From Vicinamibacteria bacterium (lineage in GTDB: Bacteria > Acidobacteriota > Vicinamibacteria > Fen-336): a DNA stretch of 64,000 nucleotides. Below the pieces are notes generated by a model. It saw nothing but the letters and a program-made list of their open reading frames with translations, was not told the origin of the DNA and did no database searches. Location of the stretch: the NCBI GenBank assembly GCA_035570235.1, contig DATMML010000091.1:62001-126000 (forward strand). The letters run 5' to 3'. How positions within the stretch are numbered: position 1 is the stretch's first letter; each line of letters begins with the position of its first letter. Position numbers and translations under genes: made by a program. Below, one piece after another: positions 1 through 64,000 of the stretch.

Positions 1-666
1 CGCTGACCCCGTTGCAGTTGATGGTGCCCCAGTAGCGGAGGGGGTCGAGGAGGCCCTCGGCCATCATCTGCAGGCTCACGCGGTGGGACTCCTCGGACCG
101 GCGGGCGGGATCGAGGTAGTGCTCGGGGTCTGTCCTCCGCTTCCATTCCCGCCAGAGCGCGCGGGAGTGCTCGGTGTTGAGGTCGGGCTCGATGGTGAAG
201 CCTTGGCCGCGGGCGAAAGCCTGGGCCCCCGCACCGACCAGCAGATGATGGTCCGTCTCGTCCATCACGAGCCGGGCCACCCGGGACGGGGTACGCACAC
301 CCTCGAGCGCGGCCACTCCCCCCGCGCGCTTCCTCCCCCATGCATGCAGCAACAATCGAGCTGGACCACGCCCTCTGCGTTGGGGAGCCCGCCGTAGCCC
401 ACGCTGTCGTCCTCGGGGTCCAGCTCTACGATGTTGACCCCCGCGATCAGAGCGTCCAGCACGTCCTCGCCGCGCGTGATCCGCTCGAAGGCCTCCTGCA
501 CGCAGGTGCGTGGCCCGCCGTTCTTGAACTTGTTCCCGTTGGCGGAGGAGACCACCACCGGGCGCGTCGGCTTGGGAACAAGGACGGTGGGGGCTCGGGT
601 CAGGAGCGGGCTCGCGCCCAGGGCCACCCCCGCCTTCACAAACTCACGGCGGCTCAGCCCCGGCAT
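1..666 (-). pseudogene. N4-(beta-N-acetylglucosaminyl)-L-asparaginase family, Tat-exported; frameshifted and cut by the left edge
   Basis: The ATG at 666 opens a protein beginning MPGLSRREFVKAG, a twin-arginine (Tat) signal with SRREF at residues 5-9. It is followed by the Ntn-hydrolase family blocks VVVSSANGNKF, GEDVLDALIAGVNIVE and SVGYGGLPNAEGVVQLD. After MHG the frame is lost in a C run at 335-339: adding one base restores RKRAGGVAALEGVRTPSR and then VARLVMDETDH, continuing to the window edge as LLDPLRYWGTINCNGV. The family cleaves the GlcNAc-Asn bond of glycoasparagine and self-processes at a Thr that lies left of base 1 here. The break is either a homopolymer sequencing error or a true frameshift. 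The gene follows the creatininase-like gene on the same strand, 97 bases downstream of it. Confidence 0.75.
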
Positions 667-763
667 GGTCGGGCGGTCTCCCTCCGCGGTCGCGGCGCGG
701 GTAGAAACGCCTCCCCCGCGGCGGAGGAGGGACGGCTCGGGGCACGGCCCCGCGCCACTCCCC

Positions 764-1588
764 TCAATTGAATGCCCCCGCCAGGTCCCACTTCCGGATC
801 GTCTCCTCCACAAGCCGCGCCACCTTTTCGTTGACCCGGGCAAAGTAGCGCTTGGCCTTGGCGGGGTCGAACTGTGGATAACCCTGCCCCTCCTTATAAA
901 GGCCGATGCTGGACGGATACGGGTACGCGCTCCAGGTGTTGGGGGCCGGGTACGCGGTGGCCATATCCGGTCGGTAACGCTCGGCGTGGACCAGGGAGGG
1001 ATCGATGGCCTGCAGGAAGGCGGTCTCGTTGTTGCCGGCGTGCCCGCCGTCCTCTCCAAAGACCTCCATGGTCACGTCCGAGCAGTACGACCACCAATTC
1101 ACGACCAAGACCCTCACCCGCTCCTCGCGCCCCACCTCCTGGGCGAGGGCGGAGAGGATGGCGGTCTGCCCGCCGCCGTGGCCATTCAGGAGGATGAGGT
1201 TCCGGAACCGGTTGCGGGCCAGCCCCAGGAGCACGGCGCGCACGTACGCCCGGTAGGCCTCCTCGGGGACCGTGAACGCACCGGGGTAGGCGTCCATGGA
1301 GCCCGTGAAGCCGTAGGGAACGACGGGCGCGACGAGGGCGTTCAGGCGGGGGGCGATCTCGCGGGCGATGGCCACGGGAGCCAGAATGTCCGCCCCGTTG
1401 GCGGTGACGCCGTGCGCCTCCAGGGTGCCCAGGGGGAGGAGCACGGTCTGGATCCGGCCCGGCACCCACTCGCGGAACTCCATCCAGTTGATGCGCTCGA
1501 GCTCGCGCGTGGGGGGGGCGGTCGGCTCTGCCGCAGGGGCGGGGAGGGCGGCCAGGAGGAGGGTGAGGGCGAGGATGGTTTGGCACAT
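764..1588 (-). CDS. Secreted creatininase-family amidohydrolase
   Basis: The 274-residue protein has an N-terminal signal peptide (hydrophobic residues 4-18, then PAPAAEP), so it is probably exported. Family motifs are LPLGTLEAHG and the following ADILAP (metal-binding Glu/His/Asp region), NGHGGGQTA and HAGNNETA (His and Glu ligands). Creatininase-family enzymes are dinuclear-metal amidases that include creatinine amidohydrolase and the FAPy deformylase MftE/ArfB relatives. Substrate cannot be told from sequence, and the usual EQHGPHLP is altered to EAHGVTANG. A weak promoter lies just upstream inside the end of the methyltransferase gene. The glycosylasparaginase gene follows on the same strand, so both may act on amide bonds in the periplasm, which is inference. 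Confidence 0.85.
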   Translation of the reverse strand: MCQTILALTLLLAALPAPAAEPTAPPTRELERINWMEFREWVPGRIQTVLLPLGTLEAHGVTANGADILAPVAIAREIAPRLNALVAPVVPYGFTGSMDAYPGAFTVPEEAYRAYVRAVLLGLARNRFRNLILLNGHGGGQTAILSALAQEVGREERVRVLVVNWWSYCSDVTMEVFGEDGGHAGNNETAFLQAIDPSLVHAERYRPDMATAYPAPNTWSAYPYPSSIGLYKEGQGYPQFDPAKAKRYFARVNEKVARLVEETIRKWDLAGAFN

Positions 1589-1626
1589 GGCGGCGAGCTC
1601 CGCGAGTCGCGCGTTGACCGGCGACG

Positions 1627-1655
1627 ATCCTATCGTTCGTGGCCCGTTCTTACAA
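1627..1655 (-). promoter_or_regulatory. Possible promoter of the creatininase-like gene
   Basis: On the minus strand TTGTAA (1655-1650) and TAGGAT (1632-1627) are separated by 17 bases. Each matches the sigma-70 consensus at four of six positions. The predicted start near 1620 gives a leader of about 30 bases. This would let the gene be read apart from the lipopolysaccharide operon that ends at 1650. Confidence 0.35.
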
Positions 1656-2189
1656 GACGCCGCAAGCGGCCAGGAGATGCCGGAGGTAAAGCAGGGCCGC
1701 CGCTAGGAGGAGCCCGAACGCCGTGCGCCACTCCCGGTTCCTGCCCACGCGCTCCCAGGTAAAGCGCGAGGCGCGCGGGCCCCCGGGGGTCAGCCGGGGT
1801 AGGAAGGAGGGCACTTCCGCCGCCCAGCCTCTGTACTCGACCGCGAACTTCTCGCGCAGGAACCCCGCCTCCTCCCGCATGACCGAGGGATAGAAGGCGG
1901 TGAAGTACGCGGCCACGGCCAGAACGACCCAGAGGCTGGCCGAGGCCACCGCCACCCCCAGGGCCAGAAGCAGGCTCCCCAGGTAGAGAGGGTTGCGGGT
2001 GAAGGCGTAGGGGCCGCCCGTGGCCAGGCTCCGGGTCTTGTCGATGTGGCCCGAGGCCCAGACCCGGATCCCCTCTCCGATCACCCCCAGGGGCAGCCCG
2101 AGGAGCACCGAGACCGGCGAGGGGCGGGACAGAAGGAGGACGAGGAGGCCGACGGCGTAGCCGAGGGGGACGCGGAGCCTAGACGGCAA
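1650..2189 (-). CDS. Isoprenylcysteine carboxyl methyltransferase (ICMT)-family membrane protein
   Basis: About 179 residues with four or five hydrophobic segments. The family signature is clear: IRVWASGHIDKTRSLATGGPY followed by AFTRNPLYLGSLLLALG, the S-adenosylmethionine-binding region of ICMT/phospholipid methyltransferase-like proteins. I chose the TTG at 2189, which overlaps the end of waaC by 11 bases, because the open frame further upstream lies inside waaC and does not look like coding sequence. As last gene of the lipopolysaccharide operon it may methylate a lipid or an envelope component, but nothing in the sequence names the substrate. Confidence 0.75.
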   Translation of the reverse strand: MPSRLRVPLGYAVGLLVLLLSRPSPVSVLLGLPLGVIGEGIRVWASGHIDKTRSLATGGPYAFTRNPLYLGSLLLALGVAVASASLWVVLAVAAYFTAFYPSVMREEAGFLREKFAVEYRGWAAEVPSFLPRLTPGGPRASRFTWERVGRNREWRTAFGLLLAAALLYLRHLLAACGVL

Positions 2190-3204
2190 GGCTCTCGGGC
2201 CCGCTTCGGCCCAGGCGGCGAAGGGCGGCCTCGAGCACCGCAGAGGGCGGGATCTGCCGCATGACCCCGTCATGGACGGCGCACCGCCGCCGGTGGCAGG
2301 GGGCGCAGGAGGGGGCACGGCGCACCACCAGATCCTGGGGGGAGAAGGGGCCGTTGCGGGCGGGGTCCGTGGGCCCGAAGAGGCCGACCACCGGCGTCCC
2401 CACCGCACAGGCGATGTGCAGGGGACCGGTGTCGGCGGCCACCACCAGGCGGGCACGGCGGGCCAGCTCCACGTACTCGAGGAGGGTGGTGGGAAAGGAC
2501 GTGGCGGCCGCGCCCCCCGAGGCCGAGACCACGCGGGTGGCCAGCGCCTCCTCGCCGGGGCCGAAAGTCACGAGCGGGATGAGGCCGCGCTCGCGCAGGC
2601 CCCGGGCCAGCTCAGAGAAGCTCTCCGGCGGCCAGAGCTTGCTCGCCCACCCGCCCCCGGGATTCAAGATCACGAAGTCGTGGAGCCGCGAAGCGGTGAG
2701 GGCCGTCTCCACGCGCGCGGCCTCCGCCCCCGAAGGGGGGAGCGGGAAGTCGCGGGCCCCCACCGCCTCGATGCCCAGAAGCCGGAGGAGAGCAAGGTTC
2801 TTGTCGATGACGTGGGGCAGGTCCTCGGGAAGGAGGGCCCGCTCGTGGGCGAGCAGGGCCGAGAGCGGCTCGCGGCGCGCCCCCCGGGCGTAGCCCATGA
2901 CGCGCGTGGCCCCCGAGAGGCGCGCCCAGGCCGCCGACTTCCACAGCCCCTGGAAGTCGAGGGCGATGTCGTACCGCCGCCCCCGCAGCTCCCGCATCGT
3001 CGCCCAGGCCAGTCCTCCCCGGAAGGCGCGCGCGGCGGGGGCGGCCGCGACCTGGGAGAGGAAGGGATGCCCCTCGAGGAGGGGGCGGGCCGGGGGCTCC
3101 ACGACCCAGCCCGCCTCGTAGCCGTGGCGGTGGAGGGCGGCCAGGGCGGGGAGGGTATGGACCACGTCCCCGATCGCGGAAAGGCGCACGAGGAGCGCTC
3201 TCAC
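2179..3204 (-). CDS. waaC: Lipopolysaccharide heptosyltransferase I (GT9 family)
   Basis: 341 residues, normal for the family. The N-terminal [16 protein letters not shown] (residues 4-19) carries the catalytic Asp13. [11 protein letters not shown] (181-191) and ADTGPLHIA (257-265) form the ADP-heptose site in the C-terminal Rossmann half. A C-terminal CAPCHRRRC cluster is also typical of this family. The enzyme adds the first L-glycero-D-manno-heptose to Kdo on the cytoplasmic face of the inner membrane. Assignment as WaaC rather than WaaF rests on the [11 protein letters not shown] motif, on its difference from the gene at 5325-6311, and on its place beside the heptose-nucleotide genes. It overlaps rfaE2 by four bases. 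Confidence 0.88.
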
Positions 3205-3689
3205 CCTCGGATCCTCGCCAGCAGCGCACGCGTGTCGTGGGTCTTGGCGTCCCCCACGATGGCCACCCGGCCGCCGTAGGAGCGCACCAGCGCTCCCTCG
3301 GGGACCGTCTCCGGCGTGTAGTCGGTTCCCTTGCAGTGCACGTCCGGGCGCAGGGCGAGGATCAGCCGCGCCGCGTCGTCCTCTTCAAAAATCACGACCT
3401 GGTCGACGCCCTTCAGGCCGGCCACTAGAAGGGCCCGGTCGGCCGCGGGCAGGATGGGCCGCCCCTGTCCCTTGAGCCGGCGCACGGCCCGGTCTCCGTT
3501 CACCCCCACCACGAGCAGGTCGCCCTCCTCGCGGGCCCCGGCCAGGTACCGCACGTGGCCCACGTGCAAGAGATCGAAGCAGCCATTGGCGAGGGCGATG
3601 GTCTGGCCCGCCCGGCGGGCCGACTCCACCCGCGATCGGACCTCGTCAAGGCTGCCGATCTTGGCGGAGGCGATGCGCATGCTCCTCAC
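3201..3689 (-). CDS. rfaE2: D-glycero-beta-D-manno-heptose 1-phosphate adenylyltransferase
   Basis: 162 residues, a stand-alone version of the second domain of Hld[16 protein letters not shown] (35-49) contains the HxGH nucleotidyltransferase motif. [13 protein letters not shown] and CKGTDYTPE are further family blocks. It transfers AMP from ATP to heptose-1-phosphate, making ADP-D,D-heptose. In enterobacteria this domain is fused to the kinase; here it is a separate gene whose start overlaps the kinase stop by four bases, so stoichiometry is probably kept by translational coupling. Confidence 0.92.
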
Positions 3690-4747
3690 GAGCGCGTCCG
3701 GGCCGCCTTCGCCCCGCCGGCCGCCGCGCCCCGGGGAGCCACCGCCGCCCTAAGCTCGGCGGCGGAAACGGTGGAGGTGGCCCGCTTCATGACCACGATA
3801 CCGCCCGCGACGTTGGCGAGCACGCTGGCCTCAGCGGGGCTGGCCCCCGCGGCCAGGGCTAGAGTGAAGGTGGCGATGACGGTGTCCCCGGCTCCCGTCA
3901 CGTCCGCCACCTGGTCGCTGCCATGGATGGGGATGTGCACCGTCGGGCGGGCGGGCTCAAAGAGGGCCATGCCGTCGCTACCGCGCGTGATGAGCACGGC
4001 CTTGGCGCCCAGGCGTCGGATCAGCGTGCGGCCGGCCGCTTCCAGGTGCCCGCGGTCATGTCCGATCGTGATTCCGAGGGCGGCCTCGACCTCCGGCTCG
4101 TTGGGCGTGACCGCGGTCATGCCCCGGAAGGCCAGGAGGCCGTGGCGCGAGTCCACCGTCACGGGCACGGCACGGCGGCGCGCGAAAGTGATTGCGGCCT
4201 GCACGAGGTCGGGGGTGAGGAGGCCGAAGCCATAGTCGCTCACGAGCACGCCGTCCACCCGCCCCCGGAAGCCATCCAGGGCCCGCCGCACCGCCCGCCG
4301 GGCGGGATCTCGGGGGTCCAGGCGGGTGGCCCGGTCGATGCGCACCAGCTGCTGCTTGGTGGAGTGCGCGCCGCCGGCCAGGATGCGGGTCTTCACGGGC
4401 GTGCGGTAGCCGGCCCCCGTGAGGACGCGGGCGGTCGCCACTCCCTTCTCGCGGAGGAGCGCGCGCAGCTGGCGGCCATGCGTGTCTGCGCCCAAGATGC
4501 CCAGGGGGAGGGGCGTGCCCCCCAGCGTGCGGATGTTGTGGACGGCGTTGGCGCCACCCCCCAGACGGACCTCAGCCCCGTCGTGCTCCAGGATCAGGAC
4601 GGGGGCCTCCCGACTCACGCGTTGGACGCGACCGTAGACGAACTCGTCGGCCACGAGATCGGCGAGCACGAGAAGGCGCCGGTCCCGGAAGGCGTGGACG
4701 AGGTCGGCGAGCCGCGCGGGCGAGGGGGCCTGCCCGGCGCTCCTCAT
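3686..4747 (-). CDS. rfaE1: D-glycero-beta-D-manno-heptose-7-phosphate kinase (PfkB family)
   Basis: 353 residues from the ATG at 4747, whose ATGA overlaps the gmhB stop. The ribokinase/PfkB fold is marked by GGGANAVHN (63-71), TVDSRHG (197-203), TPNEPEVE (214-221) and the anion-hole/catalytic motif DVTGAGDT (282-289, Asp288 as base). It phosphorylates D-glycero-D-manno-heptose-7-phosphate at C1. The next two steps are encoded on either side: GmhB upstream and the adenylyltransferase downstream. The isomerase GmhA and the epimerase HldD that complete the pathway are not in this window. The longer upstream open frame lies inside gmhB and was rejected. Confidence 0.93.
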
Positions 4748-5325
4748 CCGCCCGCCCCCCCGGCCATGATCCTCTCCACCGCCTCCAGCAGGTGCTCCGC
4801 GACCAGATCCGGCGGGCGGGGCGCGGCCGGGGCATGGTAGGCGAGCTCGCCCCGGCCGTAGCCGCTCTTCACCAGCGCCCCCCGCGCGCCGACGTTCCAG
4901 GCCAGCTGGAGGTCCGAGATCCGGTCCCCCACCACCCACGAGCGGCCGAGGTCGATGTCGAGCTCAGCCTCCGCGCGGCGCAGGAGACCCGGCCGCGGCT
5001 TGCGGCAATCGCAGTCCGCCCGGTAGGGCGGCTCCCCCACCGAGGGATGGTGCATGCAGACGTAGATCCCGTCCAACCGGGCGCCCCCCGCCTCCAAAGT
5101 GGAGCGGAGGGCGGCGTGGACCTCGCCAATCAGCGCCTCCGGGAAGTAGCCGCGGGCGACCCCCGCCTGGTTGGTGACGACCACGGCCCGGAAGCCGCCA
5201 CGGTTCACCAGGCGCACCGCGTCTACCGACCAGGGATAGAGGTGGAAACGGGAGGCGTGGTTGACGTACCCCACTTCCCACGAGAGGGTGCCGTCGCGGT
5301 CAATGAAGATCGCGGGTATTGCCAT
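4744..5325 (-). CDS. gmhB: D-glycero-beta-D-manno-heptose-1,7-bisphosphate 7-phosphatase
   Basis: 193 residues, a HAD-superfamily phosphatase. FIDRDGT (7-13) supplies the nucleophile Asp9 and acid/base Asp11; VVTNQAG (49-55) and KPRPGLL (109-115) are the next HAD motifs. The structural zinc site of GmhB is intact: Cys90, His92, Cys105 and Cys107. It removes the 7-phosphate from heptose-1,7-bisphosphate between the kinase and adenylyltransferase steps. The start ATG at 5325 shares one base with the waaF stop (TGATG), and its stop overlaps rfaE1. Confidence 0.93.
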   Translation of the reverse strand: MAIPAIFIDRDGTLSWEVGYVNHASRFHLYPWSVDAVRLVNRGGFRAVVVTNQAGVARGYFPEALIGEVHAALRSTLEAGGARLDGIYVCMHHPSVGEPPYRADCDCRKPRPGLLRRAEAELDIDLGRSWVVGDRISDLQLAWNVGARGALVKSGYGRGELAYHAPAAPRPPDLVAEHLLEAVERIMAGGAGG

Positions 5326-6311
5326 CACGACTCCGAGAGCACTTCCAGGACCGCCTCCGCCACGCGGTCCGCGGGGATCCGCCGCATGCAGCGATGGTCG
5401 ATGGGACACTCGCGGAGCAGGCAGGGCGCGCACTCCACCTCCACTCGTAGGAGTCGGGCTCGGTCGCTCACGGGGGCCGTCTCTCTCCAATCCGTGGAGC
5501 CGAAGACCGCGACCACGGGAACCCCGAGGGCGGCGGCCAGGTGCATGGGTCCGGAGTCGTTGGTCACGAGGGCGCGAAGATGGGAGAGCACGCCCAGAAG
5601 CTCGGTCAAGGTGGTCTCCCCGCAGAGGACGCGGGCGGGCACGCGAAGCCCGGCCGCGATCTCCTCGCCCAGCGGGCGGTCGGCGATCCCGCCCAGGATC
5701 GCGACCTTGGCCCCCGTCCGCCGGCCCACGAAGTCGGCCACCGCCGCGTAGCGCTCCGGGTACCAACGCTTGGCCGTCCCGAAGAAGGCCCCCGGGTTCA
5801 GGCCCAGCCAGGGGCCGGGGGCGCCGAGGATCTCCTCCCCCCGCGCCCGAAAGGCCGGCGGGCAGCGCATCGACACATCGGGGGGAGGCGAGGTATCGAG
5901 GCCGAGGCCGGCGAGCATGGCCCGATAGTAGTACACCTGGCTGCGGCCCCGGACATCCGGGGGGACGCGCGGCCGCCGGGTCAGGAGGGGACCGCGGCCG
6001 TCGGTGGCGTAGCCCCAGCGCTCGGGGATGTCGGCGGCCCAGACCAAAAGCGCGGTCGCGAATGAGTTGGGCAGGACCACGGCCGCGTCGTAGCGTCCCC
6101 GGATGGCCTTCACGTCGGCGCGCAGGCCGCCGCTCACGCGCAGGCCGTCCACTTCGGGCAGGGCACGGTAGATGTCAGCCACCCACGGCCGGGCTAGAAC
6201 CTCGAGCCGGGCCTTAGGAAAGCTGCGGCGCAGGTCCCGGAGGGCGGCCAGGGAAAGCACCACGTCGCCGACCCAGTTGGGCGCGCGGACGAGCAGGGCC
6301 TCAGGAGACAT
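5325..6311 (-). CDS. waaF: Lipopolysaccharide heptosyltransferase II (GT9 family)
   Basis: 328 residues. The N-terminal APNWVGDVVLSL (10-21) is the WaaF form of the GT9 motif. GLNPGAFFGTAKRWYPERY and VTNDSGPMHLA carry the donor-binding residues, and the end has the family cysteine cluster CAPCLLRECPIDHRCM. The enzyme adds the second heptose of the inner core. Having both a WaaF-type and a WaaC-type enzyme in one operon indicates at least two heptoses in the core. The stop overlaps gmhB by one base, and the start lies inside the 3' end of the acyltransferase gene by 11 bases. Confidence 0.92.
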   Translation of the reverse strand: MSPEALLVRAPNWVGDVVLSLAALRDLRRSFPKARLEVLARPWVADIYRALPEVDGLRVSGGLRADVKAIRGRYDAAVVLPNSFATALLVWAADIPERWGYATDGRGPLLTRRPRVPPDVRGRSQVYYYRAMLAGLGLDTSPPPDVSMRCPPAFRARGEEILGAPGPWLGLNPGAFFGTAKRWYPERYAAVADFVGRRTGAKVAILGGIADRPLGEEIAAGLRVPARVLCGETTLTELLGVLSHLRALVTNDSGPMHLAAALGVPVVAVFGSTDWRETAPVSDRARLLRVEVECAPCLLRECPIDHRCMRRIPADRVAEAVLEVLSES

Positions 6312-7188
6312 CTCGGCCGCCCACCCCGGACGGGGACGTCTTCCATCGCCGGTGGATCCACAGCCACTGCTCGGGGACCCCCCGGACCCAAACCTCGATG
6401 TTCCGGGTCAGCTCTTGGGTGAGATGCGCGATGTCCGCCCGGCGGTCGCCGGAGGGCGACCAGGCGAGGGGTGGGTCATAGATCATCCGGTACCGCCCTC
6501 GGGGCCCGATCTCGGTATGGCAGGGGATGAGGGCGCAGCCAGTCTTGACGGCCAGGGCCGCGACCACGGTGGTGGTGGCGGCGGGACGGCCAAAGAAGTC
6601 CACGAAGATGCCGTCATTCTCCTGCACGTTCTGGTCGATGAGGATGGCCACCCCCTGGCCCTCTCGCATCGCGCGCAGGACGGGGGCGAGCGCCCTCTGC
6701 TTGTAGATCACGGTGTTCCCGCCCGCGGTGCGAAGGGCGCAGAGGCGGCGGTCGAGGTCGGGGTTGTCGAGCGGTCGCGCCACCACCCCGATGGGCCCGA
6801 AGGTCCAGCCGTGGCCGATGCCGTGCAGCTCCCAATTGCCAATGTGCGCGGTGGCCAGGATGGCCCCCCGCCCCGCGGCCATGGCGGCCCGAACGTGCTC
6901 GCCCCCTTCCACGTCGATCAAGGAGAGCACCTCCTCGCGGGAGCGGCCCTGCAGCCACAAGATGTCCAAGAGCACCTGGCCAAAGTGCGCGTACACCCCC
7001 CGGGCCGTGCGCAGGAGGCGGCTCCGGTCCCAGTCCGGGAAGGCCTGCCGCAGATTGTCGACCGCGATGGCCACGTGCCGGCGGTCCAGGTCTCCCAGGA
7101 CCCGCCCCAGGGCCCGGCCGAGAGCCAGGGCGGCCCGTCGCGGGAGGGGGGAGACGATCGCGCTCACGAGGGCGGCCACCTGGTCCAC
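6301..7188 (-). CDS. lpxL: Lipid A biosynthesis lauroyl/myristoyl-type acyltransferase (LpxL/HtrB family)
   Basis: About 295 residues from a GTG at 7188, 15 bases beyond the lpxK stop. A CTG or upstream codon is possible, because no ATG is near. The acyltransferase H-x4-E motif is present (HIGNWE, His115 and Glu120), with VARPLDNPDLDRRL, QNVQENDGIFVDFFG and the C-terminal PEQWLWIHRRWK typical of the family. It transfers a secondary acyl chain to Kdo-lipid A at the inner membrane. Only one such enzyme is encoded in this operon, so the number of secondary chains it adds cannot be told. Confidence 0.88.
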   Translation of the reverse strand: MDQVAALVSAIVSPLPRRAALALGRALGRVLGDLDRRHVAIAVDNLRQAFPDWDRSRLLRTARGVYAHFGQVLLDILWLQGRSREEVLSLIDVEGGEHVRAAMAAGRGAILATAHIGNWELHGIGHGWTFGPIGVVARPLDNPDLDRRLCALRTAGGNTVIYKQRALAPVLRAMREGQGVAILIDQNVQENDGIFVDFFGRPAATTTVVAALAVKTGCALIPCHTEIGPRGRYRMIYDPPLAWSPSGDRRADIAHLTQELTRNIEVWVRGVPEQWLWIHRRWKTSPSGVGGRDVS

Positions 7189-7202
7189 GTGCGCAGGCTG
7201 AC

Positions 7203-8201
7203 TCAGGCCACCCTCCGGGCCGCCGCCAAGAGCCGCGCCCGCAGACGGGGCTCGTCCGCGATCTCGGCCGCGATGCGAAAGACGAGCAAGGGCGGGCCGG
7301 GGGCGCCCTCCGGCAGCCGCACCGCGTCCTTGGCCGTGGTCACGAGGGCGTCCGCTCCCGCCGCCCGCGCCCGCCGGGCCGCCTCCGCGAGGTCTCCCTC
7401 CGAATAGGGATGGTGGTCCGGGAAGAAAGCGTGGCCCGCGACCTCGGGCGAGAGCGCCTTGACGTCGGATTCGAAGCGCTCGGGCCGCGCGATGCCGGCG
7501 AGGAGGAACGGCCGGAGGGGGGCCGGCCGGCGGTCGCCCTGGGGATCGAAGAATCCCAGCCCTCGGCGCCCCATCCGAAACGTGCGCTCCCGGCCCAGAA
7601 ACCCCTCCCAGGCGGCCGCGGCCTCTGCCGGCCCTCCCGGGGGGCGGGTCAAGAGCACGACGTCCGCCCGCCGGGCGGCGGCGGGAGCCTCGCGCAGCCG
7701 ACCCGCAGGCAGCGGCCGGTCCGCGAGGTCCGCGACGTCGAGGCAAAGCAGGTCCAAGTCGCGGTGGAGCCGCAAGTGCTGGAACCCGTCGTCCAGCAGA
7801 TGCACGCAGGGACCGAAGCGTTCCTCGATCCACCGGCCCACGACGTCGCGATGGGGCCCCACGGCCACGATCACGCCGGGCAGGGCCCGGGCCAGCATGA
7901 CCGGCTCGTCCCCCGCCACCCCCGCCGCCACCTGCACGACAGTTCCGTCGCTGACCAGGAGGGCGTCGCCCCGAAACGACCCCCGATAACCCCGGCTCAG
8001 GATGGCCACGGGAAGGCCTTCCTCGCGCAGGATCTCAGCCAGGCGGGCCACGACCGGAGTCTTGCCACTCCCCCCCACGCTGAGGTTGCCCACGCTGATC
8101 ACCGGCCCCCGGAGCCGGGCCCGCCTGAGCACCCCCCGTTGGTAGGCCGCCACGCGCAGCCGGCCGGCGGTCCCGAAGAGTGAACCCAGCAACCGCCTCA
8201 C
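7203..8201 (-). CDS. lpxK: Tetraacyldisaccharide 4'-kinase
   Basis: 332 residues. The Walker A motif is VGNLSVGGSGKTP (37-49). It is followed by LSRGYRG, a DEP block, HLLDDGFQHLRL and the C-terminal TTAKDAVRLP, all standard LpxK blocks. The enzyme phosphorylates the 4' position of the lipid A disaccharide. The start is a GTG at 8201 overlapping the waaA stop by four bases (GTGA). The longer frame upstream lies inside waaA. The next gene starts 14 bases downstream. Confidence 0.93.
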   Translation of the reverse strand: MRRLLGSLFGTAGRLRVAAYQRGVLRRARLRGPVISVGNLSVGGSGKTPVVARLAEILREEGLPVAILSRGYRGSFRGDALLVSDGTVVQVAAGVAGDEPVMLARALPGVIVAVGPHRDVVGRWIEERFGPCVHLLDDGFQHLRLHRDLDLLCLDVADLADRPLPAGRLREAPAAARRADVVLLTRPPGGPAEAAAAWEGFLGRERTFRMGRRGLGFFDPQGDRRPAPLRPFLLAGIARPERFESDVKALSPEVAGHAFFPDHHPYSEGDLAEAARRARAAGADALVTTAKDAVRLPEGAPGPPLLVFRIAAEIADEPRLRARLLAAARRVA

Positions 8202-9475
8202 GCGACCAGGCCGGAAAGGGCATCCACCGTGCCGCGCAGGGCGCCCCGGTTCCGATCGATGAGGTTCCGCGCCCGCTCCCCCAGGCGGCGCCGCCGTTCG
8301 TCGTCGGTGAGCAGGCTCAGAACCTCGCGGGCCAGCTCCTCCGCGGAGGAGACCTGGACCAATGCACCCTCCGCACGGAACTGGTCGGCGATCTCCTGGA
8401 AGTTCGCCATGTGCGGACCCACCACCACCGCCTTGCCCGCCATGGCCGGCTCCAGGATGTTGTGCCCGCCGGAGGGCACCAGGCTGCCCCCCACGAATAC
8501 GACCGTGGCCAGGGGGTAAAGCTGGGCCAACTCCCCCAGGGTATCGAGGAGCACCACCTCTCCGTCCCGCCAGACGCCGGGGTCGAGACCCGTCCGCCGG
8601 AGACAACGGAAGCCGGCCGCCTCGATCAGGGCGGGTACCTCGGAGAACCGCTCGGGGTGGCGTGGAGCCACGATGAGTCCCGTCCCCGGCAGGCCCTCCC
8701 GCACACGGTGGAAAGCCTGAAGGATGATCTCCTCCTCCCCCGCCACCGTGCTCCCCGCCACCCACAAGGGTCGGCGGTGGTGGCCGTCGCCCAGGATGAG
8801 GCGGGCCAGACGTTCCGGCGGCCGCGCTGCCTCCACGGCGTCGAACTTGAGGTTGCCCGTGACCCGCACGCGCTCGCTTGGGGCCCCCATCTCCCGGATG
8901 CGCTCGGCGTGGGCTTGGCCCTGCATGAGAAAGAGGTCCACATCGGCCAGGACCTTCTTGAGGAAGCGGCGCACGCGGCGGTAGCGGGAAAAAGAGCGCA
9001 GGGAGACGCGGCCGTTCACCACCGCCACCCGCGTGCCCCGGCGGCGGGCCTCATGGATGAGGTTCGGCCAGAGCTCCGTCTCCACCAGGACGAGCAGGGC
9101 GGGGTTTAAGGTGTCGAGGGCCTTGCGCACCGGCCCCGGCCAGTCGAAAGGCGCGTAGAAGAGGCCATCCGTGCCCCGCACGCTCTTTCGCGCGACCGCG
9201 TTTCCGGTCATGGTGGTAGTGGACACGAAGACCCGGTGGGCGGGGAAGCGCTCTTTCAAGGCCGCGATCAGGGGCCGGGCGGCCAGCACTTCACCCACCG
9301 ACACGGCGTGGATCCAAATCGAGCGGTCGCCGTCCACGTTCAGGTAGACGGGAAGGCGCCCCATCCGCTCGCGGAAGGTGCGAAGGTACTTCCCGGTGGC
9401 CCGGCCCTTCCAGAGGAACCAGGGCAGGGCGAGAAAAAAAGCGAGCGCGAGACCAAGGCTGTAAGCGAGGTACAA
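8198..9475 (-). CDS. waaA: 3-deoxy-D-manno-octulosonic acid (Kdo) transferase
   Basis: 425 residues from a TTG at 9475, backed by GGAG at 9486-9483 seven bases before it; this length is normal for WaaA. Residues 3-23 form the N-terminal membrane anchor. HAVSVGE (56-62) places the catalytic Glu at 62. Further blocks are LVETELWPNL, NGRVSLRSF, TGNLKFD, GSTVAGEEE, APRHPERF and GGSLVPSGGHNILEPA. The enzyme transfers Kdo from CMP-Kdo to lipid A on the cytoplasmic face. It is the first gene of the nine-gene operon, with a -10 box and a leader hairpin directly upstream. Confidence 0.93.
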   Translation of the reverse strand: MYLAYSLGLALAFFLALPWFLWKGRATGKYLRTFRERMGRLPVYLNVDGDRSIWIHAVSVGEVLAARPLIAALKERFPAHRVFVSTTTMTGNAVARKSVRGTDGLFYAPFDWPGPVRKALDTLNPALLVLVETELWPNLIHEARRRGTRVAVVNGRVSLRSFSRYRRVRRFLKKVLADVDLFLMQGQAHAERIREMGAPSERVRVTGNLKFDAVEAARPPERLARLILGDGHHRRPLWVAGSTVAGEEEIILQAFHRVREGLPGTGLIVAPRHPERFSEVPALIEAAGFRCLRRTGLDPGVWRDGEVVLLDTLGELAQLYPLATVVFVGGSLVPSGGHNILEPAMAGKAVVVGPHMANFQEIADQFRAEGALVQVSSAEELAREVLSLLTDDERRRRLGERARNLIDRNRGALRGTVDALSGLVA

Positions 9476-9486
9476 GGGGCGTCTCC

Positions 9487-9506
9487 GCAGCCCGCTTCCG
9501 GGCTGC
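9487..9506 (-). promoter_or_regulatory. Leader hairpin of the waaA operon
   Basis: A perfect 8-base inverted repeat (GCAGCCCG / CGGGCTGC) with a four-base loop. It lies between the predicted transcript start (about 9509) and the Shine-Dalgarno sequence of waaA (9486-9483). The transcript would begin almost directly with the stem, as in 5' stabilising hairpins. A protein-binding role is equally possible. Confidence 0.55.
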
Positions 9507-9515
9507 AAACAGCAA

Positions 9516-9521
9516 AGTATA
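9516..9521 (-). promoter_or_regulatory. waaA: -10 box (TATACT) of the lipopolysaccharide operon
   Basis: The minus strand reads GGCTATACT at this point, 40 bases before the waaA start. No good -35 hexamer is seen 16-18 bases upstream. The same GCTATACT string precedes the genes at 30511 and 30977, which supports its use as a promoter element here. Confidence 0.4.
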
Positions 9522-9591
9522 GCCTGCGGCCGCCCCCGCGCGGGAGCCGGGAAGACCGCGGCCCCCTTCTCGATGAGTCCGCGGCCCGGGG

Positions 9592-9619
9592 TTGAAACCG
9601 GCGCCGGATCCGCTACCTT
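9592..9619 (+). promoter_or_regulatory. Probable promoter of the isoaspartyl peptidase gene
   Basis: TTGAAA (9592-9597) and TACCTT (9614-9619) are separated by 16 bases, and a start near 9626 gives a leader of about 36 bases containing GAGGAG before the ATG. It diverges from the waaA promoter across roughly 70 bases. Confidence 0.4.
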
Positions 9620-9661
9620 AGCGAGCGTCGACGCCCTGTCCCGGGCGGCCCGAGGAGCTTC

Positions 9662-10543
9662 ATGAGACCAGCTTTGATCGTTCACGGCGGCTGCGGCACC
9701 CCGCCACCCGGGGAGGAGGAGCCGCGGCGGGCGGCCTGTGAACGAGGCGCGGACGCGGGGTGGGCCATCCTGGCCGCCGGGGGCAGCGCCCTCGATGCGG
9801 CGGAAGCGGCGGTACGGCGCCTCGAGGACGAGCCTCTCCTCAACGCGGGTACGGGAAGCTACCTCCAGGCCGACGGGGTGGCCCGCATGGACGCCAGCAT
9901 CATGGCGGGGGAGGGGCGCGCGGGAGCGGTCGCCCAAGTACCCGGACTCAAGAACCCGGTGCGCCTGGCTCGATACCTGCTGGACCAGGACGCCCACGTC
10001 ATGCTCACGGGGGCGGAGGCCCTGCAGTTGGCCCTACGCCTCGCCCACGAGCCCGCGGTTGTGGCCACCCCCGGCAAGATCGCCTATTGGCAGGAGCGCC
10101 TTACCGAACCCTACCGCCGCCTCGACTACGCGGCCATGGCCGCGGAGTGGAGAGGCGGGAACCCGCGCCTGGGCACGGTGGGCTCGGTGGCCCTCGACGC
10201 CCGCGGCCGATTGGCCGCGGCCACGTCCACGGGAGGCACGGGCCAGTGCTATCCGGGGCGGGTGGGGGACAGCCCCATCATCGGGGCGGGGACTTATTGC
10301 ACGCCCAGGGTCGGAGTCTCCATGACGGGGGTGGGAGAGCGCATCATGGTCCTCCTCTCTGCCAAGCGGCTCTGCGACCTGGTAGCCGACGGAGAGCCCC
10401 TGGATCTGGCGGCCCAACGGGTCATGGGTGAGCTCGAGGCCGTGCAGAGCGCGGCCGGCCTCATCGCCTTGGACGCCCAGGGCTCGATTGTCGAACGAGC
10501 GAACACGCCTTTCATGGCGACGGCCCGCCGGAAGAGCGGGTGA
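9662..10543 (+). CDS. Isoaspartyl peptidase / plant-type L-asparaginase (Ntn hydrolase)
   Basis: 293 residues, the usual length. The autoproteolysis site GTVG places the N-terminal nucleophile of the beta subunit at Thr172. LNAGTGS (60-66) with ARMDASIM (74-81), ATSTGG, VGDSPIIGAGTY and TGVGE are standard family blocks. The opening reads HGGCG where most members have HGGAG. No signal peptide is visible, so it is probably cytoplasmic, cleaving isoaspartyl dipeptides or asparagine. GAGGAG lies four bases before the ATG. It is the second Ntn-type asparaginase relative in the window, after the exported one at the left edge. Confidence 0.92.
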   Translation: MRPALIVHGGCGTPPPGEEEPRRAACERGADAGWAILAAGGSALDAAEAAVRRLEDEPLLNAGTGSYLQADGVARMDASIMAGEGRAGAVAQVPGLKNPVRLARYLLDQDAHVMLTGAEALQLALRLAHEPAVVATPGKIAYWQERLTEPYRRLDYAAMAAEWRGGNPRLGTVGSVALDARGRLAAATSTGGTGQCYPGRVGDSPIIGAGTYCTPRVGVSMTGVGERIMVLLSAKRLCDLVADGEPLDLAAQRVMGELEAVQSAAGLIALDAQGSIVERANTPFMATARRKSG

Positions 10544-10665
10544 TCCCGCCCGTACGTCGCTCCTCCGGCTCGGCTTCGCCCCCCTTCCCTCGCCTTCCGG
10601 ATGAAGACCCGCGTCGCCGCCGTCTTGAGCCCTGAAGTGGGCGCCGACCGAAAGCGCTGGCCGCC

Positions 10666-12546
10666 TCAGGGCCCCGACGCTCGGCGCGAGCTTCCCGCCC
10701 GGTAGAGAAAAGCACAAAGGAGGAGCGTGATCACCAGGGCGGCCCCTTCGCCCAGGGCCCCAGGCAAACGGGGGGGGATGGCCCGGGGGGCGACCTGCCC
10801 CGCCACCAGTCCCGCCACCACCACCCCCGCCAGCCCCTCCCCCGCCACCAGCCCGGACGCGGCCAGTATGCCCGGATCCCCCCCGGGGCCGCCGGCTCTT
10901 CCCCGATCGCAGAGCGCGCGCACACAGCCGCCCACGTACAGCGGCGCCATGGTGGCAAGGGGCAGGTAGACCCCGATGGCGAAGGCCAGGCCCGAAACCC
11001 CGCACAGCATCGCCCCGATAGCCAGCCCCCCTCCGGTCAGGACCAGCCCCCACGGGAGCGCCCCCGCCAGCACGCCCTCGATGATGGTCTTCATGAGCGT
11101 GGCCTGGGGCGCGGGGATGTCCTTAGAGCCGAAGGTGTAGGCCGTGCCCAGGAGCATGACCGTGCCCGCCACCGCCCAGCAGGCGAAGGCGGCCCCGATG
11201 AGCTGACCGACCTGCTGGCGGGCGGGGGTCGCGCCGACCAGATATCCGGTCTTGAGGTCCTGCGAGATGTCGCCCGCTTTCGAGGCCGCCACGGCGACGA
11301 TCGTGCCCACCGTGAGTACGGCGGCGCGCGCCCCCCCCTCCGTCCAGCCCGCGGCCGCGAAGACGGAGGCCACCCCGAGGAGGGTCACGAGGGTGATGCC
11401 GGAAGTGGGCTGCGACGAAACGCCCACAATGCCCACAATGCGCGCCGCCACCGCCACAAAGAGGACGCCGAAGACCCCAACCCCGGCGGCGCAGACGGCC
11501 CGGGGGATCGGCCCCATCCCCCCCGCGAACACCCCCGGCACCAGCGCCGCCACTGCGACCACGAGGACTATCCCGCCCAGGATGAAGCCGCCCGGCAGGT
11601 CGCGCTCGCTCGCGGGCGTGGGGCCCCGCCCCGATGCTGCTCCCCGTCGCAGCCCCCGCACCACGGCGAGGAAGGCCCCCATCATGGTGGGCAACCCGCG
11701 GAGCACGGTCAGGATTCCGGCCGTGGCCACCGCCCCCGCTCCCAGGTAGCGGACGTAGCGCGACCAGAGGTCGGCCGCCCCCATTTCCGCCACGAGCCTT
11801 TGCGTCTCCGGGAAGAGGGGGGCGGGCAGGCCTCCCCCGATCCCGGCGATAAGGGGGATGAGGACGAGCGCGGAGACGAGGGCTCCCGCCACGCACACCG
11901 CCGACTGCCGATAGCCGAGGATAAAGCCCACCCCGAGGAGGGCGGGAGCCAGCTCGAGCGCCACCTCCGCCCGGGGCAGCACGGGCAGGGTCACGCTCAT
12001 CTGGCTCGGCAGGAGGAAGGCTAGGGACACGAGGAGCTTGACCGCGGCCCCCACCGCCATCCCCCAGAAGATCCAGTGGCTGCCGGTCGCATCCGCCGCG
12101 GTGGCCCGCAAGACCTCCGCACAGGCCGTCCCCTCCGGGTACGGCAGTTCCTCGTGGGCCTCCACGATGAGCAGCCGCCGCAGGGGGATCATGGCCGAGA
12201 CGCCGAGCACCCCCCCGAGCAGGCAGAGGGTCGTGACCTGGAGGTAGGAGGGCTCGAGCCCCCACAAGAACAGGGCAGGGATCGTGAAGATCGTTCCCGT
12301 AGCGAGGGCGGTGGAGGCCGAGCCGATGGTCTGCGAAAGGTTGGCCTCCAGGATCGTCCCCCGTAGGCCGAGGAGGCGGAAGAGGGCCACGGTCATGACC
12401 GCGGCAGGAATGGACGCGGACACCGTCATCCCCACCCGCAGACCCAGGTAGGCGTTGGCGGCACCGAAGAGGATCCCGAGCAGGGTTCCGGCCAGAACCG
12501 CTTTCAGCGTGAACTCTGCGACCGTCGGCGGCTCTGTCGCGGCCAT
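10666..12546 (-). CDS. OPT-family oligopeptide/metal-chelate transporter
   Basis: About 626 residues with roughly 14-16 hydrophobic segments. The N-terminal GAANAYLGLRVGMTVSASIP (about 30-49) and later AEVLRAT and SKAGDISQDLKTGYLVGATP are recognisable OPT blocks. The family imports peptides or metal complexes by proton symport across the inner membrane. I prefer the ATG at 12546 over the GTG at 12570, because a TATAGT -10 box at 12578-12573 would start the transcript near 12566. It converges with the isoaspartyl peptidase gene; peptide uptake and isoaspartyl cleavage could be linked, but this is inference. Confidence 0.9.
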   Translation of the reverse strand: MAATEPPTVAEFTLKAVLAGTLLGILFGAANAYLGLRVGMTVSASIPAAVMTVALFRLLGLRGTILEANLSQTIGSASTALATGTIFTIPALFLWGLEPSYLQVTTLCLLGGVLGVSAMIPLRRLLIVEAHEELPYPEGTACAEVLRATAADATGSHWIFWGMAVGAAVKLLVSLAFLLPSQMSVTLPVLPRAEVALELAPALLGVGFILGYRQSAVCVAGALVSALVLIPLIAGIGGGLPAPLFPETQRLVAEMGAADLWSRYVRYLGAGAVATAGILTVLRGLPTMMGAFLAVVRGLRRGAASGRGPTPASERDLPGGFILGGIVLVVAVAALVPGVFAGGMGPIPRAVCAAGVGVFGVLFVAVAARIVGIVGVSSQPTSGITLVTLLGVASVFAAAGWTEGGARAAVLTVGTIVAVAASKAGDISQDLKTGYLVGATPARQQVGQLIGAAFACWAVAGTVMLLGTAYTFGSKDIPAPQATLMKTIIEGVLAGALPWGLVLTGGGLAIGAMLCGVSGLAFAIGVYLPLATMAPLYVGGCVRALCDRGRAGGPGGDPGILAASGLVAGEGLAGVVVAGLVAGQVAPRAIPPRLPGALGEGAALVITLLLCAFLYRAGSSRRASGP

Positions 12547-12572
12547 CGCGTCCGCTCCCGAGGTTCCCACCC

Positions 12573-12578
12573 ACTATA
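12573..12578 (-). promoter_or_regulatory. -10 box (TATAGT) of the OPT transporter gene
   Basis: The minus strand reads GCGTATAGT, 27-32 bases before the preferred ATG. No strong -35 hexamer is visible. The leader would be about 20 bases. Confidence 0.35.
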
Positions 12579-12783
12579 CGCGAACCGCCCTTCCCGAATT
12601 CCTGCGCCCATCGGTGGGGTTCGCGTGGGAACCGCCCCCCCTTGCGGTGCTCTCGCGGCACGCGGATGGCCCTTTCAACCCGTGATACGTCCTGCGGAGG
12701 CGAGGGCCAGCCGCCACCGGTCCAACCGGAGGTGCCAACCGTGGGGCGGTCGGCTAGGAAACAACCCCGAGGCGCACCCTCGC

Positions 12784-13473
12784 TCAGAACTTGAGGCCGA
12801 TCGCCTCGGTCAGGAACTCGACAAAAGGCGCGGTAGTCTTAAAGGCGTCGAGCACGTCCTCCGGGAAGCGGGGGCTCGTCACACGCCGATCGTCCAGCAG
12901 CGCGCGGGCGCCGAAGTCCTTGCGCCTGATGTCTTCGATGAGGGGATGCTTCGGATCGAAGCCCAGCGGCGCCCGTCGGAGCGACTCCCCGGCCATGCCG
13001 CAGCTGGATCGGAAGTCGTGTCCCTGCGTGATGCGCTGCCAAGTCTTCGTGTCGTCGACAATCGCCTGCCTGATGCGCTTCAGGGCGTCTGCCTCCGGGT
13101 GCCATATTCCCGCGCCCACCGAGCAGTCTCCGGGCTGAAGCCGCAGGTAGAAGGCGGGGGTCGCACCCTCCTTTCCCTTAGCGTGCGGGAAGTGCGCCGC
13201 GATCGCAACCTTGTATGGCGTCTTGTCTTTGGAGAAGCGGGTGTCGCGGTAGATGCGCATCATCGAGCCACCGACGGGGCTCGGATCGGCGACGAACTCC
13301 GGGCTGATCTTCTTCAGCCGGGGCCCGAGATCGGCGATGAAGCGGAGAAACGGATCCCGCACCGACCGTTCGTAGCGGTCCTTGTTCTTCTGAAACCAGT
13401 CACGCTCGTTGTGGGCCTTGAGCTCGCTCAGGAAGCGAAACAGGTCGGGCGTGAAGTAGGGGGTCGCGGCCAT
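12784..13473 (-). CDS. DUF2461 (TIGR02453) family protein
   Basis: 229 residues, the full family length. Recognisable blocks are YFTPDLFRFLSELKAHNERDWF (about 6-27), RIYRDTRFSKDKTPYK and GAGIWHPEADALKRIRQAI. The molecular function of the family is unknown; it is soluble and has no signal peptide. The ATG at 13473 is 12 bases downstream of the stop of an NTF2-like remnant on the same strand, so it was probably the second gene of an operon whose first gene has decayed. How it is now transcribed is unclear. Confidence 0.9.
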   Translation of the reverse strand: MAATPYFTPDLFRFLSELKAHNERDWFQKNKDRYERSVRDPFLRFIADLGPRLKKISPEFVADPSPVGGSMMRIYRDTRFSKDKTPYKVAIAAHFPHAKGKEGATPAFYLRLQPGDCSVGAGIWHPEADALKRIRQAIVDDTKTWQRITQGHDFRSSCGMAGESLRRAPLGFDPKHPLIEDIRRKDFGARALLDDRRVTSPRFPEDVLDAFKTTAPFVEFLTEAIGLKF

Positions 13474-13485
13474 GGCGAAACCATA

Positions 13486-13630
13486 CTACTTCCCGAACAT
13501 CGCGGCGAAGGGGCGTGCATCGAAGACGATGCGAATGGAAGCGATCTTGTCCCCTCGAAACCTGAAACCATTCGGCGATGAAGGCCGTGCCGGCCGGCGT
13601 CTTCGTGACCATGTCATAGAGCCGCTCCAC
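13486..13630 (-). pseudogene. C-terminal remnant of an NTF2/SnoaL-like protein
   Basis: On the minus strand the codons read VTKTPAGTAFIAEWFQVSRG. After a one-base shift at about 13550-13556 they continue DKIASIRIVFDARPFAAMFG and end at TAG (13488-13486). This is the C-terminal third of a SnoaL-like (NTF2-fold) protein; the N-terminal part is missing upstream of about 13630. The remnant carries both a truncation and a frameshift, so it is not functional. It abuts an AraC-family remnant in the opposite direction. Confidence 0.6.
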
Positions 13631-13631
13631 G

Positions 13632-13763
13632 GAAGCGTCGATCCCCCAGGTCGCCGAGCGGATTGGCTACGATTCGGAGGTCGGATTCGGCTGTGCGTTC
13701 AAGCGCTACACCGGGGCGTCGCCGGCCGCTTATCGACGGCGGCTGCGCGGCGCGTTTTCGTGA
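13632..13763 (+). pseudogene. C-terminal remnant of an AraC-family regulator
   Basis: The plus frame reads EASIPQVAERIGYDSEVGFG, then CAFKRYTGASPAAYRRRL, and stops at TGA (13761-13763). This is the second helix-turn-helix and C-terminal signature of an AraC/XylS regulator, about 43 residues. Nothing of the first helix-turn-helix or the ligand domain is found upstream, where the opposite-strand NTF2-like remnant begins within a few bases. The two truncated 5' ends face each other, as expected if one deletion removed the shared promoter and both N-termini of a divergent pair. Confidence 0.65.
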
Positions 13764-13976
13764 ACGACGCGAAGCGGCGTGGGGCGCATCCCCCACCAAC
13801 CCGCCCTCGGGCCTATTGGGGAGTGGTGGCCGCCCACCAAGGGCCGCCGTCCGCCCCGGGCCGGCTCGTTGCCGAGCGCCGGCTCCGTCGGTGGTAAGCG
13901 AGTTCCATGCGCCGCGGACTCCCGGGCAGTCGGGACTCCCAGCCGCGAACACGCGGCGGAGAGAACGTCCGTTTCC

Positions 13977-14006
13977 TTGACGCCCTCGCGGTGGCTCGGA
14001 TAGACT
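13977..14006 (+). promoter_or_regulatory. gap: Promoter of the gap-pgk-tpiA operon
   Basis: TTGACG (13977-13982) and TAGACT (14001-14006) are separated by 18 bases. Transcription would begin near 14013, leaving a 20-base leader with GGAGG eight bases before the gap ATG. The 13764-13976 stretch holds no gene that I can support. Confidence 0.65.
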
Positions 14007-14034
14007 CCCGGTTTCCGACTCGGAGGTCAGAACG

Positions 14035-15045
14035 ATGGCTATCCGCATTGGCATCAACGGATTCGGGCGAATCGGGCGGAATATCCTCCGGGCCGCGCTC
14101 CATGATCGGGAACTCGAATTCGTGGCCGTGAATGACATCACGGACGCCAAGACGTTGGGCCATCTCCTGAAGTACGACTCGATCCTGGGCAACCTACCGG
14201 AGGAGGTCAGGGCGGAAGGCGACGCCATCCACGTGGCCGGCCGGTCGATCAAGGTCCTGGCCCTGAAGGACCCCGCCCAGCTCCCCTGGAAGGACCTGAA
14301 GGTCGAGTACGTGATCGAGTCCACCGGCCTCTTCACGAGCGCAGAGAAGGCCAAGGCTCACATCACGGCGGGGGCCAAGAAGGTGATCATCTCCGCGCCC
14401 GCCAAGGACGAGGACCTCACCATCGTGCTGGGTGTCAACCAGGACAAGTACGACCCCCGGAAGCACGTGGTGGTCTCCAACGCCTCCTGCACGACCAACT
14501 GCCTGGCCCCGGTGGCCAAGGTGTTGCATGACACCTTCGGCATCGTGAAGGGGCAGATGACGACCATACATTCGTACACGAACGACCAGAGGATTCTGGA
14601 CCTCCCCCACCAAGATTTGCGGCGAGCCCGCGCCGCGGCCCAGTCCATGATCCCCACCTCGACCGGGGCCGCCAAGGCTCTCCACCTGGTCATCCCCGAG
14701 CTGAAGGGGAAGCTCGACGGGGTGTCCATCCGGGTGCCCACTCCCAACGTGTCGCTCGTGGATCTGACCGTCCAGCTGGCCAAGCCCGCCGCGGCCGAGG
14801 AAATCAACGCCGCCTTCAAGAAGGCGTCCGCCGGGCCCATGAAGGGGATCCTGGAGGTCACCGACGACGAGTTGGTTTCCGTGGACTTCCGGGGCAACCC
14901 CGCCTCCTCCATCGTGGACGCCCCCCTCACCAAGGTCGTGGACGGCAATCTGGCCAAGGTCTTCTCCTGGTACGACAACGAGTGGGGCTTCTCGAATCGC
15001 GTGAAGGACCTGCTGCACTTCATGGCGGCCCGCGACCACGCCTGA
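14035..15045 (+). CDS. gap: Glyceraldehyde-3-phosphate dehydrogenase, type I
   Basis: 336 residues. [10 protein letters not shown] (6-15) is the NAD-binding loop, with Asp34 favouring NAD over NADP. The active-site signature [10 protein letters not shown] places the nucleophile at Cys152, and [14 protein letters not shown] and [11 protein letters not shown] are intact. It oxidises glyceraldehyde-3-phosphate to 1,3-bisphosphoglycerate in the cytoplasm. It leads a three-gene glycolytic operon with pgk (28-base gap) and tpiA, and has a good promoter and Shine-Dalgarno sequence. Confidence 0.97.
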
Positions 15046-15073
15046 GGGGACCCTTCCCCGCGGGGGACTCCGG

Positions 15074-16258
15074 ATGCCGAAGCAGACCGTCAAGGACCTT
15101 CGGAACCTTCGCGGAAAGCGCGTCTTCGTACGCGCGGATTTCAACGTCCCTCTCACCAAGGGAGCCATCCGCGACGACACCCGGATCCGGGCCTCGCTGC
15201 CCACCCTCCAGCACTTGATCCAGGCGGGGGCGCGGCTGGTCCTGGCCTCTCACTTGGGCCGGCCCCCGAAGGGGCCCGCCCCCGAGCTCAGTCTAGGCCC
15301 GGTGGGAGTCCGGCTCGCGGATCTGCTGGGCCGGCCGGTGATGATGGCCGCGGACTGCGTGGGTCCCCAGGTTCGGAAGATGGCGGGGGAACTGGCCGAA
15401 GGGGACGTTCTCCTGCTCGAGAACGTCCGCTTCCACCGGGAGGAAGAGGCCAACGACCCCGCCTTCGCGGCACGTCTCATCGCCGACAGCGGCGCTGTCG
15501 TCTTCGTGAACGATGCCTTCGGCAGCGCCCATCGGGCCCACGCTTCCACCGAAGGCGTTTCCCACCATGTAGAGACCTCGGTCGCCGGGCTGCTCATGGA
15601 CAAAGAGCTGCGTTACCTGGGGATGGCTTTGGAGGGGCGGGAGCGACCGTTTGTGGCCATCCTCGGGGGAGCCAAGGTCTCGGACAAGATCCAGGTGATC
15701 GAGAACCTGCTCCCCCGCGTGGACGCGCTCCTCATCGGGGGTGGGATGGCTTACACCTTCTTCCGGGCCCAAGGCCTGGCCATCGGCAAGAGCCTGGTGG
15801 AGGAAGAACGCCTGGAGCTGGCCAAGGGCCTGCTCATCCGCGGCCAGGGCAAGCTCCACCTCCCCAGCGACCATGTCGTGGCCGCGGCCTTCGCGGCCGA
15901 CGCCGAGCACCACACCTCTCCGGTGACGGAAATCCCCGCGGGCTGGATGGGCCTCGACATCGGACCCCGAACCGCGAGCGCATTCGCCGAGATAGTGGGC
16001 AGGGCCAAGATCGTTCTCTGGAACGGTCCCCTGGGGGTCTTCGAGCTCGAGCCGTTCGCGGAGGGGACGCGGGCCATGGCGCGCGCTCTGGCCGAGGGCA
16101 CGGGCACGACGATCGTGGGGGGCGGGGACAGTGTGGCCGCGGTCACGCAGATGGGCCTCGCGGACCGGATCACCCATGTCTCCACCGGGGGGGGCGCCTC
16201 CCTGGAATTCCTGGCCGGCGACCCCCTGCCCGGGGTGGCCTGCCTCGAGGAGGCCTGA
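15074..16258 (+). CDS. pgk: Phosphoglycerate kinase
   Basis: 394 residues, normal length. RADFNVPL (about 19-26) with [28 protein letters not shown] and the C-terminal ATP-binding GGGDSVAAV with [11 protein letters not shown] are all present. It converts 1,3-bisphosphoglycerate and ADP to 3-phosphoglycerate and ATP in the cytoplasm. It sits between gap and tpiA; the tpiA ATG begins one base after its stop, so the three are almost surely co-transcribed. Confidence 0.97.
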
Positions 16259-16259
16259 C

Positions 16260-17021
16260 ATGCGGCGCCCCCTGATAGCGGGCAACTGGAAGATGTACAA
16301 GACGATCCCGGAGGCGGTTGCGCTGGCCCGGGAGGTGGCGGCGGGGGCGGGCTCCGTACCCGGGGAGGTGGAGGTCCTCGTCGCCCCCCCCTTCACCGCC
16401 CTCCACGCCGTCAAGCAAGCCCTGGGGGTCAGCGCGGTCGCCCTGGGCGCTCAGAACGTGCACTGGGAGTCCGAGGGCGCCTTCACGGGCGAGGTCTCGC
16501 CTCTCATGCTGCGGGACGCCGGCTGCACCCACGTGATCCTCGGCCATTCCGAACGCCGCCAGCTCTTCGGCGAGACGGACGAGAACGTGGCTCGTAAGGC
16601 GGTGGCCGCCCTCGCCCAGGCCCTCACCACCATTCTGTGCGTTGGGGAGACCCTGGCCGAGCGGGAGTCGGGGCGGACGATGGAGGTCGTGGAGCGCCAA
16701 GTGGAGCGGGCGCTGCGTGCCCTCTCCCCCGACCAGGTGGCGGGACTGGTCATCGCCTACGAGCCGGTCTGGGCCATCGGCACCGGGCGTACGGCCACGC
16801 CCGCCCAAGCCCAAGAGCTGCATTCCTTCATCCGCAAGCGGGTGGCCACCTCGCACGGAGAGCCCGCGGCGGAGGCGGCCCGGATCCTCTACGGGGGGAG
16901 CGTCAAACCGGAGAACATCGGCGCGCTGATGGCCGAGCCCGACATCGATGGCGCCCTAGTAGGCGGGGCCTCGCTGGTTGCCCAGTCCTTCCTCAAGATC
17001 GTCCGCTACCCCTCGGCCTGA
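16260..17021 (+). CDS. tpiA: Triosephosphate isomerase
   Basis: 253 residues from the ATG at 16260. The catalytic set is complete: Lys11 in GNWKM, His96 in LGHSERR and Glu168 in AYEPVWAIGTG. The phosphate-binding ends ILYGGSVKP and GALVGGASL are also intact. It interconverts dihydroxyacetone phosphate and glyceraldehyde-3-phosphate. Its last 16 bases overlap the end of the convergent ACT-domain gene. Confidence 0.97.
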   Translation: MRRPLIAGNWKMYKTIPEAVALAREVAAGAGSVPGEVEVLVAPPFTALHAVKQALGVSAVALGAQNVHWESEGAFTGEVSPLMLRDAGCTHVILGHSERRQLFGETDENVARKAVAALAQALTTILCVGETLAERESGRTMEVVERQVERALRALSPDQVAGLVIAYEPVWAIGTGRTATPAQAQELHSFIRKRVATSHGEPAAEAARILYGGSVKPENIGALMAEPDIDGALVGGASLVAQSFLKIVRYPSA

Positions 17022-17791
17022 CCCAAGCGGCCCAAGGCGGCGCCGATTCCCCGCTTGGTGTCCGCGCTCACCTTGCCCCCGCGCTCGGTCAGGTAGAACT
17101 CGTCGCGCACCCGCTCCCCCGGGGTCTGGATGACGGCCATCTCGATGCTGCACCCCGCTTCCGAGAGGTGCTGGCTGATGAGGTGGAGCAGGCCCAAACG
17201 GTCGCGCCCCTCCACGGAGAGCCGGCTCGCGGCGGGGTGAGCATCATCGTCCCACTCAAAGGCGAGCGCGGGGCCAGGGGCCTCTGCGATCTCCGTGCGC
17301 TCCCGGAGGGCTTTCTCTAGGTCTTCCTTGCCCTCCACCACGTCCTCCAGGAAAGCCTGGAAGCGGCGGCGCTCCCCCTCGTCCGCGAACCGAGCCGCGC
17401 GGTCGGCGAAGCTAAAGGTGTCGAGCACGAGAGCGTTAGCGTTGGTGAAGGCCTCGGCGGCCACGATGTTCATGCCGAAGCAGCCGAGGGAGCCCGCAAT
17501 GCGCGCGAAGAGAAAGCTCCGGTCCCGGGCCACCAAGCACATCTTCCAGAGCGGGCCTTCTCGGGAAAGAGACGAAATCACCGCGCGTCCGCCCAGGCTG
17601 CCCATGAGCGCATAGTGCTTGACGATCTCCACCGGCGACGTGGCCGCCAAGTAACGGTGGGGGAAGCCGAGCACGAAGCGGGTGAAGCGCTCCTCGTCCA
17701 CGGACAAAGGAAGCTTGCGGAGGAAGGTCCGGACCTCCTCCGGTTCCGTGATGGACAACTCTTCGAAGCGCGGCACGGTCGATCTTTCCAT
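17006..17791 (-). CDS. Tandem ACT-domain protein resembling the C-terminus of GlnD
   Basis: 261 residues. FPHRYLAATSPVEIVKHY (44-61) resembles the segment between the HD and ACT domains of PII uridylyltransferase. It is followed by a first ACT domain (CLVARDRSFLFARIAGSLG, then AFTNANALVLDTF; about 85-150) and a second (VEGRDRLGLLHLISQHLSEAG; about 193-250). The nucleotidyltransferase and HD domains of GlnD are absent. The protein is therefore a free-standing sensor module, perhaps binding glutamine or another amino acid; this is inference. It diverges from the dehalogenase-like gene 40 bases away. Confidence 0.75.
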   Translation of the reverse strand: MERSTVPRFEELSITEPEEVRTFLRKLPLSVDEERFTRFVLGFPHRYLAATSPVEIVKHYALMGSLGGRAVISSLSREGPLWKMCLVARDRSFLFARIAGSLGCFGMNIVAAEAFTNANALVLDTFSFADRAARFADEGERRRFQAFLEDVVEGKEDLEKALRERTEIAEAPGPALAFEWDDDAHPAASRLSVEGRDRLGLLHLISQHLSEAGCSIEMAVIQTPGERVRDEFYLTERGGKVSADTKRGIGAALGRLGQAEG

Positions 17792-17831
17792 CCGTGGGCG
17801 GACCTGTCAAACCTGCCTTCCCACTGGCATC

Positions 17832-18749
17832 ATGGCCGGCATGGACCCCTTGCCGCCCCCCGCCCTTCCCCCTTGGATCGAGGCCATGCTGCCGGGCGGG
17901 TTGAGGCGCTGCCGGGTGGAGGTGGGGGGATACCGCATGCACGTGATGGAGGTCGGCCAGGGTCGGCCCGTCCTCCTCCTGCACGGAAACCCCACTTGGG
18001 GCTTCCTTTACCGCAAAGTGGCGGCCGCCCTCGCGGGGGATCCCCTGCGTCTCATCATGCCCGACCTCATCGGTCTCGGCTTCTCGGACAAGCCGCGGCG
18101 GGGAGCCGAGCACCAGCTGGAGCGGCACGCGGCCTGGCTGGGCGCCCTCCTCGATGGCCTCGATCTCCACGACCCGGTCTTCGTCCTCCAGGACTGGGGC
18201 GGTCCCATCGCGCTCCGTGCCCTCGCCGACCGCCCACGCCTGGCCGGAGGGCTGGTCATCCTGAACACCGTGGTGGGCCCACCGCGGCCGGGCTTCCGGC
18301 CCACCGCTTTTCATCGCCTGGCCCGCCTGCCCGGGTTGAGCCAACTCCTTTTCCGCGGCTTTGGCTTCCCGCAGAATGCGCTGCACCGTGTACAGGGCGA
18401 CCCCCGCACCATCCGCGGGAGCGTCGCCCGCGCCTACCGCTTCCCCTTGGCCGGCCTCCGGAACAATGTGGCCCCCCTGGCCCTGGCCCGCATGGTCCCC
18501 GACTCCGCCGCCCATGCCTCGATTGCGGCGCTCGCCGAGGGCCAGGCGTTCCTGGAGGGTTTCCCCGGCCCCGTCGCCATCGTCTGGGGCGACCGGGACC
18601 CCGTCTTGGGCCGGGTCCGGAGCTGGATCGAGAGGCTCCTGCCCCGCGCGCGGGTGACCCGTACCGAGGCCGGCCACTTCCTGCAGGAGGAGGTCCCGGC
18701 GGAGATCGCGGAGGCGGTCCGGTTCGTGGCCGGGCGGGGCTGGCCCTGA
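17832..18749 (+). CDS. Haloalkane dehalogenase-like alpha/beta hydrolase
   Basis: About 305 residues from the ATG at 17832 (ATG 17841 is also possible). LLHGNPTWGFLYR (49-61) gives the oxyanion region with Asn53, and VLQDWGGP (118-125) the nucleophile Asp121 followed by Trp122. The Asp nucleophile plus Trp is the halide-binding arrangement of haloalkane dehalogenases, unlike the Ser of esterases. GDRDP and His282 in EAGHFLQEE complete the triad. The reaction would be hydrolytic removal of halide from an alkyl halide in the cytoplasm; epoxide hydrolase relatives share Asp but not usually this Trp. Confidence 0.75.
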   Translation: MAGMDPLPPPALPPWIEAMLPGGLRRCRVEVGGYRMHVMEVGQGRPVLLLHGNPTWGFLYRKVAAALAGDPLRLIMPDLIGLGFSDKPRRGAEHQLERHAAWLGALLDGLDLHDPVFVLQDWGGPIALRALADRPRLAGGLVILNTVVGPPRPGFRPTAFHRLARLPGLSQLLFRGFGFPQNALHRVQGDPRTIRGSVARAYRFPLAGLRNNVAPLALARMVPDSAAHASIAALAEGQAFLEGFPGPVAIVWGDRDPVLGRVRSWIERLLPRARVTRTEAGHFLQEEVPAEIAEAVRFVAGRGWP

Positions 18750-18771
18750 CCAAGGTGCGCGGGAGGAAGTC

Positions 18772-18780
18772 TGGTATAGT
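18772..18780 (+). promoter_or_regulatory. secG: Extended -10 promoter of secG
   Basis: TGGTATAGT is an extended -10 element (TGn followed by TATAGT, 18775-18780). It lies 45 bases before the secG ATG and just after the hydrolase stop codon. Confidence 0.4.
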
Positions 18781-18825
18781 TAGCGTTTGCGGCAGGGCCC
18801 CCCGAGCCCGCCCGGAGACGGGAAC

Positions 18826-19188
18826 ATGACAATCGCCTTCTACCTCGTGATGACGCTCCACGTCATTGCCTGCCTCTTTTTGATCGCCGTGGTGCTGCTC
18901 CAGCAGGGGAAGGGTCAAGACCTGGCCAGCGCCTTCGGCGGGGGCGGGACCCAGACCGCGTTCGGCCCCCGCGGTTCCGCCAACGTGCTCTCCCGGGCCA
19001 CCACCGTGCTGGCGGGCGTCTTCATGGTGACCAGCTTGGCCCTGTCGATGGTGAAACCCCGGGCGCGGTCCGTCCTGGACACCGTCCCCTCTGCGGCCCC
19101 TCTCGCTTCCCCAAGCCCGGTGGCGGCGGCCAGTCCCAAGCCCCTCACCCCCGCCCCCGCCGCCCCCGCGTCCCCGCCCGCGCGCTGA
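18826..19188 (+). CDS. secG: Protein-export membrane protein SecG
   Basis: 120 residues. Two membrane segments (about 5-25 and 58-78) flank the conserved loop VLLQQGKGQDLASAFGGGG (24-42), the SecG signature, with SRATTVLAG leading the second segment. The C-terminal 40 residues are a proline/alanine-rich cytoplasmic or periplasmic tail. SecG is the accessory subunit of the SecYEG channel. GGAGACGGGAAC precedes the ATG. The tRNA-Leu that often follows secG in proteobacteria is absent. Confidence 0.93.
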   Translation: MTIAFYLVMTLHVIACLFLIAVVLLQQGKGQDLASAFGGGGTQTAFGPRGSANVLSRATTVLAGVFMVTSLALSMVKPRARSVLDTVPSAAPLASPSPVAAASPKPLTPAPAAPASPPAR

Positions 19189-19431
19189 CGGGCTCCGCCG
19201 GCCGCCCCCTAGGAGCGCTTGACCGAACAGCGACCCCGGCAGCCGGTTGCGACCAAGCAGAGGCTGCCCTAGGCCATTGGACCTGACTCGGCGTCGGTTG
19301 GTGGTAGTGGGGTATCCTGACTCGCCCCACAATTGCGGGCGCTGTGGCCAGGAGGGCCGAAGGTAAAGCACGTCGAGCGTCGACACCCCCGCCGACGTTT
19401 GGCTGAAGCCGCGGGAAGCGTGAACGGCACG

Positions 19432-19460
19432 TTGAGGACGCGGACTCCGACTTGTAGAAT
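19432..19460 (+). promoter_or_regulatory. Promoter of the four coiled-coil genes
   Basis: TTGAGG (19432-19437) and TAGAAT (19455-19460) are separated by 17 bases. Transcription would start near 19467, giving a leader of about 100 bases that contains the dyad at 19514-19530. The 19189-19431 stretch between secG and this promoter holds no gene I can support. Confidence 0.5.
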
Positions 19461-19513
19461 GGCCGTGAGCCGGCGCACACCCTCCAACCGCTCGGCCCCG
19501 TAGGTTCGTGGCG

Positions 19514-19530
19514 GGGGAAGCAGCTTCCCC
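19514..19530 (+). promoter_or_regulatory. 17-base dyad in the leader of the coiled-coil operon
   Basis: GGGGAAGCAGCTTCCCC is a perfect palindrome around one central base, 38 bases before the first start codon. As RNA it forms a 7-base stem with a CAG loop; as DNA it could be an operator. No run of T follows, so it is not a typical terminator. Confidence 0.5.
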
Positions 19531-19568
19531 GTCCCTTGTCGGAAGCCGGGCCCCAGGGAGCTCCCATC

Positions 19569-20435
19569 ATGGCCGACATGAACGAGCTGTTGAGCCGGGC
19601 CGCCCAGGAGGCCGAGGCCGTGGCCCTGCAGGCAGCCCAGGTGGCGGAGGGGGCGGAACGGTTGCTCGAGCAGGCCACGAGCCTCGGGGAACGTGTCGAG
19701 GCCGAGCACGAGGAGGCCCGCCGGCGGCTGGTCGACCTGGAGCGCCACCTGCGGGACGGCCAGCTGGTCCGCCCGGAGACCGCCGCCGCTCTGGCTGCCC
19801 TCCGGTCGGGCCAAGCCCGCGACGTCGCCCTGCGGGCCCAGGCCGAGGAGTTCCTGGGCCGGCTTCACACCGAGCTGGCGGGGCTACGGGGCGAGAAGGA
19901 GCGGGTGCTCGGCGAGCTGGAGCCCCGGGCCCAGGCCGCGGAGGCGGACGTGGCCGCGTACGCGGACCGCGTCCGGCAGCTCGAGGCCGCAACCGAGGCC
20001 CGACAGGAGGCGGCGCGGGCGGCCCTGGGCGCTCTCCGGGAGCAGGCGGCGGCGGCCCGCACCACCCTCCGCGACCGGCGGAGCCTCCTTCTCGCGGAGC
20101 TCCGCGTCTTCGAGGAGTCCCTCCGGGAGCGGCTCGACGCCCTTCTGAAGACCTTCGAGGCCTTGGGGCTCGGCCTCCAGGAGCAGGCCCGCGACCTGGC
20201 GGGAGCCCTCAATTCCCTTTCCGAGCGCGCGGCCTTGGGCCTGAGGGAGCGCTTCGCTCGCGAAGCCCTTGTGCGCCTGGCCGAGTCAGCGGAGGGGCTG
20301 AAAGGGGGGATGAGGGCAGCCGAGGAGTTCGCGCAGGAGCAGGAGCGGCGGCTGCAGAAGGCCTTCGAGACCCTCTCGGACCTGATGAAGGCCACCAACG
20401 ATAGCCAGAGGACGGTTATACGAAACCTGCGGTAG
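19569..20435 (+). CDS. Coiled-coil protein A of a four-gene tandem set, function unknown
   Basis: 288 residues, helical throughout and very rich in Ala, Glu, Leu and Arg. It has no cysteine, no signal peptide and no membrane segment. Heptad-like spacing of Leu/Ala runs through most of the chain, for example LDALLKTFEALGLGLQEQA near residue 195. It ends with a less acidic helix, SDLMKATNDSQRTVIRNLR. Apolipoprotein-like or SMC-like domain hits would be expected from composition alone, so they would not prove function. It is the first of four same-strand genes of similar size. The ATG at 19569 was chosen over upstream codons because it fits the spacing from the promoter. A structural or scaffold role is inference. 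Confidence 0.7.
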   Translation: MADMNELLSRAAQEAEAVALQAAQVAEGAERLLEQATSLGERVEAEHEEARRRLVDLERHLRDGQLVRPETAAALAALRSGQARDVALRAQAEEFLGRLHTELAGLRGEKERVLGELEPRAQAAEADVAAYADRVRQLEAATEARQEAARAALGALREQAAAARTTLRDRRSLLLAELRVFEESLRERLDALLKTFEALGLGLQEQARDLAGALNSLSERAALGLRERFAREALVRLAESAEGLKGGMRAAEEFAQEQERRLQKAFETLSDLMKATNDSQRTVIRNLR

Positions 20436-20459
20436 AGACGAGGATCGGGGAGCGGCCCC

Positions 20460-21374
20460 ATGGCTGAGCTGGACGTCGCCGGCAGTCTGGCCCTGGAGCG
20501 GGCCACCGCCCTCCTTCTGGGGGTGGACGCGGCCGAGGCTCGCCTGGCCGAGGCGCGCGAGCGGCTCGCACGGGCGGTGGCCGACTCTGAAGCCGAGTGG
20601 TCCCGGCTGGGCGGGCTGGCGGCAGAGGCCGCGGCCGAGATAGCGGCTGAGGCCCAGGAGCTCTTCGGGGAGGGGACGCAGGCCCAGGAGGCCCTCCTCC
20701 AGCTCCGGGGGAGCTACGAGCGGTTGGCTACGGAGGCGGAGGAGGAGAAGGAGCACATCGAGGAGGAGCTGGAGGCCTTCGCGGGACGGCTGCGCGAGGT
20801 GGATCCCGCACTCCAGAAGGGGCTGGCCGAGGCCGAGCAAGCCGCGCAGGGCCTCCGCGAGCGAGCGGAGGCGCTGGAGGGGGAGCTGAAGCAGGCGCTG
20901 GCCGCGGCCGAGGCCGACCTCCATGATGACCTGGCGGGGGAGCTGCGCGAGCTCGAGGACGGCATCCGTGAGCGGACGGAGGCGCTCGGGGCGTTCCTGG
21001 TGGGGGAGGCCGTGCCCACCGTCAACGCGGCGGTAGAGGAGCTGCTGGCCCAGCTCCAGGGGGCGGAGGCCTCGGTCCGCGAGTCCCTCGAAGCTGCCGA
21101 GCGGACGGTGGCGGAGGGAGCGGAGAGCGCCGTGGACGAGGTCGCGGCCGGACACGAACAAGCCCTAAACGAGTTGGCCGATTTGGGAACATCCCTGGAA
21201 ACGCTGCTGCACAAGCTGAATGCGCTCGCCGAGGATGGGGGGACAGCGGTCCAGAAGGACGGGGACGCGCTGAACGAGGTCGGACGCGAGGCCCAGGAGA
21301 GCCTGAACGCCACCCTCGGTCTGGTAAGGGACGTGGAGGAGACGCTACGGCACTACAGCTTCGTCCATTTCTGA
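20460..21374 (+). CDS. Coiled-coil protein B of the tandem set, function unknown
   Basis: 304 residues beginning MAELDVAGSLALERA, with long alternating Ala/Glu/Leu helices throughout. It is strongly acidic, with clusters such as LATEAEEEKEHIEEELEAF near residue 90. It contains no cysteine and only one tryptophan. Gly/Pro residues near 180-190 (VGEAVPTVNAA) may be a hinge between two rods. The C-terminus ends in the aromatic tail HYSFVHF. GGGGAGCGG precedes the ATG, 24 bases after the stop of gene A. No catalytic motif, lipobox or membrane segment is visible. Confidence 0.7.
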   Translation: MAELDVAGSLALERATALLLGVDAAEARLAEARERLARAVADSEAEWSRLGGLAAEAAAEIAAEAQELFGEGTQAQEALLQLRGSYERLATEAEEEKEHIEEELEAFAGRLREVDPALQKGLAEAEQAAQGLRERAEALEGELKQALAAAEADLHDDLAGELRELEDGIRERTEALGAFLVGEAVPTVNAAVEELLAQLQGAEASVRESLEAAERTVAEGAESAVDEVAAGHEQALNELADLGTSLETLLHKLNALAEDGGTAVQKDGDALNEVGREAQESLNATLGLVRDVEETLRHYSFVHF

Positions 21375-21401
21375 GGCTGCAGGGTCCAAGGTAACTTGCT
21401 C

Positions 21402-22376
21402 ATGGCCGATTCCACTCCGCTCGAGAGTCTGGAGCAGTTCCTGGGCCTCCTGGGCGGGGTGCGGGCGCAACTCGAGAGCGCAGGCGCGCGGATCGTCTCC
21501 GAGAGCGAGGCCCTCCACGGTGGCGGGCGGGAGGCCGAGGCCGCGCTGGCCGCCTTCGCGGAGACGCTGGCCGCGGGAGTCGAGCGCCTCGATTCTGTGC
21601 AACTCGACGGTGTCAATGCGGTGCGGGCCTGGACGGAGGCCCTCACATCCGGACTCAGCGGCCCCCTCGCCGAGGCGGAGCCGCGCCTCTCGGAGACCGG
21701 CGACCGGTTCGGACTGGAGGTCGAGTCCGCCCGGGAGGCCCTGGAACGCGAGCGGATGGCCTGGTCCGAGGACCTGGGTGAGCTGGAAGCCACCCTGGGT
21801 ACGCTGGAGGAAGAGGTGGGTTCACTCGTTCTGTCCACCGACCAGGCCTTCGCAGTCCTGGAGGCCGCGCTCACTCACGCCGCGGAGAGCCTGTCCGCCG
21901 CCGTCACCGAGGCCCAACTCGAGGCACAGACCCTGGGCGACCTCGCCGCGGGGGACCTCCTGAGCATTGCGGAGGGTGGATTTCGCGGCCTCACCCTGGA
22001 AACCACGGACCGGCTGTCCCCCCTGGAGGAGAACCCCCTAGGGGTGATGGGCCGGGGCGCGCTCACGCGTCTTGAAGAGTCGTCGGAGACCGGGCAAGTC
22101 TTCGGCCACAACACGATCGAGAGAAGCGCGGACCTACTCGATGGGGTGGCCCCGCACTGGGTATCGGCCCGGGAGGCAGCCGCCTCCGCCCTTGACCAGG
22201 CGGTAGACGACCGGGGTGGAGAGCTCCGGGAGGAGCTGGAGGAGGTGGGAAGCGCCCTCGCCGAGGGAGTGGACGTGAGCGCCGGCTACTCTCCCCTGCT
22301 CCCCCAGCTGCCACCGGTCCGTGATGCGGTGGAGAAGATAAGCGAGATGCTGGACGCCATGAACCCGTTCGCTTGA
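21402..22376 (+). CDS. Coiled-coil protein C of the tandem set, function unknown
   Basis: 324 residues starting MADSTPLESLEQFLGLLGG. The first two thirds are acidic helix (Ala, Glu, Leu). The segment about 195-245 (SPLEENPLGVMGRG, then SETGQVFGHNTIERSA) has more Gly, Pro and Asn and may be a small folded or flexible insert. Helix then resumes to the end, which reads ISEMLDAMNPFA. There is no cysteine, signal peptide or membrane segment. The ribosome site before ATG 21402 is weak (AAGGTAAC), and a TTG two codons earlier is possible. It starts 28 bases after gene B. Confidence 0.68.
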   Translation: MADSTPLESLEQFLGLLGGVRAQLESAGARIVSESEALHGGGREAEAALAAFAETLAAGVERLDSVQLDGVNAVRAWTEALTSGLSGPLAEAEPRLSETGDRFGLEVESAREALERERMAWSEDLGELEATLGTLEEEVGSLVLSTDQAFAVLEAALTHAAESLSAAVTEAQLEAQTLGDLAAGDLLSIAEGGFRGLTLETTDRLSPLEENPLGVMGRGALTRLEESSETGQVFGHNTIERSADLLDGVAPHWVSAREAAASALDQAVDDRGGELREELEEVGSALAEGVDVSAGYSPLLPQLPPVRDAVEKISEMLDAMNPFA

Positions 22377-22410
22377 GGACCGAGGATCACCCCCGGAGGC
22401 AACCGCCGTC

Positions 22411-23328
22411 ATGATCGACGCCGAAACCCTGAAAGAAACCCTGAGGGCGCTCTCGGAAACCCTCCCCACCCTCTCCCCCCGCGTGGAAGCCCTCATCGCG
22501 GACGGGGAGTCGCTGAGGTTGGAGGCGGAGGAGGCGGCGCGGGAGCTGCGGGAGCGGCGGGCGGATGCGGAGCAGGTCTTGGCCCGCGTGGAAGTCGCCC
22601 TGGGCGAGCTGCGCGACGGGTCCGTGGCCCGCGGGGCGCTGATGGAGCAGGGCCTGGACGCTCTGACCCCCGCTCTCAATTCCTCTCTGGCGGCCGTGCC
22701 CATGGTCGGTCCCCTCGTGGCCCAGGCCACGGCCATCGATCTCACGATCCTGAAGCAGGCTCCGACCCTCCTCCGGGCCGCCCAAGAAGAGGCGGAGCGG
22801 GCTCTGGCTTCCCTGCAGGAGGGCGTCAGCACGGGAGAGGCTGCCCTCGGCACGGCGCTGGAGGAAGTGGCCCAGGCCGAGGAGTCTTTCCGTTTGCGGC
22901 TGGAGGCCGCGCAGACCGGGCTGACCGAGCGCGTGGAAGTCCTGGTCCAGGCCATGGAGGCGCGGCAAGTGGAGGCCCTGCAGCGACTGGGAACGGCGGG
23001 CGAGGTCTTTGCCAGCCTGGAGGCCGACTTCCAGGACCGGCTCACCGCCGTGAACGAGCGGATCGTGCAGGCCCGGACGTCGCAGCTGCTGGACGCGACC
23101 CGGGACCGGGCGGCCGAGCTCCAGCAGCAGATCGAGGCCGCACTCTCCCAGATCACCGACACCCTGAAGGAGGTGAGCCACGGCGTGCGTCGCACCCGGG
23201 ACGACGCCGCCCAAGGGCGCGAGGTCCTCCTTCCCCTTTTTGCAGAGCTGCACCGGCGGCTGGAGCCGCTGAAGCGGGCGGTGCAGTCGGTGAAGGAAGC
23301 CGCGGAAGAGGTGGGGGTTCCCCTCTAG
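22411..23328 (+). CDS. Coiled-coil protein D of the tandem set, function unknown
   Basis: 305 residues beginning MIDAETLKETLRALSETLP. Helical and acidic like A-C, but with a more hydrophobic stretch near residues 88-115 (NSSLAAVPMVGPLVAQATA, then IDLTILKQ) that could pack as a core or touch a membrane without being a clear transmembrane segment. It has no cysteine. The end is VKEAAEEVGVPL. CCGGAGG precedes the ATG. It is the last gene of the set; its stop is three bases from that of the convergent VWFA gene, so the unit is closed on this side. Confidence 0.7.
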   Translation: MIDAETLKETLRALSETLPTLSPRVEALIADGESLRLEAEEAARELRERRADAEQVLARVEVALGELRDGSVARGALMEQGLDALTPALNSSLAAVPMVGPLVAQATAIDLTILKQAPTLLRAAQEEAERALASLQEGVSTGEAALGTALEEVAQAEESFRLRLEAAQTGLTERVEVLVQAMEARQVEALQRLGTAGEVFASLEADFQDRLTAVNERIVQARTSQLLDATRDRAAELQQQIEAALSQITDTLKEVSHGVRRTRDDAAQGREVLLPLFAELHRRLEPLKRAVQSVKEAAEEVGVPL

Positions 23329-23331
23329 GGG

Positions 23332-25500
23332 CTAGCCTTCGCCGGGCTCCACCGTAAACGGCTCCTTGTCCTCGAGCGTCTTGCCCGAGAGCTCGTCCAG
23401 AAGAGTGATCACCATCTCGTACTCCCCGGGGGCGGCGTCCTCGAGCGAGAAGCCCACGCGCCGCATGAGCCTTCCCAGCGACGTGGGGCTGATCGGGGAG
23501 GGGCTCACGGCCCGAAAGTTGCTGCCGTCGGGTCCGTGCACGACGTAGCCCATGGTCACCCGGGGCATGCCGGACTTGGGATCCTTGGCCGCACCGTGGA
23601 CCTCCACATCGCAGAACAGCGTCGCTCCCTTGGCAAAGCTCCGCCGGGAAAGCCGGCCCAGCGGGCCGCCCATGCCGCCGTCGGGCGGGACGTGGCGGAT
23701 GTCGCTGAGGATGGGGGTGGAGATGCGGAATTTTGACGGGTCCGGCACCTCGAACTCGTGGATCAGCGTACCCACCCGCCCCGAGTTCTTGTCCCGGATT
23801 ACGACTTTGGCCTGGTAACCCCCGGCGGCCAGCTCGAAATCACGAACCAGGGGATACCAGCTCTTGGCGAGCCTCTCCCGCGTCTGGGGATACAGCTTCA
23901 TTTCCACGTTCTGGTCGTACCGGAAGTACTCGCCGGACTCGCGGTGAGCCACGACCAGCAGGAGCTCCAGGTTGTCTACCAGGCGACCCTCTTTCTCCTC
24001 GAAGGCAAAGCCCCGCACGTCCACGTCGGTGGTCACCTGCACGGCCGCCTTGCCGAGAAGCTTCTCCTCCATCACATAGGCCGACATGCGCAGCGGGATC
24101 GCCTCCTCCTCGTAGGGCGAGTCCAGGGCCCTTTGGATGATGGGGTCCGGGGTCCCCGGCTTACGGGCGGGCGGCTTCGCGTCCGTGGCCGCGTAGTAGC
24201 CCTTGCGCGCCCGCACCTGGAGGCCCTTCCGGCCGATCAGCTTGAGCGAGATCTTGCGGAACTTTCCATCCCGCGCGGTGTTGGTGGGGTTGTAGCCCAG
24301 CAGGTAATAGGCCCGGAGTTCGTCCGCGATGCGCTGGATGCCTTTGGCGAGGTCGTTGGTGTTGCGGACGGTGAAGCCGCCGCTGTCCGCAGCCACGGAC
24401 TCCGCCCCTTCCGAGGCCTCGATGGTCTCCATGAAGGCGGACCCTATGTCTTGCTCGGGCAACGCGGGCCCGAATTGCGCGGTCATGGCCAGGGGCATCC
24501 CTTCCAGCCCGCGGGCATCCAGGAAGTAGACGGCAACGTTGGAGCGGCGGGAGGCTTGGAGGACCCTCTTGAATTCGTCCAGGTTGGGGTCGTAGATGAA
24601 GCCCTCGGAGACGAGGATGATCGACTTGCGGCCCTTGGTGGTGCCGAGGGCGTTCAAGACCCGCTCCATCGTCTCCAGGGTGATGCGGTTCTTGGTGGTG
24701 GCCGCGAAATACACCTCCGAAGCTTTGCCGGTGATGTAGGGGTCTTCTCCGCCGGCGAGGCTGCTGCTGCTGCCGGTGCTGCTGCCGGTCGGGTTGGAGC
24801 CCGCCGCCGGGTTCACCCCGTACGTGTCGTAGCGGCGCTGGACCCGTTGCTGGACCTGGGCGTCGCGATACATGTGGATACGCATGGCTTCGTAGTCGGT
24901 CATGCGGTCGTTCGACGTGTCGGGGATGTAGCGGCCGTCCAGGCGCTTCACCAGGGTCAGGAGCTCGTCGCGTCCCGCCATCATCTTCGTGCTCCACCAG
25001 GCGCCCCCTCCCGTGGCCACCACGCTGACCCGGTCTCCCTCCCGCACCCCGTTCTTCAGGAATTCCCCGACCGCTCCCTTGGCCCGGAGGGCCATGAAGG
25101 GCGTGAGGTGGATGTCGTCGAACACAACCACGAAGGTCCGGGCGGTGCGGACGTGGGGGTCGGTGTTGGTGGAGACAAAAGGACGGGGGGCGGGGTTCGC
25201 GGGGGGAGGCTCGGGGGAAAGTAAGATCGTCTCGAAGCTGGTGATCGTCTGGGGGACGCCGTCCTCGGTGATCTGCATCTCGTCCTTGGTGAGGTCGGGG
25301 ACGGGGTTGCCTTTCTTGTCCGTCACCACCGCGTCCACCGTCACCAGCTCCACCTGGCTCGGGAAGGAGGGGGCCGGCTCGGCAGCGGGGGAGGGCGAGG
25401 GACTGGGCGGGGGCGAGGGGCGGGGCGGGGGTGAGGGCGGAGCCTGGGCGAGGACCAGGGCGGGAACGAGGAGGATGAGGGCGAGCCAGCCCCGGCTCAT
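23332..25500 (-). CDS. VWFA-related protein of the acidobacterial type, exported
   Basis: 722 residues from ATG 25500, which overlaps the Rieske stop by four bases (ATGA). A signal peptide (about 1-19) is followed by a proline/serine linker (20-46). Then comes the family start VELVTVDAVVTDKKGNPVPD (about 50-69), a von Willebrand A-like domain with VFDDIHL in place of a classic MIDAS DxSxS, and the later DARGLEG and ARKGYYA blocks. The C-terminal 250 residues are beta-rich and end in a Bacterial-Ig-like region. A Gly/Ser run (GSSTGSSSSLAGG) near 295 is an insert. The family (TIGR03436 type) is very abundant in Acidobacteriota and of unknown role; its members are thought to act in the periplasm or at the surface. 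Confidence 0.85.
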   Translation of the reverse strand: MSRGWLALILLVPALVLAQAPPSPPPRPSPPPSPSPSPAAEPAPSFPSQVELVTVDAVVTDKKGNPVPDLTKDEMQITEDGVPQTITSFETILLSPEPPPANPAPRPFVSTNTDPHVRTARTFVVVFDDIHLTPFMALRAKGAVGEFLKNGVREGDRVSVVATGGGAWWSTKMMAGRDELLTLVKRLDGRYIPDTSNDRMTDYEAMRIHMYRDAQVQQRVQRRYDTYGVNPAAGSNPTGSSTGSSSSLAGGEDPYITGKASEVYFAATTKNRITLETMERVLNALGTTKGRKSIILVSEGFIYDPNLDEFKRVLQASRRSNVAVYFLDARGLEGMPLAMTAQFGPALPEQDIGSAFMETIEASEGAESVAADSGGFTVRNTNDLAKGIQRIADELRAYYLLGYNPTNTARDGKFRKISLKLIGRKGLQVRARKGYYAATDAKPPARKPGTPDPIIQRALDSPYEEEAIPLRMSAYVMEEKLLGKAAVQVTTDVDVRGFAFEEKEGRLVDNLELLLVVAHRESGEYFRYDQNVEMKLYPQTRERLAKSWYPLVRDFELAAGGYQAKVVIRDKNSGRVGTLIHEFEVPDPSKFRISTPILSDIRHVPPDGGMGGPLGRLSRRSFAKGATLFCDVEVHGAAKDPKSGMPRVTMGYVVHGPDGSNFRAVSPSPISPTSLGRLMRRVGFSLEDAAPGEYEMVITLLDELSGKTLEDKEPFTVEPGEG

Positions 25501-25814
25501 CGGGAAGGCTCCAGGTTCACCAGGACTTGCCCGTCTTCTACCTTGACCTCGTATTGGACCACCTTGAGTTCGGGATTCATCACATTCTCCCCGGTTGTCA
25601 CGTCGAAGCTCCAGCCGTGCCAGGGGCAGGTCACTCGTGGCCCCTCGACGAAGCCCTGGCCGAGCGGCCCTCCCCGATGCAGGCACGTGTTGCCGATGGC
25701 GTGAAAGCTACCGCCCACGTTGAAGAGGGCCACCGCCCTTCCCCCCAGACTGATCTCCGTCCCCGTGCCGGGGGCGAGGTCTGAGGCGGCGATGGCTCTA
25801 ATGAATTCGGACAT
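25497..25814 (-). CDS. Rieske [2Fe-2S] ferredoxin
   Basis: 105 residues. The cluster ligands are complete: Cys44 and His46 in CLHRGG, Cys63 and His66 in CPWHGW. This is the small, cytoplasmic ferredoxin type used as electron carrier for non-haem oxygenases (or NirD-like), with no membrane anchor or Tat signal. No oxygenase or reductase gene lies nearby. Its stop overlaps the start of the exported VWFA gene by four bases, an unexpected partner. A TAGACT -10-like box is at 25851-25846, and GGGGAGAG precedes the ATG. Confidence 0.9.
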   Translation of the reverse strand: MSEFIRAIAASDLAPGTGTEISLGGRAVALFNVGGSFHAIGNTCLHRGGPLGQGFVEGPRVTCPWHGWSFDVTTGENVMNPELKVVQYEVKVEDGQVLVNLEPSR

Positions 25815-25909
25815 CGACTCTCCCCAAGAAAAGACTCCCTTTTGAAGTCTACAACAGGGTTTGCTCCCCCGTTGCCAACCCCACCCGGCGGCCCGGCCTG
25901 AAGGCGTCC

Positions 25910-27004
25910 TCAGGGAGACTCAGGGGCCTCTTCCAGGGCCCGGCCCAGGCGCTCGAGGCCCGCGGCCAGGATGGGGGGACCGCAGCCGAGGGCCAACCGG
26001 AAATGGTCGGGCAGGCCGAAGAAGAGCCCGGGGGCTACGGTGGTGTCGTAACGGTCGCGGAGTCGCGCGCAGAGTCCGTCCACGTCGCCCCTCAGGAGGC
26101 GGGGGAAGGCGATCATGCCCGCGTCCACGGGAAGGGCCGATAGGTCCGCCCGGGAAGCCAGGAACCGGTTGACAACGTTGCGGTTGGTCTCGAGCAGTGC
26201 CCGGGCCCGGGCCGCCACCCGGTCCAGGTGCTCGAGGGCCACCACGCTCAGCCGCTCCGCGGGATGGGCCGGCACCACCCCGAAGAGATCGTTGAGACGC
26301 CACATACGCCGAACAAGGTCGGGATCGGCCAGGGCCCAGCCACACCGCAGCCCCCCGAGGCCATAGGCCTTGGTCAGGCTGGAGGTGGCGACGAAAGCGG
26401 GGCCGAGGTGGAAGGCCGAGCGCGTGGGCCGGCCGAGGACGGCCAAGGCCTCTCGGTAGACCTCGTCCACGAGCACCCGGGCCCCCACGCCTTGGGCGAT
26501 TTCCCCCACCGCTCGGAGCGTCTCCTCGCTGGCGAAGGCGTTCGAGGGGTTGTGGAGGTTGGTGAGGACGACGATACGGGTCTTCGGCGAGATGGCGGCC
26601 GCCACTGCGTCGGGCTCCAGGCGGAAACCCTCCTCGCTCCGCCGCGGGAAGCGGCGGACCACGAGTCCAAGGTAGCGCGCGGCATCCACCAGCAGCGCGT
26701 AGGTGGGATGCTCGATCAGGACCTCGTCGCCGGGCTCAGCCGCGCTAGCCAACACCAGGAGGTTGGCCATGGACGTGCCGGTGGCGGCCACGACGTGGTC
26801 GGGTGTCGTCCCCGCCCTCTGCGCCAAACGCTCCTGGAGGGGCGGATAGCCGTAGAAGCTGGAGCCGGTCAACTCCAGGTCCTCCGGGCGGACGGGCAGC
26901 TCCGCCAGCGGATAGGCCTCCACTCCGCTGGAGGCCAGGTTGAAGCTGGCCCCCGAACGTGTCTTGGCCCACTCCATGTAGTCGGAGGAGAGGACCCGGC
27001 TCAT
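25910..27004 (-). CDS. PLP-dependent aminotransferase, class I/II
   Basis: 364 residues, fold-type I. The PLP lysine is Lys212 in SSLTKAYGLGGLRCGW; NLHNPS (149-154, Asn152) and DEVYRE (180-185, Asp180 and Tyr183) bind the cofactor. GYPPLQERLA (52-61) is the usual substrate-side block. The substrate amino acid cannot be told. Its start overlaps the stop of an amino-acid permease by four bases, so uptake and transamination of one amino acid may be coupled; this is inference from context. Confidence 0.9.
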   Translation of the reverse strand: MSRVLSSDYMEWAKTRSGASFNLASSGVEAYPLAELPVRPEDLELTGSSFYGYPPLQERLAQRAGTTPDHVVAATGTSMANLLVLASAAEPGDEVLIEHPTYALLVDAARYLGLVVRRFPRRSEEGFRLEPDAVAAAISPKTRIVVLTNLHNPSNAFASEETLRAVGEIAQGVGARVLVDEVYREALAVLGRPTRSAFHLGPAFVATSSLTKAYGLGGLRCGWALADPDLVRRMWRLNDLFGVVPAHPAERLSVVALEHLDRVAARARALLETNRNVVNRFLASRADLSALPVDAGMIAFPRLLRGDVDGLCARLRDRYDTTVAPGLFFGLPDHFRLALGCGPPILAAGLERLGRALEEAPESP

Positions 27005-28344
27005 GGAGTGGCTCCCCGATTCCGCCAGAAGAGGTAGGCCGGGATCCCGGCCAGCAGGAGGCCCAGCCCGATCAGCGCGTTTGTGGGGTAGCGGTAGACG
27101 GTGTTGAGTACCACCAGCCAGGATGCGGCCACGAAGAACCCGGTGGTCCAGGGATGACCGGGCGTGCGGAAGGCACCCACCTCGCCCCGGTGCCGGAAGA
27201 CGAAGAGGGCGGCCCCGGTGAGGCCAAAGGCGATGAAGTCCACCGAGACCACGTAATTGAGGATTTGCTCATAGCGGCCGGAGAGGGCAATGACCATGGC
27301 CAACACGCCCTGAAGCGCAATCGCCACGACCGGCACGCGGGTCCGGGGATGCAACCAGCCGACGCTCCGAAAGAAGAGCCCGTCCCGCGCCATGGCGTAG
27401 TAGACGCGGGGAGCGGTCAAGATCCCCTGGCTCAAGAAACCGAGGGTGGAGATCGTTATCCCCACTCCAATGAAGACCGCCCCCCGCTCGCCCAGGGCCT
27501 GGCGCATCACCGCGGAAGCGGGAGCACGGGTGGCGGCTAGGCCTTCGGGGCCCAGGACGCGGAGGCAGATCAGATTGACGGCCAGGTAGAGCCCCACCAC
27601 TCCGACCACCCCGAGGAGCAGGCCCCGGGGAAGATCCCGCTCTGGCCGGCGCAGCTCCCCGGACACGAAACTCGAGGTCTGCCAGCCGCCATAAGCGAAG
27701 AGTGTGGGCACGAGGGCGGCCCCCATCGCGGTCAGGAGGTCGAAGGAATAGGGCCGATCGAGCACGGGAGTGAAGCGCGCGCGCGATCCTTCGACGAAGT
27801 AGATGCCCGCCGCCACCATGGCGACGATAGCCCCGATCTTCAGGACCATGAGCGCGCTCTGCAGGCCGCTCCCCGCCCTCACCCCGAGGCAGTTGACGGC
27901 GGTCAGCAGGGCCAGGACGAGAACCGCAACCGCACCGTCCGCGAGGGGCGCGTGGCTCAGTTCGTGGAAATAGCGCGCGAAGGTGACCGCGACCGCAGCC
28001 ATGCCTCCGCTCTGGATCACGAGGAGCAGACACCAGCCGTAGACGAAGGCGGCCGCGGGGTGAAAGGCCTCGCGGAGGTAGGCGTATTGTCCTCCCACCT
28101 GGGGGCGCAGGGAGGCCAGCTCCGCGTACACCAAAGCGCCCACCAGCGCGATCAGGCCTCCCAGGACCCAAGCCCCGAGGATGAGGGCGGGCGTGCCCAC
28201 CTGGCGGGCCACCACGTAGGGATTGATGAAGATGCCGGATCCCACGATTCCGCCCATGACGAGCATGGTGGCGTCGAACAGGCCCAGCCGGCGGACGAGG
28301 TCGGGGACGCCGCTGACCGGAGCCGGGGGGAGGGGAGGCGCCAT
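27001..28344 (-). CDS. APC-superfamily amino-acid permease
   Basis: About 447 residues with 12 predicted membrane segments. The APC signature in segment 1 is MLVMGGIVGSGIFINPYVVA, and GALVYAELASLRPQVGGQY marks segments 2-3. It resembles the LAT/SLC7-like branch. The ATG at 28344 was chosen over an upstream one at 28383, because the first 13 residues of the longer form are arginine-rich and atypical. It probably exchanges or imports neutral amino acids at the inner membrane, and is translationally coupled to the aminotransferase gene. Confidence 0.9.
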   Translation of the reverse strand: MAPPLPPAPVSGVPDLVRRLGLFDATMLVMGGIVGSGIFINPYVVARQVGTPALILGAWVLGGLIALVGALVYAELASLRPQVGGQYAYLREAFHPAAAFVYGWCLLLVIQSGGMAAVAVTFARYFHELSHAPLADGAVAVLVLALLTAVNCLGVRAGSGLQSALMVLKIGAIVAMVAAGIYFVEGSRARFTPVLDRPYSFDLLTAMGAALVPTLFAYGGWQTSSFVSGELRRPERDLPRGLLLGVVGVVGLYLAVNLICLRVLGPEGLAATRAPASAVMRQALGERGAVFIGVGITISTLGFLSQGILTAPRVYYAMARDGLFFRSVGWLHPRTRVPVVAIALQGVLAMVIALSGRYEQILNYVVSVDFIAFGLTGAALFVFRHRGEVGAFRTPGHPWTTGFFVAASWLVVLNTVYRYPTNALIGLGLLLAGIPAYLFWRNRGATP

Positions 28345-28401
28345 GGGACGCTCGACTCTATCCGCCCCTACTCGCGCCCGCAATTGAGGCTCGCGCGCAG
28401 G

Positions 28402-28629
28402 TCAAGGGCCCGCCGAGGGTCCCACCCTGACCGCGGTGGCCAAGGCGTGACCGTGGCTAGCGGTCGCCACCAACCAGGTGGCGTCCGCCTCCGCCAACAC
28501 GCGATCGCGTGCGGTCTGGATGTCCGCGGCGGGGAACTTGCCCACGCCGTAGACGGGGCGCAGGCTCCGGAACGCGATATGACCCGTGAAGGGATCGGTC
28601 CGTCGTGGCCGACCTTCTGCCGCTATCAT
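28402..28629 (-). CDS. Small hypothetical protein (uncertain)
   Basis: A 75-residue frame starting with ATG at 28629 and ending before the permease gene. The codons of its second half (FPAADIQTARDRVLAEADAT and WLVATASHGHALATAV) have the third-position G+C bias of real genes here, and the composition is protein-like. I do not recognise the family. It may be the 3' part of a decayed gene, because no clear ribosome site precedes the ATG. Confidence 0.3.
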   Translation of the reverse strand: MIAAEGRPRRTDPFTGHIAFRSLRPVYGVGKFPAADIQTARDRVLAEADATWLVATASHGHALATAVRVGPSAGP

Positions 28630-28711
28630 AGAGCCTGCGAGGCAACACCCCGGGTAGGTCCATGCGACGGGATTCGTCCAAACGCGGCCGGACGCGAACG
28701 GTGGCCCCCCT

Positions 28712-29233
28712 GTGAGGGACGGGCCTGGGCGGCGCGCCCTCAAGCGCGTGGCCCTTTGGAATTTCACTCTAAACATAGGGTTGAACCGGGTCTGGCGCCG
28801 GTGGCGGGCGGGCGCCCCCTTCCGGCTGGGCGGGGAGTGTCGCCGGTGCGCGCGGTGCTGTGAGGCCCCCGCCATCCAGGTGGGACGGCCGACCTGGTAC
28901 TCGCGCGCCCTCCGACACCTCTTCCTCGCCTGGCAGGAGCGCGTGAACGGCTTCGTGCTCGTGGGCCGCGACCGGGAACACCGGACTTTCATCTTCCGCT
29001 GCACGCACTTCGACCCCACCACACGGTCCTGCGACAGCTACGACTCGCGCCCCGGGATGTGCCGCGATTATCCGCGCGCCCTCCTCTGGCAGCCGTACCC
29101 CGTGATGCTGCCGGGGTGTGGGTACCGGCCGGTGGCCGCCAACGTCGACGGCCTTCTGCGCAGCCTAGAGGGGCAATCGCTCAGCCCGGACCAGCGGGCA
29201 AAACTAGTCGAGGGCCTGCGCCTGGAGAAGTAA
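28712..29233 (+). CDS. YkgJ-family cysteine-cluster protein
   Basis: 173 residues from a GTG at 28712. The cysteine pattern ECRRCARCC (43-51), then FRCTHF, then SCDSYDSRPGMCRDYP and PGCGYR, is that of the YkgJ/UPF0153 family. This family binds zinc or an iron-sulfur cluster and often has no known partner. The N-terminal 40 residues are basic and amphipathic. Start choice is uncertain; a GTG 12 codons downstream is possible. It converges with nadA. Confidence 0.85.
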   Translation: MRDGPGRRALKRVALWNFTLNIGLNRVWRRWRAGAPFRLGGECRRCARCCEAPAIQVGRPTWYSRALRHLFLAWQERVNGFVLVGRDREHRTFIFRCTHFDPTTRSCDSYDSRPGMCRDYPRALLWQPYPVMLPGCGYRPVAANVDGLLRSLEGQSLSPDQRAKLVEGLRLEK

Positions 29234-29263
29234 CGATGGCGGGGCTTGCGCTCCGCAGCGCGA

Positions 29264-30352
29264 TCAGGTGATGGCCAGCATCCGATCGAGGGCCGTGCGC
29301 GCCTCGCGGGCCGTGGCCTCCCCAACCCGGACAGGGTTCCGTACCTCGCCCTCCAAAAGGCCCTCCAGCACCCACAGCAGGTGGGGAGGGTCGATGCGAA
29401 ACATGGTGCTGCAGAGACAGAAGCAGTCGTCCAGGCTGACGACCTGCCTCGCCGGGGCCACCTCTCGGGCGAGGCGGTTCACCATGTTGAGCTCCGTCCC
29501 CACGGCCCACCGGGAGCCCACGGGGCTCTCCCGAACGGTCCGCAGGATGCCCTCCGTGGAGCCGATGGCATCCGCCCGCTGCGCCACCTCGAAGCGGCAC
29601 TCGGGGTGGACGATGACCTTGACCCCGGGGATCTCGCGCCGACGACCGTCGACCATGTCCGCGGTGAACCGATTGTGCACCGAACAGTGGCCCTTCCAGA
29701 GCAGCACCCGGGCCGCGTGGACCTCCGCCTCCGTGAGGCCGCCCGCATCCTCGTAGGGGTCCCAGATCGGCATGTTCTCCAGGGGGATGCCCATCCGATA
29801 CCCGGTGTTGCGGCCCAGGTGCTGATCGGGGAAGAAGAGTACCCGGGGTGCCCGTCGGAAGGCCCATTCCAGCACCGCGCGGGCGTTGGAGGATGTGCAG
29901 ACCGCGCCACCGTGGCGGCCCACGAACGCCTTGAGCTCGGCGGAAGAGTTCATGTAGGTGACGGGCAGGACCTCTCCCCCCACCACCGCGGTCACGTCGT
30001 CCCAGGCCGCTTCCACTTGGTCGATGGCCGCCATGTCCGCCATAGTGCAGCCCGCGCCCAGATCGGGAAGGAGCACGGTCTGGCTGGGGGCGGAGAGAAC
30101 ATCCGCCGATTCGGCCATGAAGTGAACCCCGCAGAACACGATGAACTCGGCATGCGGGCGGGCGGCCGCGGCTTGGGCGAGCTTGAAAGAGTCGCCGGTA
30201 ACATCAGCGTGGACAATCACTTCATCGCGCTGATAGTGGTGACCGAGGACGACCAGGCGCTCTCCCAGCTCCCGCTTGGCACGGACGATCCGCTTCTGGA
30301 CCTCGTCCGTTTGGGCGGCCAGGATGGGCTCGGGCAGGGCGACTTGCATCAT
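29264..30352 (-). CDS. nadA: Quinolinate synthase
   Basis: 362 residues, the long NadA type. HHYQRDEVI (38-46), HADVTGDSF (48-56) and FCGVHFMAE (73-81) are the triple-repeat motifs. Likely [4Fe-4S] ligands are Cys102 (GAGCTMAD), Cys223 (KGHCSVH) and one of Cys310, Cys312 or Cys314. It condenses iminoaspartate with dihydroxyacetone phosphate to quinolinate for NAD synthesis. A perfect -10 box TATAAT lies at 30377-30372, giving a leader of only about 13 bases. NadB and NadC are not in the window. Confidence 0.93.
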   Translation of the reverse strand: MMQVALPEPILAAQTDEVQKRIVRAKRELGERLVVLGHHYQRDEVIVHADVTGDSFKLAQAAAARPHAEFIVFCGVHFMAESADVLSAPSQTVLLPDLGAGCTMADMAAIDQVEAAWDDVTAVVGGEVLPVTYMNSSAELKAFVGRHGGAVCTSSNARAVLEWAFRRAPRVLFFPDQHLGRNTGYRMGIPLENMPIWDPYEDAGGLTEAEVHAARVLLWKGHCSVHNRFTADMVDGRRREIPGVKVIVHPECRFEVAQRADAIGSTEGILRTVRESPVGSRWAVGTELNMVNRLAREVAPARQVVSLDDCFCLCSTMFRIDPPHLLWVLEGLLEGEVRNPVRVGEATAREARTALDRMLAIT

Positions 30353-30371
30353 TCCAGCAACACCGCTCTCG

Positions 30372-30377
30372 ATTATA
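30372..30377 (-). promoter_or_regulatory. nadA: -10 box (TATAAT) of nadA
   Basis: The minus strand reads GGATATAATC, 20 bases before the nadA ATG. It is a perfect consensus -10, although no good -35 is seen. Confidence 0.45.
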
Positions 30378-30497
30378 TCCGGGGCGGCACCGGGAGCGGG
30401 ACGCTCCCCGACCGCCCCGGAGCCGATGGCGCGGACTTCACGCCGGGTCCGGCCGTGGCCTTCTCAAGGCCGGCGTCCGGAGCGACGAGCGCTCGGC

Positions 30498-30503
30498 TAT
30501 ACT
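30498..30503 (+). promoter_or_regulatory. -10 box (TATACT) of the DUF1285-like gene
   Basis: GGCTATACT ends seven bases before the GTG at 30511. If used, the first transcribed base would be about the G of the start codon, giving a leaderless message. Confidence 0.35.
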
Positions 30504-30510
30504 CGGGGCC

Positions 30511-30960
30511 GTGGCCTCCTTCTGGGAGATTCCCGAGGGCGTGCGCGTGCTGCCGGACGGCGCCTGGCGCGTCGGCGGCTTCCCCATCATTCACACCCCG
30601 TCCCTCCGTCATCTGAAGACCCGACTCGTCTTCGACGATGGGGGGGCCTTCATCGCGGACGGCTCCCAGCGTATGCCGGTGACCGTGGAGGGGCCGCCCT
30701 TCGAGGTCATGAGCCTGGTCCTGGATGGGACGAAGGGGGAGGTGCACGCGCTCCTCGACGACGGCACAGAAGAGGTCGTGACCGCCGGCTCCCTCTCCAT
30801 GAACGAGGAGAGCGGGCGCTTCGAGTGCCTGGCCCGGGGCGGGCGCTGCCGAGCCGTCTTCTCCCGGGCCGCCCACCAAAGCCTGCTCGACAACGTCGCC
30901 GAAGAGGAAGGCCGTTTCTTCATCCGCGTGGGGAGCCTCCAGATCCCGATCCACACCTAG
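30511..30960 (+). CDS. DUF1285-like protein
   Basis: 149 residues. The order of motifs follows DUF1285: PDGAWRVGGFPI (about 15-26), a basic helix, DDGGAFIADGSQRMPVTVEG (42-61) with GPPFEVMSLV, then a beta-rich C-terminal half. No cysteine pair, membrane segment or signal is present. The function of the family is unknown. The GTG start has no Shine-Dalgarno sequence but lies directly after a TATACT box, which fits leaderless expression. Confidence 0.62.
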   Translation: MASFWEIPEGVRVLPDGAWRVGGFPIIHTPSLRHLKTRLVFDDGGAFIADGSQRMPVTVEGPPFEVMSLVLDGTKGEVHALLDDGTEEVVTAGSLSMNEESGRFECLARGGRCRAVFSRAAHQSLLDNVAEEEGRFFIRVGSLQIPIHT

Positions 30961-30964
30961 CCGC

Positions 30965-30970
30965 TATACT
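30965..30970 (+). promoter_or_regulatory. -10 box (TATACT) before the nfo remnant and queG
   Basis: GCTATACT ends six bases before the ATG (30977) of the endonuclease IV remnant. The downstream queG gene may now be transcribed from this old nfo promoter. Confidence 0.35.
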
Positions 30971-30976
30971 CTCTGC

Positions 30977-31061
30977 ATGTTGCTCGGCGCCCACGTTATC
31001 CACCGCGGGGGGCGTGAACCAGTCGTCGGGGCAGGGGCGGGACATCACCGCCGACGCTATT
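30977..31061 (+). pseudogene. nfo: N-terminal remnant of endonuclease IV (nfo)
   Basis: ATG 30977 opens MLLGAHV, the standard start of deoxyribonuclease IV. After one extra base near 30997-30998 the frame continues STAGGVNQSSGQGRDITADA and I, which matches the next block of the family. The following QIFTKNQRQW block is missing, and the rest of the gene (about 250 residues) is gone; queG begins 88 bases later. The remnant therefore carries a frameshift and a large deletion. An intact copy may exist elsewhere in the genome. Confidence 0.6.
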
Positions 31062-31148
31062 CGGAGGCGCCGGGCCCTATCCCGGTCTGAAAGAGGAAGC
31101 TCACGCTGGTCCGCGGCCTGGTGCGGCGCGGGCGCGGCAGGGCATGAG

Positions 31149-32186
31149 ATGGACCCTTTCGCCTTGGCGCTGCACGCCAAGAGCCTGGCCCGGGAGAAGG
31201 GCTTCGACCTCGTCGGGATCGCCCGTGCCGACGCGCCCCCTGAGCTGGCCTTCTTCGCGGAATGGATCGCCCGCGGCCACGCCGGGGAGATGAGCTACCT
31301 CACGTCCCAGGTCGCACGTCGCCAGGACCTGCGGGCGGCCTTTCCTTGGGCTCGTTCGCTGATCGCGGTGGGCCTGCAGTACGACACCCCCTATCCGTAC
31401 TCCACGGAGGTTCCGAGCGACCGGGGATGGATCGCTCGCTACGCCTGGGGAGACGACTACCACGACGTGATGAAGACGATGCTGGAGGGGCTGGTGGAGG
31501 CCCTCCGTCAGGAGGCCGGCTCCTTCACCGCCCGCACTTATGTGGACACGGGACCAGTGGTGGAGCGCGCCTACGCGGCGGCCGCGGGGCTGGCGGCCTG
31601 GGGGAAGAATACCTGCCTGCTGCACCCCGAGCACGGTTCGTGGTTCTTTCTGGGGGAGGTGGTGACAGACCTCGATCTGCCTGCGGACGCTCCCCGGCCC
31701 GACCTCTGCGGGAGCTGCACCGCGTGCCTCGAGGCCTGCCCCACCGGCGCCTTGCCCGCGCCCTATGTCCTCGACGCCCGGCGCTGTATCAGCTACCTCA
31801 CGATTGAGGTGAAGGGTGCCTTGCCCGAGGAACGGCGCGCCGACCTGGGCCGCCACGTCTTCGGTTGCGACATCTGCCAGGACGTCTGCCCTTGGAATCG
31901 GAAGCGGCGCCAGCGTGGCGGTCCCGCCTTCGCGCCGAGGGCCGGCCTGGCGGCTCCGGATCTGGGTGACCTCGCCTCGCTCGACGATCCGGCCTTCCGC
32001 GAGCGCTTTCGCCGGAGCCCGGTGAAGAGGGCCCGGCGCCGCGGCCTTCTGCGCAACGTGGCCGTCGCCCTGGGCAACTCGGGTGACTCCTCCCGAAAAC
32101 CCATCTTGGAGACGCTGGCGAAGGACGAGGACCCTCTCGTCCGCGAGCACGCGCTCTGGGCTCTGCGCCGGCTGGGGGCGTGCTAG
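31149..32186 (+). CDS. queG: Epoxyqueuosine reductase
   Basis: 345 residues from ATG 31149. The N-terminal cobalamin-binding domain shows DLVGIARAD (about 19-27) and RYAWGDDYHDVM. Two [4Fe-4S] sites follow: CGSCTACLEACPTGA (about 185-199) and CDICQDVCPWN (about 243-253). The last 45 residues form a HEAT-like repeat (ALGNSGDSSRKPILETLAKD). It reduces epoxyqueuosine to queuosine in the wobble position of tRNA. No Shine-Dalgarno sequence is evident. It follows the nfo remnant, whose promoter it may use. Confidence 0.92.
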   Translation: MDPFALALHAKSLAREKGFDLVGIARADAPPELAFFAEWIARGHAGEMSYLTSQVARRQDLRAAFPWARSLIAVGLQYDTPYPYSTEVPSDRGWIARYAWGDDYHDVMKTMLEGLVEALRQEAGSFTARTYVDTGPVVERAYAAAAGLAAWGKNTCLLHPEHGSWFFLGEVVTDLDLPADAPRPDLCGSCTACLEACPTGALPAPYVLDARRCISYLTIEVKGALPEERRADLGRHVFGCDICQDVCPWNRKRRQRGGPAFAPRAGLAAPDLGDLASLDDPAFRERFRRSPVKRARRRGLLRNVAVALGNSGDSSRKPILETLAKDEDPLVREHALWALRRLGAC

Positions 32187-32198
32187 CCTAATCGCCGC

Positions 32199-33815
32199 TT
32201 GGAGGACCCGGGAGTCGCTCGGCGCCTCGACGGAAGGGACGCGTTCTGCGTCCTCGCCCTCCTCCTTTTCCTGGGGACCTACGTCCACTTTCAGATCGAC
32301 CTCGCGGGACGGCCCGAGGAGGACGCGGCCATGCTCCTCCGCTACTCCCAGCACCTGGCCCAGGGATACGGCGTGGTCTGGAACGTGGGCGAGAAACCGG
32401 TGGACGGGGCGACCGACTTCCTGTTCATGGTCGCGGTGGCCGCTCTGCACCGGGTCGGCCTCCCCCTCGAGGGGGCGGCCCAGGCGCTGGGCCTCACCGC
32501 CCACGCCCTCACCGTGATCGGCGTCTTTCTCTCAATTCGCTCGCTCTTCGGCGGAGGGCGGGCGCTGGCCCTCCTCCCCGCGGTCTTCCTGGCCGTGGGC
32601 CCGGGCCTGCGCCACCTGGCCGCCTGCTACGGAACTCCGCTTTTCGCGTTGGCCGCGCTCACCGCCTGGTATCACGCCCACCGCCTCCTGGCCGTGGAAG
32701 TCGAGGAGCTCTCGGGCTCGTCGCTCTTCTTCGCCCTGGCCTCCCTCGCCATGGGTTTGGCGCGGCCGGAGGGAGTGTTCCTGGCCGGGTTCATGCTTCT
32801 GGCCGTTCTCTACGGGCGTCGCGCTCCCGGTACGTCCAGAATCCTCATCCCCTTCCTGGGCATCTTCCTGACCCTGGGCCTCGCCTATTTCCTCTGGCGC
32901 TGGAGCTACTTCGGCCACCCCCTTCCCAACCCCTTTTATAAGAAGGGCGCCGGAGTCCTGCATTGGTACTCCCTGCGCCAGTCGTTCAAGAACCTCGCGG
33001 CCCTCGGCCCTCCCTTCCTGCTCGTTCTCGTCGTGGGCCTGTGCCTGAAGGGGCTCCGGCGGTGGGCTCTCTTCGCCCTCCTCCCCGTCCTGACCTTCAC
33101 GGCTCTCTGGATCCTGATCTCCGACGAGACCAACTACGTGATGAGGTTCCGGTATCCCATCCTGCCCCTCCTGCTCGTCTCCTGGGTGCCGGTAGGGCAG
33201 GGCCTCCTGGAGAGGGTCGGAGGGATGAGGACCGTGGCTCACCGCGGGGCTCTGGTGTGGCCCGTTGCTTTGGCCGTCATGACCGGCCTCGCCCTCTATC
33301 AGCACGCCCTCTATCGCTACGTCGCACCTCGCCGCATGGGGCTCTACGACGCGGCCCTCCTCCTCCGCGAATACCGAAGACGGAACTACGGCCTGGCCAC
33401 AACCGAGGCGGGCCTGCTGCCGCTTTATTCGACCTGGCGGACCCTTGACGCTTGGGGCTTGAACGACCCCGTCGTCGCCCGCGGCGGTCTCAGCCCGGAG
33501 TATATCGACCGCTATGGGCCGGAGGTCATCCTCTTCCACGCATATTTCTCCCCCGCCGTCCCCACGAGCGGGGAGCGGGTGGAGAACCGCTCCCTGGGGC
33601 CACGCTGGTACCAGATGGTGATGACCCTCAAGAACTACGCGGAGCACAACCATTACGTGCTGGCGGCCTGCTTCGGCCGGAATGCCTACGACACGCACTA
33701 CTACTACGTGCGGTCGGGCTTCTCCGAGAGCGCAGAGATCGCGCGGCGGCTCCGGGCCCTCGACTACTACTGGGACGGCGAGCCGACCGTGGACTTCACG
33801 GACTCCCAGCCCTGA
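32199..33815 (+). CDS. Polytopic membrane protein of the GT-C glycosyltransferase type
   Basis: 538 residues from TTG 32199. About ten hydrophobic segments span residues 15-380, followed by a soluble C-terminal domain of 150 residues. RPEEDAAMLLRYSQHLAQGY (39-58), with an acidic pair in the first periplasmic loop, is the arrangement of GT-C (GT39/GT87 or arabinosyltransferase-like) enzymes that use polyprenyl-phosphate sugars. ARPEGVF and the HPLPNPFYKK loop match that group. It probably glycosylates an envelope polymer; donor and acceptor are unknown. It starts 12 bases after queG. Confidence 0.72.
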   Translation: MEDPGVARRLDGRDAFCVLALLLFLGTYVHFQIDLAGRPEEDAAMLLRYSQHLAQGYGVVWNVGEKPVDGATDFLFMVAVAALHRVGLPLEGAAQALGLTAHALTVIGVFLSIRSLFGGGRALALLPAVFLAVGPGLRHLAACYGTPLFALAALTAWYHAHRLLAVEVEELSGSSLFFALASLAMGLARPEGVFLAGFMLLAVLYGRRAPGTSRILIPFLGIFLTLGLAYFLWRWSYFGHPLPNPFYKKGAGVLHWYSLRQSFKNLAALGPPFLLVLVVGLCLKGLRRWALFALLPVLTFTALWILISDETNYVMRFRYPILPLLLVSWVPVGQGLLERVGGMRTVAHRGALVWPVALAVMTGLALYQHALYRYVAPRRMGLYDAALLLREYRRRNYGLATTEAGLLPLYSTWRTLDAWGLNDPVVARGGLSPEYIDRYGPEVILFHAYFSPAVPTSGERVENRSLGPRWYQMVMTLKNYAEHNHYVLAACFGRNAYDTHYYYVRSGFSESAEIARRLRALDYYWDGEPTVDFTDSQP

Positions 33816-33857
33816 CCGGCTCAGCCCAGCCGCGCGCCCGGACCACCCAGGGGAGGG

Positions 33858-33866
33858 TGCTAAGAT
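33858..33866 (+). promoter_or_regulatory. Possible extended -10 promoter of the dedA gene
   Basis: TGCTAAGAT is a TGn-TAAGAT extended -10, 40 bases before the TTG start. Read-through from the upstream gene is also possible. Confidence 0.28.
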
Positions 33867-33905
33867 GCCCCGTTTGGCGACCGCTCACTAAGGAAGGATG
33901 GAGGA

Positions 33906-34583
33906 TTGGACCGGATCTGGGAATTCGTCGGAGAGGTCTTCCGCCGGCTCTATAACGTTCCCGAGCTCATCCGCCTGGGCGGGATGGGGGGCCTCATCCT
34001 CGTCGTCTTCTGCGAGACCGGCCTCATGGTCGGGTTCTTCCTTCCCGGCGACTCCCTGCTCGTGACGGCGGGGCTGTTCGCGGCGCGCGGCGACCTCGAC
34101 ATCATCTACCTCAACCTGGCCCTCATGGCCGCGGCCGTCATCGGGGACGCTACCGGCTACTTGATCGGCTACCGCCTGGGTAAAGCCCTCTACCGCCGGC
34201 CCGACTCGTTGCTGTTCCGCCGCGAGCACCTGCTGAAAACCCAACGCTTCTATGAGCGCCACGGGGGCAAGACCATCATCATCGCCCGCTTCATGCCCAT
34301 CGTCCGTACCTTCGCGCCCGTGGTGGCGGGAGCGGGGGAGATGACCTACCGCCGGTTCGCGGCCTACAACGTGGTGGGGGGTGTGGCCTGGGTGGCGAGC
34401 ATGACCCTAACCGGCTACTACCTGGCCCGGGCCGTACCCGACCTGGAGAAGCACATCCATGTCGTGGTGGCGGTCGTGATCTTCCTTTCGTTGCTGCCCG
34501 GGATCATCGCCTGGCTGCGGGAGCGGCTGCAGCCCAAACCCTCCGCGGGGCCGGCCAGCCCCGCCGACAAGAGCCATCTCTAG
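33906..34583 (+). CDS. DedA-family membrane protein
   Basis: 225 residues from TTG 33906, preceded by GGAGGA. The DedA/VTT-domain signature is present: FCETGLMVGFFLPGDSLL (37-54), GDATGYLIGYRLG (84-96) and FYERHGGKTIIIARFMPIVR (about 115-134) with TFAPVVAGAGEM. DedA proteins include flippases for undecaprenyl-phosphate and phosphatidylethanolamine at the inner membrane. Its place after a GT-C-type protein that should use polyprenyl-phosphate sugars suggests lipid-carrier recycling, which is inference. Confidence 0.9.
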   Translation: MDRIWEFVGEVFRRLYNVPELIRLGGMGGLILVVFCETGLMVGFFLPGDSLLVTAGLFAARGDLDIIYLNLALMAAAVIGDATGYLIGYRLGKALYRRPDSLLFRREHLLKTQRFYERHGGKTIIIARFMPIVRTFAPVVAGAGEMTYRRFAAYNVVGGVAWVASMTLTGYYLARAVPDLEKHIHVVVAVVIFLSLLPGIIAWLRERLQPKPSAGPASPADKSHL

Positions 34584-34860
34584 TCCAGAGTCACTCCGCG
34601 GGTCAGATGGATGGTCACTTCTTGGGCCAGCTTGGCCAAGGACCAGCGCGAGCCTGGTGCCCTCGGGGACCCTCACCGGGTCGAGCCTCAGCAAGGATGG
34701 AAACGATCGCGCCGGCTCATCGGTTCGGGCCGGCTTGCCCGTCTTGGAAGAGGTCGCGCCCAATGTGCCCTTCTCGCCCTCCGCACCTCTTGGTGGGCTC
34801 CAGGCAACCGGCCAGCCCCGCCAACGCCACCACCGTCCACAATTCCCTGACGCGTCGCAT
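34580..34860 (-). pseudogene. Probable decayed lipoprotein gene
   Basis: On the minus strand ATG 34860 opens MRRVRELWTVVALAGLAGCL, a textbook lipoprotein signal with lipobox LAGC, which then hits a stop after 47 codons. One base shift leads to a frame reading PARSFPSLLRLDPVRVPEGT and RLALVL. A second shift leads to AQEVTIHLTRGVTLD and a stop at 34582-34580. The three pieces together look like one exported protein with a beta-rich PEGT-type segment, broken by two one-base insertions. The stop falls on the end of dedA. The rest of the 34584-35021 gap holds nothing else I can support. Confidence 0.35.
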
Positions 34861-35021
34861 GGGGGGCTCCCGGGGGGAAATTCTGCCCCCTCACTCACGG
34901 TTCCAAGATAGCTTGCTTTTAGTCCTACCCGGGTGCGGGGAATCACGCCCGAATTACGACTCCGGCGGGTAAGAGAACCGCTTCGGCATTTTGGACGAGT
35001 CGGGCCGAGCTCATTTTCCCC

Positions 35022-35050
35022 TTGAAAGGCCAGGCCGCGGCGGATATAGT
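35022..35050 (+). promoter_or_regulatory. Promoter of the TonB-dependent receptor gene
   Basis: TTGAAA (35022-35027), 17-base spacer, TATAGT (35045-35050). Transcription would start near 35057, with a leader of about 47 bases ending in AGGGGGAGGAAC before the ATG. This is the best sigma-70-like promoter in the window. Confidence 0.7.
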
Positions 35051-35103
35051 CCCGCTCAAATCACTGTGCTAACCGCGCAGAGGCCTTTTCCAGGGGGAGG
35101 AAC

Positions 35104-38100
35104 ATGCTGATCCGACGGTATGCCTTCGTCTTCGTGTTGATGGCGTGCATCGCCGTGGCCGGAACCGCCTGGGCGCAGACACAGATCACGACCGGCGTGA
35201 TCCAGGGCACGGTGGTCGATCCCTCCGGAGCCGTGGTGCCGGGAGCCGAAGTCGAAGCCAGAAACCTCGACACCAACGTGAAGCGGACCCTGACCACGGG
35301 AGCGGATGGTCGGTTCGTCTTCCTCCAGCTGGCGCCGGGCCGTTACACGGTGACCATCACCCGGGCGGGCTTCGCAACCCTGGTCCAGGAGAACGTCACC
35401 CTGACCGTTGGCCAGTCCGCGAACCTGGGCGCGACCTTGAAGGTGTCCGCGGCCTCGGAGACCGTCACCGTGACCGGGACCCCGACCGTGGACACGTCCC
35501 GGACGGAGGTCTCTACCACGCTCAACGAGAACACCATCGCCACTACCCCCATCCTGGGCCGCAAGTTCGAGGACCTGCTGACGCTCACCCCCGGGGTGAG
35601 CATCGTCCAGGGGCCGGACGGGGATGAGATCACATTCTCGGGCCAGCGCGGCATCTTCAACAACATCAGCCTGGACGGGGGGGACTACAACAACGGGTTC
35701 TTCGGGGAGCAGATGGGTGGCCAGCGGGCGGCCATAGACATCACGCTCGAGGCAGTGAAGGAGTTCCAGGTGGTGGCCCAAGGAGCCAACGCGGAGTTCG
35801 GCCGCACGGCGGGCGGTGTCGTCAACGTGATCACCAAGTCCGGCACCAACGATTTCCACGGGAGCCTCTTCGAGTACCAGCGCCTGCAGGGTCTGACCTC
35901 GAACACGTCGGACGGCAAGCCCCTCACGAACTTCCGTCGCGAGCAGTTCGGGGGCACTCTGGGCGGCCCGCTCGTCAAGGACAAGGCCTTCTTCTTCCTG
36001 GCCTTCGAGGGGATCCGCGAGAACCTTCAGCGCCCGAACCTCTCCGACCCGATCGGGAGTCCCTGCTCGGTGCAGACCCCGACTCTCGCCGCCAACGAGG
36101 CCCTCATCAACGGCAGCCCGGACTGCCAGCGTCTAGCCCTCCTGAACTTCTTCCGCACCACACGCGGTCAGCAGGAGGGCCTGCCCGTCGATCACACGAT
36201 CAACAACAACGCGGCGCTGGCCAAGCTCGATTGGACCATCGACGCCAAGAACAGCCTGTCCATCTCCTACAACTTCGACTACTCGAACAACACTAACCAG
36301 ACCTTCGACGTGGCCACCTACGGCGACTCCGCGAACGGGACCGAGGGTCCCTCCAAGATCAACGTGGCCAACCTGAACCTGTTCAGCACGGTCTCCGCGA
36401 GCAAGCTCAACGAGTTCCACCTGACCTACTCTCGGGAAAGCCGGCCCCGGTCGGCCACCCCTTCGAACGTGCCCCCCGACACCGCCATGGGATTCGCTAC
36501 CACTTTTCGCTTTGGCAATCCCTTCTTCCTCGGGCCCACCGTCGACGAGCTGATCACGCGCTTCCAGGTCAAGGACAACTTCTCGATCGTGGCCGGAAAG
36601 CACACGTTCAAGGTGGGGGGGGAGTGGCTCCACACCAACAACAACCAAGTGTTCCGCGGCTTTTTCGAGGGGCGCTACATCTTTGACAGCGTGACGGGCT
36701 TCCTGCGCTACGCATCGCCCGCCGCCCCGGGTGGGTATGGTCCCGGGACCGCGGCCTGCTCCAACGGGAGCTACGTTACGAGCCCGACGCCCTGCCCGGC
36801 CGGTAGCACCAGCACCGGCGGCCCCTTGCTCCTGTTCCTGGATGCCACCGACAACAATGGCCTCGTCACCGACGCCTCGGGGGCGTCGAACATCAACAAC
36901 AACGAGTTTTCGCTCTTTGCCCAGGACCAGTGGCAGGTGCGGCCGAACCTGGTGGTCAACTACGGGCTGCGCTGGGACGCCCAGTACATGCCCTCGACCG
37001 TGGACCCGAAGAGCACTGCCTTCGCCCAGCTCCTGAGCGACCCCCGCTTCCCATCCGACGGGACCATCCCGAACCAGACGAAGGAGTTCCAACCACGCCT
37101 GGGCATCGCCTGGGACATTGCCAGCAACCGCAAATCCGTCCTCCGCGCCAACGCGGGCATCTACTACGCTCGGCAGAACATGCTCAGCGAGGTCGGCTCC
37201 GTCACCACCAACGGCCTGCAGCAACAGAGCGGTTTCGCGAGCACCGCCAACCTGCTCGGCTTCGGTGCGCCCACGCCGACGTGGCCCGGCATCCTGCCGC
37301 CCTCGCCGGTGGCACCAGGCACTTTCCCGTTCTTTAGCGGCATCCGCGTCTTCGCCAAGGACTACCACAACCCGCGGATCTACACCGCGAACGTCGGGTT
37401 CGAGCAGGAGGTGGCCCGGGATTGGTCCTTGTACGTGGACTTCACGTGGTCCCACGGTGTCTACTTGACGCGTTTCCTGAACTACAACACGCACGGGACG
37501 GGAGTGGCTCCCGTCCAGCCCGCGAGCTACGACACCGTGACCTACGCCGGAAACAATCCGTTTGCCCCCCAGTTTGGGGACGTCTTCGTCAGCACCAGCC
37601 GCGGCCGGGGGCTGTATCGGGGGGGCACGTTCGGCGTGCGCAAGCGCTTCTCTCAGAAGTACCAGGTCGAGGCCAACTACGTCCTGTCCAAGGATCTGGA
37701 CGACGACTCCAACGAGCGCGATCCATTCACGGAGCGCACCTTCAACTTTTACAACCTGAACCTGGACTACGGGCCCTCCGACCGCGACATCCGCCACAAG
37801 TTCAACCTCTTCGCCTACGGGGAGCTCCCGGGGGGGCTGCAGGGCAACGCCCGCATCCAGGCCCGGTCGGCACAGCCCATCACCACGAGCCCGCGGGTCC
37901 TTGACGGCGTCGACCGCGGGCGAAACTGGGACCGCAAGGACAACGCGTACTTCTCCTTCGACTGGCGTCTGCAGCGGCCCATCCGGTTCGGCAAGAGCTC
38001 GGCCCTGATCCCCACCGTGGAGATGTTCAACACCTTCAACAACGCGAACAACGTCAATACTCTGAGCACCCCCGCGCTCTTCAACTTCGACGGCTTCCTG

Positions 38101-38157
38101 CGCCTGGGCGTGGGCGATCCGCGGCAGCTGCAGCTCTCGCTGAAGTACACGTTCTAG
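35104..38157 (+). CDS. Oar-like TonB-dependent outer-membrane receptor
   Basis: 1017 residues. A signal peptide (about 1-25, ending AWA) is followed by a carboxypeptidase-regulatory-like (CNA-B/transthyretin-like) domain at about 30-110 (VIQGTVVDPSGAVVPGAEV). The plug domain (about 125-240) is marked by TPILGRKFEDLLTLTPGV and AEFGRTAGGVVNVITKSGTN. The rest is a 22-strand-type beta-barrel ending in SLKYTF, with the C-terminal aromatic used for outer-membrane assembly. No clear TonB box was identified. The large Oar/CarboxypepD family is multiplied in Acidobacteriota and probably imports peptides or glycans. It has its own promoter and terminator, so it is a single-gene unit. Confidence 0.93.
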   Translation: MLIRRYAFVFVLMACIAVAGTAWAQTQITTGVIQGTVVDPSGAVVPGAEVEARNLDTNVKRTLTTGADGRFVFLQLAPGRYTVTITRAGFATLVQENVTLTVGQSANLGATLKVSAASETVTVTGTPTVDTSRTEVSTTLNENTIATTPILGRKFEDLLTLTPGVSIVQGPDGDEITFSGQRGIFNNISLDGGDYNNGFFGEQMGGQRAAIDITLEAVKEFQVVAQGANAEFGRTAGGVVNVITKSGTNDFHGSLFEYQRLQGLTSNTSDGKPLTNFRREQFGGTLGGPLVKDKAFFFLAFEGIRENLQRPNLSDPIGSPCSVQTPTLAANEALINGSPDCQRLALLNFFRTTRGQQEGLPVDHTINNNAALAKLDWTIDAKNSLSISYNFDYSNNTNQTFDVATYGDSANGTEGPSKINVANLNLFSTVSASKLNEFHLTYSRESRPRSATPSNVPPDTAMGFATTFRFGNPFFLGPTVDELITRFQVKDNFSIVAGKHTFKVGGEWLHTNNNQVFRGFFEGRYIFDSVTGFLRYASPAAPGGYGPGTAACSNGSYVTSPTPCPAGSTSTGGPLLLFLDATDNNGLVTDASGASNINNNEFSLFAQDQWQVRPNLVVNYGLRWDAQYMPSTVDPKSTAFAQLLSDPRFPSDGTIPNQTKEFQPRLGIAWDIASNRKSVLRANAGIYYARQNMLSEVGSVTTNGLQQQSGFASTANLLGFGAPTPTWPGILPPSPVAPGTFPFFSGIRVFAKDYHNPRIYTANVGFEQEVARDWSLYVDFTWSHGVYLTRFLNYNTHGTGVAPVQPASYDTVTYAGNNPFAPQFGDVFVSTSRGRGLYRGGTFGVRKRFSQKYQVEANYVLSKDLDDDSNERDPFTERTFNFYNLNLDYGPSDRDIRHKFNLFAYGELPGGLQGNARIQARSAQPITTSPRVLDGVDRGRNWDRKDNAYFSFDWRLQRPIRFGKSSALIPTVEMFNTFNNANNVNTLSTPALFNFDGFLRLGVGDPRQLQLSLKYTF

Positions 38158-38164
38158 GCCGGCC

Positions 38165-38192
38165 GGGGGGTGCCAAGCTCGAGGCACCCCCC
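38165..38192 (+). terminator. Hairpin terminator after the TonB receptor gene
   Basis: GGGGGGTGCC and GGCACCCCCC pair over 10 bases with an eight-base loop, eight bases after the stop codon. No strong T run follows, as is common in G+C-rich genomes. The rest of 38193-38376 shows no gene. Confidence 0.7.
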
Positions 38193-38376
38193 GCCGCCTA
38201 ATCCTCTCCGCCCCGCTCCCGCACGCCCCTCCCACTGCCCCAGGCTCAGAGGGCAGAGAGGCCCGCATCTCCAAAGGATGGTCTCGCCTTCATGGCGTCC
38301 GGAGCCTCGGGGAGGGGCTAGCGGGGGGGCGGGGGGAGGTTAAGCCCGAGGGCCGGGGAGGCATCCCCCGGCCTCC

Positions 38377-38877
38377 TCAAAGCGGCGGGGCCTGCCCCCC
38401 GGGGGCGGCCCGGCGCTTCCCCGCCTCCGCGATGAGCCGGTTGTTCTGCCCCAGCACCTCGTACTCACGCCTGAGCGCGAACACGCATACGAGCAGGGTG
38501 AGCCAGGCCAGGCCCTCGTGGACCACGGCCGGCAGGAGGCGGGTGTGGGCGGCCGCGCCCAGGATGAAGTTGGCGACGAGGAGGAGCAAGACCAGGGTCA
38601 TCACCGGGAAAGCGCGCGCCTTCAGGGCCACGGTGCGGCGGCGGAAGGAATCGCCCCATCCCTTCTCGTTCTCGAGGCCCTTCATCTCTACGCCGGTCGC
38701 GATCAGAAAGAACATGATGAAGGTATGGGCCATCACGAGCAGGAAGGTGGCCACGAGGCTGATGAGAAAGTGGGGACGCACCTCCCGGGGGACGCCCGGC
38801 ACGCGGTAACCCCCTAGGGTGGACCAGGCAAACGCCACCGTACCCACGAGGGCCAGGGTCAGGAGGGCGATGGACAT
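38377..38877 (-). CDS. Four-helix membrane protein, function unknown
   Basis: 166 residues with four hydrophobic segments (about 2-20, 40-65, 90-115, 122-140). Histidines lie at the ends of segments: HFLISLVATFLLVMAHTF, AAHTRLL and VVHEGLAW, which could bind haem as in small cytochrome b-type anchors, though that is inference. The C-terminal tail is basic and ends with PGGQAPPL. I do not recognise a named family. It lies downstream of the redoxin and mqnD genes on the same strand, with a 28-base gap, so it may belong to the respiratory context. Confidence 0.6.
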   Translation of the reverse strand: MSIALLTLALVGTVAFAWSTLGGYRVPGVPREVRPHFLISLVATFLLVMAHTFIMFFLIATGVEMKGLENEKGWGDSFRRRTVALKARAFPVMTLVLLLLVANFILGAAAHTRLLPAVVHEGLAWLTLLVCVFALRREYEVLGQNNRLIAEAGKRRAAPGGQAPPL

Positions 38878-38905
38878 GTCACCTCGACGAGGGTTCCCGG
38901 GGCAG

Positions 38906-39385
38906 TCAGCCGGGGCGGAAGGCGGGGGCCTCGTCCCCGGGGGTGAAGAGCGGCCCCTGGACGCCCAAGGACACGGCCAAGGACTCGAGCTCCGCGCGGT
39001 TGAAGCCCTCGGAGACGCTCGCAATTGCGCCCCCGTGGCGGAGGAGGAAGAGGGTCGGCACCGCCACCAGGCCCAGAGCCTTCGCCAGCGGGTAGGGGTC
39101 CTCCTCCAGGCCGACCGGAACCTCGAGCTTCAGCTCGGAGACGAGCCGGCGGGCGGCGTCGGCGTCGTCCTGGAGCAGCAGCCGCACGGAGGAGCCGGGG
39201 CCCCGGCGCCGATGGAGGCGGTCCAAGTAGGGGAGGACCTGGCGCGTGGTCTTGCAGTCTCCGTGGCCGATCAAGAGGAGCGCCGCTCCCGTGGCCCAGG
39301 TCTCGGCGAGGGGCCGCCGCGTGCCCGTGAGATCGGGCAGGGACATCTCCGGGAAGGAACCCTGACGACGAAGGCCTGGCATCAT
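38906..39385 (-). CDS. Redoxin / thioredoxin-fold protein with a single cysteine
   Basis: 159 residues. The thioredoxin-like fold begins MSLPDLTGTRRPLAE, and the active-site region reads LLIGHGDCKTTRQVLPYL, so only one cysteine is present where classical thioredoxins have CxxC. The cis-proline segment is VAVPTLFLL. It resembles AhpC/TSA-like proteins of unknown substrate. The ATG at 39385 shares a base with the mqnD stop (TGATG), so the two are translationally coupled. A cytoplasmic peroxidatic or scaffold role is possible. Confidence 0.72.
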   Translation of the reverse strand: MMPGLRRQGSFPEMSLPDLTGTRRPLAETWATGAALLLIGHGDCKTTRQVLPYLDRLHRRRGPGSSVRLLLQDDADAARRLVSELKLEVPVGLEEDPYPLAKALGLVAVPTLFLLRHGGAIASVSEGFNRAELESLAVSLGVQGPLFTPGDEAPAFRPG

Positions 39386-40215
39386 CAAGCGTCGATGAAA
39401 TCGGCGGTCACGCGCCGCGGAATGAGGCCCGCGGCGTGGCCGCGGTCCAGGAGGGCCTGCACGGCCTGGCGGCCGCGGGGCCCGCACTCCACCGTCATCT
39501 CGTTCACCCACATCCCCACGAAACGGTCAGCCACCGCGGGGTCCATCCCGCGCGCGAAGCCCAGGGCGTAGTCCAGGGCCTCCCGGCGGTGGGCCAGCGA
39601 GTAGCGCACCGTGTCCCGCACGAGCGCGGTCAGCCTGGCCATGAGCGCGGGCCCGAGGTCCCGACGCACCGCATTCCCGCCCAGGGGCAAGGGCAAGCCC
39701 GTCTCCTTCTTCCACCACGCACCCAGGTCCAGGACCTTGTGCAGGGCGTGGGCGCCGAACGTGAGCTGCCCCTCGTGGATGATGAGCCCCACGTCGACCC
39801 GGCCCTCCCGCACCTCCTCCAGGATCCGATCGAAGGCGATCACGCGGGTCGCGACCCCAGGCGCGAAAAGCTTGAGGGCCAGGTAGGCGGTGGTGAGGGT
39901 GCCAGGCACGCCCACCGTGAGCGTCGCTACCTGGGCGGGAGCCAAGGGCTCGCGCGCAACCAAGAGGGGCCCGTATCCGTCCCCGATGCTGCCGCCGCAG
40001 GGCATGAGCGCGTACTTGTCGGCCACGTAGGGATAGGCGTGAAAGGAGATGGCCGTGATCTCGTGCCGACCCTCCTGGGCCTGGCGGTTCAAGGTCTCGA
40101 TGTCCGCCAGAACGTGGGAGATCTCCAGGTCGCCGGTCGGGACTCTGCCCCGGGCCAGGCCGTAGAACATGAAGGCGTCGTCGCTGTCGGGGCTGTGGGC
40201 GAGGGAGATCTTCAC
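39385..40215 (-). CDS. mqnD: Menaquinone biosynthesis protein of the MqnA/MqnD family
   Basis: 276 residues from GTG 40215, with GGAG nine bases upstream. The periplasmic-binding-protein-like fold shows LAHSPDSDDAFMFYGLARGR (5-24), ADIETLNRQAQEG, ISFHAYPYVADKYALMPCG and LIIHEGQLTFG, the pattern of MqnD-type enzymes. MqnD cleaves cyclic dehypoxanthine futalosine to 1,4-dihydroxy-6-naphthoate in the futalosine route to menaquinone. The other mqn genes are not in the window. The redoxin and four-helix membrane protein downstream may be linked to quinone-dependent respiration. Confidence 0.82.
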   Translation of the reverse strand: MKISLAHSPDSDDAFMFYGLARGRVPTGDLEISHVLADIETLNRQAQEGRHEITAISFHAYPYVADKYALMPCGGSIGDGYGPLLVAREPLAPAQVATLTVGVPGTLTTAYLALKLFAPGVATRVIAFDRILEEVREGRVDVGLIIHEGQLTFGAHALHKVLDLGAWWKKETGLPLPLGGNAVRRDLGPALMARLTALVRDTVRYSLAHRREALDYALGFARGMDPAVADRFVGMWVNEMTVECGPRGRQAVQALLDRGHAAGLIPRRVTADFIDA

Positions 40216-40328
40216 CTGAGCTCCATCATATTTCAGGCCGCGCCAACCCACCAGACAGGAGAAGGGCCAAGCGCGGGGCCGACTCCGGAGGGGGACGGGC
40301 GTGGAAGGGCGCGGACCGTATCCCGGGG

Positions 40329-41228
40329 TCAATACCCCTGGGCTTTTCCCAACCGGCGCCGGGAGCCCAGGTTCTGCAGGCCCACCGCGCCCAGAATGAG
40401 CGCGGCCCCCGCCCACTGCCGCACGCCCAAGCGCTCGCCGAGCACGATCACGGCCAAGGCCAGGGTCACCACCACCTCGAAGGAGCTGAGCACCGCGGCC
40501 CGGGCCGGCCCCACCCGGGCCAGACCCGCGAGGAACGCGCGCAGCGCCACCACCGTGGAGAGGACGGTGATCCCCAGCACCGCGCCCCAGGCGCGGACAT
40601 CGGGGAATAGGAGGACGCTGCCCTGGCCGATCGCCCAGGGGACGCAGACCAAGGCGCAGACTTGGGTGAGGTGAAGGGCCGCGGTCTGGGCCGGGACCTG
40701 CGCCGCAAACCGGCTCCCCAGCATGATGTAGGCCGCGTAGAGGACCGCGGTGAGGAGGGCGAAGAAGACGCCGGGGCCGCCGACGAGCGCCCCTCCCGCG
40801 GTGAGGGCGCACCCCGCCCCGGCCAGGCCGGCCGCGCCCAGACCACGCGGGGTGAGGCCTTCCCAGCCGAGGAGGCCGGAAAACAGAGTGACGATCACGG
40901 GGTACGTGTAGAGGAGGAGGGCCACCGTGGAGGCGGGCACCGTCTCCAGGGCCTTGAAGTAGGCGAGGGCGTTGACGACGTAGACGGCCCCGATCGCCCA
41001 GAGCGTGAGCCGCTGCCGCCCGGAGATGGGCTTGGCTGGGCCCGCCGAGGGCAGGAGGGCGAAGAGAAGGCTGGCGAGCAGGAAGCGCCAGGCCAGGAGC
41101 GGGAGCGGCCGCACCCCGCTCCCATAGGCCACCTTCGTGAGGACGGGCATGGTTCCATAGGCCACGGTGCTCAGAAGGATGAGGGCCAGACCGCGCCCCT
41201 CCTCGTTCTTGGCCTCCCTCCGCAGCAC
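40329..41228 (-). CDS. EamA/DMT-family transporter
   Basis: 299 residues from GTG 41228 with ten hydrophobic segments in two EamA repeats (about 12-140 and 155-290). MPVLTKVAYGSGVRPLPLLAWR (about 27-48) and ALETVPASTVALLLYTYPV are first-repeat signatures; SSFEVVVTLALAVIVLGE is the second. Members export amino acids or other metabolites. The longer upstream frame (to 42089) overlaps the DUF6265 gene on the other strand and is rejected. It diverges from that gene over about 108 bases. Confidence 0.88.
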   Translation of the reverse strand: MLRREAKNEEGRGLALILLSTVAYGTMPVLTKVAYGSGVRPLPLLAWRFLLASLLFALLPSAGPAKPISGRQRLTLWAIGAVYVVNALAYFKALETVPASTVALLLYTYPVIVTLFSGLLGWEGLTPRGLGAAGLAGAGCALTAGGALVGGPGVFFALLTAVLYAAYIMLGSRFAAQVPAQTAALHLTQVCALVCVPWAIGQGSVLLFPDVRAWGAVLGITVLSTVVALRAFLAGLARVGPARAAVLSSFEVVVTLALAVIVLGERLGVRQWAGAALILGAVGLQNLGSRRRLGKAQGY

Positions 41229-41336
41229 CGACGCAGTATACGTGCGGCCTCGGCACGAGGGCCGGGATCCTGCCGCTTCCCCTAGCCGCAATCTCCGCCT
41301 TGGAGTAAATTGGGCCCGTTCTAGCAAGGAGCCGAC

Positions 41337-41846
41337 ATGACGATCGCCCGGCCGTTCCGGCTGGTGGCCGCAGGCCTCGCCCTCCTGGCCCCCACGGTAA
41401 GGGCGGACCAGGAGGCGGCGCCCCCGACTAGCCTCGCCGATCTCGCGTGGATCGCCGGGCGGTGGGTCGACAGCTCCCCGGGTAGTCTCTCGGAGGAGGT
41501 CTGGACCGCTCCCTCCGGGGACTCCATGATGGGAATGTGGCGCTTCGTCTCCGATGGGCGAACCCGGATCTTCGAGCTGCTGACGATCACGACCGGCGAA
41601 GGAGGCCTTGAGCTTCGCTTGCGCCACTTCGATCCCCTGCTCGTGGCACGTGAGGACAAGGAGCGGCCGGTTGTGCTCAAGCTCGTGCGCCGCGGGGACC
41701 GGGAAGCGGCCTTCGAGGGCCGCGAGTACGCGGGCACGGTGCGCATCACCTACCGCCGGACCGAGGACGGGCTCGCCGTCACCTTGGAGAAGGGCGGGAC
41801 CAAGGAGGAGTTCCGGTTCCGGCCCGGGGACGCGCACACGCCTTGA
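41337..41846 (+). CDS. DUF6265-family exported protein
   Basis: 169 residues. A signal peptide (about 1-23) is followed by the family core LADLAWIAGRW (33-43), EEVWTAPSGDSMMGMWRF and the beta-strand block IFELLTITTGEGGLELRLRH. The fold is probably a lipocalin-like barrel; the function is unknown. AAGGAG lies six bases before the ATG. The GH113-like gene follows within 20 bases on the same strand. Confidence 0.82.
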   Translation: MTIARPFRLVAAGLALLAPTVRADQEAAPPTSLADLAWIAGRWVDSSPGSLSEEVWTAPSGDSMMGMWRFVSDGRTRIFELLTITTGEGGLELRLRHFDPLLVAREDKERPVVLKLVRRGDREAAFEGREYAGTVRITYRRTEDGLAVTLEKGGTKEEFRFRPGDAHTP

Positions 41847-41865
41847 CCGCGAGGATGGCGACCCC

Positions 41866-42906
41866 GTGCTGGCCCTAGCCCTGGGGAGCGTGCTCCTCGC
41901 CCTTCCCCCGGGGAGCGTGGGCCAGGCCCCGCCTCCCCCTGTGGCCAAGATGCGCGGGGTTTGCTGGGAGGGGGGAGGGCGGGTCGCCCCCGAGACCCTG
42001 GACCCCCTGCGCGCCCTGGGCGTGGATTGGATCTCGCAGACCCCGTTCGGCTGGTGCCCGTCCTTGACCGCCCCCAAGGTCGTGCGCAACGCGGGCGATG
42101 ACGTCTACTGGGGAGAGAGCGACCAGGGCCTGGCCGAGACCGCCGGCTTCGCGCGCAGCCTCGGCATCAAGACCCTCCTGAAGCCGCACCTCTGGGTGCC
42201 GGGCGGAAGCTGGGTGGGAGATCTTCGCATGGGCAGCGAGGAGGACTGGCAGCGCTGGTTCCGCTCCTACGAGGACTTCATCCTCCACTACGCGCGCCTT
42301 GCGGAGCGGGAGCACATGAACGGGCTGGTGGTGGGGGCCGAGCTGCGCTGCGCCGCTCGCCGGACCGCGGACTGGCGCCGGCTCATCCAGCGCGTGCGCG
42401 AGGTCTACCACGGTCCGCTCACTTACTGCGCCAACTGGAACGAGGAGGAGCAGGTGGAGTTCTGGGGCGACCTAGACTTCATTGGGGTGCAGGCCTACTA
42501 CCCCCTTTCCGACGCCCCCCACCCCAGCCTGGCCCAGATCCGTACGGCTTGGTTGCCCATCGTGAACCGCCTAGAGGTGCTCGCCCGTCGGACCGGTCGC
42601 CCCGTGGTCTTCACGGAGGTGGGCTACAAGAGCGTGGCCGGCACCCTGGCCGCGCCCTGGAGCTGGGACACCCGGGGCAAGACCGACTTCGGCCTGCAGC
42701 GGGACGCCTATCGGGCCCTGTTCGAGGCGGTGTGGAGTCGGAGCTGGTTCGGAGGCACCTTCATCTGGAAGTGGCACCCCCTCGCTTCGCGGGCGCGGCC
42801 GTCTGGGGACCGGGAGCGCGACTTCACCCCCCAGGGAAAGCCCTCCCTCAAGGTGATGCGGGAGTTCTACACGCGCCCGGGGCGGCCGGGGGCGCGCTTT
42901 CCCTGA
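41866..42906 (+). CDS. GH113-like TIM-barrel glycoside hydrolase, exported
   Basis: 346 residues from GTG 41866, with a signal peptide (about 1-20). KMRGVCWEGG opens the barrel. LLKPHLWVPG, VGAELRCAARRTADWRRLI (Glu acid/base candidate) and VVFTEVGYKSV (nucleophile Glu candidate) give the two catalytic carboxylates on strands 4 and 7, with the end strand FIWKWHP. This matches the GH113 (beta-mannanase-like) family rather than GH5. The preceding DUF6265 protein has the same export signal and direction. Substrate is unknown. Confidence 0.75.
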   Translation: MLALALGSVLLALPPGSVGQAPPPPVAKMRGVCWEGGGRVAPETLDPLRALGVDWISQTPFGWCPSLTAPKVVRNAGDDVYWGESDQGLAETAGFARSLGIKTLLKPHLWVPGGSWVGDLRMGSEEDWQRWFRSYEDFILHYARLAEREHMNGLVVGAELRCAARRTADWRRLIQRVREVYHGPLTYCANWNEEEQVEFWGDLDFIGVQAYYPLSDAPHPSLAQIRTAWLPIVNRLEVLARRTGRPVVFTEVGYKSVAGTLAAPWSWDTRGKTDFGLQRDAYRALFEAVWSRSWFGGTFIWKWHPLASRARPSGDRERDFTPQGKPSLKVMREFYTRPGRPGARFP

Positions 42907-44088
42907 TCAGCCGCCGGAGTCGGCGGCCTCCGCCTCCGGGCCGGGAGGGGTCGCGTCCTCCAGGTCGTCGAGGTAGCCCGCGGGGAGAGCCACCGTCTGC
43001 CTTCCCCCCGTCTTCCCCCGGGGCACGCGAATAGCCTCGGGAGGGAAGGGTTGCGTGTGGTCCACGCCCCCGAGGATCGCCGCGAGCTCGTCCAGACGGG
43101 TCACCCGCATGAGCTGCTCGCGCAACGCGGCTCCGCCCCGGAACCCTTTCGTGTACCAGGAGCTGTGCTTCCGGAAGGAGCGCATGGCCCCCGTCTCCCC
43201 CAGCCAGGCCCCGAGCAGGCGGGCGTGCTCCAGCATCACGTCGACCACCCCCCCCAGGAGGGGCGGGTTCTGGGGAGAGCGGCCTTCGAAGACGTCGGCC
43301 AGGTCCCGGAAGAGCCAGGGACGGCCCAGGCAGCCTCGGCCCACGATCACGCCGTCGCAGCCCGTGGTCCGCATCATGCGCAGAGCGTCCTCGGCCTCCC
43401 AGACGTCCCCGTTGCCGAGAACGGGGATGCCCCGGACCGCCTGCTTGAGGCGTGCGATGGCCTCCCAGTCGGCCTCCCCGTCATAGAGCTGGGCCGCGGT
43501 GCGCGCGTGCAGCCCCACCCCCGCGCAGCCTTCCTCCTGGGCAATGCGGCCGGCTTCCAGGTAGGTTTGGTAGCGGTCGTCGATGCCGGTGCGGAACTTG
43601 ATCGTCACCGGAACCGGGCCCGCGGCCCGCACCGCCGCGCGCACGATGCCCTGGAGGAGACGGGGCTTCAGGGGAATGGCGGCGCCGCCCCCTTTGCTCG
43701 TGACCTTGCGCACCGGGCAGCCGAAGTTCAGGTCTACGTGATCCACACGGCCCTCTCCCACCAGCAGCCGCACCGCTTCCCCCAGGTGCCAGGGGTCGAC
43801 GCCGTAGAGCTGAAGGCTACGGATGGTCTCCTCTTCCCCGAAGCTGGCCAGGAGAAGGGTCTTGCGGTTCCCCTCCACGAGGGCGCGGGCGGTGATCATC
43901 TCGCTCACGTAGAGCCCCGCCCCGTAGCGGCGGCACAGCGTCCGGAAGGGCGGGTTGGTGACGCCGGCCATGGGAGCCAGGACCACCGGCGGCCAGACGG
44001 AGAGGGGGCCGATGCGCAGGCGTGCGAACTCCCCCCCTGCCGCGGGAGCCACCTCCCGATTGAGCGGGCTTCGGTAGAGGGTGTCCAT
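42907..44088 (-). CDS. dusB: tRNA-dihydrouridine synthase B
   Basis: 393 residues, somewhat longer than usual because of a 25-residue N-terminal and a 50-residue C-terminal extension. APMAGVTNPPFR (38-49), the FMN-site block DLNFGCPVRKVTSKGGGAA (catalytic Cys) and VLGNGDVWEAEDA, then GRGCLGRPWLF, are standard for Dus enzymes. It reduces uridine in the D-loop of tRNA using FMN and NADPH. It begins 14 bases after the SGNH hydrolase gene on the same strand, so it may be the third gene of a lipoprotein/hydrolase/dusB unit. Confidence 0.93.
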   Translation of the reverse strand: MDTLYRSPLNREVAPAAGGEFARLRIGPLSVWPPVVLAPMAGVTNPPFRTLCRRYGAGLYVSEMITARALVEGNRKTLLLASFGEEETIRSLQLYGVDPWHLGEAVRLLVGEGRVDHVDLNFGCPVRKVTSKGGGAAIPLKPRLLQGIVRAAVRAAGPVPVTIKFRTGIDDRYQTYLEAGRIAQEEGCAGVGLHARTAAQLYDGEADWEAIARLKQAVRGIPVLGNGDVWEAEDALRMMRTTGCDGVIVGRGCLGRPWLFRDLADVFEGRSPQNPPLLGGVVDVMLEHARLLGAWLGETGAMRSFRKHSSWYTKGFRGGAALREQLMRVTRLDELAAILGGVDHTQPFPPEAIRVPRGKTGGRQTVALPAGYLDDLEDATPPGPEAEAADSGG

Positions 44089-44102
44089 TCGGGACCAGTA
44101 TC

Positions 44103-45140
44103 CTACCGGACGCCCGCAGCGGAAGGGCGCAGGCGGACCGGGAAGGCGCTCCCGGCCGCGGGCGAAGCCCTGCGCGCGGGCGGGGGCAGCGCGTCGTCGA
44201 GGGCCGAGAGCAGCACGTCGGCGGCGATGCGGTGTGCGATCTCGTTGGGATGCTCGTCGTTGGGACCGTCCACGACCAGGAGCTCCCACTTCAGGCCCCG
44301 GTAGGCAGGGAGCAGATCCACCACCCTGGCCCCCGCGTCCCCGGCCGCGCGCGCGACGGCGGCGTGGATCGCCGTGAAGGGGTAACCCTCATCCAGGGCG
44401 TTGCCGAAGAGGGGAAAGATCATGACCAGGAAGGGCACGGTGCGCGCGCGGCAGAGCTCGGCCATGGTCCGGAGGGCCTTCCGACCGGCGATCCAGCCGG
44501 CGTAGTCGGGCACGTACATCGAGCGGTAGGCGGCGATTCGCCGCCGGTTCTCCACCGTGGCCCAGACCCGCCGCTTGACCAGCCGGAAGAGCGCGGAGCG
44601 GTCCAAGAGCCCGTCCGCGCCCCAACGGCGCTCTTTCCTCATCTCCTCCCAGTCGCGGGCCCGCCGGGCCTCCGCCGCGTTCTCGTCCTCGCTGTCGTTC
44701 AGGCAGTAGCCCAGGACCACGACGTCGGGGTCGTAGGCCAGTCCCTCGCTCGCCAGTTGCTCCCCCTCCTCCACGCTGTTCATGCCGGAGCGGGCCAGGC
44801 TGATGACTTCCCAGGACTCGCCCCGGTGCCGAGCCAGCCCGCGTTCCAGGCGCCGGGGATATGCGTCATCGAACTCGATGTGCGCCCCCCAAGTGAAGGA
44901 GTCGCCGAGGACCAGGACGCGCCGCCGGCCGGGAGGCTTGCCGAGAGGGTGCTCGTTGTCGCGGTAGCCGAGGGAGTTCGTCCACGCCGTCTCCGGCCGC
45001 CGCGTGTTGACGGGCGCGTAGCCGGTGGGCCGGGGTGCTCCGGCCCCCGCGAAGCGCACCGCGCCTTCGACGATGGCCAGAGACACTCCCAGGCCCAGGA
45101 GGAGGAGCAGAACCTCACCCGGCCGCGGGGCGATTTGCAC
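44103..45140 (-). CDS. SGNH/GDSL-type hydrolase, membrane-anchored
   Basis: 345 residues. An N-terminal membrane segment (about 8-28) is followed by the SGNH fold: VLVLGDSFTWGAHIEFD (about 75-91) holds the Ser nucleophile, GYCLNDSED the Asn block, and GPNDEHPNEIAH the Asp-His pair. It is of the acyl- or deacylase type found near polysaccharide genes and acts in the periplasm. It follows an unrelated lipoprotein gene by 13 bases. A second SGNH hydrolase with the same layout is at 55581-56657. Confidence 0.85.
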   Translation of the reverse strand: MQIAPRPGEVLLLLLGLGVSLAIVEGAVRFAGAGAPRPTGYAPVNTRRPETAWTNSLGYRDNEHPLGKPPGRRRVLVLGDSFTWGAHIEFDDAYPRRLERGLARHRGESWEVISLARSGMNSVEEGEQLASEGLAYDPDVVVLGYCLNDSEDENAAEARRARDWEEMRKERRWGADGLLDRSALFRLVKRRVWATVENRRRIAAYRSMYVPDYAGWIAGRKALRTMAELCRARTVPFLVMIFPLFGNALDEGYPFTAIHAAVARAAGDAGARVVDLLPAYRGLKWELLVVDGPNDEHPNEIAHRIAADVLLSALDDALPPPARRASPAAGSAFPVRLRPSAAGVR

Positions 45141-45153
45141 GCGGCGGTTCAGC

Positions 45154-46020
45154 TCACTGCGCGGGGATGACTTGCCCGTTCAGGCAGCCCGTCTTGCCCG
45201 AAACCGTCGCGCAGACGCTGAAGGTACCGACGTGGACGCCATACACGAGGAAGTTGAAGGGCTGGGCCGTGTCCTGCACCCCCGTGGCCACCGTCCCTTC
45301 GCCGTCTCGCCAGAACCATTGGATGTCCAACGAGTGGTTGGTGTACGGCACGTCGTGGCCGATCGCGTCCTTGGGGGTCGCGGTGGCGGCGCCCCGGCAG
45401 CCCATCGGCACCAGGTTCAGGGCGGCGTTGGGTCCGTCTTGGTTGGCGCACTGGACCCCGTAGAAGGACACGGTGACCCTCGCCACCGCCTGGTCGGGCG
45501 TCAACGGGAAGTTGGCAGGGGTGCAGCTGACGACGTAGGCCTTGATGCCCCAGCGGATGCGGGACTGCGAGGTCAGGAGGTGGTAGTCCTCGCTGTAGGT
45601 GTTGTCGGACTTGACGGAGAGCGTCTCCTTGGGAAAGTCCAGCTGGGAGCACAATCCGTTAGCGGCAAGATTCCCCATGACCCCGGCATAAAAGGCGTCG
45701 GCGTCGCGGACGAGGAAGCCGTGGTCGCCAGAGGGGTTTTGCAGATCGAAGAGACCGGGCTTGTCCTGGACCAGCTTATCGATGGCGCCGTCGACACTGC
45801 CTACAAGGCCAGGTGCGGGGTCGCCCTGGCACGTGAAATGCCCGGTGCCGTAACCCAGGGGACAGCTCGCCGCGGTCGGCGTGGGCGCGGGGGCGGGGGA
45901 AAGAGTGGCGCTGGGCGAAGGCTGGGGAATGGTCGAGGGGCTCGTCCCCGAGGAACAGGCCCCGGCGAGGACGAGGGCGACAACAATCCCAATAGGGTAC
46001 CGCAAAGAGTCAGAGTGCAT
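45154..46020 (-). CDS. Lipoprotein, function unknown
   Basis: 288 residues. The signal peptide ends in a lipobox (LAGAC, Cys22), followed by a Ser/Pro/Thr linker (23-50). The mature part has eight or so cysteines (for example SCPLGYGTGHFTC), which suggests disulfides in the periplasm. I do not recognise a family. It heads a possible three-gene unit with the SGNH hydrolase and dusB; the first two may cooperate at the envelope. Confidence 0.7.
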   Translation of the reverse strand: MHSDSLRYPIGIVVALVLAGACSSGTSPSTIPQPSPSATLSPAPAPTPTAASCPLGYGTGHFTCQGDPAPGLVGSVDGAIDKLVQDKPGLFDLQNPSGDHGFLVRDADAFYAGVMGNLAANGLCSQLDFPKETLSVKSDNTYSEDYHLLTSQSRIRWGIKAYVVSCTPANFPLTPDQAVARVTVSFYGVQCANQDGPNAALNLVPMGCRGAATATPKDAIGHDVPYTNHSLDIQWFWRDGEGTVATGVQDTAQPFNFLVYGVHVGTFSVCATVSGKTGCLNGQVIPAQ

Positions 46021-46149
46021 TTTCCCTCCCAGGACGAGGGCCGCGCGACCTCACGTAGCGGCCGGCAGCAGAGGGTGGCCGCGCCTGGACTGCAGGGGGC
46101 CAGGGGCGAAAACCACAGCCTAAACGACGCACGAATGTACCAGGAGTGG

Positions 46150-46172
46150 GGCCCTCTTTCAAGGGCCGTTTT
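46150..46172 (+). repeat. Inverted repeat between two minus-strand genes
   Basis: GGCCCT and AGGGCC pair across a six-base loop, followed on the plus strand by GTTTT. No plus-strand gene ends here, so it is probably not a working terminator in that direction. Confidence 0.3.
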
Positions 46173-46193
46173 GGAGGGGGGGGGCCGGGGGCC

Positions 46194-47519
46194 CTAGTTC
46201 GCCCCGTCCGTGCGGACCAGGCGATCGGGGGCGGGACCATCCAGGAAGCGCAGGTTGAGGCGACGGATGTTGTCTTTCCCCACGTAGGCGTTCCGGACCT
46301 CGGCTCGGGTCTTGAAATCGCCTCCCACCTCCTCGAGATGGAGGACGTCCCCGGTCGAGACCGACCCCATGCCGGTCAGGACCCGCGCCCCCCCGCGGCC
46401 GATGTTCTCCGCGATGGTGCGCTCTTCCTGGAGGACGGTTCCCAGGGTGCCGACGCGCCGCACGATCAGGTTCACAAAGATGTCCAGGCGGCCGGTCTGG
46501 CGCCGATCGCGGAGAGGCACCGCGGGGTCGCTCTCGCGGAGCGGGCGCGTCACCGCGGTGAAGGCCGGGGTCGTCGCCCCCGCGGGGGAGACGTGCAGGG
46601 ACCCGGCCGCCGCCGCCCGCGCGTGCCGCAAGGCTTCCGCCATTTCCCCCGCGGAAGCGAAGCGGGCCGAGCGGTCCTTGGCCAGGGCCTTCCGGAGGAG
46701 GGGGACCGCGGAGCCGGGGATGCGGCTGGCCGGCCCGCCTTCGAGGGGCACCGGGTCCTGGATGTGCTTGAAGATCGTGGCCACCGGCGTGTCGCCGCGG
46801 AACGGCACCTGGCCGGTGAACATCTCGTAGTCCACGACCCCGAGCGCGTAGATATCGCTCCGGAAGTCGATCCTCTCCCCGCGGCCTTGCTCCGGGCTCA
46901 TGTACTCGGGCGTGCCCATGATCTGGCCGGTCGCGGTGAGGCTGCCGCCCGTGCCCAGGTCGCTTCCCTCCTTGGCGATGCCGAAATCCATCAGACGGAT
47001 GACCCCCTTGGCGTCCCGCATGATGTTAGGGGTCTTGAGGTCCCGGTGGATGATGCCCACGTCGTGGATGGCCTGTAGTCCCTCCGCCAGCTGGATGGCC
47101 ACCTCGAAAGCCTGGTCCGCGGGCAGGCCCCCCGTGTCCCGCAGGAGGTGCTTGAGATCGGTGCCTTCCAGGTACTCCATCGAGATGTAGCGCAACCCTC
47201 CGTCCTCACCATACTCGTGGATCCGGCAGACGTTGCGGTGAGAGACGCGGCGGGCCAGCTTGATCTCGTGCCGAAAGCGCCTCGCCATCTCCGACGTCCC
47301 CACGAACTCATTGCGCAGGACTTTGATGGCCACGGTCTCGTCGAGCATGCGGTCGTGGGCCTTGTATACCATTCCCATGCCGCCTTTACCCAGAGGGCTC
47401 AGGATCTCGTACCGGTTTCCGATCACGGCACCCTGAGTGAGGGCTCCGAGGGCCCTCCCGCACGTGAAGCAGGCGTCCGCGGTGGGTGTGTTCTCGGACT
47501 GGCAGGAAGGACAGATCAT
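46194..47519 (-). CDS. Zinc-ribbon / serine-threonine kinase / PilZ fusion protein
   Basis: 441 residues in three modules. Residues 3-20 form a zinc ribbon (CPSC, CFTC). Residues 37-300 are a Hanks-type kinase with LGKGGMGMVYKA, Lys66, HRDLKTPNIM and DFGIAKE, plus a GTPEYMSPEQ activation segment. Residues about 340-435 are a PilZ-like domain: RRQTGR supplies RxxxR, and ENIGRGGARV stands for the (D/N)xSxxG loop, with Gly in place of Ser. No membrane segment is present. It probably phosphorylates target proteins in response to a bound nucleotide, perhaps c-di-GMP; this is inference. Confidence 0.85.
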   Translation of the reverse strand: MICPSCQSENTPTADACFTCGRALGALTQGAVIGNRYEILSPLGKGGMGMVYKAHDRMLDETVAIKVLRNEFVGTSEMARRFRHEIKLARRVSHRNVCRIHEYGEDGGLRYISMEYLEGTDLKHLLRDTGGLPADQAFEVAIQLAEGLQAIHDVGIIHRDLKTPNIMRDAKGVIRLMDFGIAKEGSDLGTGGSLTATGQIMGTPEYMSPEQGRGERIDFRSDIYALGVVDYEMFTGQVPFRGDTPVATIFKHIQDPVPLEGGPASRIPGSAVPLLRKALAKDRSARFASAGEMAEALRHARAAAAGSLHVSPAGATTPAFTAVTRPLRESDPAVPLRDRRQTGRLDIFVNLIVRRVGTLGTVLQEERTIAENIGRGGARVLTGMGSVSTGDVLHLEEVGGDFKTRAEVRNAYVGKDNIRRLNLRFLDGPAPDRLVRTDGAN

Positions 47520-47717
47520 GGCAACCGTCTCGCTCCTAATCGGAGCAACCCGCGTGCCACCCGGGAATTCTTCTAACTATTTGAAGGGGCGTCTGTTGGG
47601 AATTGCGCAAGGGGTCCGAGAGGCCACAGGCTGTCCGCGTTTCGGCCGCCGTTCCCCGGACTCCGTCCCCCCTCTTGACCCTGATAATCCGCGGAGCATA
47701 GCACCTTTCGCGGAGCG

Positions 47718-47740
47718 GGTCACGATGAACCGGTCACGAT
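47718..47740 (+). repeat. Direct repeat of GGTCACGAT upstream of the aldehyde dehydrogenase gene
   Basis: Two exact copies (47718-47726 and 47732-47740) spaced 14 bases apart, 46 bases before the ATG. The spacing and position fit binding of one regulator dimer or two subunits. The rest of the 47520-47785 gap contains a possible TTGACC (47675-47680) but no clear -10. Confidence 0.45.
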
Positions 47741-47785
47741 AAGATGGTTGCGAACGCGGGCCGACCGCGCTCAGAGGCCGGAAAC

Positions 47786-49153
47786 ATGGCGCTGCAATCG
47801 ATCAACCCCACAAACGACGAACGGATTCGCGACTACGACGAGGACGCGCCCGAAGTGGTGGCCGCGTCGCTGCGCGCGGCGGACTCTGCCTTCCGGGAGT
47901 GGCGACGGACCGGTTTCCAGGAACGGGCCTCGAAGATGCGACGCGCCGCCGCTCTCCTACGCGAACGCAGCGAGGACCTCGCCCGGCTGATGGCCCTCGA
48001 GATGGGAAAACCCTTGGCCCAGGGGCGGTCGGAGGCCGAGAAGTGCGCTTGGGTCTGCGAGTACTACGGGGAAGAAGCGGAGGGCTTCCTGAGGCCGGAG
48101 GTGGTGGCCACCGACGCCTCCCGGAGCTTCATCACCTTCGCGCCCCTCGGAGTCGTGCTCGCGGTCATGCCCTGGAACTTTCCCCTCTGGCAGGTCTTTC
48201 GCTTCCTGGCCCCCGGCCTCATGGCGGGAAACGCGGCCCTCCTGAAGCACTCCTCGAACGTCTCGGGGTGCGCGCTCGCCATCGGTGAGATCATGCGCGC
48301 CGCTGACTTCCCGGCTGGGCTGTTCCGCGCCCTGCTCGTGGGCTCAAAGCGGGTGGCCGGCCTCATCGAGGCCCCCGAGGTGGCGGCGGTCACCCTCACC
48401 GGCAGCGCACCCGCGGGCCGGGAGGTAGCGGCACACGCGGGGGCCCACCTCAAGAAGACGGTGCTGGAGCTGGGGGGGAGCGACCCCTACCTCGTCCTGG
48501 AGGATGCCGACTTGGAGACGGCGGCCGAGACCTGCGCCGCCTCGCGCCTGATCAACAGCGGCCAGAGCTGCATCGCGGCCAAGCGGTTCGTCGTCGTGGA
48601 GTCGGTGCAGCCGCGCTTCGAGGAGCTGTTCGTGGAGAGGATGCGGTCCCGGAAGGTGGGGGACCCGCTCGCGGACGGCGTGGACGTGGGGCCCCAGGCT
48701 CGGCGCGATCTCCGCGACGAACTGCACCGGCAGGTCGCGGGCAGCGTGGCCCAGGGGGCGCGCATCCTCCTCGGCGGCCGGATCCCCGAGGGCAGGGGCG
48801 CCTTCTACCCCCCGACCGTGCTCGGCGACGTCCGCAAGGGCATGCCCGCTCACGACCAGGAGCTCTTCGGGCCCGTGGCCGCCCTCATCACAGTGAAGGA
48901 CGAGGCGGCGGCGGTGCGCGTCGCCAACGACACATCCTTCGGCCTAGGGGCGGCCGTCTTTACGCGCGACGCGGCGCGGGGCGAGCGCTTGGCCGCGCAG
49001 GAGCTCGAGGCGGGATGCTGCTTCGTGAACGCTCCCGTGAAGTCGGATCCTCGCCTGCCCTTCGGCGGCGTCAAGGAGTCAGGATACGGCCGCGAGTTGG
49101 GCCTGTTCGGCATCCGCGAGTTCGTGAACGTCAAGACCGTCTACGTCAAATAG
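47786..49153 (+). CDS. NAD(P)-dependent aldehyde dehydrogenase, succinate-semialdehyde dehydrogenase type
   Basis: 455 residues from ATG 47786; an upstream ATG at 47744 is possible. Catalytic residues are the Cys in NSGQSCIAAKR and the Glu in LELGGSDP; cofactor blocks are MPWNFPLW, KHSSNVSG and LTGSAPAGREVA. ESGYGRELG near the end and the absence of the usual SSADH N-terminal extension make it like the Sad/YneI group. It oxidises an aldehyde such as succinate semialdehyde in the cytoplasm. A direct repeat upstream may be its operator. A VOC gene follows within eight bases. Confidence 0.85.
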   Translation: MALQSINPTNDERIRDYDEDAPEVVAASLRAADSAFREWRRTGFQERASKMRRAAALLRERSEDLARLMALEMGKPLAQGRSEAEKCAWVCEYYGEEAEGFLRPEVVATDASRSFITFAPLGVVLAVMPWNFPLWQVFRFLAPGLMAGNAALLKHSSNVSGCALAIGEIMRAADFPAGLFRALLVGSKRVAGLIEAPEVAAVTLTGSAPAGREVAAHAGAHLKKTVLELGGSDPYLVLEDADLETAAETCAASRLINSGQSCIAAKRFVVVESVQPRFEELFVERMRSRKVGDPLADGVDVGPQARRDLRDELHRQVAGSVAQGARILLGGRIPEGRGAFYPPTVLGDVRKGMPAHDQELFGPVAALITVKDEAAAVRVANDTSFGLGAAVFTRDAARGERLAAQELEAGCCFVNAPVKSDPRLPFGGVKESGYGRELGLFGIREFVNVKTVYVK

Positions 49154-49160
49154 GCCGAGC

Positions 49161-49541
49161 ATGAGCGTCCCCGAACGCGTGGGTGCGATGCACCACCTGG
49201 CCCTGCGCGTGGCCGATCCCGAACGGTCCCTGGTTTTTTACGCGGGCCTGCTGGGTCTGCCCGAGCTGCGCCGCTTCCAAGAGGGCGGTGCCCTCCGCTC
49301 CATCTGGCTCCGCGCGGGAGAGACGGTGGTCATGCTGGAGAGACGCCTGGGGGGGAGCGGCCCGGAAGCGGGTTCCGGTCACCTTCTGGCCTTCGCGGTC
49401 TCCGACCTTCTGGCCTGGGAGAGGCGCCTGGCCGCGGCCGGTGTCACGGTGGAGGGGCGCACCGCACACACCCTCTACCTTCGCGATCCCGACGGCCACC
49501 GGGTGGGCTTGAGCGTCCTTTCGTTCGAGCGGGCGCCCTAG
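49161..49541 (+). CDS. VOC-family (glyoxalase/dioxygenase fold) protein
   Basis: 126 residues with two beta-alpha-beta-beta-beta units. MHHLALRVADPERSLVFYAG (10-29) gives His11 or His12 as first metal ligand, GSGHLLAFAV and LYLRDPDGHRVGLSVL follow, the last being the typical C-terminal block with a Glu/His ligand pair. It is the size of a single-domain glyoxalase or bleomycin-resistance-like protein; substrate unknown. It is probably co-transcribed with the aldehyde dehydrogenase. Confidence 0.85.
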   Translation: MSVPERVGAMHHLALRVADPERSLVFYAGLLGLPELRRFQEGGALRSIWLRAGETVVMLERRLGGSGPEAGSGHLLAFAVSDLLAWERRLAAAGVTVEGRTAHTLYLRDPDGHRVGLSVLSFERAP

Positions 49542-49781
49542 AGATTCCCGCCGAACTCGAGAGCACGCGCTCCCCTCTCCGCCGGGCGCGTCTACCCTCC
49601 AATCTTCTGAAGCCGGCGGACCCTTGTCCCTCCCCTCGCCCGCCGCACAAGAAGCGCATTTCCTCCTCACATCAGAGCTCACTTGATAGAGCGGTCTGGA
49701 TGTCATTCAGTTTTTTGCTTACGAACCTTTTGGTTCTCTGCGGCGTCAGATGATAGCGACACTGAAAACGGAGGCTGGTTC

Positions 49782-50621
49782 ATGGACGTGGCCCCCACCC
49801 ATCCTGCGCCGAGGCCGGTTGGCGTCGCGGCTGGTGGGACTCGTCCCGCCAGGCCCCGACTTCATCCCCGATGGCTGTTCGCGCTCCTGGCCCTCGGGGG
49901 GAGCCCGGCCCAAACCACCGGCGCGGATCTGATCCCACCCTCGTCGGCGGTGGTCCCCCCGTCGGGCGCCGCCCCCGACCTCAGGACCGCGGCGGCAGCG
50001 CCCTCGCCCGCCCTCGTCCTCGTCTGGTTCGACCCCAACCGGCTACTGCCCTCGGCCTCCTCCTCTCTCCAGCGCGAGGTGGCAGCGACGTTTCGGGACA
50101 TCGGAGTGGAGGTGGCCTGGAGGCAAGGGGGGCCGGGCAGCACCTGCGAGGAGGGGCCGGTCCCCGAGCTCCCCATCATCCTCCTCCCTTCCGACCCGCG
50201 GCGGGGAAGCGAGGGCGCGCACGTCATGGGCCTCGTGATACGGAACCAGCGCCCCACCCGTGCCGTCTGGGTGTTCCTGTCCAGCGTGCGCTGGACCCTC
50301 GGCCACCAGGCGCCCGAGCGTGCCCTCACCGCCCGACAGGAGGGGGAGGTCGCGCTGGCCCTGGCCCGGGTTGTCGCCCACGAAGTGGTGCACGCCATCG
50401 CCCCCGACGAGCCGCACTCCCGCGGCGGTCTCATGAACTACTCCCTGAACCGCGCCTTCCTGCTTGGGCCGCGTAGCCCGCTCACGGGACCGGGCGCGCG
50501 CGCCTTTCTGGACCAGCTTCAGGCCGCGCCCGCCCAAAGGGGCGGTTGGCCGCCTTCTGGGAGGAGCGTCTTCTGGGATCGGGGCGCGGACGCGTTGACA
50601 CCCGTGGAGGCCCCGCCCTAG
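49782..50621 (+). CDS. Metzincin-like exported protease or decayed zincin
   Basis: 279 residues from ATG 49782, with GGAGG eight bases upstream. A short hydrophobic segment (31-44) acts as signal or anchor. The zinc motif is HEVVHAIAPDEPH: His200, Glu201, His204 and His212, with spacing HExxHx7H. GGLMNY provides a Met-turn at Met218. The fold before the motif is only weakly recognisable. HExxHx6-7H with a Met-turn marks a metzincin-like peptidase. The upstream 49680-49770 stretch is unusually A+T-rich. The sulfatase promoter lies in its 3' end. Confidence 0.65.
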   Translation: MDVAPTHPAPRPVGVAAGGTRPARPRLHPRWLFALLALGGSPAQTTGADLIPPSSAVVPPSGAAPDLRTAAAAPSPALVLVWFDPNRLLPSASSSLQREVAATFRDIGVEVAWRQGGPGSTCEEGPVPELPIILLPSDPRRGSEGAHVMGLVIRNQRPTRAVWVFLSSVRWTLGHQAPERALTARQEGEVALALARVVAHEVVHAIAPDEPHSRGGLMNYSLNRAFLLGPRSPLTGPGARAFLDQLQAAPAQRGGWPPSGRSVFWDRGADALTPVEAPP

Positions 50622-50624
50622 ACT
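50595..50624 (+). promoter_or_regulatory. Promoter of the sulfatase gene
   Basis: TTGACA (50595-50600, perfect) and TAGACT (50619-50624) with an 18-base spacer, inside the end of the metzincin-like gene. The predicted start (50631-50633) is almost at the ATG (50634), so the message would be leaderless or nearly so. The same TAGACT box and 18-base spacer precede gap. Confidence 0.6.
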
Positions 50625-50633
50625 CGCCGCTCC

Positions 50634-52016
50634 ATGCCCGAAGGCCACGCGAGGCTCAGGCTGCTGCTGGTGATGGCCCTCGCGACGGCCACGGCGTGCG
50701 GCGGCCGCGGCCCCGCCCGCCTCCCCGCCGCGCGGCCGAGCGTGCTCTTCGTCATTTTCGACGATCTCTCCTACCACATCGGCCTTTACGGGGGGGACGC
50801 TCGCACGCCCCAGCTGGAGCGCTTGGCCCGGCGCGGACGGCGATTCGACCGCGCCTACTGCCAATACCCGCTCTGCAGTCCCAGCCGTACGTCGTTCCTC
50901 ACCGGCTGGGGGCCGGAAAAGACGCAGGTCTGGGGCAACCTCCGCCCGCCGAGGGCCTGGCTCCAAGGCGCCATCCCTTTGCAGGAGCACTTCCACGCCA
51001 ACGGCTACTTCACGGCCCGGGTGGGCAAGGTGTACCACAGCCGCTTCGAGAGCGAGTTCCAATGGGACTTCACGGAGGACACCTACGACGACGCCGCCGA
51101 CGAGCAGATCCCGAGCGCGATCGGATGGGGGCCCTCCCCCCGCCGAGACGCGGACGAGCCCGATGGGCGAGCGGCACACCGCGCCGTGCGCCTGTTGGAG
51201 GAGAAGAAGGACGTGCCCTTCTTCATCGGGGTCGGCTTCCTGAAGCCACACGACCCCTGGGTGGTGCCTGAGGCCTACATCCGCATGTACCCTCCCCCGT
51301 CGGTGAGGCTGCCCCCCGAGGCCCCGAACCACGGGGACGACGCGGTCCTGGAGCCCCGGCGCGGAGCTCCTTTCGAGATCCCGCCCGAGAAGCGCCGAGA
51401 GGCCCGGGCCGCTTACCAGGCCGCGGTGACTTTTGCGGACGCCCAGCTGGGCCTGCTCCTGGACGCGCTCGATCGGCTGCGCCTCTGGGACCGCACGGTG
51501 GTGGTGGTGCTGGGCGACAACGGCGTGCATGTGGGCGAGCACGGGATCTTCGGGAAGATGACTCTCTTCGAGGAATCGGCGCGGGTGCCCTTGCTGCTGG
51601 CCGCCCCCGGCTTGAAGCGGCCGGGCACGCCCTCGGAGCGGCTGGTGGAGCTCCTTGACCTCTACCCCACACTACTCGACTTGTGCCGGCTTCCCCCCGT
51701 GGAGGGTCTGGAGGGGACGAGCCTCCTGCCCCTCCTTCAGGATCCCGAGCGCCCCTGGAAGGGCGCCGCCTACACGCTCCGGAAAGTGGGAGCCACCAAG
51801 AAGGGCCAGCTGGCCAAGAGCGTGCGCACCGAACGCTACCGGTACACAGAGTGGCCGGACGGAGAGACCGAGCTCTACGACCATCAGACCGACCCCGAGG
51901 AGTTCAGCAACCTGGCGGGGGATCCCCGCCACGCAGCCGAGCTCGAGGAGCTCCGGAAGACGCTGCGGGCCGGCGTGGGGGCGCACTCCCCGGTACGGCC
52001 GGGGGCGTCCCCTTGA
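50634..52016 (+). CDS. Sulfatase of the iduronate-2-sulfatase type, exported
   Basis: 460 residues. The N-terminus has a hydrophobic segment ending in TATACGG (Cys22), a possible but weak lipobox. IFDDLSYHIGLYGG (41-54) supplies two metal-binding Asp residues, and LCSPSRTSFLTG (80-91) places the formylglycine at Cys81 in CxPSR. KPHDPW and LGDNGVHVGEHG (Asp/Asn and His) complete the calcium site. This is the group that desulfates glycan uronic acids. A formylglycine-generating enzyme must be encoded elsewhere. It converges with the kinase gene. Confidence 0.88.
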   Translation: MPEGHARLRLLLVMALATATACGGRGPARLPAARPSVLFVIFDDLSYHIGLYGGDARTPQLERLARRGRRFDRAYCQYPLCSPSRTSFLTGWGPEKTQVWGNLRPPRAWLQGAIPLQEHFHANGYFTARVGKVYHSRFESEFQWDFTEDTYDDAADEQIPSAIGWGPSPRRDADEPDGRAAHRAVRLLEEKKDVPFFIGVGFLKPHDPWVVPEAYIRMYPPPSVRLPPEAPNHGDDAVLEPRRGAPFEIPPEKRREARAAYQAAVTFADAQLGLLLDALDRLRLWDRTVVVVLGDNGVHVGEHGIFGKMTLFEESARVPLLLAAPGLKRPGTPSERLVELLDLYPTLLDLCRLPPVEGLEGTSLLPLLQDPERPWKGAAYTLRKVGATKKGQLAKSVRTERYRYTEWPDGETELYDHQTDPEEFSNLAGDPRHAAELEELRKTLRAGVGAHSPVRPGASP

Positions 52017-52047
52017 GGCGAGCCACCGGCCGGAGCGGGTCTCGGGG

Positions 52048-53121
52048 TCAGACCCGCGCAAACACGAGCAGCAGGGTCCGCATCACGAGATAGGCCAGGA
52101 CCAGGAGGGCCACCGTCCGATGGGTCTTGAAAACGCGCACCGCCCGCTCCAGCCAGCCTTCCCGATAGGCCTCGACTGGAGCGCGGGCCAGGAAGCGGCC
52201 GATGTCGGCCGCGAGTCCGGACACGCTCGGGTAGCGATCCGCGGGGGCCGCGCCCAGGGCCTTCAAGCAGATGGCCTCAAGCGGCCGCGGTAGGGCGGGA
52301 TCGGCGTGCCGCGGGCGCTCGATGGGCGGGGTCCACGACTCCCGGCCCTGTGGCCAGGTCGCGGTGGGGCCTTGGGAGGGGGGGGCGGGGGCCCGTCCGG
52401 GCGTGCGTCCCACGAGGAGGAAGTAAAGGATGGCCCCCAGGGCGTACACGTCCGTCCGCTCGTCGATACCCTCGACGTCCCCGCGCGCCTGCTCGGGGGC
52501 CATGTAACCCGGCGTGCCCAAGACGGTGCCGTGCGCGGTCTGGCCGGGAACGCCCGCTCCCGCGGGGGCGGCGGTCGGGCCCGCGAGCCCCGGGCCGGAA
52601 TCGGATCTGAGCTTGGCCAGCCCCCAATCGAGGACGAGCACCTCGCCGAAGGCACCGACCATGACGTTCTCTGGCTTCAGGTCCCGATGGACGACGCCGT
52701 GGGCATGGGCAAAGGCCACCGCTTCGCAGATCCTTTCGAAGAGCCGCAGCCGCTCGCTCAAGGGCAGGCCGGCGCGGAGGTGCCGGTCCAGCCGCTCGCC
52801 CGCGACCCGCTTCATGGCGTAGAAGATCCGGCCGTCGGGCAGGGTGCCCACGTCGTGCACGGGGACGATGCCGGGATGCTCGAGCCGGGCGATGATGCGC
52901 GCTTCGCGCAGCATCCGCTCGCCCGCCTCCGGGCCGGCGGTCGGAGCGTGGAGCACCTTTAGGGCCACCGGGCGTCGGAGGTGCCGATCGTTGGCCAGAT
53001 AGACGGTGCCCATGCCGCCCCGCGCGATGGGCTCCACGATCTCGTAACGCGTTTCCGAGAGGTCGGGCCAGTCCGCCACCTGCCGGAGGTGGTCGAGGGT
53101 GCCGTCGGAGAGGGAGGTCAA
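52048..53121 (-). CDS. Serine/threonine protein kinase
   Basis: 357 residues. The kinase domain (about 28-290) has [14 protein letters not shown] (glycine loop), ALKVLHA (Lys55 region), [12 protein letters not shown] and LDWGLAKL, where DWG replaces the usual [16 protein letters not shown] is the activation segment. A C-terminal hydrophobic helix (about 335-353) may be a membrane anchor. Its ATG overlaps the sigma-factor stop by four bases. Paired ECF/kinase genes suggest the kinase controls the sigma factor, as described for STK-linked ECF groups. Confidence 0.88.
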
Positions 53122-53867
53122 CGGGGATCGATCCCCAGGAGCTGGCGCGCCTCCGCCCGGAATTCCTCATCGCTAGCGCTGACCGCTCGCAACTTCTCGA
53201 GGACGATCTCGCGGAGGGCGCGGCGGGCCCAGGCCAGGTGGTTCGTGACTTGGGTGACGGGAAGGTCGAGCTCGTGGCCGAGATCGGCGTAGGTCGGGCG
53301 AGAGGCCGCCTCGGTCAGGTCGTAGCGCTCGAAGACCAAGAGGGACTCGGCTTTGGACGCGGCTCGGCCGCGTTCTCGCAGCGCATCCACCGCATGCTCG
53401 AACAGCCACCGCACCCACTCCCGGTAGAAGTAAGCCTCCAGGTCCAGGCCGTCGGGAACCTGCTGGGCGAGGACCTGGCCCTCCGCTCCTTCGAAGTCCA
53501 AGGAGAGCACCTGGGTGTCGCCCCCGCGCTTGATGCGTCGGGCTGCCTTCCTCTGGTTGGAGAGGAAGCCGTCCAGGCAGACGCGCAGGTAGGTTCGGAA
53601 GCGGGCCCGGGCCGGATCGTACCCCTCGAAGAAGCCCTTCTCGAATGCGCGGGCGAAGAACTCTTGGGTCAGGTCCTTGGCGTCCTCGTTGGAAGCACGC
53701 CACTTCACCCGCATGTACTTGTAGACCGGCTTCCAATAGGCCTCGACGAGGGCGGCAAAGCCACGTTCCCGCACGTCTGGCGCGGGATCGCCCACCGCCC
53801 GGAGGACGGAGTTCCGGGTCAAGGGGAACCGACCCTGGGGTCCGCCGATGTCGGTGTCCCGGTCCAA
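53118..53867 (-). CDS. ECF-type RNA polymerase sigma factor linked to a kinase
   Basis: 249 residues, longer than most ECF factors because of extra N- and C-terminal segments. Region 2 is seen in [20 protein letters not shown] and [15 protein letters not shown] (about 40-80), region 4 in [25 protein letters not shown] (about 191-215). The layout resembles ECF groups associated with Hanks-type kinases in Planctomycetes and Acidobacteriota. No anti-sigma gene is adjacent; the kinase gene overlaps its end. It begins seven bases after the SDR gene, so the three may be one operon. Confidence 0.85.
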
Positions 53868-53874
53868 AGGAATC

Positions 53875-54780
53875 TCAGGTCGGCTGATGCGCCTTCCAAG
53901 CCTCGAAGTACGTGGCGACGCCGTCCAGGAAGCCGCCGTGCCGCGGCTGCCAGCCCAGCCGGCGCACGGCTTTGCGGGAGTCCACGTGTTGGTCCAGGGT
54001 CAGCGCCTCCGCGAAGTCCCCCATCTTCCGCGCCGCCGCCTCCAGCGGCACATACTCCAGGGGGGCCGTGATCCCGGCGGCGGCGGCCACCGCGGCCGCC
54101 ATCTCCCCCACCGTGCTGCGCGAGCGGTCGGTGACGTTGAATACCTCCCCCGCGAGATCGCTCTCCGCGGCGCGCACGTAGCCGTCGGCCAGATCGTCGA
54201 CGTGCACCATCGCCCAGCGGTTTCGGCCGTCCCCGATCACCCGCACTACCTTGTCCTGTTGGGCCCCCGCGAACCAGTTGCCGGTCAGGCCCCCTTGCCG
54301 GCCATACACGCATCCTGGCCGCAGCACCAGGCCCCGCGCGCCCGCCGCCTGCAGCACGAGCTGCTCGTGGGCGGGACGCCAGGCCACCGCCCGCGCCGGC
54401 TTGAGGGGCGTCGTCTCGTCGGCCGGGGGGGCGCCGGTGTTTCCGTGGACCCAGACGCCGCTCGTGTACACGAGGGTCTTGGGCTGTGGCCCCGTCCGGG
54501 CCGCGGCCAGGAACGCGTCCAGCGCGGCTCGGTCCGGTCCCACCATGCCGGCCTGGATGTCGGCCGCGGCATGGACCAGCACGGAGCAGTCGGCGGCAAC
54601 CCCCGCGTAGCTCTGGGGCCGACCGAGGTCGCCGAGCACGGGATGGATCTCCCGGCGGGCGAGCGCGGCCATCTTCTCCGGGGAGCGGCAGAGACCCCAG
54701 ACCTCGTGCCCCGCGCGGCGGAAGGCCAGCGCCGCCGCGCCGCCGATGTAACCCGTGGCCCCCGTCAGGAACACCCTCAC
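53875..54780 (-). CDS. NAD-dependent epimerase/dehydratase-like SDR lacking the YxxxK pair
   Basis: 301 residues from GTG 54780, with GGAGGT directly upstream. FLTGATGYIGGA (4-15) is an intact nucleotide loop, and VYTSGVWVHG holds a Ser at the usual place. Alignment of the next helix by its EQLVL block puts Ala and Arg (AVAWRPAHEQL) where extended SDRs have Tyr and Lys. So the canonical catalytic pair appears missing, and the protein may bind NAD(P) as a sensor or use other residues. VLRPGCVYG and WAMVHVDDLADGYVRA are otherwise normal. It precedes the ECF sigma gene. Confidence 0.8.
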   Translation of the reverse strand: MRVFLTGATGYIGGAAALAFRRAGHEVWGLCRSPEKMAALARREIHPVLGDLGRPQSYAGVAADCSVLVHAAADIQAGMVGPDRAALDAFLAAARTGPQPKTLVYTSGVWVHGNTGAPPADETTPLKPARAVAWRPAHEQLVLQAAGARGLVLRPGCVYGRQGGLTGNWFAGAQQDKVVRVIGDGRNRWAMVHVDDLADGYVRAAESDLAGEVFNVTDRSRSTVGEMAAAVAAAAGITAPLEYVPLEAAARKMGDFAEALTLDQHVDSRKAVRRLGWQPRHGGFLDGVATYFEAWKAHQPT

Positions 54781-55090
54781 TTGACCTCCTGCCAATCGCC
54801 GACCACCCGATCTTAGCTCCGCTCCCCGCCGGAAGGAACGCCTCTCGGGTGGACCGGGATGGGCGCTCCCGGGGCGCCCGCTCCCTGTCCCCGGGTGGGC
54901 GGTCTTCGAACGACCCACGAGTCGAGCGGGCCTGGCCCCCGTCTTGCAGATCCGCTTCCATGCCTCGTCAGGGGACACGCGCACTCTTCGAAGCGCCCCG
55001 GCCGGCAGTGGATTCCGACGCTTCAGGCCGCCTCCAGTGGCCCGAGGGACACACGGTCGTGGCCGCGGAGGCACAAGGACAGGAGGGATC

Positions 55091-55519
55091 ATGGGCGTGA
55101 ATGTGAGACCAGCGTCGCTGACCGACGGCGTGGCCGTCCTCGCTCTGCTTGAGGACGTCGGCTACTACCCCGAGCCCATTTCCTTCGCCCAGACCTTCCG
55201 CAAGACGCTCGGCAACCCTCATTTCCTCGTTCGCGTGGCCGAGGTGGACGGCAAGATCGTGGGCGTGGCCACCCTGTCCCTCCGCTATCAGCTCGGCCTG
55301 GGCGGCCTGCTCGCTTGCCTGGACGAGTTCGCGCTGGCCGGGGGCGCGCAAAAAGGCGTGGAGCGGGCCCTTCTCCAGGCCACGGTGGGCAAGGCCCGCT
55401 CGCTGGGCGCGGTCCGGGTCGTGAAAGAGGCGAACCGGGGCACGCCCCCGCCGCGGGCGGCCCAGCTCGCCGCCCGCGCCGCCGCCGGGCTGGGCCCGCC
55501 CGCCCGCAGCGTAGCCTGA
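55091..55519 (+). CDS. GNAT-family N-acetyltransferase
   Basis: 142 residues from ATG 55091, preceded by AGGAGGGATC. VRPASLTDGVAVLALLEDVGY (5-25) and VAEVDGKIVGVATLSLRYQL (46-65) match the N-terminal half of the GNAT fold. The region LDEFALAGGAQKGVERALLQ corresponds to the acetyl-CoA loop, but the usual Q/RxxGxG/A reads GGAQKGVE, which is atypical. The C-terminus is Pro/Ala-rich. Substrate unknown. It diverges from the SDR gene over 310 bases; the 54781-55090 gap shows no other gene I can support. Confidence 0.75.
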   Translation: MGVNVRPASLTDGVAVLALLEDVGYYPEPISFAQTFRKTLGNPHFLVRVAEVDGKIVGVATLSLRYQLGLGGLLACLDEFALAGGAQKGVERALLQATVGKARSLGAVRVVKEANRGTPPPRAAQLAARAAAGLGPPARSVA

Positions 55520-55580
55520 GCGCGCAAAGCCGAGACGGGTGTCTTCCCTCGCGCGCGGGGCTGTGCCACTATCTCGGCCC

Positions 55581-56657
55581 ATGCCGCGCTGGGGTTGGTG
55601 GGGCCTCAAGGTCCTCTACGTCGCCCTCATCCTGCTCCTGATCGCGGGGCTGGGAGGCGAGGTGATCCTCCGCGGGGAGAGACGGATGGCGGAGCGGGAC
55701 GCCGCGGAGTATCTCTCGCGCAGCCTCTACAGCCACTCCTGGGAGCGACAAGCCGCCGCCCGGCCACTCTGGAAGCACGGGCGGGTCTGGGAGGAGTACA
55801 AACCCAACGCCCGCCTCGACCTCACCGTCGGCGGCGAGAGCTACAGCGTCCAGATCAACAGCCTGGGCTTCCGCACGCGCGAGTTCACGGCCAAGAAATC
55901 CCCGGGCACCTTGCGCGTGATCTGCCTGGGTGGCTCCACCACGGTGGGAGGCCGGACGAACGACGAGACCTACCCGGCCATCCTCGAGCGCGGGCTAAGG
56001 CAACACCACCCCCACCTCTCCCTCGAGGTGCTCAACTTCGGGATCAGCGGAACCACCTCCGACTATTGGCTCGAGCGGCGCGAGAAGCTGTTTGGCTTCG
56101 AGCCCGACCTCATCGTCGACTACGGCGCCATCAACGATCTCGCCTGGCACCACCTCCCCCGCTACGCGGCGAGCCACCCTTGGCGGCTCACCCAGCAGCG
56201 CAGTCTCCTTTTGGAACGGTTGCTCCCCCTCCCCCCCCGCGATTTCGATCCCTTCTTCCAGGAAACCCTCGTTAACTTCCGCACCATGGGAGAGCTCTGC
56301 CGAGAGCACGGGGTGCGCTACCTAGTGGCCTCCTTTGCCGCGCCCGACTACCAGGCGGCCCCCCCGAGCTTCCGGCGCTACCTGGACGTCAACCTGGACT
56401 TCTGGACGACCCACCTGCCCCTGCACGACTACCGCGAATACGCGGCCCTCATCGCCCGCTACAACGACTTGTTCGAGCTCTTCGTCTACGAACATCACAT
56501 GGCGCACGTGCTCGTGCACCGCCTGCTCCGCGAGCCCCTGCTCTTCACCGACATCTGCCACCTGACCCCGGAGGGCATCTCCCGGCTGGCGGAGGCCTTC
56601 TTGCCCGCGGTGAGCCGGATCCTGGAGGAAAAGACGCCGGGCCCGCCTTCTCCCTGA
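55581..56657 (+). CDS. SGNH/GDSL-type hydrolase, membrane-anchored (second copy)
   Basis: 358 residues from ATG 55581. A membrane segment at about 10-26 is followed by an SGNH fold. ICLGGSTTVGG provides the block I Ser (GGST variant), FGISGTTSDYWLERREKLF the Gly block, DYGAINDLAW the Asn block, and TDICHLTPEGISRLA the C-terminal Asp-His pair. It has the same overall layout as the hydrolase at 44103-45140. Its role is probably deacylation of an envelope polysaccharide, by analogy. A TATCTC box lies five bases before the start. Confidence 0.8.
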   Translation: MPRWGWWGLKVLYVALILLLIAGLGGEVILRGERRMAERDAAEYLSRSLYSHSWERQAAARPLWKHGRVWEEYKPNARLDLTVGGESYSVQINSLGFRTREFTAKKSPGTLRVICLGGSTTVGGRTNDETYPAILERGLRQHHPHLSLEVLNFGISGTTSDYWLERREKLFGFEPDLIVDYGAINDLAWHHLPRYAASHPWRLTQQRSLLLERLLPLPPRDFDPFFQETLVNFRTMGELCREHGVRYLVASFAAPDYQAAPPSFRRYLDVNLDFWTTHLPLHDYREYAALIARYNDLFELFVYEHHMAHVLVHRLLREPLLFTDICHLTPEGISRLAEAFLPAVSRILEEKTPGPPSP

Positions 56658-56679
56658 CGCGGCCGGCTTCCCCGCCGGT

Positions 56680-56685
56680 TAGAAT
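56680..56685 (+). promoter_or_regulatory. -10 box (TAGAAT) just before the alpha/beta hydrolase gene
   Basis: TAGAAT ends six bases before the GTG at 56692, so the transcript could begin on or next to the start codon. A weak CTGACG at 56654-56659 is spaced too far (20 bases). Confidence 0.3.
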
Positions 56686-56691
56686 CCACCC

Positions 56692-57363
56692 GTGGCCCAG
56701 AACCAGACCTTCGACTTTGCCGGCCCCGCGGGTCGGCTAGAGGCCATCCTCATGTGGCCGGACGAGGCCCCCCTCGCGGCCGCGGTGGTGTGCCATGCCC
56801 ATCCCGAGTTCGGCGGGATCATGCATTACAAGGTGGTCTTCCGCATCGCCAAGGCGCTCCAGCAGGAGGGCTTGGCCGCCCTGCGCTTCAACTTCCGGGG
56901 GGTGGGGCGGAGCGAGGGTACCCACGACCACGGCCGGGGTGAGCAGGACGACGTGCGCGCTGCGCTCGACGAGAGCGAGCGCCGCTTCCCCGGCCTGCCC
57001 CTCGTCCTCGGCGGCTTCTCCTTCGGTTCCGAGATGGCCCTGCGGGTGGGGGTAAGGGACGCCCGCGCGCGCGCTCTCTTCGCTCTGGGCTTCCCGCTCT
57101 CCCGGGTCGGGGACACTTCGTTCCTCGAGGTCTGCCCCAAGCCCCGGCTCTTCGTCCAGGGGGAGGCCGACGAGTTCGGCCCCGCGGATCAGCTGAGGCG
57201 GCTCGTGGAGCGCTTGCCCCCGCCCCGCTCCCTCATCGTGGTTCCGAAGAGCGACCACTTCTTCACCGGGCACCTGGAGGCCCTCCAGGAGGCGGTCGGT
57301 TCCTGGGCCGGTGGCCGACCCTGGACCGCGTCCTCTCGCCCGGAGAAAGAGAGCCGGTCATGA
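56692..57363 (+). CDS. Alpha/beta hydrolase (COG2945-like)
   Basis: 223 residues from GTG 56692. VVCHAHPEFGGIMHYKVVFR (32-51), LRFNFRGVGRSEGTHDHG (62-79) and the nucleophile elbow GGFSFGSEMA (107-116, Ser) are those of small COG2945-type hydrolases. GEADEF and SDHFF supply the Asp and His. No signal peptide is seen, so it is cytoplasmic. The stop overlaps the next gene by four bases. Substrate is unknown. Confidence 0.85.
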   Translation: MAQNQTFDFAGPAGRLEAILMWPDEAPLAAAVVCHAHPEFGGIMHYKVVFRIAKALQQEGLAALRFNFRGVGRSEGTHDHGRGEQDDVRAALDESERRFPGLPLVLGGFSFGSEMALRVGVRDARARALFALGFPLSRVGDTSFLEVCPKPRLFVQGEADEFGPADQLRRLVERLPPPRSLIVVPKSDHFFTGHLEALQEAVGSWAGGRPWTASSRPEKESRS

Positions 57364-57911
57364 ACGTTCTGCGCCCCGACCGCGCCGTGCTCGTGCTCGT
57401 GGACCTACAAGAGCGGCTCCTGCCCGCCATCGTGGGCCGGGAGCGGATCGTGAGAAACAGCGTTCTCCTCCTCCGGCTGGCGCGGATCCTCGATCTGCCT
57501 GTGGTCCTCACCACCCAGTACCGGAAGGGGCTGGGCGAAATCGTGCCCGAGGTACGGGAAGGGGCGGGGGGCCTGGAGCCGCTCGATAAGGTTTCCTTTG
57601 GGTGCTTCCAGAGCGAGCCGTTCCTCTCCCGCCTCTCCGCGCTCTCTGGCCGCGACCAGCTCCTTCTGGGGGGAGTGGAGAGCCACATCTGCGTGGCCCA
57701 GACGGTGCTGGGCGCGCTCGATAAGGGCTATGAAGTCCACCTGGCGAGCGACGCCGTGGGCTCGCGCACGGACGAGAACTCCCGCGTGGGCCTTTCGCGG
57801 ATGGAGCGCGCGGGGGCCCTTCTCTCCAGCGCGGAGATGGCGATCTACGAGCTGCTGGGCCGCAGCGACGGCGAGGCCTTCAAGAAGATGCTCCCCTACC
57901 TCAAGGCATGA
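57360..57911 (+). CDS. Isochorismatase-family cysteine hydrolase
   Basis: 183 residues. The triad is Asp15 (LVDLQERL), Lys77 (LDKVSFGCF) and Cys111 (GVESHICVAQT), with the non-proline cis-peptide segment GVESHI. The size and motifs fit YcaC-like or nicotinamidase-like hydrolases that cleave amides; the substrate is not evident. It is translationally coupled to the preceding alpha/beta hydrolase (ATGA). A cytoplasmic enzyme, because no signal is visible. Confidence 0.87.
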   Translation: MNVLRPDRAVLVLVDLQERLLPAIVGRERIVRNSVLLLRLARILDLPVVLTTQYRKGLGEIVPEVREGAGGLEPLDKVSFGCFQSEPFLSRLSALSGRDQLLLGGVESHICVAQTVLGALDKGYEVHLASDAVGSRTDENSRVGLSRMERAGALLSSAEMAIYELLGRSDGEAFKKMLPYLKA

Positions 57912-57925
57912 GGCGGCGCGCCCAC

Positions 57926-59140
57926 TCAGCCGCGGGGCGTCCGCCGGTCGGCGAACTCCTGCAAGACGTCCCAGACGTGGGGGTGCGTGGCGGTGATCGA
58001 GTCCAGGGTGGGCCGGTCCAGCTCCAGTAGCTCGCAGCGGGTGAGGGCGGCGATGGTGGCGGAGCGGGGTTTGCCGGTCAAGATCGAGACCTCTCCGAAA
58101 AAGACCCCCTCGTTCAGGTCGCCCAGCTTGACCTGAAGGCCGGCGGCGTCCTTCCGGAAAGCGCGGACCATGCCCGAGGTGAGCATGTAGAGGCTCTCAC
58201 CGGGCTCTCCCTCCCGAAGGATCACGTCCCCCCGCTTGAAGGTGAGCAGCTTCAGTCCCTGGATGACGGCCACCATCTCGTCCACGGAGAAGTCCTTGAA
58301 GAGCGGACTCACCACAATCTGGCTGCCCGTGGCCGGGGCCTCTCCCGCGGGGCCGGCCGCGGCCCCTTCCCCCGAGGGGAACACGCTGTCGATGAGGGAC
58401 AGCACCTCCTCGGCAAAGTGGCTGTCCGACATGGGATCCGGAGAGGCGGGCTCGGGTTCGGTCAGCGGCTCCACCTCCTCAACCCCGTCTGCGAATAGCA
58501 GGTCGTTGTCGACCACCGAACTCGGGGCGGATGGAGCGGGGGCCTCCAGAGGGACGAGATCGAGGGAGGCGGGCTCGGCCAGGATGGGCTCGGCCTCGAG
58601 GGCCTCCGGCTCGAGTGCTATCTCGGGCACGTCTTCTGGCTCGGGGCTAGGGGCGGGGGGCTCCTCGGCCTCGGGGGCCATCCGGGGCTCGCCCACGCTC
58701 GGAGCCGAGAGCGGTTCTTCGGGCACCGCGACCGCACTCTCCCGAGGGGGCGGCTCGAAACCGATCTCCTCCATGCCGATCTCGAAGCCCGCGGGGGGGA
58801 GCACGGTGGCATTGCGCTGCTTTTCCTGGATGAGGGCGGCGATCTTCACATCCACGTCCCGCTGTCCGGGGTCGATCTTCTGGATCTTCTTGAGGACGGA
58901 GATGGCTTTGGCCGCGAACCCCTCGCGCGCGAACTCATCGGCGAGGGCGGTCAGGTGGACCACGGCGTCGCGACCCTTGCCGGCCAAGACCAGCACGTCG
59001 GCGAGCTGGAGGCGGAGGCGTGGGTCGGCGTGCTGGCCCTGGAGTTGGGCGCGAAGGACTTCGATCGCCTTCGAGTAGTTCTTCTTGGCGATCAGAGCGA
59101 CGACGTCGTCCCCCCTCGTCTGGCCGAAACTCAGCGCCAT
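57926..59140 (-). CDS. TPR / proline-glutamate linker / cyclic-nucleotide-binding domain protein
   Basis: About 404 residues from ATG 59140. Residues 1-110 are helical and TPR-like (KKNYSKAIEVLRAQLQGQ, LAGKGRDAVVHLTALADEFA). Residues about 130-270 are a Pro/Glu/Ala-rich linker with repeated acidic motifs. Residues about 280-400 are a cNMP-binding domain with GEPGESLYMLTSGMVRAF and a phosphate-binding cassette FFGEVSILTGKPRSATIAA that retains the key Glu and Arg. No DNA-binding or kinase domain follows. It may be an assembly platform that senses cAMP or a related nucleotide. A hairpin precedes its ribosome site. Confidence 0.85.
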   Translation of the reverse strand: MALSFGQTRGDDVVALIAKKNYSKAIEVLRAQLQGQHADPRLRLQLADVLVLAGKGRDAVVHLTALADEFAREGFAAKAISVLKKIQKIDPGQRDVDVKIAALIQEKQRNATVLPPAGFEIGMEEIGFEPPPRESAVAVPEEPLSAPSVGEPRMAPEAEEPPAPSPEPEDVPEIALEPEALEAEPILAEPASLDLVPLEAPAPSAPSSVVDNDLLFADGVEEVEPLTEPEPASPDPMSDSHFAEEVLSLIDSVFPSGEGAAAGPAGEAPATGSQIVVSPLFKDFSVDEMVAVIQGLKLLTFKRGDVILREGEPGESLYMLTSGMVRAFRKDAAGLQVKLGDLNEGVFFGEVSILTGKPRSATIAALTRCELLELDRPTLDSITATHPHVWDVLQEFADRRTPRG

Positions 59141-59150
59141 CCTCACTCCA

Positions 59151-59169
59151 GTCTCCTCGCTGAGGAGAC
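59151..59169 (-). promoter_or_regulatory. Leader hairpin before the TPR/cNMP gene
   Basis: GTCTCCTC and GAGGAGAC form a perfect eight-base stem with a three-base loop. It ends 10 bases before the ATG (59140), immediately upstream of the GGAGTGAGG ribosome site, so it could block or expose translation. Confidence 0.5.
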
Positions 59170-59266
59170 TAAGGCGGGGGGGGCGGGGTGTCAACGATCG
59201 GGCTTCTCGTGTCGGTAGAGGCTTCTTGAAGGCCGCTCCGGCCGTGCCTTGGGTTAAGAGCGAGCT

Positions 59267-60562
59267 CTAGCGCAGCCCCAACTCCAGCGTAGAGGGGGGT
59301 TGCGTGCGCGCGGTGCGGGCGGAGCGGGTGGGCAGGAAGCGCACGACCATCCAAGCGACGAGCGCGGCGAGCGCGTGGGGCAGCAGCTCGATGCCGCCCC
59401 CCAGCCCGCGGCCGACGGTCACTGCGTAAATGACCAGGATGGGGGTCGCGTACCGCCAAAAGACGGTGCGCCTTTCCCAGGCGTAGGCGGCGGCGAAGAT
59501 GGGCAAGGCCACATGGGGCCCGAGTCCGGTGCGCCAGTAATAGAGGGCGCCCAGCTCGAAAACGAGGGTCAATACCAGGCCCTGGAGGAAAGCCAGGGCC
59601 GTGCGCCCGCGCTCGTAAAGGTAGGGGAATAGCGCCCCCGCCATCACGGCCAGAAGGGCCTCCCCCGCCGGCACGCGGGGCAGACCGAGGGTCGGCAGGG
59701 AGGCCCCGCCGTAGAGGAGCAGGAAAACGACGGGCGAGGCGTTGCGTATCCACTTGACGAGTCGTCCCTGCGGGATCAGCCATTGGTCGAGGAGGAGGTA
59801 AAGGATGTAGGCGTAGGCGGGGGCCACGGCGAGAAACGACCGGGACTTCCAGAAGACGAGCAGAGCCAGGGCCAGCGCGGGCAACGACTCGTGCGGCCGG
59901 GGCCAGGGAGCGGGCGACCGGTAGAGGACGTTCATCCGGAGGTCGGCCTTCACCCCGGGCAACAGCGAGCGCTCGACCCGTCGGCGCAGTTCGGCGAGCA
60001 GGGCGGAAATGGCACCCTCCTCGGGCAGGCCCTGGTAGGCGCGGGGATCGATGGGCGGGTGGAAGCGCACGCGGATGCGGGCGGGCTTGGGCAGGGACCG
60101 GAAATGGGGCCAAGCCCGATAGGCGCCCGCGATGCTGGCGGGTATCAAGGGTGCTCCCGTCTCCCGGGCCAGGCGGGCCGCGCCCTCCCGGAGCGACGGC
60201 TCCATCCAGCCCGTGCGCGAGCGCTTACCCTCGGGAAACAGACCCACCACTTCCCCCGACTCCACGAGGGCTTTCGCTTTCTCGTAGGCGGCCCGGCCTT
60301 GCCCCTGGCGCACGTCGACCGGAAAGGCCCCGAAAGCGCGGATCAGCGCCCCCAGGAGCGGCACCTTGAAGAGGGCCTCCCAGGCCATGAAGCGGATGGG
60401 CCGCGGCACCTCCAGGGACAGGAGCACGGGGTCAAGATAGGAGGGATGATTGGCGGCCACCACCGCGGGGCCTCGGACGGGCACGTTCTCCACCCCCCGG
60501 CATTCGTAGGTGAAGAGGACCCGGAAGAGGGCCTCAAGCAGGGTTTTCAGCGCCCGTTGCAT
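59267..60562 (-). CDS. PlsC-type acyltransferase with a C-terminal membrane domain
   Basis: 431 residues. The acyltransferase part (about 1-215) has NHPSYLDP (NHx4D, about 38-45), the phosphate-binding FPEGKRSRTG and the GAPLIPASIAG strand, as in 1-acylglycerol-3-phosphate acyltransferases. About 200 extra residues follow with five to seven hydrophobic segments, unlike the usual 240-residue PlsC. The extension may hold a lipid substrate or a second function. Its start lies 29 bases inside the 3' end of the MFS gene. It acts at the inner membrane. Confidence 0.85.
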   Translation of the reverse strand: MQRALKTLLEALFRVLFTYECRGVENVPVRGPAVVAANHPSYLDPVLLSLEVPRPIRFMAWEALFKVPLLGALIRAFGAFPVDVRQGQGRAAYEKAKALVESGEVVGLFPEGKRSRTGWMEPSLREGAARLARETGAPLIPASIAGAYRAWPHFRSLPKPARIRVRFHPPIDPRAYQGLPEEGAISALLAELRRRVERSLLPGVKADLRMNVLYRSPAPWPRPHESLPALALALLVFWKSRSFLAVAPAYAYILYLLLDQWLIPQGRLVKWIRNASPVVFLLLYGGASLPTLGLPRVPAGEALLAVMAGALFPYLYERGRTALAFLQGLVLTLVFELGALYYWRTGLGPHVALPIFAAAYAWERRTVFWRYATPILVIYAVTVGRGLGGGIELLPHALAALVAWMVVRFLPTRSARTARTQPPSTLELGLR

Positions 60563-61829
60563 GTCTCTCCCGCGCGCGCACCGTCAGCAGCACCTGCTCC
60601 GTGTCCCGGCCGAGCGTGCGCGCGCCCGCGAGGTACAGGACGCCGGAGACCGCCATGGCCACCGAAGTCAGAAGGAGGGCCGTCTCCAGGCTCCCTGTCC
60701 GGTCCGAGACCTTCCCGATGAGGATGGGGGAAGGCACGTCCCCCAGCAGATGAAAGGCGAAAATGGAAAGGGCGATCGCGCTGGCCCGAATCTCGGGCAA
60801 GACTACGCTCACGAGCACCGCGTTGGCGGGGCCGGTGTTGAGGAAGACCAGCACCTCGGCCAGGAAGATGGCGGATAGGTAGACCCCGCGGTCACCGGCG
60901 GTGAGCCCAACATAGGTGGCGGGCACGGCCAAGAGCATTCCGACCCCCGAGACCAACAAGTAGGCTTTGTCGGTGCGCGGCAGCAGGAAGTCCCCCAACC
61001 AGCCCCCCAGGAACGTGCCCAGAAGGCCGGCCGCAACCGTGATCCCCCCGAAAAGGGCGGTGGCCTCGGAGAGGGGCAAGTGGCGAGCGCGGGCGAAGAA
61101 GGTGGGCATCCAGTAGGCCATTCCCCCGAGGGCGAAGGTCATGGCGGCCATGCCCAGGGTGGTGTAGACGAACGAGCGGTTTCGGAGAAGGCCCAGGGCC
61201 GCGCCCCACTCGAAGCGATGGTCCTGCTCCTCGCGGGCACCGTCTCCCGCCCCCCGCGGGGGCTCGCGCATCCTGAAGGCGAGCAGACCGAGGATCAGGC
61301 CCGGAGTCCCCGCGATGAAGAAGGCGGCCCGCCAGCCATAGTGCTGCCCGGCGTATCCGCCCAAGAGGAAGCCCAGGGCGCTCCCCACCGGGATGGCCAC
61401 GTAGAAGAAAGACAGCATGCGGCCGCGCCTCTCCCGGGGGAAAAGGTCGCTGATGAGGGTTGGCGACACCACGCCGAAGCCGGCCTCCCCGACTCCGATC
61501 ACCGAGCGGGCCAGCAGCAAATGGTGGTAGCTGGTGGCCAGCCCGGAGAGCACCGTGGCCAGGCTCCAGACGAGCACCCCCAGTCCCACCAGGAAGCGGC
61601 GGGGCCAGCGATCGCCGATGACGCCCGTGAACGGCGAGGCCACGATGTAGGCCACCATGAACATGGAGCCGATCAGGCCGAGCTGGGTGTCGCGGAGGGA
61701 GAACTCCGTTTGGATCAGGGGGGCCACGGCCGCGATCACGTAGCGGTCGATGTAGTTGAGGAAGTTGACCCCGAACAGGAGGGCGAGGGCGAGGTAGGCC
61801 TGCCGGGGAGTGATGGAGCGATCGACCAT
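60534..61829 (-). CDS. MFS transporter, Spinster-like
   Basis: 431 residues with 12 predicted membrane segments. NFLNYIDRYVIAAVAPLI (22-39), GLIGSMFMVAYIVASPFTGV and GDRWPRR (the conserved loop 2-3 motif) and SVIGVGEAGFGVVSPTL are typical of the Spns/Spinster branch, which moves lysophospholipids or sphingoid lipids in eukaryotes; bacterial members are poorly studied. Its ATG shares one base with the histidine-kinase stop (TGATG), and its end overlaps a PlsC-type acyltransferase gene, suggesting a lysolipid uptake and re-acylation role. This is inference. Confidence 0.85.
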   Translation of the reverse strand: MVDRSITPRQAYLALALLFGVNFLNYIDRYVIAAVAPLIQTEFSLRDTQLGLIGSMFMVAYIVASPFTGVIGDRWPRRFLVGLGVLVWSLATVLSGLATSYHHLLLARSVIGVGEAGFGVVSPTLISDLFPRERRGRMLSFFYVAIPVGSALGFLLGGYAGQHYGWRAAFFIAGTPGLILGLLAFRMREPPRGAGDGAREEQDHRFEWGAALGLLRNRSFVYTTLGMAAMTFALGGMAYWMPTFFARARHLPLSEATALFGGITVAAGLLGTFLGGWLGDFLLPRTDKAYLLVSGVGMLLAVPATYVGLTAGDRGVYLSAIFLAEVLVFLNTGPANAVLVSVVLPEIRASAIALSIFAFHLLGDVPSPILIGKVSDRTGSLETALLLTSVAMAVSGVLYLAGARTLGRDTEQVLLTVRARERHATGAENPA

Positions 61830-64000
61830 CAGGAGCCGGGCCGCGGAGGCTCGGCGGGGGTGGGACGAGCCAGGGGCCCGCGCCGCCCCATCCGAGTCTT
61901 CTCGTCCTCCAGGGCCTGCCGCACCACCGCGTACTCCGACTCCAAGGCCGTGACCAAGGGGGGGGCCCCGGCGGCGGCCCCCGACCGGCCCAGGTCCTCG
62001 AGGCGACCGCAGAGGGCCGCCATCTGCCGAGCCCCCAGGTTGCCGCAGCTCCCGAGGAAGCTGTGGGCCAGCCGCTCCAGGGAGGGGGCGTCGCCCTTCT
62101 GGCCGGCCTTGCGCAAGCCCGCCAACCGCAGGGGCGCGATGCGGAGGAAAGTGTCGATCACCTCGCGCAGGAGCGATCCGTCGCCGTCGATGGCCCAGAG
62201 GGTGGCGAGCACGGCCTCGTCCACCGGGGCCACCGAACGCGGGGCATCCGCGACTGGCTCCTCCTGAGCCCCCGCGGGCACGCCCTCGCGCGCTACCCAG
62301 CGCTGGAGGATGGCGGCCAGCGCCTCCGGGTCCACCGGCTTGCTCACGTAGTCGTCCATCCCCGCGGCCAGGCATCTCTCCCGGTCTCCCTTCATGGCGC
62401 TCGCGGTCATGGCGATGATAGGCGTGCGGGGCCCCGCGCCCTGCCGCTCTCGGATGCGGGCGGTGGCCTGGAAGCCGTCCATCTCCGGCATTTGGCAGTC
62501 CATGAGGAGGGCGGCGTAGGGCGTCTTCAGGCAAGCCTCCACCGCCTCCCGACCGCTGTCCGCCACGTCCACCCGGTAGCCCAGCTTCTCCAGGATGCGC
62601 ACGGCGACCTTCTGGTTCACCTCGTTGTCCTCCGCCACCAGCACGCGGGCCGCGGAGGGGGGCCGTGATTCCCGCAGGCTGTGGCGGGTGACCAGGGAGG
62701 GGCGCTCCTTTGTCGCGGCCCCGAAGAGAACCTGACCCAGGCAGTCATGGAGGTCGGCCTCGTCCACGGGCTTGGTGAGGTAGCCGGAGACGCCCGCCTG
62801 TTTGGCCTCCGCGCCTTGGCCCTTGGTTCCGAAGGAAGTAAGCAGGATCAGCTTGAGATCCTTCAGGGCCGGGTCCTCCTTGATGAGGCGCGCCAGGGCC
62901 AGCCCGTCCATGCCCGGCATCTTCATGTCGAGGACGGCGAGGTCGTAACGCGAGCCCACGGAGGCGGCGGCCCGCAGCGCGGCCAAGGCCTTGGGGCCAT
63001 CTTCCATGCTGGCGACGCGCATCCCCCAGTAGGCGAGCTGCTGGCGAAGGATCTGGCGGTTGGTGGCGTTGTCGTCCACGATGAGGACGCGGGTGCCGGC
63101 CAGCCTCTGGGGGGGAACGGGCGCGGCCGGCTCCTCGACGGCTTGTCTCTCCAGGCGGGCGGTGAAGAAGAAGCGGCTCCCCTTGCCGGGCGTGCTCTGC
63201 ACGCCGACCTCGCCCCCCATGAGACCGACCAGGCGTTTGGAGATGGCCAGGCCCAGTCCGGTCCCCCCGTATTTCCGGGTGGTGGAGCCGTCGGCCTGCG
63301 CGAAGGCCTTGAAGAGCCGTCCCTGGGCCTCGGCCGCGATGCCGATCCCGGTGTCGGTGATCTCGAAGCGGACGAGGGCGGTCTCGGTGGCGGCTTCGGC
63401 CAGACTCGCGCGCAGCACCACCTCTCCTTGCTCGGTGAACTTGATGGCGTTGCCCACGAGGTTGGCCAGGACTTGGCGCAGCCGGCCGGGGTCGCCGCGC
63501 AAGGCCCCCGGCACCCCGTGGTGAATGAGGCAGAGCAGTTCGAGGCCTTTAGCGTGCGCCGACTCCTTGAAGGTGCTCAACACCTCCCGCACCGCCTGCC
63601 GGAGGTCGAAGTTCACGACCTCGAGGTCCAGGCGACCGGCTTCGATCTTCGAGAAGTCCAGGATGTCGTTGATGATCTCGAGGAGGGCGCGCCCCGAGCT
63701 GTCGATGATCTCGGCGTACTCGCGTTGCTCGGGATCGAGATCGGTGTCCAGGAGAAGGCGCGTCATGCCGATGACGCCGTTCATGGGGGTCCGGATCTCG
63801 TGGCTCATGTTGGCCACGAACTCGGACTTGAGGCGCGAAGCCTCGAGGGCGGCTTGGCGGGCCCGGACGAGCAGGTCCACGTTCTGAGCCACCATCACCA
63901 CCCCGTCCACCGAGCCCTGGGGCCCCCGCCAAGGGTGGGCGGTCCAGCGCATGTACACCCGCGTCCCGTCCTCGCGCTCGATGGCGTCCTCGGGGTCGGA
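61829..64000 (-). CDS. Hybrid sensor histidine kinase, 5' part outside the window
   Basis: The frame enters at the right edge and runs to 61829; 723 residues are visible. Order of domains: the end of a PAS domain (IEREDGTRVYMRWTAHPW), HisKA with the phospho-accepting His in NMSHEIRTPMNGVIG, an HATPase with DTGIGI and GGTGLGLAIS, a first receiver (Asp in VLDMKMPGMDG), a second receiver (Asp in LMDCQMPEMDG) and a C-terminal Hpt domain (AHSFLGSCGNLGA with its His). This is a BarA-like phosphorelay kinase. It is the first visible gene of a kinase/MFS/acyltransferase set. Confidence 0.92.
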   Translation of the reverse strand, partial: SDPEDAIEREDGTRVYMRWTAHPWRGPQGSVDGVVMVAQNVDLLVRARQAALEASRLKSEFVANMSHEIRTPMNGVIGMTRLLLDTDLDPEQREYAEIIDSSGRALLEIINDILDFSKIEAGRLDLEVVNFDLRQAVREVLSTFKESAHAKGLELLCLIHHGVPGALRGDPGRLRQVLANLVGNAIKFTEQGEVVLRASLAEAATETALVRFEITDTGIGIAAEAQGRLFKAFAQADGSTTRKYGGTGLGLAISKRLVGLMGGEVGVQSTPGKGSRFFFTARLERQAVEEPAAPVPPQRLAGTRVLIVDDNATNRQILRQQLAYWGMRVASMEDGPKALAALRAAASVGSRYDLAVLDMKMPGMDGLALARLIKEDPALKDLKLILLTSFGTKGQGAEAKQAGVSGYLTKPVDEADLHDCLGQVLFGAATKERPSLVTRHSLRESRPPSAARVLVAEDNEVNQKVAVRILEKLGYRVDVADSGREAVEACLKTPYAALLMDCQMPEMDGFQATARIRERQGAGPRTPIIAMTASAMKGDRERCLAAGMDDYVSKPVDPEALAAILQRWVAREGVPAGAQEEPVADAPRSVAPVDEAVLATLWAIDGDGSLLREVIDTFLRIAPLRLAGLRKAGQKGDAPSLERLAHSFLGSCGNLGARQMAALCGRLEDLGRSGAAAGAPPLVTALESEYAVVRQALEDEKTRMGRRGPLARPTPAEPPRPGS

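What the first reader, a model, noticed from the sequence alone, without database searches (positions are those of the whole stretch)
19432..23328. Four tandem, cysteine-free coiled-coil genes of unknown function with their own promoter
Four same-strand genes of 288, 304, 324 and 305 codons follow one another with gaps of 24-34 bases behind one promoter (TTGAGG-N17-TAGAAT) and a 17-base dyad. All four are Ala/Glu/Leu-rich helical proteins without cysteine, signal peptide, membrane segment or recognisable enzymatic motif. They end with short hydrophobic or aromatic tails (FVHF, NPFA, GVPL). Four similar-size rod proteins encoded together suggest a multi-part cytoplasmic filament, scaffold or nucleoid-associated structure. 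The sequence shows the layout and composition; that the proteins work together is inference.
Basis: partly seen in the sequence, partly recalled or inferred. Interest (0 to 1): 0.75.

Follow-up and report, generated by a model that had tools for sequence, protein, structure and literature searches.

The report
Four-paralogue helical rod cassette, partly toxin-linked
Four neighbouring genes in an uncultured acidobacterium encode four related rod-shaped proteins that recur as a fixed set of four, up to five times per genome, and one branch of these sets sits directly beside toxin genes, which suggests a previously undescribed protein complex that may carry or handle toxins.

Summary
In detail: four + strand ORFs (288, 304, 324, 305 aa; gaps 24, 27, 34), cysteine-free, helical, no family hit. 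They are not a one-off. Orthologues of all four recur together as 17 cassettes in 6 of 14 genomes of one Vicinamibacteria family, four in this genome; elsewhere in the class and phylum samples only coiled-coil background was found. The four types form four clades. A, B and D align end to end in register well above reversed-sequence controls, so they are paralogues; C probably too. Usual order is A-C-D-B; here A-B-C-D. Every genome with cassettes has a core locus beside one: a 2-TM coiled-coil protein, divergent Hsp70, one-TM, FHA and PDZ or DUF481 proteins. One cassette clade is flanked by toxin-type genes in 4 of 5 resolvable cases (protein-glutaminase; papain-fold deamidase + Imm35; pre-toxin TG; nuclease-like + SuFu), the other cassettes in 0 of 11. 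No T7SS ATPase was found. Best reading: a hetero-oligomeric helical rod docked to the core membrane locus, recruited in one clade as a toxin carrier. This window's cassette has no toxin neighbour, so its cargo is unknown. The mechanism is inferred, not shown.

The parts
19370..19386 (.). 17-base dyad (7-bp stem, 3-base loop)
   Evidence: one search lists it as a minus-strand terminator-like match; number found equals chance expectation
19432..19460 (+). sigma-70-like promoter match TTGAGG-N17-TAGAAT
   Evidence: one found, 0.0 (sd 0.1) in shuffles; consensus match only
19569..20435 (+). gene A, 288 aa helical rod protein (type A; starts MADMNELL)
   Evidence: orthologue in all 17 cassettes
20460..21374 (+). 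gene B, 304 aa (type B; family tail FSFVxM, here YSFVHF)
   Evidence: in the canonical order B is last, here it is second
21402..22376 (+). gene C, 324 aa (type C; tail DAMNPFA)
22411..23328 (+). gene D, 305 aa (type D; tail EVGVPL)
   Evidence: AlphaFold all-helix, low confidence

Best explanation
The four genes encode one complex: four ancient paralogues (A, B, C, D), each about 300 residues of near-continuous helix with conserved ends, that assemble side by side into a hetero-oligomeric helical rod. The rod works with a core membrane locus found beside one cassette in every genome that has cassettes: a 2-TM coiled-coil protein (X), an Hsp70-like ATPase, a one-TM protein, and FHA, PDZ or DUF481 proteins. 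Extra cassettes are specialised copies. In one clade the rod is a dedicated carrier or recruitment complex for small toxins that lack any signal peptide. In two of these toxins the docking element would be a shared N-terminal peptide (MSGxxPxPLIxxPxWL). The window cassette is a separate specialised copy whose cargo is not encoded next to it. Shown: recurrence as a set, paralogy of A, B and D, core locus linkage, toxin linkage in one clade. Inferred: that the four bind each other, that X and Hsp70 act on them, that they carry toxins, and whether anything leaves the cell.
For: 17 four-type cassettes in 6 genomes, each type its own clade (A 100/99, B 97/98, C 98/98, D 100/97) with concordant sister pairs for the window cassette across the four types, which implies co-inheritance as a unit. 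A-B, A-D and B-D profiles align over 293-297 columns in register, scores 116-135 against at most 82 for reversed controls. Core locus X, Hsp70 (PF00012 1.1e-68), one-TM, FHA, PDZ/DUF481 adjacent to a cassette in all 6 genomes (the G002 contig shows X, DUF481 and FHA only); X found in a GTDB-wide pattern scan only in genomes with cassettes. Toxin-domain genes directly flank the cassettes of one clade: L028 protein-glutaminase (PF18626 3.2e-28; PDB protein-glutaminase 1.7e-13), L034 papain-fold deamidase PF15644 with Imm35, L030 PF14449, L068 Endonuclease_NS-like 2.4e-4 plus SuFu 2.9e-8. These domains are rare: PF15644 one, PF14449 one and PF18626 two hits in 12 family genomes. The N-terminal motif scores 54 between two toxins of unrelated families; its DNA pattern occurs three times in 12 genomes, the two toxins and one intergenic chance hit, and the cassette-free glutaminase of G002 lacks it.
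Against: The window's own cassette has no toxin neighbour; nor have the 10 other cassettes outside the toxin-linked clade. The PT-TG protein and the nuclease-like protein do not share the N-terminal motif. No secretion ATPase is linked. AlphaFold gives helices but no confident fold or complex (pTM 0.25 and 0.33). No binding data exist. The toxin linkage was noticed before it was counted, so any p-value is post hoc.
Confidence: 0.45

Rival explanations
1. A cytoplasmic structural filament or scaffold, made of four paralogous rods and tied to the core Hsp70/FHA membrane locus for cell envelope or cell organisation; toxin genes landed beside some copies by genome hitchhiking.
For: All-helix predictions, no signal peptides, core locus without toxins, window and 10 other cassettes without toxins; weak profile hits to vimentin, keratin and tape-measure proteins.
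Against: Four different rare toxin or immunity types beside 4 of 5 resolvable cassettes of one clade, and a shared N-terminal motif in two unrelated toxins are hard to get by hitchhiking. The weak filament hits are composition, not homology.
Confidence: 0.33
2. A multi-component alpha-helical pore-forming toxin of the ClyA/Nhe/Hbl/YaxAB type, with tandem paralogous subunits.
For: Tandem genes of about 300 codons, paralogous, all-helical.
Against: No signal peptide and no hydrophobic tongue (maximum 19-residue hydropathy mostly below 1.5); no match to solved pore-forming toxins by sequence or fold.
Confidence: 0.05
3. Lipid- or granule-coating amphipathic proteins (apolipoprotein- or phasin-like).
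For: Weak profile matches to apolipoprotein A-IV (2.6e-14), Apolipoprotein (4.1e-6, below cut-off) and Phasin (0.048) in Pfam.
Against: All Pfam matches far below curated cut-offs; the helical period of the window proteins is 3.5-3.6, coiled-coil like, rather than the 3.67 of apolipoprotein 11-mers (the 3.67 is from own knowledge); no lipid or PHA gene is linked.
Confidence: 0.08
4. Substrates or targeting factors of a type VII secretion system, as LXG/Lap proteins are.
For: Helical proteins without signal peptide next to toxins; one toxin carries PT-TG; weak LXG hit 0.067.
Against: Only one FtsK_SpoIIIE protein over the cut-off per genome, of FtsK size; no EssC/EccC-like multi-domain ATPase in five genomes. 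Proteins are about three times the length of WXG100 or Lap proteins.
Confidence: 0.04
5. Chance neighbours: four unrelated coiled-coil genes.
For: Low sequence identity between types; coiled-coil composition inflates profile scores.
Against: Recurrence as a set in 17 cassettes; the four type labels need only 3 changes on the tree, and 0 of 200 shuffles come as low.
Confidence: 0.01

Closest known systems
LXG effector with Lap1/Lap2 targeting factors (type VIIb secretion; PMC9600955)
   Same: All-helical partner proteins without signal peptide encoded beside a toxin gene; in the known case they bind the LXG domain and promote export.
   Different: Here four paralogues of about 300 aa, no LXG domain on the toxins, no EssC-type ATPase in the genomes, different phylum, no sequence relationship found.
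Polymorphic toxin systems (Zhang et al. 2012, PMC3482391)
   Same: Interchangeable small toxin domains with cognate immunity genes (Imm35 and SuFu are named immunity families there) at loci of one clade.
   Different: The associated helical rod cassette matches no module known to the libraries searched, and most cassettes, including this one, have no toxin.
Phage tail tape-measure proteins
   Same: Long helical rods; weak PHROGs hits to core-type members (2.5e-10).
   Different: No other tail genes nearby, no PHROGs hit below 0.007 for the window proteins themselves, no relatives in viral contigs; the hits look like coiled-coil background.
ClyA / Nhe / Hbl / YaxAB alpha pore-forming toxins
   Same: Tandem paralogous helical subunits of similar length.
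   Different: No signal, no hydrophobic tongue, no sequence or fold match.

Membership tests
LXG/Lap targeting factors of T7SSb | EssC/EccC FtsK-like secretion ATPase in the genome | tested here: not met
   one FtsK-size hit per genome, others below cut-off
LXG/Lap targeting factors of T7SSb | LXG domain or Lap/WXG100 family match | tested here: not met
   best LXG 0.067, far below cut-off
LXG/Lap targeting factors of T7SSb | partner proteins bind the toxin N-terminus | not testable with these tools
   no complex prediction available; needs co-purification
Polymorphic toxin system (toxin-linked clade only) | recognised toxin domain gene adjacent | tested here: met
   for L028, L030, L034 and (sub-threshold nuclease) L068; not met for the window cassette
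Polymorphic toxin system (toxin-linked clade only) | cognate immunity gene adjacent | tested here: met
   Imm35 4.5e-6 (27.2 bits, cut-off 27.5) at L034 and SuFu 2.9e-8 (over cut-off) at L068; none recognised at L030
Alpha pore-forming toxin (ClyA type) | hydrophobic membrane-inserting segment | tested here: not met
Alpha pore-forming toxin (ClyA type) | fold match | tested here: inconclusive
   no match at E <= 0.001, but the model is low confidence
Apolipoprotein / phasin | family match over curated cut-off | tested here: not met
   27.1 bits against cut-off 90; phasin 14.2 against 28.8
Type VI secretion | TssB/TssC sheath genes in the genome | not tested
Phage tail tape-measure protein | tail gene neighbourhood or viral relatives | tested here: not met

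The most novel reading that the evidence does not exclude
A previously undescribed toxin delivery machine of Acidobacteriota: a four-paralogue helical rod, energised or folded by a dedicated Hsp70-like ATPase, anchored by a 2-TM coiled-coil protein and regulated through FHA domains, that loads interchangeable toxins through a short N-terminal docking peptide, with sister rods (including this window's) carrying other cargo.
Probability: 0.25. Interest if true: 0.85.

Novelty: new variant of a known kind. Interest (0 to 1): 0.6.

Why it matters
If right, it adds an unknown helical carrier to the ways bacteria move or handle toxins, in a lineage known only from metagenome-assembled genomes here, and it gives a function to gene sets that no family library recognises. 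Even without the toxin reading, a set of four paralogues kept together through 17 cassettes with an Hsp70/FHA membrane locus is an unexplained multi-protein structure that can be tested directly by co-expression.

Tried and rejected
Family libraries: Pfam, NCBIfam, PHROGs, PADLOC and PDB sequences give only coiled-coil background for the four proteins. Fold search of a 72-pLDDT model gave no match at E <= 0.001. A direct genome-contig scan with type D failed for want of a conserved stretch, so the core protein X was used instead. Hits of the type D profile elsewhere in the phylum (E down to 5e-11, partial, one per genome in nearly all cases) were judged coiled-coil background; the class hit G099 likewise. 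Viral contigs: no relatives. Plasmids: no relative of the L034 toxin. The third motif hit, in G001, is intergenic, hence chance. The PF18626 copy on G002 contig 2 has no cassette, so a glutaminase is not tied to cassettes by necessity. An early idea that lack of cysteine marks secretion was dropped because relatives contain cysteine. T7SS was rejected. Three literature searches for the combination found nothing on point.

Full report
Observation. They are Ala/Glu/Leu rich, without cysteine and without any hydrophobic segment that could cross a membrane. The promoter-like match at 19432-19460 is the only one in the region and is not expected by chance in shuffles; the 17-base dyad at 19370-19386 is at chance frequency. 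The long antisense ORFs listed by the ORF tool are by-products of high G+C: the + frames have GC3 of 0.83-0.91 and conserved relatives.

Families. No Pfam, NCBIfam, PHROGs, PADLOC or PDB family is convincingly matched. Weak hits (apolipoprotein, ATG17, tape-measure, ZorA, vimentin) are those that long charged helices usually give.

The set recurs. Searching the own genome with each protein gave further loci. Fetching them showed complete four-gene cassettes, each with one member of each type. A profile of type D over 193 genomes of the class found more. In all there are 17 cassettes in 6 genomes: four in G000 (the window's), five in G002, two each in G001, G005, G011 and G013; in G001 the core cassette is split between two contigs within gene D (loci L036 and L038; the two pieces cover D residues 4-266 and 261-303). 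All six belong to one family; 8 other genomes of that family have none. Public names of four of them are Vicinamibacteria/Acidobacteria MAGs, one of them fen_336. A sample of 396 genomes of the phylum gave only partial hits of 5e-11 or weaker outside the family, a level I take as coiled-coil background.

Four types, one set. A maximum-likelihood tree of 62 proteins puts every protein with its type: A 17 rows, B 15, C 14, D 16, each one side of a well supported branch, three label changes in all, the least possible. The window's A, B, C and D are each sister to the corresponding protein of the same second cassette of G002 (support 99/96, 98/95, 98/95, 99/88), although the gene order differs. 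The canonical order is A-C-D-B; the window has A-B-C-D. So the four travel as a unit.

Paralogy. Profile-profile comparisons of A-B, A-D and B-D align 293-297 columns in register with scores 135, 125 and 116. The same comparisons with reversed sequences, which keep composition and heptad character, reach at most 82. A, B and D are therefore paralogues. C scores 84-94, just above the controls, but always colinear; it is probably a diverged fourth paralogue. Each type keeps its own ends: A starts MAxMNELL, B ends FSFVxM-like, C ends DALNPF/L-like, D ends VGIxF-like.

Structure. AlphaFold with 16 type D sequences gives two long helices, 4-94 and 112-300, pLDDT 64.5, pTM 0.25. With 48 sequences of A, B and D on protein B it gives helices 2-113, 118-264 and 269-298, pLDDT 71.7, pTM 0.33. 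The secondary structure is believable, the tertiary arrangement is not. Foldseek against PDB finds no match at E <= 0.001.

Core locus. In every cassette-bearing genome one cassette lies beside the same group of genes, mostly next to nuo genes: X, a 630-950 aa protein with two central hydrophobic segments and coiled coils, without any Pfam family (a weak LeoA hit, 2.8e-4); an Hsp70-like protein of 507-509 aa (PF00012, 1.1e-68; 75% mean column identity among five); a one-TM protein; an FHA protein; and a PDZ or DUF481 protein. In G002 the contig ends inside X, so its Hsp70 was not seen there. A pattern scan of GTDB contigs with X returned only cassette-bearing genomes.

Toxin-linked clade. In the D and A trees, and with weaker coverage in B and C, cassettes L028, L030, L034, L037, L068 and L069 group together. 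L037 is cut off by its contig. Of the other five, four are flanked by toxin-type genes on the same strand. L028: a 232-aa protein with PF18626 (3.2e-28), similar to solved protein-glutaminase (1.7e-13) with the CYARAH, YHVA and IDPS stretches aligned, then a 146-aa partner. The same pair, toxin and partner, stands without a cassette in G002, which makes the partner a likely immunity protein. L034: PF15644 papain-fold deamidase toxin followed by Imm35. L030: PF14449 pre-toxin TG. L068: upstream of gene A, a 161-aa protein with a sub-threshold nuclease match (2.4e-4) and a SuFu protein (2.9e-8); SuFu is a named immunity family for nuclease toxins (PMC3482391). None of the 11 cassettes outside this clade has such a neighbour. 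By my arithmetic a Fisher test of 4/5 against 0/11 gives about 0.003; the toxin pattern was noticed before counting, so this is only a guide. The domains are rare: in 12 genomes of the family PF15644 and PF14449 have one hit each and PF18626 two.

Shared N-terminal peptide. The two deamidase toxins of L028 and L034 belong to different families but begin MSGGPAPLPLIPYPGWL and MSGPDPVPLIDMPDWL (alignment score 54; among the top 0.2% of random N-terminus pairs, a background that includes true homologues). The DNA pattern for PLIxxPxWL occurs three times in 12 genomes: the two toxins and one intergenic site in G001. The cassette-free glutaminase of G002 lacks this peptide. The PT-TG protein shares only MSxPD. 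I read the peptide as a possible docking tag; it is a lead resting on two sequences.

Export. By eye these toxins begin without a signal peptide. A type VII system was not found: five genomes have a single FtsK-size FtsK_SpoIIIE protein over the cut-off and no EssC/EccC-like one. Type VI was not tested. No viral relatives were found.

Interpretation. I think the four proteins form one hetero-oligomeric helical rod that works with the core membrane locus, and that in one clade the rod has become a carrier or recruiter for toxins. This would work like LXG/Lap presecretion complexes (PMC9600955) but fails their membership tests. The main rival is an intracellular scaffold with toxins as hitchhikers. 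The window's cassette has no toxin neighbour; its cargo or role is not known, and what I say of it rests on its relatives.

Noticed in passing
L070:3900-5360, L071:7764-9230, L072:10263-11704: A subtype of the cassette has gene C split in two; the first half carries a C-terminal tail of 8-residue repeats (SLIGNDAG / SLVAAGAGN) of unknown role. No family hit beyond noise.
   Followed up: partly
L034:931-4713 and L068:7722-10562: Large secreted-type proteins (FG-GAP/DUF11 and Calx-beta) beside two toxin-linked cassettes share a C-terminal tail EPxTGxSFDTxLxPR.
   Followed up: no
L035:4775-9696 with L031, and L070:2991-10958: Two cassettes in direct tandem, in two different genomes.
   Followed up: partly
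L081:8456-9644: Protein-glutaminase toxin-like gene with a 150-aa partner homologous to the one at L028, at a leucine biosynthesis locus without a cassette.
   Followed up: yes
L029:12246-13865: 539-aa protein with C-terminal TPRs, looking like a methyltransferase, directly behind the core cassette of the window's genome only.
   Followed up: no
L033:17353-19308 (protein X): Conserved 2-TM coiled-coil protein without Pfam family; weak match of residues 206-538 to the PADLOC LeoA model (2.8e-4).
   Followed up: partly

Follow-up and report, generated by a model that had tools for sequence, protein, structure and literature searches.

A decayed endonuclease IV gene at its old site before queG in a Vicinamibacteria genome

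Introduction

What does the short interval between hyp149 and queG hold in this genome, and does it still matter to the gene behind it? The window analysed here, a stretch of 64,000 nucleotides, carries on its forward strand hyp149 (30511..30960), which is intact, has 149 codons and starts with GTG, and queG, encoding epoxyqueuosine reductase (31149..32186), also intact and matched by TIGR00276 at E 8e-112. No family match was obtained for hyp149 in Pfam or NCBIfam. An earlier note on this DNA had read the interval as the start of a lost nfo gene, encoding endonuclease IV, whose promoter might have passed to queG. We conclude, with very little doubt, that positions 30977-31147 are an nfo pseudogene standing at its old site in the hyp149-nfo-queG run of a family of Vicinamibacteria (Acidobacteriota). 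The relic consists of both gene ends around an internal deletion. Among the PubMed Central papers listed in searches on this subject, none names this locus in the title or the first lines of the abstract. Searches of the window against Rfam at the gathering threshold and with ARAGORN gave no match, nor did the comparison with a plasmid collection.

Anatomy of the nfo relic

A spacer of 16 bases (30961-30976, forward strand as are all features described here) separates hyp149 from the relic and contains a TATACT box. The 5' piece of the relic (30977..31061), delimited with nhmmer, corresponds to the first 28 codons of nfo, in which the frame breaks between codons 7 and 8: the segment 30977-30997 encodes MLLGAHV, base 30998 is extra, and 30999-31061 encodes STAGGVNQSSGQGRDITADAI, in a frame that continues into queG. 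These same segments had been recognised in the earlier note as the N-terminus of Nfo, and sequence and profile agree on it. The note had also taken the remainder of the gene to be gone, which proved wrong. Beyond an internal-deletion junction at 31062..31063, where about 230 codons are missing, the 3' piece (31064..31147, from nhmmer and translation) holds the last 27 codons with the old stop TGA at 31145-31147, and a single base separates the relic from the queG ATG at 31149. Translated in phase with the first ATG, the 3' piece gives EAPGPIPV-stop-KRKLTLVRGLVRRGRGRA-stop, and the C-terminus of Nfo in two relatives, G003 and G010, reads ETPGP(A/I)EVWKKEIALLRGLVGRRPRG-stop.

The relic was compared with the Nfo of five relatives (G002, G003, G004, G009 and G010), against each of which the number of missing codons is 230. 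Codons 8-28 share 8-11 of 21 residues with these proteins, and the tail 9-12 of 20. Three changes disable the relic, namely the loss of about 230 codons, the frame break and an in-frame TGA within the tail piece (31088-31090). The five relatives have 20 invariant H/D/E columns, which we take to include the metal ligands of endonuclease IV; the parts kept in the relic cover only columns 6, 259 and 270, and in the alignment with the five relatives column 270 is K in the relic. As a functional endonuclease IV, the relic fails on both the family model (TIGR00587) and the conserved acidic and histidine residues.

A frame of 636 codons (30276-32186) is open from before hyp149 through the relic into queG, and gene callers could set the start of queG too early in such a frame. 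An upstream queG start in the middle frame of the relic was considered and rejected, since QueG of four relatives (G002, G003, G009 and G010) shares the first residue, aligning from residue 1 with QueG here.

Recognition of the relic by profile search

Similarity to 27 residues of a protein could be fortuitous, and the earlier note had stated that its disappearance in a profile comparison with the Nfo family would refute the reading. A DNA profile of nfo was built from the five relatives, all of the same family as this genome, and searched on both strands of 421,936 of its 5,718,581 bases (the window and 20 further stretches). The similarity survives this comparison: the best match in these 422 kb falls at 30977-31062 (33.9 bits, E 5.5e-10) and the second best at 31064-31128 (15.7 bits with a bias term of 12.9, E 1.7e-4), while the third reaches only E 0.39. 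The two pieces correspond to profile positions 1-85 and 775-839 of 855, and are collinear and in order. Taken alone, the tail piece would be a modest match.

It is extremely improbable that an ordinary intergenic spacer came to resemble the Nfo residues by chance. In favour of chance, searches by tblastn with single Nfo proteins give just E 0.33 to 1.4 at the relic, for four of the five queries and among the matches listed, and the middle-frame peptide (P0001) fits no Pfam or NCBIfam family, which is expected because the relic is broken across frames. Against it, the DNA profile recovers both ends of nfo, the site is the one where relatives carry the gene, and only one of 2000 dinucleotide shuffles of 30977-31148 exceeded the 3-bit reporting limit, with 6.2 bits versus the 33.9 bits observed.

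The same site in related genomes

The distribution of nfo was examined with TIGR00587 in 60 genomes, that is, this genome (G000) and 59 relatives. Twenty of them have a match at E 0.001 or better, 19 over the curated cut-off. Within the family of the window nfo is found in five of 14 members, this genome included in the count, and the nine members without it include two, G001 and G007, that are less than 70% complete. As to the proposed alignment with relatives that keep nfo beside queG, the gene stands immediately before queG in all five same-family genomes that have it, and the start of queG overlaps the nfo stop or lies within a few bases of it. A relative of hyp149 precedes nfo in four of the five (G002, G003, G009 and G010; the copy of G009 is cut by the contig end), its stop overlapping the nfo start or lying within a few bases; in G004 nfo and queG are adjacent and no hyp149 match was found.

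Among the family members without nfo the arrangement varies. In G006 and G012, which belong to one genus, hyp149 abuts queG with no nfo between them, and in G008 queG lies beside nadA with neither hyp149 nor nfo between. The three members of another genus, G005, G011 and G013, have hyp149 but not an immediately following queG: in G011 and G013 the queG match starts 1.2 to 1.4 kb beyond hyp149, and in G005 the two are on separate contigs. The nfo profile found no relic in 14 nfo-less loci around queG or hyp149 (53,462 bases; best E 1.2). That one site is found with an intact gene, with a relic and with neither supports decay in place. What is seen is a single gene loss caught part-way at a fixed site, some relatives still having nfo and others showing no detectable trace of it. 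The relic itself is known from one genome, which has no congener among the 60 and whose best queG match is 76% identical.

The gap might also be a fault of assembly, the genome in truth having nfo at this place, and the draft state of the assembly, in 138 contigs, speaks for this. It is nonetheless very unlikely, as the remaining ends have diverged and bear two further disabling changes, and a simple mis-join would account for neither.

Whether the loss is shared with G006 and G012 was approached with trees from RpoB, part of RpoC, QueG, NadA and hyp149, each covering only some of the genomes. One tree grouped this genome with G006 and G012 at 86/86; in a later tree neither grouping was rejected, whether with G006 and G012 (p-AU 0.48) or with G003 and G010 (p-AU 0.26). 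The loss of nfo here and its clean absence in G006 and G012 may thus be either one event or separate ones. Public records share sequence with the loci of some relatives: of about 140, 140 and 83 sampled words of 31 bases, 68 from the shorter G012 locus occur in JAJDNS010000204.1 (L048), 79 from the G008 locus in CADEEV010000002.1 (L049) and 53 from the G014 locus in a Vicinamibacteria MAG (L050). As G014 belongs to the order of this genome, the window would accordingly fall in Vicinamibacteria.

Two other observations touch on this distribution. Of the 60 genomes, 10 have hyp149; these belong without exception to the family of the window, and in several of them the gene adjoins nfo or queG. 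In G052, of the same class, nfo is broken too (L019, contig C3, about 78845-79631), with its halves in different frames and a TAA inside; this genome carries xth, the gene for exonuclease III.

Loss of nfo and the presence of exonuclease III

The earlier note had suggested looking for an intact nfo elsewhere in the genome. TIGR00587 has no match at E 0.001 in this genome, which is 99.57% complete. The broad fold family PF01261 (AP_endonuc_2) is matched at five places: two have strong matches to xylose or rhamnose isomerase models, below the full-length cut-offs of those models, two have weak matches headed by myo-inosose dehydratase, and one has no NCBIfam match at E 0.1. When the matched stretches were scanned, nfo was absent from the NCBIfam lists of all five. 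With five relatives keeping nfo before queG and no nfo match in this genome, the claim that nfo was lost by deletion stands.

Redundancy between the AP endonucleases Nfo and Xth is established for E. coli. Exonuclease III (xth, TIGR00633) is encoded by two genes in this genome and is present in 52 of the 60. The joint occurrence of the two enzymes was tallied over 48 genomes with completeness of 90% or more and contamination of 5% or less; G041, with a weak match below cut-off, was counted as lacking nfo, and G052, with its broken nfo, as having it. Five genomes have nfo only, 13 have both genes, 30 have xth only and none has neither (Fisher p 0.005, shared descent uncorrected). Moving G052 to the genomes without nfo gives p 0.004. 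If G010 is excluded as well, since this draft consists of about 630 contigs and its missing xth may be an assembly gap, p becomes 0.01. Thus all nfo-less genomes of these 48 carry xth, which fits the loss of a redundant AP endonuclease. Xth, in two copies here, would perform the same cleavage at AP sites and make nfo dispensable. Redundancy with xth probably allowed the loss of nfo, as judged from a correlation that does not take shared descent into account.

TATACT boxes and transcription of queG

Two TATACT boxes lie in the region. One (30965..30970) is located six bases before the ATG of the dead gene at 30977, as reported in the earlier note, and is a candidate promoter of the leaderless type; the other (30498..30503) is found seven bases before the GTG of hyp149 and may serve as a promoter of the same type for the whole run. 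PMC3160421 gives as the mark of leaderless genes a TANNNT located some 12 bases in front of the start codon, and reports such genes in three of three Acidobacteria genomes, with an average share of 13.3%. In the relic the first base of the box lies 12 bases upstream of the ATG, the spacing of that rule, and the position of the hyp149 box also fits the TA-like signal that this paper describes.

The pattern TATACT-N(0-28)-ATG has 79 matches in the whole genome, 28 of them with spacers of 5-9 bases versus about 10.6 expected from the other offsets (binomial p 8e-5). The limits of this range were set with the counts already in view, the 79 include the relic, and a few of them have a box or an ATG in common. 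The backward pattern has 40 matches versus the 79. Two further tests did not strengthen the case: among 30 of the sites, an ORF of at least 80 codons follows five of six with spacers of 5-9 bases versus 15 of 24 at other distances, and no positional peak is seen for the looser TANNNT in front of ATG, GTG or TTG over 422 kb. The enrichment of TATACT-ATG at 5-9 bases suggests leaderless genes in this lineage, and all in all the box in front of the relic resembles a leaderless start signal.

The box is not a conserved nfo promoter of the hyp149-nfo-queG arrangement, because TATACT is missing from the 100 bases before nfo in the four relatives that have hyp149 (G002, G003, G009 and G010), where hyp149 and nfo stand too close together to accommodate one; it is present, at six bases, in G004. 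Before hyp149 the box is found in G006 (five bases) and G012 (six bases) and is missing in G005, G011 and G013. Before queG, G001 has TATACT six bases from the ATG and G008 has CATAAT seven bases from the GTG.

These data bear on the proposal that queG inherited the nfo promoter through the deletion, which is supported only in part and not in the form proposed. The box does fit a leaderless signal that is modestly enriched in the genome, but queG already abutted nfo and four of the five relatives have no box. Before the deletion queG probably shared a transcript with nfo, because it abuts or overlaps the nfo stop in the five relatives. It need not have gained a promoter, since it was already placed behind nfo almost without a gap, and so was probably co-transcribed. 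Transcription of queG may still proceed from a shared upstream transcript starting at the hyp149 box, with the relic box perhaps contributing as well; judged from the sequence, the deletion would shorten the distance from a start at this second box to queG.

The relic could instead have been kept, the TATACT box (30965-30970) and a truncated frame of 37 codons, ending at the stop 31088-31090, now being the 5' leader of queG. The position of the box according to the leaderless rule, in so far as PMC3160421 gives it, and the 28 of 79 TATACT-ATG pairs at 5-9 bases (about 10.6 expected) are in line with such a leader, and the boxes before queG in G001 and G008 indicate that queG may be read in this way in some relatives. 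Nevertheless, the retention of a leader is unlikely: the genomes examined do not include a second one with a conserved leader, four of the five nfo-bearing relatives lack the box, queG of G006 and G012 stands right behind hyp149, the 5-9 range was chosen post hoc and TANNNT has no peak in 422 kb, and decaying DNA can give rise to a short A/T-rich hexamer fortuitously. Still more doubtful is that the box is a live leftover promoter, from which transcripts would start at the old nfo ATG, the 37-codon leader would be translated and the level of queG, and with it tRNA queuosine maturation, would be set. Should the leftover box be active, it would illustrate on a small scale how a leaderless start signal can outlive its gene.

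Concluding remarks

The interval before queG has similarity to nfo above chance, occupies the position of nfo in the relatives and is disabled. The nfo relic is clearly a well supported and ordinary case of gene decay. The intact nfo genes of G002, G003, G004, G009 and G010, recognised by TIGR00587, likewise lie before queG and have similar first and last codons; compared with them the relic lacks about 230 codons, its frame is broken and a stop interrupts its tail. The leaderless genes described in PMC3160421 have the same box spacing, but here the gene behind the box is dead. In bacterial pseudogenes removed by deletion, in so far as the accessible text of PMC2916853 presents them, the disabled gene is likewise shortened and its neighbours stay intact. 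The nfo relic is the same in kind as the pseudogenes presented there, with both ends of the dead gene here still recognisable.
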